Source: a virus. Taken from it: a stretch of DNA of 20,365 nucleotides. Below, piece after piece: positions 1 to 20,365 of this stretch. The translations under genes were made by a program, and so were the position numbers. Within the stretch, counting starts at the first letter, position 1. Each line of letters starts with the position of its first letter. The stretch covers positions 1-20,365 of the IMG/VR virus record IMGVR_UViG_3300049719_000098; one strand, 5' to 3'. Under the pieces are notes generated by a model. The model was not told where the DNA came from, made no database searches, and was given only the letters and a program-made list of their open reading frames with translations.

Positions 1-211
1 GACCACAGCTCAAGCAAAAGAAGTTTGATCCATTCCTGTTTTCCTTTTGACAGTGCCCACAGACGTTGCACGTCTGTGACGTGTATCTCGGATCAACTTT
101 GACAACTTGAATTCTAAGAGCTTCGCACTTGTAGATCAGAAAAGTTTCAAGTTCACAAAAGCTCCAAGAACTCAAAGCCTTGTTGACAAACATACAACGT
201 AGCAGCGATAA
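1..211 (-). pseudogene. tnpB: TnpB C-terminal fragment (RuvC/zinc ribbon), open at window edge
   Basis: Translating the minus strand from 211 down to 1 gives an open frame that reads as the C-terminal third of an IS200/IS605-type TnpB (RNA-guided nuclease). It contains NKALSSWSF, then YKCEALRIQVVKVDPRYTSQ, a CNVCG knuckle and a CLSCG knuckle, in the order expected for the TnpB helix, the VDPxYTSQ motif and the four-cysteine zinc ribbon. The frame runs off the window at base 1, so the final RuvC-III Asp is not visible. Upstream there is an in-frame TAA at 214-212, and the endonuclease gene ending at 250 follows at once, so the N-terminal half with the RuvC-I Asp and RuvC-II Glu is absent. It is therefore either a 5'-truncated remnant or a gene interrupted by the endonuclease. 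It is a different subfamily from the TnpB at the other end of the window (CSNCG and CEACG knuckles). The family is clear; inactivity is inferred from the missing half. Confidence 0.82.
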
Positions 212-249
212 TTAACATCCAAAATATTGTTTTCATAACTAACATAATA

Positions 250-1212
250 TCACAATTCTTCTGAAGATACACATTTATCATCAATTGACCATTCAACGTA
301 TTCCCATCCATGTTCTTTACAATATTCTAACGCAACTTCACGCTTCGCTGCATTTTTTGGTGTAGAACGTAATGACACAGGTTTTACCTCTATCAGTTGT
401 TCAGTACCATCTTTAAACAAGACATAAAAATCTGGAACGTAGAAATGTTTTGCACCCTCAAAGATATATGGAATTCTTGTAAATTCAGACTTCCACGTTA
501 TGACTTCTATGTCTTCATCAAGTGATTGCATTAACGCAAGTTCCCAAGACGATCTATAATAATGTTGTTCGTTTGTTTTTGAAGAAGTGTGCATTCCTTT
601 TGCAAATTCCCACCCGCCGTCGAGGTACTTTTGTGAAATTGAAATTGACAAGTTCAAATTACGTTCCGTAAAATCATATTCTCCCGCAGCAAACCTTCGT
701 TTGAACGTTTCAGCTGCCTTAAGACGTGCATCTTGCATGATACCACTTTCCCTCTCCCACAAAGATTTCGCATGATCAGAAAACTCTTGTCTTTGTTCAT
801 CAGACATGTTTTTATATGCTTCACGTGTTGATGCAAGTCTTCGTTTTTCAACTTCAGGTGTGAGCCCAGCACGTAGTTGTATTACTTTTGCAGCACATGC
901 TTCAGGATGTTCTTTGAAGAACCTCTTTTGATTAATTGAATTCTTTTCACCAATGCGCCGCTTTTCGTCTTCAGATTTTATGCGAAACTGTGCATGATGA
1001 CCATGAACGTACGTGTTATAACGTTTTATCATTACATGCCATGTTGTCTCTTCTCCACATCCACACTCGCACAAAGAACGTATATTGTTGCATTCCCATT
1101 TCAAGTAATATTGTTCATACGTCATCTTGTGAACTTTTACATGTCGACGAACGCCTTCGGCATCTTTAAATTCTTTCCCGCATTCTTTACATGTTATATC
1201 ATTTTCTATCAT
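250..1212 (-). CDS. Free-standing homing endonuclease, zinc-finger N-terminus and PD-(D/E)XK (EDxHD-like) nuclease domain
   Basis: This 320-aa protein is probably a phage mobile endonuclease that cuts related genomes near the neighbouring capsid gene. The N-terminus has a C2H2-like finger (C8, C11, H24, H28), followed by a CECGCGEET cluster (C48, C50, C52) with GHH at 71-73, a zinc-binding arrangement common in phage homing nucleases. Residues 80-200 are basic and helical, in the style of DNA-binding modular repeats. The C-terminal domain (about 215-310) has E224 in RSSWE, P260-D261 in YVPDFYV and E275-x-K277 in LIEVKP, which is a PD-(D/E)XK core like the Vsr-related EDxHD nucleases (I-Bth0305I type). 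It starts at ATG 1212 with no convincing ribosome-binding site. It lies 124 bp downstream of the major capsid gene beyond a hairpin, so it is probably weakly expressed or has its own promoter. A counted line is only 33% GC, against about 60% in the capsid gene. The fold family is fairly sure; the target is inferred. Confidence 0.75.
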   Translation of the reverse strand: MIENDITCKECGKEFKDAEGVRRHVKVHKMTYEQYYLKWECNNIRSLCECGCGEETTWHVMIKRYNTYVHGHHAQFRIKSEDEKRRIGEKNSINQKRFFKEHPEACAAKVIQLRAGLTPEVEKRRLASTREAYKNMSDEQRQEFSDHAKSLWERESGIMQDARLKAAETFKRRFAAGEYDFTERNLNLSISISQKYLDGGWEFAKGMHTSSKTNEQHYYRSSWELALMQSLDEDIEVITWKSEFTRIPYIFEGAKHFYVPDFYVLFKDGTEQLIEVKPVSLRSTPKNAAKREVALEYCKEHGWEYVEWSIDDKCVSSEEL

Positions 1213-1287
1213 GAACTTAAATATAATATACGATTACAAAGTGTACACTTAAACAAAAATTTGATACTATCAAGTTAGTTAAATGAC

Positions 1288-1313
1288 GAAAGGCCCGATT
1301 GCTCGAGCCTTTC
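1288..1313 (-). terminator. Hairpin after the major capsid gene, probable terminator
   Basis: A perfect 7-bp inverted repeat, GAAAGGC (1288-1294) and GCCTTTC (1307-1313), has a 12-nt loop. It lies 24 bases beyond the stop of the major capsid gene and before the endonuclease. The T tract that follows on the minus strand is broken (TTTC, then ATTT), so it may be only a moderate intrinsic terminator or an mRNA 3'-end stabiliser. Confidence 0.5.
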
Positions 1314-1336
1314 AATCAAATACAATTTAACTCACG

Positions 1337-3271
1337 TCAAATAATATTCATATTCATTACAGTAACGGTCCCGTAAAAGTCACTGCGGACCATGCGTTTC
1401 CCATATCGCGTCATCACGCCTTTTCTCGGCGTAAAGGCTTCTGGGTCGAAGATAGTCGGAGTGACTATAACTGGGACGTAAGGTGAATATACATATCCGC
1501 ATTCCAAATAAGTACCGCCTTTGTATCCTACCAAGATCCGATTTCTCGCGAAGTACGGGTCCTTGTAGACGGTGAACCTGTTTGACAGAGTCCCAATCGC
1601 TTCCGCGCCGATCGTGAACGGTGAGCCGACCTGACCTGCGCTGTCGATCGAGAACTTCGGCTTGTAGAGCACTGAGCTCTCCAAGATTGTCGCAACGTCA
1701 GGTGACACGACGCAGAAGTTTGCGCTCCCGCGGAGGGTCTTGCGGTGAATGGTGTTCGCAACGTCGATGATCGTCTCGATCAACGTCTCGTACCACTCTC
1801 GCACCGTGCCGGTGAACTGCGGCCCGATTTGCAGTGAGTTCGCCATGTTGACGGGTTGCCCAGTCAGCTTGTTGACGAACATGCCGGGTGCACGTGACCA
1901 GTACATGTTTGCACCGTTTGCCTGGGTGAGCAGGTCGCTCAGGATCTCGCGGTCGATCTCGAGAGCAATTTGTTCAGACAGGATGCTCGTCAGCTCGACC
2001 TCTGCGTCCATCGAGTGGTACGCGTTGAGGTCCTGCGCCATTTCAGGAGACCAACGAGCTCGGAGCTTGCGGGTCGTCGCAGTGATTGAAATTGACTCGA
2101 TCTTGATGTCGATCTCGGGAATTGCGGGAGCGGGGGTTGCGCCGAAGTCGGACTCGAACGAAGGAACGGTGAGGGTCGAACCGGTCTGCCCGCCGTCTGC
2201 CGAGTTCTGAACCGTGAGGCCGTCAGCGACCGCCATGGAGAGCGCGATGCCTGAAGCGTTGTCGTGGCCGACAGCAGCCATGTTGGGAGCGCTTGCACCG
2301 GTCAAGCGAAGGACCAACTGCACCTGCGTGCCGTTGAGCGCGTCAGGAGTGAACGCAGTCGATGTCCAGGTGCCTCGCTTGTTCAGCTTGCGAAGGTTGA
2401 GCACGCCTGTGCCGCTCTGGTACGCCTGACCCCACGCCGTCACGTTGCCCGAGGTCGGGAACGCGAAGACCGCGATCTGGTTCACAGAGAGGAAGTCGCC
2501 CTGAGGAATTGCAGTCTTGATCGCCGAGACGTCAAGGTACGCAAAGCAACACTGTGACACGGTTCCTGCCGACAGGTCAGCGTCGAGCTGCGGGTCGAAG
2601 TTGGCGAGCACGCCGTTCGTTCCTGTCAAGGAGTTGAACGTTCCGCCGGCAACGAAGCTGTTGTTGACGCCATTGCCCCACTCACCGATTTGGGTCTGAG
2701 TCCCTGCCCAAGAAGCAGTGACCGAGAGAGAACCGGTGTGAACCTTGCTGTAACCAACGTTCGCAAGGTCGTACATGCCACCAGCCGCGAGAGATCCACT
2801 TTGGATTCCTCGGCCGGGAGGCGCGGTGTACAGTGACGCGCCACGATCATAGGTGTCAAAGGTTGCGGTGTTCGACAGTGTCTCGCCCGCGTTTCCACCG
2901 ACGTTGCTGCCGTAGGTGTAGTCGAGGTAGAAGATCAGCCCAGACGGTAGCGACATGGGTTGGATCGACACCAGCTCGTTGGCAACCAGTCCACCGAACA
3001 CTCGGCGAACGATCGGGAACGCAATGTTTGTGAAGCCGCTCATTTGGCCAGAAGAAGCTACGTTGCCTCCGCCTGACGACAGTGAATTGCTCTCGCGAAG
3101 GGCGTGGGCCGCTTGGTTCTCAAGCAACTGTGCCATTGCCTCTCGTTTGTAACCGTCAAGCCCACGAAGCAGGCCCGTACGTGACCATTTTTCGACCAAG
3201 CGCTTCCGCTCTGCGCCTACGTGACGCTCTCGGATGCCTTCGGCCAACTGATTTAAACTGAATGATTTCAT
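1337..3271 (-). CDS. 23: Major capsid protein, T4 gp23-like
   Basis: This 644-aa protein is the shell subunit of the head (HK97 fold, T4 branch). The recognisable gp23 signature runs from about residue 395 to the end: RKLRARWSPEMAQDLNAYH and a glutamate-rich helix ending EIDREI, then FCVVSPDVATILE, DPYFARNRILVGYKGG and YSPYVPVIVTP, and finally a TRYGKRM segment. The N-terminal 60 residues are a charged, helical delta-domain with several (L/I)xE sites. LRE60 followed by SNSLSSGGGN is the best match to the T4 maturation cut (after residue 65 in T4). The protein is longer than T4 gp23 (521 aa), mainly through Gly/Ser/Thr-rich sequence around residues 120-390 that may form a surface insertion domain. 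The ATG at 3271 has AGAAAGAAG just upstream. It follows the scaffold gene by 40 bp. GC is high (37 of 60 bases in line 2101). Identity is confident; the cleavage position is inferred. Confidence 0.93.
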   Translation of the reverse strand: MKSFSLNQLAEGIRERHVGAERKRLVEKWSRTGLLRGLDGYKREAMAQLLENQAAHALRESNSLSSGGGNVASSGQMSGFTNIAFPIVRRVFGGLVANELVSIQPMSLPSGLIFYLDYTYGSNVGGNAGETLSNTATFDTYDRGASLYTAPPGRGIQSGSLAAGGMYDLANVGYSKVHTGSLSVTASWAGTQTQIGEWGNGVNNSFVAGGTFNSLTGTNGVLANFDPQLDADLSAGTVSQCCFAYLDVSAIKTAIPQGDFLSVNQIAVFAFPTSGNVTAWGQAYQSGTGVLNLRKLNKRGTWTSTAFTPDALNGTQVQLVLRLTGASAPNMAAVGHDNASGIALSMAVADGLTVQNSADGGQTGSTLTVPSFESDFGATPAPAIPEIDIKIESISITATTRKLRARWSPEMAQDLNAYHSMDAEVELTSILSEQIALEIDREILSDLLTQANGANMYWSRAPGMFVNKLTGQPVNMANSLQIGPQFTGTVREWYETLIETIIDVANTIHRKTLRGSANFCVVSPDVATILESSVLYKPKFSIDSAGQVGSPFTIGAEAIGTLSNRFTVYKDPYFARNRILVGYKGGTYLECGYVYSPYVPVIVTPTIFDPEAFTPRKGVMTRYGKRMVRSDFYGTVTVMNMNII

Positions 3272-3311
3272 GATTTCTTCTTTCTAATTTCCTTGTTTGA
3301 GAATGCTAACT

Positions 3312-5081
3312 TTACTCTCCGGTCTTGATGCCGGCGAGCTTTGCCCAACGATCAGTCTCAACGTTCTCACTAATGACTGTCATTCCTGAAGTCCTCGTGG
3401 GTTGTGAAGACGATCCAATCACCTTGCCCTCATTAAGGTCGGTCTTGGAGACTTGTTTAATGACGCGCTTGTAGAGAGCCTTCACCTCGTCGACTGACTT
3501 TGCTTCGTCAAATCGGCGTTGGACGGCGCGCTTCTGCGCTTCTGTCAATGAAGTCTGCAAGATCTTGTTAGTGCAGAGCAGTTTAACGTTGAGCAGATTA
3601 GATTCTGCCAACTTGCTACGAAGGTCGTCGGCTTGCTTCGTGGGCCGTGAGGCAACGCTCTGTTGCTTCTTGTTCTCGGTAATTCTCCAAGATAGTTTCT
3701 CCGTCTTTTTGACGCTCTCTTCTAGACGAGCTGTCAAGCTGACAAAAAGTTTCTTCGCTTCATTGAACTTCTTCGCATTGTTTGCCTTTCGAGCGGCTCG
3801 TGCAGAAGTGCGAGCTTCGGTAATCTTTGCGTTGATGCGCTTTTGTAGAAGCTTCTCACGTCGATAAGACTCAACGTAAGGATCCACTTCTGAGTGATGG
3901 TCATCGGCGACAGCGGAACCTTCTTCGTCTTCCTTGCGACGATCCTGAAGCTCGTCCATTTCGTCGGACTCTTCAAGATTTTCGTCTTCACCTTCGTCTT
4001 CGTCTGCTTCGTCAAGGACGATCTCAAGGGGCTCGCCTTCGTCGGTCCACTCGTCAGAAACGTCGCCTGCACCATTGCCCCAAGACTGTGGCTTGGTTTC
4101 TTCCTTGAGAGCGCGCATTCGCTTAATTTCACGACGTAGCATGCCTTCGTCGATCTCAATGACAGTGTCGTCAGACAGTCGGCCTTCTTTTACGTCTGTG
4201 TTCTCTGCACCCTCGTCTTCACCAAGATCTAGGTCACCTAGGTCTTCTTCACCGTCTTGCTCGCCCTCAACTGTTTCTTCTTCAGCTTCATCGGCAACCA
4301 AGTCAACACCGACCGCGTCCAAGTCCATGTCATCTGGAAGGCCGGTCAGCTTCATTGTCACATCAGCTTCGTTTATTTTTTTCATGATTTTCATTGTCTC
4401 CTGGAGCGAACTTGAACATTTCCTCAACTGCTCGACCAACTCCTTTTTCTTGTTTTTATCGAGCTTTGATTCCTGTACTACGTTATAGGTATTTCTAACT
4501 TGTGAAATTAAATTGACAAATTGTTCTTTGTACGTCTTTGATTCACGCACGGTCCTAATTTTGCCAGCACGAACGACGTTCTTTGCAGATTTTGCCAGCG
4601 TTTCAACTGTCAACATAATTTCGACAGGTTCTGCAACGTCTGCAACTTTTTTGAGAGTGGGCGCAATTTCGTCACCAAATATAAAATCTTCTCCTGTCGT
4701 AGGCTCAACAACAAGCGCATCAATATCAAGCGTCACTTTACCTTCTTCGTCAGGAAGAGTTATTGCATCTATTTGTGGCATTGCAGTTTTTGACGCTGCG
4801 ACGGGAGCGTCCTCAGGGGAGTAAGCAAGAATGTCTTCGACAGAAATTCCTGTTTCAGACGACATTACTTCATCTTCGTCAGTGATGAGCTCACCTTGAA
4901 GATCAGGTGACCCAGGAGCACCTTTCATTTCATCTTCAACGTCGTCGCCCATTAGTTCACTTTCAATTAGCTCACGTATTCTTGGAACGACCGCCTCAAC
5001 GATTGCACGCTTTGCGCTCTCTTCGGCGACTTCTTTTATTTTACGAACGTCTGCAAGTGCCTCTTCGTACAAATTTGCCAT
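3312..5081 (-). CDS. Prohead core scaffold, T4 gp22-like, enlarged and acidic
   Basis: This 589-aa protein sits immediately before the major capsid gene, the place of gene 22 in T4, and probably forms the internal assembly core that the prohead protease digests. The N-terminus (MANLYEEALADVRKIKEVAE) is a charged helix leading to RIRELIESEL. Two very acidic, low-complexity stretches follow at about residues 255-300 and 345-395. Between and after them are lysine-rich coiled-coil-like helices (about 180-245 and 405-520). The C-terminus ends VETDRWAKLAGIKTGE, a tail I associate with scaffold proteins of T4-like marine phages. Many (L/I)xE tripeptides provide candidate protease sites. It is more than twice as long as T4 gp22 (269 aa). 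Cysteines are rare (CSSS and CTNK), as expected for a scaffold. A strong hairpin separates it from the adhesin cassette, suggesting its own late promoter with the capsid gene. The role rests on position, composition and end motifs. Confidence 0.72.
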   Translation of the reverse strand: MANLYEEALADVRKIKEVAEESAKRAIVEAVVPRIRELIESELMGDDVEDEMKGAPGSPDLQGELITDEDEVMSSETGISVEDILAYSPEDAPVAASKTAMPQIDAITLPDEEGKVTLDIDALVVEPTTGEDFIFGDEIAPTLKKVADVAEPVEIMLTVETLAKSAKNVVRAGKIRTVRESKTYKEQFVNLISQVRNTYNVVQESKLDKNKKKELVEQLRKCSSSLQETMKIMKKINEADVTMKLTGLPDDMDLDAVGVDLVADEAEEETVEGEQDGEEDLGDLDLGEDEGAENTDVKEGRLSDDTVIEIDEGMLRREIKRMRALKEETKPQSWGNGAGDVSDEWTDEGEPLEIVLDEADEDEGEDENLEESDEMDELQDRRKEDEEGSAVADDHHSEVDPYVESYRREKLLQKRINAKITEARTSARAARKANNAKKFNEAKKLFVSLTARLEESVKKTEKLSWRITENKKQQSVASRPTKQADDLRSKLAESNLLNVKLLCTNKILQTSLTEAQKRAVQRRFDEAKSVDEVKALYKRVIKQVSKTDLNEGKVIGSSSQPTRTSGMTVISENVETDRWAKLAGIKTGE

Positions 5082-5117
5082 ACATCACATAATTATTAGA
5101 CACATGTGAACAATCAC

Positions 5118-5164
5118 AAAAAAGTTATTTAAATGACAAACGCACCTACTAAAGTGCGTTGTCA
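5118..5164 (-). terminator. Probable terminator between adhesin cassette and scaffold gene
   Basis: TGACAAACGCAC (5134-5145) and GTGCGTTGTCA (5154-5164) pair over 11 bp with one bulged base and an 8-nt loop. On the minus strand a run of six Ts (5123-5118) follows after about ten AT-rich bases. It lies just after the stop of the 189-aa gene at 5188 and ahead of the scaffold start at 5081, so it would end the cassette transcript and insulate the scaffold/capsid unit. Confidence 0.62.
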
Positions 5165-5187
5165 ATGTTAATTTTAAGAAAACTATT

Positions 5188-5757
5188 TTAGTTATTTGCT
5201 CCTGAATTACCTTTTACTAGCGATATATCAATTGCATTAATTGCAGCAGCAATTTTTGCTCCTGTAACTACAGGATTTCTCGTCGCGCTGTTAGGCTGTC
5301 CAGGAATGTAATTCGGCTTCACGTCCTGCGTTGAAATTTGTGGATCAACGTCCTTGTCGGTGCCAGCAGTCTTTCCAGGTCCAGGAGAAGATAAATCTGG
5401 AATGTATGGATTTGCAGGATCTCCTGCAACTTTCCAAGAAACCTGTGAGATGTCAGGCGTTTGAGTTGGATCATCCAACGAGCGGCCCGCAAACGTGTAA
5501 TCAACGCCATTTGGAAATATCAACGAATTTCCTTGTTGAATTCCATCATTAGGTAATAAACCACCAATACCGTTGACGATAGGCGCTGTTGCAATTGCGC
5601 GCACTGCCGCCGCACACTCAATTTCTTTTCCTGGGTCAATTGTCAGTTGTGGCGGCAACTGATCAGGATTTGCATGTGACGCAAACAGTCTGTTCAACAA
5701 CGCATTTTTTGCGCTTGCAGGTGGAGAAAACGTTGTGTACTTAGGAATTTTTGACAT
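5188..5757 (-). CDS. Hypothetical protein, Pro/Asn-rich, probable virion-associated
   Basis: This 189-aa protein belongs to no family I recognise. It starts MSKIPKYTTFSPPASAKNAL, is rich in Pro, Asn, Gly and Ala, and has a long loop-like centre with NPYIPDLSSPGPGK and NPVVTGAKIAAAINAIDIS near the end. There is no signal peptide, membrane helix or cysteine pair. A GTG at 5760 is in frame, but the ATG at 5757 fits the ribosome-binding sequence AGAGG better (6 nt away), so the ATG was chosen. It is the last gene of the cassette, 18 bp after the 86-aa gene and just before the terminator hairpin. Its position between adhesins and scaffold suggests a structural or assembly role, but nothing in the sequence proves this. 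Confidence 0.7.
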   Translation of the reverse strand: MSKIPKYTTFSPPASAKNALLNRLFASHANPDQLPPQLTIDPGKEIECAAAVRAIATAPIVNGIGGLLPNDGIQQGNSLIFPNGVDYTFAGRSLDDPTQTPDISQVSWKVAGDPANPYIPDLSSPGPGKTAGTDKDVDPQISTQDVKPNYIPGQPNSATRNPVVTGAKIAAAINAIDISLVKGNSGANN

Positions 5758-5775
5758 CACATACCTCTAAACTAA

Positions 5776-6036
5776 TTATTTCTTTTCTGCAATCTTTTTC
5801 AACACGTTGCGACGTTGTTCCTTGATCTTTGCAAGACGTGCAACAAGACGAGTTTCTTCAATTTTTAGCGCATGCATGAAGTCAATGTTTTTCTCAAGAC
5901 TGTCAGCAATTTCGTCCGCATCAACTTCTTCAGTGTCTTTTGCACGCTTCTCAACGTCCTCTTCGGCACCAAATTTTGCAACCTCTTCTTTGATGATTTT
6001 ATTTAATAGTGATGTAGTCAATTTTGTAGTTTTCAT
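5776..6036 (-). CDS. Small coiled-coil protein with head-type N-terminal helix
   Basis: This 86-aa, highly charged protein has no recognised family. It opens MKTTKLTTSLLNKIIKEEVA, a short helix with an I-x-E site that resembles the N-termini of two other small genes here (at 18906 and 18393) and of T4 internal head proteins. The rest is predicted coiled coil (EETRLVARLAKIKEQRRNV) ending in lysines. A good ribosome-binding sequence, AAGGGAAGG, precedes ATG 6036. It lies 53 bp after the LamG-like gene and 18 bp before the 189-aa gene, so it is probably co-transcribed. A small core or packaged internal protein is a reasonable guess; that is inference. Confidence 0.7.
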   Translation of the reverse strand: MKTTKLTTSLLNKIIKEEVAKFGAEEDVEKRAKDTEEVDADEIADSLEKNIDFMHALKIEETRLVARLAKIKEQRRNVLKKIAEKK

Positions 6037-6089
6037 GTTATTAAACCTTCCCTTCGCGTGAAGCGATTAATGTTAAATATGGTGTTCGT

Positions 6090-6878
6090 TTAATTCCAAT
6101 TTATTCCATATCGATACTTGCAATAAGTCGTCACAATCATGCGTTCATATGAAGACAAAACACGATTATATAATATTACTTCATATTTTCTACCAAAAAA
6201 ATAATGTACCGCATTAGTTCCGTCAGAATTCGCTAACGCGGTTGTATTTCCAATTGAAAATGTGTTTGTGCCTGATACTAGCGTCGTACCATTTAACGTA
6301 ATTGAATAACCATTTGTATCATTTGATGTTCTTGCAAATACGTTCCAAATGTAAGGCACGTTTGGAGCAAAACGTGTGTCATTTATGGTAACTACGTTAT
6401 CATGTCTAATTTTGGCACCAAAACCTTCATAAATTCCATTATTAACAGATAATGGTACATACGTTGCACCATTATCTATTGGTAAAATTCCACCAATACT
6501 ATATAGTATTCCCAATCCGTTCGATTGTGGCTGCAACCCATTTGACGCAACAATAAACAATTCTGCTGACGTTAACGATGTAAATATTCCACTTTTAAAA
6601 AGTAATGAACTTGCAATTGAACCAACTCCACAATCTATGTACGGTAAATTATTTATTCCACCACTAAAAACATACGTTGGTTGAAATAATGCTGTTGTTT
6701 GAAAAACACCAACGTTATTTCCGCTCAAATCGTCCCACAAACGCACTCTGTTTGACGGATCCAAGGTTATCAATTTATCAGAACGCAGCCACGAATAGAG
6801 TCCTGATACGCTTTGTGGATTTAACGTGCCATATTGTGGCGTAAATCTGGTCAGTCGATGTGTTATTATTCTATTCAC
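6090..6878 (-). CDS. LamG/concanavalin-like adhesin
   Basis: This 262-aa protein is probably a carbohydrate- or receptor-binding virion protein with a LamG-type jelly-roll. After a short N-terminal arm come SGLYSWLRSDKLITLDPSN, WDDLSGNNVGVFQ and QPTY, a typical start for phage LamG domains, and the protein ends EVILYNRVLSSYERMIVTTY then YRYGINWN. The C-terminal motif (LYNRVL, an E four to five residues later, final YGIN) is shared with the 244-aa gene at 10433-11167 (LVYNRVL, ending YGVN), so the two are likely diverged paralogues. It starts at GTG 6878 with GGTGA close upstream. It is AT-rich (22 of 60 G+C in line 6181). The broken endonuclease gene on the other strand begins about 70 bp away, divergently. 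Fold assignment is by motif; the ligand is unknown. Confidence 0.72.
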   Translation of the reverse strand: MNRIITHRLTRFTPQYGTLNPQSVSGLYSWLRSDKLITLDPSNRVRLWDDLSGNNVGVFQTTALFQPTYVFSGGINNLPYIDCGVGSIASSLLFKSGIFTSLTSAELFIVASNGLQPQSNGLGILYSIGGILPIDNGATYVPLSVNNGIYEGFGAKIRHDNVVTINDTRFAPNVPYIWNVFARTSNDTNGYSITLNGTTLVSGTNTFSIGNTTALANSDGTNAVHYFFGRKYEVILYNRVLSSYERMIVTTYCKYRYGINWN

Positions 6879-6949
6879 GACGTCACCGATAACGAAATTG
6901 AACTCGTCATGTTATACATATACATTTGTGTACATTAAGTTTACAAAAT

Positions 6950-7649
6950 ATGTTTGTGCTCACACGTAAGTTCTGTGTCTACGTCGATTTCATCGAAAAA
7001 ACGGTGAATTCATTCCTGGATACGTTGGAAAAGGAAATCAAGTGCGTGTCAATGGATACGAACGTAATCGACAACATCAAAACTATGCAAAGAAATACGA
7101 CTGGAAACGTGTGGTCGGATTTGAGACTGACGATGAATGCGAAGTGTTTGAGGTAGAAAAAATTTTGGTGGGAGCGCTTCACACGTTTGTTAAAGATACT
7201 GAAAAATCTCTTTACGCGTGTAATCAGACATTGGGTGGCGAAGGAAATGGCATGTTTGGCAAACAACACAGTGAAGAAACACGTAGCTTGATATCTGAAA
7301 AACTAATCGGTCAGTCATTGACAAAAGAACGGTGTAAGAACATTAGTGTTGGAGCAAAAAGTCTTGGTCAATTAATCGAGAAAAACGTTGTGTCATTGCA
7401 AAAGAAGTTGCAAATCGTGAAGAGAGCAAAGAATTGTTGCGAGAACGTTGGTCAGGTGTTAAAAATCCAAACGCTCGTGCAGTCGAACAGTACACAAGAA
7501 ATGGTAAATTCGTTGTGCAATATAACACAATGACTGAGGCACTTAAAAATACAGGTATACCAATTTGCGGTATTTGGGGATGTTGTAACAATAGACAAAA
7601 ACATTCACATGGATTTGTTTGGAAGTACGTTTTAGCTGGTGATAGCTAA
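6950..7649 (+). pseudogene. GIY-YIG homing endonuclease with NUMOD3 and NUMOD1, broken by two frameshifts
   Basis: This is the only plus-strand gene. Read across three frames it makes one GIY-YIG endonuclease. From ATG 6950 the first frame gives MFVLTRKFCVYVDFIEK. After the A6 run at 6996-7001 it continues one frame back with GEFIPGYVGKGNQV, ERNRQHQNY, EVFEVEKILVGAL, CNQTLGGEGN and a NUMOD3 block (MFGKQHSEETRSLISEKLIG). After the A5 run at 7356-7360 it shifts again to NREESKELLRERWSGVKNPN and a C-terminal NUMOD1 helix-turn-helix (AVEQYTRNGKFVVQYNTMTE to HGFVWKY). Adding one A to each run restores about 233 codons with the GIY, YIG, Arg and Glu positions in place. As written it cannot make the full protein, so it is a decayed gene or carries sequencing errors. 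Its 3' end overlaps the convergent 178-aa gene by 18 bp. A free-standing homing element inserted in the adhesin cassette is the likely origin. Confidence 0.8.
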
Positions 7650-8168
7650 ACTTAGGCTTGACGTCACTGATGCGCTGACTATGAGAGAACTTATTCCAAT
7701 TGGAATTTGCATGTCAAATCGCTCACCTGGAAATAAAGTGTCACACTGTTTTGCACCTGTAACGTCAGTCGAATCAACTGATTCACCCGTTGAGCCTGTT
7801 GAGAACGCATAATATATGGGTGTGTACGGGTCGCCCTTAAGGGAGAACACCTTGCTGCCTGAAATCGCGCTCACCAATGACGCACATGGCAACGTTAAAA
7901 AGCTCAACTGCGTGCTTTGACTTCCTGTCACGTTGAAACGCCATATTTTTGCTAACGTTGCAGCCTTTGGGATTCCAAGAAGCTGCGTTGATTCAAGAGC
8001 GCCGTTCGACGTATCAACGGAACCTGACAATTGAAGCGTTCCTGACGTAATTGTAACAGGCAACGAACTTGTGACAGTCATTATAACCTGATTGGTGACC
8101 TGTGTTGATAACGAACCAGACACAACGTTTCCGCCACCTGCTGACGATTGACTAAATCCACCGCTCAT
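7632..8168 (-). CDS. Small Ser/Thr-rich virion surface protein
   Basis: This 178-aa protein is not assigned to a named family. It begins MSGGFSQSSAGGGNVVSGSL, continues with repeated short beta strands rich in Ser, Thr, Val and Gly (VTSSLPVTITSGTLQLSGSV), and ends FDMQIPIGISSLIVSASVTS and SLSLAITS, a style common in phage head-fibre and tail-fibre accessory proteins. AGGA lies 7 nt before ATG 8168. It follows the tailspike gene by 44 bp and is probably in the same transcript. Its last 18 bp overlap the 3' end of the convergent endonuclease remnant. A decoration or fibre-associated role is inferred from composition and place only. Confidence 0.68.
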   Translation of the reverse strand: MSGGFSQSSAGGGNVVSGSLSTQVTNQVIMTVTSSLPVTITSGTLQLSGSVDTSNGALESTQLLGIPKAATLAKIWRFNVTGSQSTQLSFLTLPCASLVSAISGSKVFSLKGDPYTPIYYAFSTGSTGESVDSTDVTGAKQCDTLFPGERFDMQIPIGISSLIVSASVTSSLSLAITS

Positions 8169-8212
8169 AATACGTTCCTAACAACAATATATATTGAACA
8201 ACGAAAAATGTG

Positions 8213-10423
8213 TCATGCAAGTGATGCTAACAAACTATACAGTTCCTGTGCCTCCAATAATGGATTTCCGGTTGCAGGTAATTTAATTCCCCAACGACGA
8301 AATTTTGAATGTCCCGCAATTAGCACTCTGTCTACAGCAAGCGCCCCTGTTGTATCAGATGTTGGAACTGATGTTCCTGATGAATCAATTGCGTATAATT
8401 TACCATCTGTGTGCAAAACAAATACCATCGTAACTCGTGTTAAAGGCGTAACTACGGATTGTACTAACGACAACTGCGTTCCATCATATCGATAACAAGC
8501 GAACGTAGTAGATCCCGTATAAACAACTTGTGTTCGCGAAGAAGCAGAAGCATTTTTAATACTAAAAATTTCATCAATAGATGTAATTAATGACATTTGT
8601 ATAAATTGAATAAATGGCGTGTGTGTCCCACCGTACGCTCCCCACTTGATTGAATTAGTTTCTGACATCACCGCAGCGCCATCACCAACAAGAACATTTG
8701 TGTTCGTCAATGGATCATTTACAATTTGAAATGTACCTCCCGAAGTTGTAACGACAGACGTACCTTCACGGCTTGCCATTGACGTGACAGAATACGACGA
8801 ACCGCCAATACCAGTGTCTGCGTCCCAATACCCTCCCGTTGACCAGGTGCCCGCCTGTGGAATGCTAAAGCCAAGTTCGTGTCTTATGCAATCTACAGCA
8901 ACTCTAAGCGCCGCAAAAGTTTGATTAACGCTTGAAAAATTAAACAATGTCACTCGTACTTCACTGTCTGCCTCTACAGAACAATCAAGTTGACAACCAG
9001 CCGGTAGAGCGGTTGATAACGCCGCGCGCACAGTGTCTCCCAAGTATGGACCAATATTTGGTGTTGGATTTGTTATTAATGTCGAAGCAAAAGAACCACT
9101 TGTGACGGCACCAGGTATCCATAATCCTTTGAACGTCGTTCGACCTATGTCGGTTCCCTCTGAAACTAATCCCGTTACTCCAACGTCAATGTTACTAATG
9201 TTTGATACATTGGAATGTAATGCATTATTTTTTACTTGAAGTCCATTTACATTTTTTGCGTAAATTGCAAAATTAGTTCCAGGTTGTCCAACAAAATAAT
9301 TGCCTGAAACAGTAATTGCAAAGGCTTTGTTTGGGTTATCATAAACAATCCCCATTATATAGTTTTTTACCCTGTTTTCATCTATAATGTTACCTGTAAA
9401 TGTTAATCCTCGAATATCGTCGGGTGTTCTGAGCGCTATTAAGTCGTCAGTTGATGAAATACTTGATTCAAAATAATTTCGTTCAATCACAGAACTCATA
9501 AAACAGCCTGTTATACTACCCAAGCTGCATCCTTCTATCGTGCATCGCGTAATGTGTACCAAATTTGGAAAGGCAACATTGTTTGTTTGAGAACGTATGC
9601 CCCACAATAGACAATTTTCAATCGCAGTGTTATCAACACTTAACCCATTACAATTGTTTCGTATTAAAACACCATTTCCCGACGTTTGATAAATGAAACA
9701 GTTCATTATTGACATGTGTGCAGTGTTATTAGGACCGGTTGAAATTATGGTATCAACCAATATTCCTGCAACACTAAAACACGTGTGACCTGCACCATCA
9801 ATGTAAACATTGCGTATTGCTCCATTCCACGCGTTAAGAGTTCTAATTGCGGATTGACTGTTCGCGTTGTTTGAAGATATTTGTAAATCGCTTATTTCAG
9901 ATCGTAAATATGGAAGATATGACGTTGGGTCAGCGCCCCAAATTATTGCATGACTTGCACCTGTGTAAAATATGATTGAGTTATAACCTGTACCACGTAA
10001 ATTAACGCTTATGGGTAAGCTTAACGAAGTACCAACGTTATATACGCCTGACGGAAAAAATAACGTGCCGCCGCCATTAGTTGATAATTCATTGATTGCG
10101 GCTTGTAACATTGAAGAATCATCTCCGCCGTTACCAGCACCTATTTTTTTTGCATTTAGTTCAAGTTGTTCAACAGTAAGAACGTCTTTTATTCTTAATT
10201 TTTTCTCAAAAATAGCCGCCGTTGGAGAAGTTACATTTAAACACGTGTACCTATCACCGGTCGCTTGATCAAGAACAATCTTTCCAACGTCTGTTGAACT
10301 AAAATTTGAATTATTTGGAAAAGCAGTAAATGATGCAAAACTCCCTGAATTTGAGACAATAGCGGCATCAACTGAATGAATTCCATCGCCTTGTATTAAC
10401 GCTGAATGTTTTTTAGTTGACAT
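8213..10423 (-). CDS. Tailspike with pectate-lyase-type beta-helix and LamG-like C-terminus
   Basis: This 736-aa protein is probably the receptor-binding or depolymerising tailspike. Residues 1-90 form an N-terminal adaptor (SSTDVGKIVLDQATGDRYTC). Residues 97-130 read GNGGDDSSMLQAAINE, then NGGGTLFFPSGVYNVG, the typical opening of pectate-lyase-3 beta-helix proteins. Residues about 130-440 follow with repeated short strands and Asn/Ile/Gly-rich turns (RNNCNGLSVDNTAIENC, VSGNYF, VKNNALHSNVSN), as in a right-handed parallel beta-helix. The last 240 residues look like a second, lectin-like domain (GYWDADTGIGG, DGKLYAIDSSG, FRRWGIKLP) ending in a helix (LEAQELYSLLASLA). No catalytic residues can be named from sequence alone. 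It starts at ATG 10423 after a weak ribosome-binding region, 9 bp beyond the LamG gene. Tailspike identity is fairly sure; enzymatic activity and substrate are unknown. Confidence 0.78.
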   Translation of the reverse strand: MSTKKHSALIQGDGIHSVDAAIVSNSGSFASFTAFPNNSNFSSTDVGKIVLDQATGDRYTCLNVTSPTAAIFEKKLRIKDVLTVEQLELNAKKIGAGNGGDDSSMLQAAINELSTNGGGTLFFPSGVYNVGTSLSLPISVNLRGTGYNSIIFYTGASHAIIWGADPTSYLPYLRSEISDLQISSNNANSQSAIRTLNAWNGAIRNVYIDGAGHTCFSVAGILVDTIISTGPNNTAHMSIMNCFIYQTSGNGVLIRNNCNGLSVDNTAIENCLLWGIRSQTNNVAFPNLVHITRCTIEGCSLGSITGCFMSSVIERNYFESSISSTDDLIALRTPDDIRGLTFTGNIIDENRVKNYIMGIVYDNPNKAFAITVSGNYFVGQPGTNFAIYAKNVNGLQVKNNALHSNVSNISNIDVGVTGLVSEGTDIGRTTFKGLWIPGAVTSGSFASTLITNPTPNIGPYLGDTVRAALSTALPAGCQLDCSVEADSEVRVTLFNFSSVNQTFAALRVAVDCIRHELGFSIPQAGTWSTGGYWDADTGIGGSSYSVTSMASREGTSVVTTSGGTFQIVNDPLTNTNVLVGDGAAVMSETNSIKWGAYGGTHTPFIQFIQMSLITSIDEIFSIKNASASSRTQVVYTGSTTFACYRYDGTQLSLVQSVVTPLTRVTMVFVLHTDGKLYAIDSSGTSVPTSDTTGALAVDRVLIAGHSKFRRWGIKLPATGNPLLEAQELYSLLASLA

Positions 10424-10432
10424 ATGTTATAC

Positions 10433-11167
10433 TTAGTTTACACCGTACAAATTTGTAGAATATTTTCTCAACATTGTTGTTTCCGTAACATTTAACACTC
10501 GATTGTAAACCAATAATTCTGCCAACGAATAAAATTGAGAAGAAAAAATTCCGTTTATTGTTGTTAGTAATTTACCTCCCGAAACTGTCGATCCTGTGTC
10601 ATCCGCCGTTATCGGTGAACCGTTTGTCACCAAGTTGCCATTGCCTTCATCACACGTTACATCACGTGTAGATGACATTGTCCAAATTGTACATTTAACC
10701 GTAGTAGGTGCAGGAGTCGTATTAGCAGAATAAACGATGCCGCCAGATCCATAAAAAGCAATGTACGTTCCTACGGTTCCCGTTCTAACGAAGCAAAGTC
10801 TGTGCGCATCTTCTCCGCTCATTTGTAACAATGTTACGCCGCCAGTCGACGTAGCACAATATCCAATTGCAACTACCGTGCGAGCCGAACCCGGCGGCAC
10901 TAAATTTGAACTAAACGTGAATCCCAAATCTGATGTAGTTGTACATGAAGGTCTACCTCCCACGTTGGAATCAGACGCAACGTAAGTGACCTGATTTGGA
11001 TTTGCGGTAAATAATAACGAACCTACGCGAGATGTTATTGAAACGACTTTCCCTGAATTGACTATTGCGTCAGCCGTCGACAACCAACACGTCATGTTAG
11101 GTATTTGAATAGGACTAAATGCGCGCGCGCTCAGCCCAGCAGAAGCGCCCGGCGCGAGAACGCTCAT
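10433..11167 (-). CDS. LamG/concanavalin-like adhesin, paralogue of the 6090-6878 gene
   Basis: This 244-aa, beta-rich protein is probably a virion adhesin. It has a short arm (MSVLAPGASAGLSARAFSP), then IPNMTCWLSTADAIVNSGKV and GSLLFTANPNQVTYV, corresponding to the start of a LamG-type jelly-roll, and ends SLAELLVYNRVLNVTETTML then YSTNLYGVN. This C-terminal signature is shared with the 262-aa gene near 6.5 kb. It starts at ATG 11167 inside the end of the preceding gene (ATGA overlap), with GAGG about 8 nt upstream, so translation is probably coupled. A carbohydrate-binding role on tail or fibre is inferred from fold type and from its place next to the tailspike. Confidence 0.72.
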   Translation of the reverse strand: MSVLAPGASAGLSARAFSPIQIPNMTCWLSTADAIVNSGKVVSITSRVGSLLFTANPNQVTYVASDSNVGGRPSCTTTSDLGFTFSSNLVPPGSARTVVAIGYCATSTGGVTLLQMSGEDAHRLCFVRTGTVGTYIAFYGSGGIVYSANTTPAPTTVKCTIWTMSSTRDVTCDEGNGNLVTNGSPITADDTGSTVSGGKLLTTINGIFSSQFYSLAELLVYNRVLNVTETTMLRKYSTNLYGVN

Positions 11168-11688
11168 GTTACGTCCTCAAACGAGTTGACCCACCATTTT
11201 CCACGTGCGTGGCACGCCGTAGATGCCTTACGCGTGACGCTGACAATAAACCCACCGGACGTCGCTGCAAGCGTTGCTGTGGCTCCTGCAATGCCTAGCG
11301 GCAAATTGCTCGTATCGGGAATAACCGTTCCGGACAATGTACACGTAGCGACAGACGAACCGTCAGTGACGATCGACAACCCGATCACCATGTCTATTGT
11401 GCCACCAACTGTGTGATCTGCGTCAGTGTACACATAAACACGAACGCCCAACGTGCACAAATATTTTCTTGAGGCTAATAACCCACGCAAAATTATTCCC
11501 GCATCGCCCGCTTGATATCCTGACCACAGCGAGGCTGCTAACGCAGTGCTGATATCTGACGCCAACGCCTGGTCGCTCAAAGTGTGTCCATTGTCAAAGT
11601 TTGTGATTGCATTGCCACCTCCTGACAACGCGCTCGTCAACGTTCCGCCAAGCAAAGGTAATGGACCAAAAGTACCTACTAATGACAC
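11164..11688 (-). CDS. Hypothetical virion protein, beta-rich
   Basis: This 174-aa protein has no recognised family. It begins MSLVGTFGPLPLLGGTLTSA and has SGGGNAITNFDNGHTLSDQA, a central beta-rich region (YLCTLGVRVYVYTDADHTVG) and a C-terminus GGFIVSVTRKASTACHARGK followed by WWVNSFEDVT, a layout reminiscent of small phage fibre or baseplate-decoration domains. The GTG start at 11688 abuts the previous stop (11691-11689) with no gap, and its own TGA overlaps the next ATG, so the three genes from 12069 to 10433 look translationally coupled. That supports a joint role with the LamG adhesin and tailspike. No enzymatic motif is seen. Confidence 0.68.
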   Translation of the reverse strand: MSLVGTFGPLPLLGGTLTSALSGGGNAITNFDNGHTLSDQALASDISTALAASLWSGYQAGDAGIILRGLLASRKYLCTLGVRVYVYTDADHTVGGTIDMVIGLSIVTDGSSVATCTLSGTVIPDTSNLPLGIAGATATLAATSGGFIVSVTRKASTACHARGKWWVNSFEDVT

Positions 11689-12069
11689 TTAGCCAACTCC
11701 TTGCACGTTTGTCGAACCTGATAACGTCATCATCATCGCTCGATTGATCATTGTGAGCTCAGCGTACGCTGTGTATGCAGTTGAACTGCCGCTAATGAAC
11801 AGGTTTGTGATTCGAACGTCCATTGCGAGACTTTCACCTGGAACGAGTTCTATGTAATTTGATCCCTTCAACCCATTTGCAGTAAATCCAACGCGCAAGT
11901 TATTTGAACTCGCCAACGCATTCTTTACGACGACGCTGTTTGAAACGTTTGGAAAGCTATGCTGAATTATTTCATTAACACCCGTCGTCGAGGACGTCAC
12001 CCAAGGAATTCCTGGGACTTGATATTCAACAGCATTGGAGGCACCGGGCTGTACATTACCTAAAGGCAT
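11689..12069 (-). CDS. Conserved-type phage structural protein of unknown function
   Basis: This 126-aa protein reads MPLGNVQPGASNAVEYQVPG, IPWVTSS, QHSFPNVSNSVVVKN, LRVGFTANGLKG and LVPGESLAMDVRITNLFISG. That pattern (EYQ...G.PWVTSS, FP.V...V.V.N, LRVGFTA.G..G) is one I associate with small virion proteins of aquatic phages, but I cannot name it. There is no signal peptide or membrane helix. ATG 12069 has AAGGTGA at good spacing. It is the first gene of the adhesin cassette, 32 bp after the prohead protease, and is followed directly by the 174-aa gene. A decoration or fibre-anchoring role is possible but unproven. Confidence 0.7.
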   Translation of the reverse strand: MPLGNVQPGASNAVEYQVPGIPWVTSSTTGVNEIIQHSFPNVSNSVVVKNALASSNNLRVGFTANGLKGSNYIELVPGESLAMDVRITNLFISGSSTAYTAYAELTMINRAMMMTLSGSTNVQGVG

Positions 12070-12101
12070 AGTTCACCTTGTGATAAGTATTCACGTACGC
12101 A

Positions 12102-12710
12102 TCATTTGTGCAAAATGTCATTTAGTATCCTATCAATGCGATCTTCTTTTGTGAAGTGAGTTCGTAATTGTTGCAATTCAGTTGTGTTGACGTTTCGACA
12201 CTCCGGAATCATGAACGCAGACGTGGTTGATGGATCTGAAACAGTATCGAAACATATGAGCTGAAACGAGTCGAGAACAACTGTGTAATTTCCTTTTTCT
12301 TCTACGTCTCCGACGCCTCTTGACGATATGCCAATCTTCACGCCACTCTCAACCAAGCCCTTCAAAATTAATCCCGAAGGTACCTTGTGTAGCACCTCTA
12401 TCGAACCTCTTGCATCCTTTCCATCCATGTACAGTTCACGAACGATGTGTGACACGTTCTTGAGGCTTATCGTGCTCTCTGGCGGATGATCGAGCTCGCC
12501 GGTCGCCCTGTTTTCAATGATGAACTTCTGGTAGTTTCTCACCTCGCGCTGAAGTATTGCCATCGGGTACACGCGGCCATTTTGGTTCAACGTGTCAGCG
12601 CGCTGCATCACGCCACGAAGAATTATCTTGCCTTCGTTCTCAAACGACCTCTTGACCTCTTTTGGATCAACGTCGTCGAGCGAAAAGTACTCACGTAGTA
12701 GTTTAGGCAT
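12102..12710 (-). CDS. 21: Prohead protease, T4 gp21-like
   Basis: This 202-aa protein is the maturation protease that would cut scaffold, capsid and other head proteins, typically after (L/I)xE. It shows LRGVMQRADTLNQNGRVYP (residues 31-49), the usual gp21-family strand with NGRVYP, then GELDHP with His75 and GISSRG with Ser129/Ser130, which supply the catalytic His and Ser. An acidic partner may lie in FDTVSDPST (D155 or D159). Its length is close to T4 gp21 (212 aa). The start ATG at 12710 lies inside the end of the 276-aa gene (8-bp overlap ATGCCTAA) with GAGGA just upstream, indicating coupled translation. It sits between portal and scaffold as in T4, but the adhesin cassette, not the scaffold, follows it here. 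The assignment is confident; the choice between the two serines is not. Confidence 0.9.
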   Translation of the reverse strand: MPKLLREYFSLDDVDPKEVKRSFENEGKIILRGVMQRADTLNQNGRVYPMAILQREVRNYQKFIIENRATGELDHPPESTISLKNVSHIVRELYMDGKDARGSIEVLHKVPSGLILKGLVESGVKIGISSRGVGDVEEKGNYTVVLDSFQLICFDTVSDPSTTSAFMIPECRNVNTTELQQLRTHFTKEDRIDRILNDILHK

Positions 12711-13533
12711 TTTCTTCCTCGCTCCTCAGCTCGTTCAGTAAGTTCACGTATTCAATGCACTTCAAAGCAACGTCATCGCTCGAGGCATCAAAGTTCTCGC
12801 TCATTAGTTTTTCCTTGACTGTGTCAAGCTTTTCTTTGACAGATGCCGAGCGCTTGTACGTTGCAATTTCGCAAAGCAGCTCTCGTTTCAACGCTAACGC
12901 TTCTTCGTGAAGCCTGTCATTTCCTATTGCGTATGCCTTCACGATCTTCTTGTGTTGCTCAGTGAGGGCGTCACCGTACTTGTCGTCGAGCTTCTTTGAC
13001 ATGACGTCCATGACGAGCTCGTCTTCGTTGCGCATTCCTTCAACGACGAACGTGTCAGCAATTCCCTTGTCTGCAATCAGCATCTTTATCAACTTGTCCT
13101 CGAGCGTCGCAAGCTGCTGCATGTCGCGGTTGTCTGATCGCCACTCATTTATCAATGAACATACTGCTGCGTGATCAACGTAATTATGCACCCGTTGTTC
13201 AAATGCGTCTGCACCAAGGACGCAATTAATTTCGTGTATCAGCATCGACTTCTCCTTGTCAAGAAGCTTGACGTCGTGCTTTCTTAATGCTTGTTTTGCT
13301 TCGTTCAAGATTGACGACGCAACGTACTCTGAAGAGACGGTCGTCTTCAACAGTGAATTTACGAGGCGAAACTCCTTGTAAAGTTCCGTTCCAGGCTTGA
13401 ACCTTCGCTTGATTATTTTTAAGGCTCCTGACGAGCGCTTCTTGTTTCCTTCGACCAAAGCTTGCGCGATCGCCTGGACCAAGAATTCATACACTAAGGT
13501 TACGTTACGCTTTTTGTTATGTGATTTTGACAA
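12703..13533 (-). CDS. Head-region helical protein, possible prohead core component
   Basis: This 276-aa, all-helical, charged protein holds the gene 67/68 position between portal and protease. The N-terminus is basic (MSKSHNKKRNVTLVYEFLVQ) and is followed by KIIKRRFKPGTELYKEFRLV and NSLLKTTVSSEYVASSILNE, a set of motifs I associate with an uncharacterised gene next to the prohead protease in T4-like aquatic phages. The second half is coiled-coil-like (LHEEALALKRELLCEIATYK). The start is TTG 13533, preceded by AGAGG 8 nt upstream. No ATG nearby fits. Its end overlaps the protease start by 8 bp. A core or assembly-chaperone role is inferred from position only; no T4 gp68 similarity can be claimed by eye. 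Confidence 0.72.
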   Translation of the reverse strand: MSKSHNKKRNVTLVYEFLVQAIAQALVEGNKKRSSGALKIIKRRFKPGTELYKEFRLVNSLLKTTVSSEYVASSILNEAKQALRKHDVKLLDKEKSMLIHEINCVLGADAFEQRVHNYVDHAAVCSLINEWRSDNRDMQQLATLEDKLIKMLIADKGIADTFVVEGMRNEDELVMDVMSKKLDDKYGDALTEQHKKIVKAYAIGNDRLHEEALALKRELLCEIATYKRSASVKEKLDTVKEKLMSENFDASSDDVALKCIEYVNLLNELRSEEENA

Positions 13534-13601
13534 TGTGTCAACCTCTTCTGTGCCACGCCAACGTGATACAAAAATAAGTATGTTAGTTCATGATTTTAAA
13601 G

Positions 13602-13674
13602 TGACAAAGGCTGGATTTGAACCAGCCACACCAAGATTTTCAGTCTTGTGCTCTACCAAATGAACTACTTTGCC
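13602..13674 (-). tRNA. tRNA-Phe (anticodon GAA)
   Basis: The minus strand folds as a full 73-nt cloverleaf. The acceptor is GGCAAAG with CTTTGTC (one G-U pair), the D arm GTTC/GAGC around a GG-containing loop, and the anticodon stem CAAGA/TCTTG with loop CTGAAAA (anticodon GAA). The variable loop has 5 nt, and the T arm is GCTGG/CCAGC with loop TTCAAAT. The discriminator is A; CCA is not encoded. It starts about 10 nt after the stop of the 55-aa ORF and ends before the 276-aa gene, on the same strand, so it would be processed out of the head-gene transcript. Confidence 0.93.
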
Positions 13675-13683
13675 AATGAAAAA

Positions 13684-13851
13684 TTATTCATCCTCTGCAA
13701 TCAAAAACATGAGTTCCGCTAGCCTCTTCGCAAAGTCCGTCTTTGCCATCTCGCCTGCCTTTACGCGCTGCCACGCGGCAGTCCTGTTACATCCTAAAAC
13801 CAATTGTGAAATCTGATCAGCTTCTTCACGTAGGCTGTCTGTCTTGCTCAT
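13684..13851 (-). CDS. Small hypothetical protein after the portal
   Basis: This 55-aa protein (MSKTDSLREEADQISQLVLG to RLAELMFLIAEDE) is helical and charged. It occupies the place of T4 gene 67 (a small prohead core protein) directly after the portal gene, but I see no sequence similarity to it. An in-frame TTG at 13866 would add five residues. The ATG at 13851 was chosen because GGAG lies 9 nt upstream and overlaps the longer reading. It is 24 bp beyond the portal stop and 9 bp before the tRNA. Function unknown. Confidence 0.6.
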   Translation of the reverse strand: MSKTDSLREEADQISQLVLGCNRTAAWQRVKAGEMAKTDFAKRLAELMFLIAEDE

Positions 13852-13875
13852 TTTGCTGTTCTCCAACGACTTTCT

Positions 13876-16800
13876 TTACACTATCTCGACGTCAATGTCA
13901 AGCTCTATACTTTGATTTAATCCATCTATCTCATCCTGTACATCAATTCCCTCAGTCAACACTCTTTTTTCAACAGTGCCACCGTCAAAGTTTGCCTCGC
14001 GGAAACGCTTGCTCTGTGCCATATCGCTCAGCGTCTTTCGCATGACGCTCGTTATCTTGACACGTTTTTGAGTGCTCTTGCTTTCAGTTGCTAGCTCCCT
14101 AAAGAAATCCTTGTCGTAAGGATCGTCAAGCAGGTCTCCCGTCTTTGCCATTCTGTCAACTTCAGGCATGTACGTTGTCGAAGCGCCGTGGTGACGCTGA
14201 CGTTGGTTGTTGTACAGCGCCTTCTGCAGGTGACCATTTGGCTTTATTGGCAACGAACCGTCGAGCTCGAGCATTGCCTTGTTCACGAAGTCATCGTCCT
14301 CGTCAACGTCAGACGAAGTCAAGAGCTGCGCGTCATCGTCATGCAGCGTCCCTGCGTTTTCTGGCTTCTCCTCTTTTTCTGCGCTCGCTTCGGGCTTTTC
14401 TTCCTTTTCAGGAGAGCCTTCTTTTTCACCACCTCCGCCAAACAAGTCTTCATCGCTCTCGCCATCACCCGACTTGTCTGCAACGACCTGTTCACCTGCG
14501 CCTGCGTTCTCAATCGCAGCGTCAACGAGCTTCTCATCGTACCTCTCCTCGTCGAGGGTCTCAATCTGCTCATTGTTGAGCATCAAGATTTCCCTACGAA
14601 TGAAGTTACGAGAAGCCATTCCTTCAGGTGCAGAACCTGCAATCTCAAACTTGGCGCGCCACAGCTCGAGTTTTTGCTGCTGCGCGACGGTTGAAGGATT
14701 TGACAACCGGAGCACAAAGTTCTGCAGGTCGTCGCCCTTGAAACCGTGCGCGAACAGGTGAATGACAGCAATCTTGTTGAGCTCTGCAATGATGACGCGC
14801 TGAATGGAAGCGATTGAACGAGAAAATCGCACGTCGAGTTGAGACAGGGAAGCTTTTGAGCCCAAAGCGTCGCCGTAGCCCAAGTACGCCGCAGGTATCT
14901 TCAGCGCCGCGAACAGCTTCTTCTGCAGGTACGCAACGTCCTCAACGTTGCCCTGGTTCTGCAGGCCTGCGAGCGTATCAATCTTGGTGCCGGACTCACC
15001 GCCGCGGGTTGCTATCACATAATCTTCATCGATCGAATTTTTTACAAAAATGCCATCATTTTGAACTTCAAACACACCATCTACACACTTTAATCCACAC
15101 ACCGCAAAATTGTGTCTGTCATCTTCACCGTTCAACCCAACGACTGTCATGCAATACACGTCCTCAGCATCAACGTGTACACGTTCAATTTTCGTAACTT
15201 TGTGATTTTTTAGTGGTTTGATACCGACTTCTTGAAGTACTTTTTTCTTAAAATCTCCAAAACCTTCATATCCCATTTGAACTAATTTGTTTACCCACAT
15301 GCCGCAACTCATCTTGCGTAGGCGATGGTATGTCTGCACTGAATTCAACATTGTCACGACTTCTTCGTTCGACATCATCTTTTCGTGCAAACCATCTCTT
15401 GACAATCGAGGATTAGCAATCAATTCTTGCTTACAAATTTCAATAAATTCATCAGGAATAACGCACTTCATCACTGACTGACGTTTTGCACGTGAAACAG
15501 GATCGCCCCAACTTTTTAACTGCGCCTGACGACGAATTTCATTGTGACTTGCATGTAATGATGTGCCATTGTACATCTCACCCATCTTTTCAGCTTTTCG
15601 ATAAAGTTTATTTGCTGCAATGATGACGTTTTTATGCTCGTCTGTCTTGTTCATCTCTGCAAACTTTGCAGCCTTTATCACAAGTTGTTCAGGAGAATTT
15701 AAAGTAAACTGAATTTGTTCAGTGTGATAGTGTTTGTGTTCACTATACGTCATCCATTGCAAATTTTCAGGAGCATTATTTCGTTTTCTAAAATTCACAT
15801 GATGTACTACACACTGCTTAGCATGTTGCTTTTCAACAACGCTCTCTGCAACAATTCTGTGCGTGTACTTGTACTTGTCTGTTGACGGGTCATACGTTTT
15901 TTCATACCCGTCGATGTAATCTTTTTCAACCTTTGAGCTCAACTTTCTGTACAGTGGCATCAAGCTTTGACCGCGCTTGAGCTCGTCTGCACGCTTGCTC
16001 GTCCCGTCTCTCATCACGAACGGGTGTTCAGGCGCTGTCATGACGTAGCTGTCATTGTCAAGCCACACCTTTATCAATTCTTTCGCAGCATAGTTCTTAC
16101 CACACCAAATGACTTTTCCAGGAACCAACTTATTCGTCTTGTCCTGTACGCTGTACACCCACTTCATGTTATCAGGATCATTCGAGAGTTCACTTGACAA
16201 CTGTTCAATTGTTATTACTCTTCCATCGAGCAATGGTATCGGTGTGTCTTTGTGCACGGGAAGTGGGGAGTAGCGTAGGTCAACCCTACCCGTCTCCTTG
16301 TCGACGACGCTCGACGTCCGAAGCTTCTGCTTCTGCTGTTCCATGTACGCCTCGACCTCGTCAGGAGGCAGGTTTGCAACGTCGACGTAGAACACGCGAC
16401 GTTCAGGAGCACGTGATACTCTGTACACCAGCATGGCGTCCTCGAGAAGCATTAGCTGCCGCCAGATTTTACGTGCGGACTCTATCCAGGAACACCCGTA
16501 GGGTATGAATTGATCCTGTCCCAACAATCTAAAGTGCGCAATTTCCCAATTCTCAAGCGTCCTGTTTCCCATCGAAACCCAACGAAAGCGGGTTGCAAAG
16601 GGATCATTGCGGTCATAGTTTTCTTCGCGTTCGATTTCATTCACGGGTACAGGAAATGAACCAACGACACCGTAATTAGGATGCACGTCTATGTACTGGA
16701 ACGAGTCGCCGTACTTAATTGTATTTCTCACCAAGGAGCGCAAACTAAATTCCATATTTAAGGTGTCGTAAAATAGCTCTTCGATAGTTTCTTTGATCTT

Positions 16801-17139
16801 TGGATTGTCACTGTAAACATGAAGAGCGCGCCCCTTATCGTCGACGCTGCACGTTTCGTCCGCTACGATATCCAAAGTTGACGATATCTCCGCGGTCTGC
16901 TCCATCTCCTGAAAATCTTGCATGCGCATCAACCGCTCAGACAAGTTATAAGCATTACTCGTGATTGTTGCGTACGTTGGTGACAACGATTTCTGAAATA
17001 ACAAAACGCCACTTGACTTTACTTTGTCAGGTGTTGCCATCGCAGTATCAAAACTGCGTATCTTTCGCTTAACAACACTTCCACTTTTGAAGAGTGTTGA
17101 CAACTGTTGAAACAGATTTCTATCTTTGCTGTTTGACAT
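13876..17139 (-). CDS. 20: Portal protein, T4 gp20-like, containing an intein
   Basis: This gene encodes the twelvefold portal through which DNA enters the head. The extein parts show gp20-like features: RLMRMQDFQEMEQTAEISST near the N-terminus, IVADETCSVDDKGRALHVYS, WEIAHFRL, IESARKIWRQLMLLEDAMLV, YRVSRAPERRVFYVDVANLP and, after the intein, SIDEDYVIATRGGESGTKID and VAYLQKKLFAALKIPAAYLG. The ATG at 17139 was chosen because it overlaps the upstream stop (TAATG). An in-frame start at 17175 would add 12 residues. The precursor is 1087 aa. Removing the 408-aa intein (residues 294-701) leaves 679 aa, longer than T4 gp20 (524 aa) mainly through a C-terminal tail with acidic Glu/Lys/Pro repeats (EKEEKPE twice, near nt 14355-14412) and a charged end. 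A functional portal requires splicing or an intact copy elsewhere. GC is high in the exteins (35 of 60 in line 14881). Confidence 0.92.
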   Translation of the reverse strand: MSNSKDRNLFQQLSTLFKSGSVVKRKIRSFDTAMATPDKVKSSGVLLFQKSLSPTYATITSNAYNLSERLMRMQDFQEMEQTAEISSTLDIVADETCSVDDKGRALHVYSDNPKIKETIEELFYDTLNMEFSLRSLVRNTIKYGDSFQYIDVHPNYGVVGSFPVPVNEIEREENYDRNDPFATRFRWVSMGNRTLENWEIAHFRLLGQDQFIPYGCSWIESARKIWRQLMLLEDAMLVYRVSRAPERRVFYVDVANLPPDEVEAYMEQQKQKLRTSSVVDKETGRVDLRYSPLPVHKDTPIPLLDGRVITIEQLSSELSNDPDNMKWVYSVQDKTNKLVPGKVIWCGKNYAAKELIKVWLDNDSYVMTAPEHPFVMRDGTSKRADELKRGQSLMPLYRKLSSKVEKDYIDGYEKTYDPSTDKYKYTHRIVAESVVEKQHAKQCVVHHVNFRKRNNAPENLQWMTYSEHKHYHTEQIQFTLNSPEQLVIKAAKFAEMNKTDEHKNVIIAANKLYRKAEKMGEMYNGTSLHASHNEIRRQAQLKSWGDPVSRAKRQSVMKCVIPDEFIEICKQELIANPRLSRDGLHEKMMSNEEVVTMLNSVQTYHRLRKMSCGMWVNKLVQMGYEGFGDFKKKVLQEVGIKPLKNHKVTKIERVHVDAEDVYCMTVVGLNGEDDRHNFAVCGLKCVDGVFEVQNDGIFVKNSIDEDYVIATRGGESGTKIDTLAGLQNQGNVEDVAYLQKKLFAALKIPAAYLGYGDALGSKASLSQLDVRFSRSIASIQRVIIAELNKIAVIHLFAHGFKGDDLQNFVLRLSNPSTVAQQQKLELWRAKFEIAGSAPEGMASRNFIRREILMLNNEQIETLDEERYDEKLVDAAIENAGAGEQVVADKSGDGESDEDLFGGGGEKEGSPEKEEKPEASAEKEEKPENAGTLHDDDAQLLTSSDVDEDDDFVNKAMLELDGSLPIKPNGHLQKALYNNQRQRHHGASTTYMPEVDRMAKTGDLLDDPYDKDFFRELATESKSTQKRVKITSVMRKTLSDMAQSKRFREANFDGGTVEKRVLTEGIDVQDEIDGLNQSIELDIDVEIV
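15037..16260 (-). mobile_element. Intein in portal protein, with HNH homing endonuclease domain and Pro at position 1
   Basis: This is a 408-aa in-frame insertion in the portal, residues 294-701 counted from Met 17139. Hint-domain blocks are visible: block A PVHKDTPIPLLDGRVITI, block B TAPEHPF (T368, H372), block F DVYCMTV (Cys663) followed by HNFAV, and block G NDGIFVKN ending in Asn701, with Ser702 as the +1 residue. Between blocks B and F lies an HNH-type nuclease: CVVHHVNFRKRNNAPENLQW and HKHYH (His446, His447, Asn449, Asn459). Joining RYSPL to SIDEDYVI restores a continuous portal sequence, which fixes the N-terminal residue as Pro, not Cys or Ser. The penultimate residue is Lys, not His. 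The element is AT-rich (22 of 60 G+C in line 15601) compared with its host gene. Intein identity is sure; the N-terminal boundary is fairly sure; splicing activity is inferred. Confidence 0.9.
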
Positions 17140-17894
17140 TATATTTTCAACTTCTTTAACATTTGTAAGTTCCACAATTCAGAATTCGTGTAAGCGTCAT
17201 GAAACCAATTCCATTTTAGCGTCTGCGTTTCACGTAGCCACGATCCCTTAATCTCAACATATTTATCTTTGTGAATGCCGTCGAGAATGTGTAAGTCGAT
17301 AAAATCCGTTCGTCCTCGAATGTTTTCAGGAGCGTCGAGTGGAATTTTTATTGGAACTTGCCACTCATAATCTATTTTATTTTCATTCAACCAACGTGCA
17401 ACTGAACACTCATACGACGCAGTACAAACAATTTCTTCACCCGTTTTCCAGTGTTTATAAGTAGTCGTGTTATGACGCGATTTAGTCGTTCTATTACGAA
17501 TTTCAGCGCTTTTTTGAGGATTATCGACGCCATAATTTTCAATCATGGTTTGTTTTGCTTTTTCTCTATGTATTGTCGATCCCAATACATTTTCACAGCC
17601 ATAACGTATCAAGTTCGTTGCTGCAATCTTTTTTCGAATTTCTTTTCCACCTAATGGAAATTTGCTCCCGTAACGGGCAACATTCGTTTTCTTTATTTTC
17701 TCATTTGCTCGTAATTGATGTTGACAACCTTTTAGAACGTTCGAAACCCACGCTTCATATTCACCATAATCTTTGTCAATAAACGTTGCTTTTCTTGCCG
17801 TACCAAAATATGAAGTTCTTACAATACTCACAATGTCACCATGCACAATTTTTAGTCGTCGTTCGACTTCTTCAATTGCGATTGGCCTTTTCAT
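17139..17894 (-). CDS. Free-standing EDxHD (PD-(D/E)XK) homing endonuclease upstream of portal
   Basis: This 251-aa protein is a mobile DNA endonuclease. The middle contains repeated YG modules of the DNA-binding type found in phage nucleases: VARYGSKFPLGGKEIRKKI, LIRYGCENVLGSTIHREKA and NYGVDNPQKSAEIRNRTTKS. The C-terminal nuclease domain has E162 in ASYECSVARWLNE, D197/D200 in RTDFIDLHI, E214-x-K216 in YVEIKGSWL and H232-D233 in WFHDAYTNSELW, a good match to the EDxHD layout of Vsr-like homing nucleases. The stop codon overlaps the portal start (TAATG), so the gene sits directly between whatever drove the portal gene and the portal itself. ATG 17894 has no clear ribosome-binding site. It lies 86 bp after the 137-aa gene, beyond a small hairpin. 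Together with the intein it gives the portal locus two unrelated homing nucleases. Target specificity is unknown. Confidence 0.77.
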   Translation of the reverse strand: MKRPIAIEEVERRLKIVHGDIVSIVRTSYFGTARKATFIDKDYGEYEAWVSNVLKGCQHQLRANEKIKKTNVARYGSKFPLGGKEIRKKIAATNLIRYGCENVLGSTIHREKAKQTMIENYGVDNPQKSAEIRNRTTKSRHNTTTYKHWKTGEEIVCTASYECSVARWLNENKIDYEWQVPIKIPLDAPENIRGRTDFIDLHILDGIHKDKYVEIKGSWLRETQTLKWNWFHDAYTNSELWNLQMLKKLKI

Positions 17895-17940
17895 TAGTAT
17901 TAACTAATTCACCACGTCGTTGTTGTCACCTTAAACGTCA

Positions 17941-17961
17941 AACGGGCTTTCACAACCCGTT
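17941..17961 (-). terminator. Hairpin before the endonuclease gene, possible terminator
   Basis: AACGGG (17941-17946) and CCCGTT (17956-17961) form a 6-bp stem with a 9-nt loop just after the stop of the 137-aa gene at 17980. On the minus strand only TGACGTTTAAGG follows, a poor T tract, so it may be a weak terminator or an mRNA-stabilising hairpin. Confidence 0.35.
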
Positions 17962-17979
17962 AAACTTCGTCGTCTTCAC

Positions 17980-18393
17980 TCACTCGTCCAACATCTTTAC
18001 GCCTGCACCCGGATTTTTGGGCGCGGCAAACGCCAGGTCAGCCCACGTGGACGCTGCCTCTCCGAACACTGCTTCAGGAGTTCCATTGAACTGCTCGACG
18101 TTGTTCAACGAAGGCTTGCCTTCGCTTCCCTCACTCAGCATGTTCGGCAACGTTGTCTTTGCGGTGTCAGCGAATATCTCTGCCATCAAAGCATTTCCTT
18201 CAGACACTTCCTTGATCGCATTCAGTAATGCTGGACTTTGTCGCGGGCGTTTAGGAATGGGTGCAACCTTTTTTGTCTCCGCAACTTGTGACGTAGGGCG
18301 CCTTGAACCAATCGTACCGACGCCCTCCTGAAGAATTTCAATCAGACACTCTTTTACGATGTTTTTTAGAGCTTCACGGGAGATTATTGCCAT
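17980..18393 (-). CDS. Small hypothetical protein with head-type N-terminal helix
   Basis: This 137-aa protein has no recognised family. It begins MAIISREALKNIVKECLIEI followed by LQEGVGTIGSRRPT. That short helix ends in an L-x-E site and resembles the starts of the 160-aa gene at 18906 and the 86-aa gene at 6036. The remainder has a basic Pro-rich stretch (KKVAPIPKRPRQSP), a helix (ALLNAIKEVSEGNALMAEIF) and FADTAKTTLPNML, and ends NPGAGVKMLDE. There is no clear ribosome-binding site before ATG 18393. It is 30 bp after the 160-aa gene. A packaged or core head protein cut by the protease is possible; this is inference from the N-terminal motif. Confidence 0.68.
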   Translation of the reverse strand: MAIISREALKNIVKECLIEILQEGVGTIGSRRPTSQVAETKKVAPIPKRPRQSPALLNAIKEVSEGNALMAEIFADTAKTTLPNMLSEGSEGKPSLNNVEQFNGTPEAVFGEAASTWADLAFAAPKNPGAGVKMLDE

Positions 18394-18423
18394 ATTATGA
18401 ATTTAACCACGTTGTGTAAAGTG

Positions 18424-18906
18424 TCACGCTTTTCTTGACCACTTTTTGCCGTTCCAACAAAATTCTCCGCCTAGGTCATGTGTTGCGCACAGACCGCCAT
18501 TTTCATCGTAGTAAAACGTCAGCGCGTGGTCGTTCTTATATGAACTCGGGAGCGCCTTATACGCGGCGGGCTCGACCTCTTCGAGCTTGTCAGGATCGTT
18601 GCCAATTTCTTTGCCTTCCTTCACCTTGCGCAGGCTCACCATCTTCACAGGCTTTACCAAATAGCTCGCAGGATTGCTCACCATGTCTTCAAGAGACTTC
18701 TTGAGTTCACTTGTGTGAATTACGGTGGCTTCTACCGACTTTGGCGGCAGGTCCTTCTCGAAGTTCGTGATTGCATCGAGAAGCTTTGACGCAGAGTTGA
18801 CGACCGTTCGAATTCCGGTGCTGTCGATTTCTTCGTTCAATTTGTTATACTCTTCCTTGATGAGCTGTTGCAGACGATCACGCGTAATTGAGCTTTTACT
18901 TTCCAT
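18424..18906 (-). CDS. Hypothetical protein with head-type N-terminal helix
   Basis: This 160-aa protein has no recognised family. It begins MESKSSITRDRLQQLIKEEY then NKLNEEIDST, a charged helix with I-K-E and L-N-E sites like those of the other small genes noted here. The middle is helical (SASKLLDAITNFEKDLPPKS), and the C-terminus has an aromatic, beta-like end (LTFYYDENGGLCATHDLGGE, FCWNGKKWSRKA). It starts at ATG 18906, only 43 bp from the end of the TnpB gene, with no good ribosome-binding sequence, so its natural leader may have been replaced by the inserted element. Function unknown. Confidence 0.68.
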   Translation of the reverse strand: MESKSSITRDRLQQLIKEEYNKLNEEIDSTGIRTVVNSASKLLDAITNFEKDLPPKSVEATVIHTSELKKSLEDMVSNPASYLVKPVKMVSLRKVKEGKEIGNDPDKLEEVEPAAYKALPSSYKNDHALTFYYDENGGLCATHDLGGEFCWNGKKWSRKA

Positions 18907-18949
18907 AGTCTATACATATTACGTACTTTCTGCTTCATAGACAACATTG

Positions 18950-20187
18950 CTAAACTCGTTTTCTTGAGCTCCCGCAAGAGGTTTCTCCACAGACTTTTTT
19001 TGGATCGACCTTTTTGAAGGTTTTTCCTCGATCCCGGCGACTCACCGGTACGGTGCAACCGTTACGAACGGTCACGTTTTTTAAAATTTCCAATTGTCTA
19101 AGCAAGTTCTTTGCTGCATTATTGTCTCTATCGTGGCATATTCCGCACGCTTCACAAATCCATTCTCGATCATTTAACTTCAACTTTTCGTTTTTGTATC
19201 CGCAATTCGAACACAACTTTGACGAAGCGAACCATTGATTTGCAACGAATAAGTTTGTTCCATGCCATGAACACTTGTACGAAAGTTGACGTCTAAATTC
19301 TCCAAACGCAGCATCAAGAACTTGTTTTTGAAACTTCATCGATTTTACATCTAAATCTTCGATCACAATTGCTGACTTGGTTTTCGAAAGCACACTTGTG
19401 ATTTGATGAATGAAGTTTGATCTCACATTTGAAATGTCAAAGTGAATTTTTGTACCCGTTTCTTTGCTTTTTGTCTGTTCTTTGATCCCTTCTTTTTCTT
19501 TGACAACTTTCGTTGTGCTCTTTTTAATTTTTTCTCAAATTTCTTGAATACTTTGATTGGTTCAAATTTTGTTCCGTCTGAAAGTGTTGCGAAAGTTTTA
19601 ATGCCCAAGTCGACGCCAACTGAGGTCTCAGCGAAAATTTCTTTTTGTTCGACTTCTTCAATTTCTCTTGATGTATTAATTGATATAAACCATCTTCCAC
19701 AATGTTCTGACACCGTCACCGAAAGAATTCGTCCTTCAATACGTTTGTCAATATTTTTTTCTTTTGTCTTTACATGCCCAATTCGAGGAATTTTAATATA
19801 ACGAGATTGAATTTTAACTCCTAAATTTGTTATACGAAAACTATCTCTTTGACCTTTTTTCTTGAATTTCGGAAATCCGACACCTTCTTTTCTTTGTCTC
19901 CAAAAATTCATGAAAGCTTTATCAAGATCAAGCAATGCCTGCGTAATAACCGTCGATGGCACCTCATAAAGCCAAGCGAGATTAGTTTTCTTTAGAAGAT
20001 TAATTTCTCTGTTATCTTCAACGTAGTTTGAAAACTTGTCTTTTCCTTCATTTTCTTCAAACAGTTTAATTCTTTTTACGAGTGCCCAGTTCCAGATAAA
20101 TCGACGAGCTCCCACGTGCTTCCTCAATAACGTCACTGTTACATTGTTAGGATCGAGTTCAAATTTATAAGATTGAATTCGTTGCAC
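18950..20187 (-). pseudogene. tnpB: TnpB (IS200/IS605 family) split by a one-base frameshift
   Basis: Two overlapping reading frames (20187-19423, 254 aa, and 19426-18950, 158 aa) together make one TnpB, the RNA-guided nuclease of IS200/IS605 elements. The first frame has the typical start (GTG, MQRIQSYKFELDP), FIWNWAL, GFPKFKKKG and RuvC-I VGVDLGIKTFATLSDG (D193). It then drifts into FTLTFQM and stops. The second frame, read upstream of its GTG, gives KIHFDISNVRSNFIHQ, the expected continuation, followed by RuvC-II IVIEDLDVKSM, CSNCG and CEACG zinc knuckles and RuvC-III CHDRDNNAAKNL. Adding one A to the A5 run at 19447-19451 restores 412 codons with all three catalytic acids. The gene is thus a recent frameshift or carries a sequencing error. 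No TnpA lies in the window, so it may be a TnpB-only element. It sits 43 bp before the 160-aa gene. Confidence 0.85.
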
Positions 20188-20196
20188 GTATTTTAA

Positions 20197-20268
20197 TCAT
20201 AATTTATGTTCGAGATCTTGACAAGAATAGTCATCCCCTCGTGGGATGACATGAATTGTGTTGAACAT
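20197..20268 (-). CDS. Possible 23-aa small ORF upstream of tnpB
   Basis: The minus strand has AGGAG 7 nt before an ATG at 20268, then 23 codons (MFNTIHVIPRGDDYSC then QDLEHKL) and TGA, ending 9 bp before the tnpB start in the same frame. The ribosome-binding site is among the best in the window. It may be a leader peptide or the broken start of a gene that the TnpB element interrupted. No homologue is recognised, and the hairpin at 20230-20250 lies inside it. Confidence 0.35.
   Translation of the reverse strand: MFNTIHVIPRGDDYSCQDLEHKL
20230..20250. repeat. Perfect 8-bp inverted repeat upstream of tnpB
   Basis: GTCATCCC (20230-20237) and GGGATGAC (20243-20250) flank a 5-nt loop. Subterminal hairpins of this size mark the ends of IS200/IS605 elements, so this could belong to the left end of the TnpB element. 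It also lies inside the 23-aa ORF and could control its translation. The element boundary itself cannot be placed. Confidence 0.45.
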
Positions 20269-20337
20269 TTGTTCACTCCTGTTTTAAATTAAGTTCAAGT
20301 GAAGCGAACTATCAAATTCAAGCTCAAACTCTCAGAG

Positions 20338-20358
20338 AAAGACAGAAGTTCTATCTTT
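20338..20358 (-). repeat. 10-bp inverted repeat near the window edge
   Basis: As minus-strand RNA, AAAGAUAGAA and UUCUGUCUUU would pair over 10 bp (one G-U) with a very tight turn. It could be the terminator of a gene outside the window or part of the TnpB element end. The 178 bases from 20188 to 20365 hold only this, the 20230 hairpin and the small ORF. Confidence 0.3.
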
Positions 20359-20365
20359 GAGACAA

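Follow-up and report, generated by a model that had tools for sequence, protein, structure and literature searches.

A proline-first HNH intein in a T4-like phage portal gene and its family with an invariant block F cysteine

Class 3 inteins, recognized by a Trp-Cys-Thr (W-C-T) signature at positions B:12, F:4 and G:5, are the described inteins with which the present one shares a non-nucleophilic first residue and a cysteine at F:4. Their mode of splicing is viewed as having arisen once (PMC4031507), and class 3 inteins are considered hardly derivable directly from class 1 inteins (PMC7664689). Such a step does not come easily: a class 1 intein given the W-C-T residues together with Cys1Ala hardly spliced (PMC7664689). 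Replacement of the Trp by Ala blocked splicing in the other class 3 inteins tested (PMC5222942). The AceL NrdHF intein, with Met at B:12 and neither of the C-terminal His residues, still uses its F:4 Cys, and a Thr-to-Ala variant at G:5 continues to splice, roughly ten times more slowly (PMC7891396). The His at F:13 and the penultimate His both assist Asn cyclisation (PMC10663303).

Here we describe an intein in a 20,365-base IMG/VR virus record, the whole of which was analysed and is called the window below. The intein begins with proline and, of the W-C-T signature, has only the Cys at F:4. We are fairly confident that it is a self-splicing HNH homing intein of a T4-like phage portal protein, which would splice by an F:4-initiated, class-3-like route reached independently from Cys1 portal inteins.

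The portal gene and its insert

The window carries T4-like head genes, namely those for a prohead protease, the gp23 major capsid protein and the gp20 portal protein. The ORF at 13876-17175 on the minus strand is the gp20 portal gene (Pfam Portal_T4, E 6e-65; PHROG 213 portal, E 2.9e-61). It is broken by an intein with an HNH_3 domain (E 5e-7 (5.3e-7)), and the reading frame is intact across portal and intein. The features of the locus are as follows, with intein residues numbered from Pro1.

13876..17139, minus strand: gp20-like portal precursor gene, starting at the ATG of MSNSKD, with Portal_T4, HNH_3 and PHROG 213 matches
17175, minus strand: in-frame GTG upstream of that ATG, a possible alternative portal start
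16261..17139, minus strand: N-extein, ending in RVDLRYSPL (-1 is Leu), from alignment with the intein-less L083 and L082
15037..16260, minus strand: intein of 408 amino acids, P1 to N408, from the empty-site alignment
16243..16260, minus strand: block A, PVHKDT, with Pro1 at A:1 and thus no N-terminal nucleophile (Pro1 in 61 junction-mapped inteins)
16102..16104, minus strand: Cys53, within W-C-G, invariant in the Pro1 family; most Cys1 relatives have Ala or Val here
16018..16038, minus strand: block B, TAPEHPF, with Ala76 at B:7, His79 at B:10 and Phe81 at B:12 (Trp in class 3)
15733..15870, minus strand: predicted HNH_3 homing endonuclease domain (ORF residues 436-481; PHROG HNH families)
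15142..15159, minus strand: block F, VYCMTV, read from the sequence
15151..15153, minus strand: Cys370 at F:4, invariant in the Pro1 family, the residue proposed to initiate splicing and to carry the first branch
15112..15114, minus strand: His383 at F:13 (His in 61 of 61), proposed helper of Asn cyclisation where no penultimate His is present
15037..15048, minus strand: block G, FVKN, with Val406 at G:5 (Thr in class 3), Lys407 penultimate and Asn408 as the residue that would cyclise
15034..15036, minus strand: Ser+1, to which the N-extein would pass to form the second branched intermediate
13876..15036, minus strand: C-extein, SIDEDYVIATRGGESG..., from the empty-site alignment

Both junctions were fixed by two intein-less relatives (L083/L002 and L082/L018), whose N-extein is 89-90% and whose C-extein is 95% identical to that of the window; at the DNA level the flanks of the empty site match at 77-83% on either side. 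Both read RYSPL/SIDEDYVI (here and below, a slash marks the insertion point) with zero extra residues, and therefore the intein starts at Pro and the +1 residue is Ser. The register is unambiguous because neither L and N nor P and S are exchangeable at the borders, which places the exact junctions at Leu(-1)/Pro1 and Asn408/Ser+1. The empty sites rule out a junction shifted by one residue or lying at a Cys or Ser, and the existence of 60 relatives rules out Pro1 as a sequencing error. A prior sequence-only reading of this DNA had placed a Pro-first portal intein at 15037-16260 and had taken the join of RYSPL to SIDEDYVI as its boundary; the two relatives agree with it on both counts, and its residue numbers P294, C663 and N701 are correct when counted from the downstream Met at window position 17139.

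As an in-frame insert that is absent from close homologues and has blocks A, B, F and G as well as the Hint fold, the element is an intein, and the HNH_3 domain within it marks a putative endonuclease. A gapless alignment with relatives puts Thr at B:6 and Ala at B:7. An AlphaFold2 model based on 50 family members (pLDDT 89.2) matches inteins in the PDB; class 1 inteins make up most of the 50 Foldseek matches listed for it, which include neither of the class 3 entries 6rix and 6bs8. When profiles are aligned, W52-C53 coincides with the first two residues of the DnaE motif W-H-D, Cys53 lying opposite the His. The G+C content of the intein is 0.41, as against 0.47 and 0.52 for the exteins, which fits a mobile insert.

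Residue 1 is Pro, not the Cys, Ser or Thr of class 1; the host is a portal protein with Ser+1 and Cys F:4, not a KlbA orthologue with Cys+1 and Asp F:4 as in class 2. It has two features of class 3, the lack of Cys, Ser or Thr at residue 1 and a Cys at F:4 (Cys370), and has Phe81 in place of Trp B:12 and Val406 in place of Thr G:5. The prior reading had likewise noted the block F Cys, an incomplete W-C-T set and a penultimate Lys rather than His, and Phe81, Val406 and Lys407 are indeed what is encoded.

Several other elements lie in the window. Upstream, abutting the portal start, an ORF at 17139-17894 (minus strand) has DUF7487 and PHROG homing-endonuclease matches and is possibly, judging by these matches, a free-standing homing endonuclease beside the intein-bearing gene. 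A tRNA-Phe (GAA) gene at 13601-13674 (minus strand) lies close downstream of the portal gene. An ORF at 250-1212 (minus strand) combines an N-terminal zinc-finger/MucR-like match with a TnsA-like nuclease domain (PHROG head closure, endonuclease), and on the other strand a short ORF (7042-7533, plus strand) has a NUMOD3 motif and is likely a homing-endonuclease remnant. At 18950-20187 (minus strand) there is a TnpB-like gene (OrfB_IS605/Cas12f1-like TNB) which is divided between two overlapping ORFs and is therefore broken or frameshifted.

Proline-first inteins in viral portal genes

Using each extein half, and also an alignment of Pro1 inteins, as queries against viral contigs, we obtained 110 junction-mapped intein sequences after manual clean-up, nearly all in gp20 genes. 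In this IMG/VR set, 61 inteins begin with Pro and 49 with Cys or Ser. The Pro1 inteins occupy three portal sites: RN[LMTV]/CKYGD (30 inteins), RYNP[LM]/S-DEDY (29, including that of the window) and LPGG/TGDIDD (2). Cys F:4, His B:10, His F:13 and Cys53 are invariant in all 61, and none has a penultimate His or an Asp at F:4; among the 49 Cys1/Ser1 portal inteins, 35 have Asp at F:4, 36 have a penultimate His and only one has Cys53. Such a combination of Pro1, Cys53, B:10, F:4 and F:13 in 61 junction-mapped inteins is not due to chance. Other positions are variable. B:12 is F in 37, W in 7, Y in 7, I and L in 4 each, and M and V in 1 each, with all seven Trp cases at the RN[LM]/CKYGD site; G:5 is V in 39, L in 12, S in 5, I in 2, and T, M and C in 1 each; Ser is the commonest residue at G:6 (27/61); and the +1 residue is C in 37, S in 19 and T in 5.

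The pattern of our first family scan included the F:4 Cys and was thus unable to test it. The scan was repeated with residues 3-50 only, and was then blind to positions 1, 53 and F:4. It returned 42 distinct Pro1 inteins, with Cys F:4 in 39 of the 39 that have a complete C-half; the remaining three stop before block F at a contig end or a frameshift. Because the blind scan gave the same result, ascertainment bias is ruled out as the source of the F:4 invariance, and six members found via the extein scans alone were likewise consistent. Pairs of close Pro1 inteins have dN/dS values of 0.06-0.19, and the Pro1 inteins are therefore maintained rather than decaying.

Viral contigs are the only place where we see the family, as a scan of genome contigs gave no matches; a single-query scan of viral sequences gave none either. 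None of the matches examined in named phages is Pro1, the six annotated inteins that we checked there beginning with Cys, and we found no description of a Pro1 portal intein family in the open-access literature searched, subscription journals being mostly outside the scope of that search.

We note some further features of individual portal genes. Several inteins can occupy one gene (four in L173, three each in L085 and L119), and L126 and L130 each have two Pro1 inteins in one portal. L085:804-1328 is a natural mini-intein of 175 amino acids. Gln replaces the terminal Asn in two inteins (L075:2891-4000, and L138 at its site c), one of which is Cys1 and the other Pro1. The Pro1 intein of L231 has its frame broken inside the intein, as a pseudogene or an assembly error, and the near-identical L230 is intact.

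Splicing route and ancestry

Proline has no side-chain nucleophile, and therefore the first step of class 1 splicing is impossible here. The candidates for the initiating nucleophile are Cys F:4, which would imply class 3 chemistry, Ser+1, which would imply class 2 chemistry, and Cys53. We favour F:4 because it is strictly constrained while the +1 residue varies freely. In the route that we propose, Cys370 would attack the Leu(-1)-Pro1 peptide bond directly, with assistance from His79 (B:10), and a thioester-branched intermediate would form on Cys370. The N-extein would then be transferred to Ser+1, Asn408 would cyclise with His383 (F:13) assisting in place of a penultimate His, and an O-N shift would yield the mature portal protein. 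That the invariant F:13 His covers for the missing penultimate His is probable given that both assist the same cyclisation. The window intein lacks the Trp and Thr of the class 3 signature, which counts against an F:4 route; their loss need not be fatal to it, because AceL NrdHF tolerates Met at B:12 and an Ala variant at G:5. The prior reading had suggested a variant splicing route in which Cys663 attacks the N-terminal junction directly. The attack is still the best explanation, as the F:4 Cys is never lost in the family, but it would be known class 3 chemistry and nothing novel; AceL NrdHF (PMC7891396) is already one tested precedent for an intein that has lost the Trp and both C-terminal His residues.

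The remaining accounts of how, or whether, the intein splices all seem improbable to us. Ser+1 could attack the N-terminal junction directly as in class 2, with Cys F:4 merely assisting; like KlbA, the window intein has neither a residue-1 nucleophile nor a penultimate His, and KlbA has Ser at G:6 (PMC4031507), the commonest G:6 residue in the Pro1 family. Class 2, however, comprises only KlbA orthologues with Cys+1 and a required Asp F:4 (PMC4031507), and a family with Cys at F:4 in 61 of 61 members and C, S or T at +1 is constrained at F:4, not at +1, which makes a class 2-like attack quite unlikely. Comparably unlikely, in our estimation, is a role for Cys53 as the nucleophile, or as a redox or metal pair with Cys370 that gates splicing. 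This residue is nearly exclusive to the Pro1 inteins (61/61 against 1/49), is kept in the Cys1 members of their clade (L194 and L270), and aligns to the His of the DnaE motif; moreover, His48 and His125 of the BIL2 domain bind zinc (PMC9200820), His48 being only presumed to correspond to the Cys53 position. Yet no known intein initiates at this point, whereas F:4 is the known class 3 position. Least credible of all is that the change to Pro1 abolished splicing and left a dead intein. Class 1 inteins are indeed inactivated when residue 1 is lost, and a pseudogene intein resembling class 3 is on record (both PMC3196547); the relative L231, too, is frameshifted. Against this, purifying selection acts on a family with at least 60 intact members, their host is a head gene that appears to be single-copy, one portal can hold as many as two Pro1 inteins (L126, L130), and the window ORF is itself intact.

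A different question is whether these inteins are true class 3 inteins by common origin, which lost Trp B:12 and Thr G:5 and acquired an HNH domain. Class 3 inteins are deemed monophyletic and phage-derived (PMC3196547, PMC4031507), and 7 of the 61 Pro1 inteins, all at RN[LM]/CKYGD, do have Trp at B:12. As class 3 references we used phage inteins from BAKA, Makalu and Dusk TerL, the Gamgam RecB-like protein, D444 and KpGz_1. BAKA aligns to 6rix, a crystal structure of a class 3 intein, with W, C and T at matching positions, which confirms its class. In hhalign comparisons the Pro1 profile matches the Cys1 portal profile over 381 columns that include the HNH domain (probability 100%, E 3e-87), versus 45 columns at a probability of 36.7% for the W-C-T class 3 profile. 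A trait-free model of the Pro1 splicing domain scores Cys1 portal inteins at 42-128 bits, and the Cys1 intein L194b, which lies inside the Pro1 clade, at 211 bits, whereas class 3 inteins score no higher than 11 bits, near noise. Our careful tree supports the Pro1 clade at 99/99 and places class 3 at a great distance from it; a topology with class 3 attached to the Pro1 stem, which would suit a common origin, was not rejected by an AU test (p 0.51), since class 3 lies too far off to serve as a root. The Trp at B:12 is not a class 3 mark here because Phe, Leu, Met and Trp are common at this position in class 1 as well, and 82.5% of class 3 inteins carry LAGLIDADG (PMC7891396). We therefore regard a common origin with class 3 as unlikely, if a good deal less so than the alternatives above; an independent origin from class 1 portal inteins is probably the better reading, mainly by virtue of the full-length match.

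With regard to INTERMEDIATES and reversal, Cys1 is combined with Cys F:4 at the window's own site in L085, L188/L040, L176 and L186, and the Cys1 inteins L194 and L270 lie inside the Pro1 clade and keep both Cys53 and Cys F:4. The nesting of L194 and L270 is supported at 98/92 and 97/99 in the full-length tree, with Pro1 monophyly not formally rejected (p 0.095); the two are 74% identical and their Cys1 codons differ. A return to Cys1 from Pro1 seems the likeliest explanation for them. We lean slightly towards a second, independent origin of block-F-cysteine splicing that would have passed through surviving Cys1 plus Cys F:4 intermediates, would depend on another supporting set (Cys53 and His F:13, without Trp, Thr or penultimate His), and would have been reversed in L194 and L270. 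In a different host gene, the dCTP deaminase of Aphanizomenon phage CL131 (L121:946-2613), there is a Cys1 HNH intein with Cys F:4 and a Lys-Asn end.

What is new here, as far as comparison of sequences can tell, is the Pro1 family as a whole, its probable derivation from Cys1 portal inteins and not from those of class 3 with W-C-T, the second invariant cysteine (Cys53) and the relatives in intermediate states. These findings suggest that an unusual route thought to have a single origin evolved a second time. With a large Pro1 family that matches class 1 portal inteins over its full length, and with class 1 relatives in which both cysteines are already present, the question of a direct origin from class 1 becomes open to experiment. 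If F:4 splicing proves true, W-C-T defines one lineage and not a mechanism, and sequence-based classification must change. Proline-start inteins may also be of use in protein engineering.

Comparison with known intein classes

Among the closest known inteins are Cys1 HNH gp20 inteins such as L085, L040/L188, L176 and L186, which share with the window intein the insertion site, Cys F:4, the N-terminal region and full-length homology including the HNH domain. They differ in having Cys1, in lacking Cys53 and the GED-DRHNF insertion in block F, and mostly in having a penultimate His. The class 2 intein KlbA (Ala1) is like the window intein in lacking both a residue-1 nucleophile and a penultimate His, but has Asp F:4 and direct attack by Cys+1 where the window intein has Cys F:4 and Ser+1.

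The W-C-T class 3 inteins (MP-Be DnaB, Mle/Msm/Mch DnaB, Bvi IcmO and mycobacteriophage TerL) share with it a non-nucleophilic residue 1, Cys F:4, His B:10, a terminal Asn and a Ser/Thr-type +1 residue, and their block B, like that of the window intein, is often without Thr at B:7. The MP-Be DnaB intein probably also begins with Pro. Unlike these, the window intein has no Trp B:12, Thr G:5 or penultimate His, carries HNH instead of LAGLIDADG, and has no full-length homology with them; Cys+1, found in 37 of the 61 Pro1 inteins, is a further difference at the level of the family. The split class 3 intein AceL NrdHF (M-C-T), for which use of F:4 is experimental (PMC7891396), likewise lacks Trp B:12 and the penultimate His, and differs in being split, in keeping Thr G:5, in having Ala1 and in lacking the F:13 His. 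By the W-C-T definition, with two of its three residues replaced, the window intein is not class 3; under the looser rule of no Cys at residue 1 plus Cys F:4 (PMC7891396) it would be, and it probably works like one.
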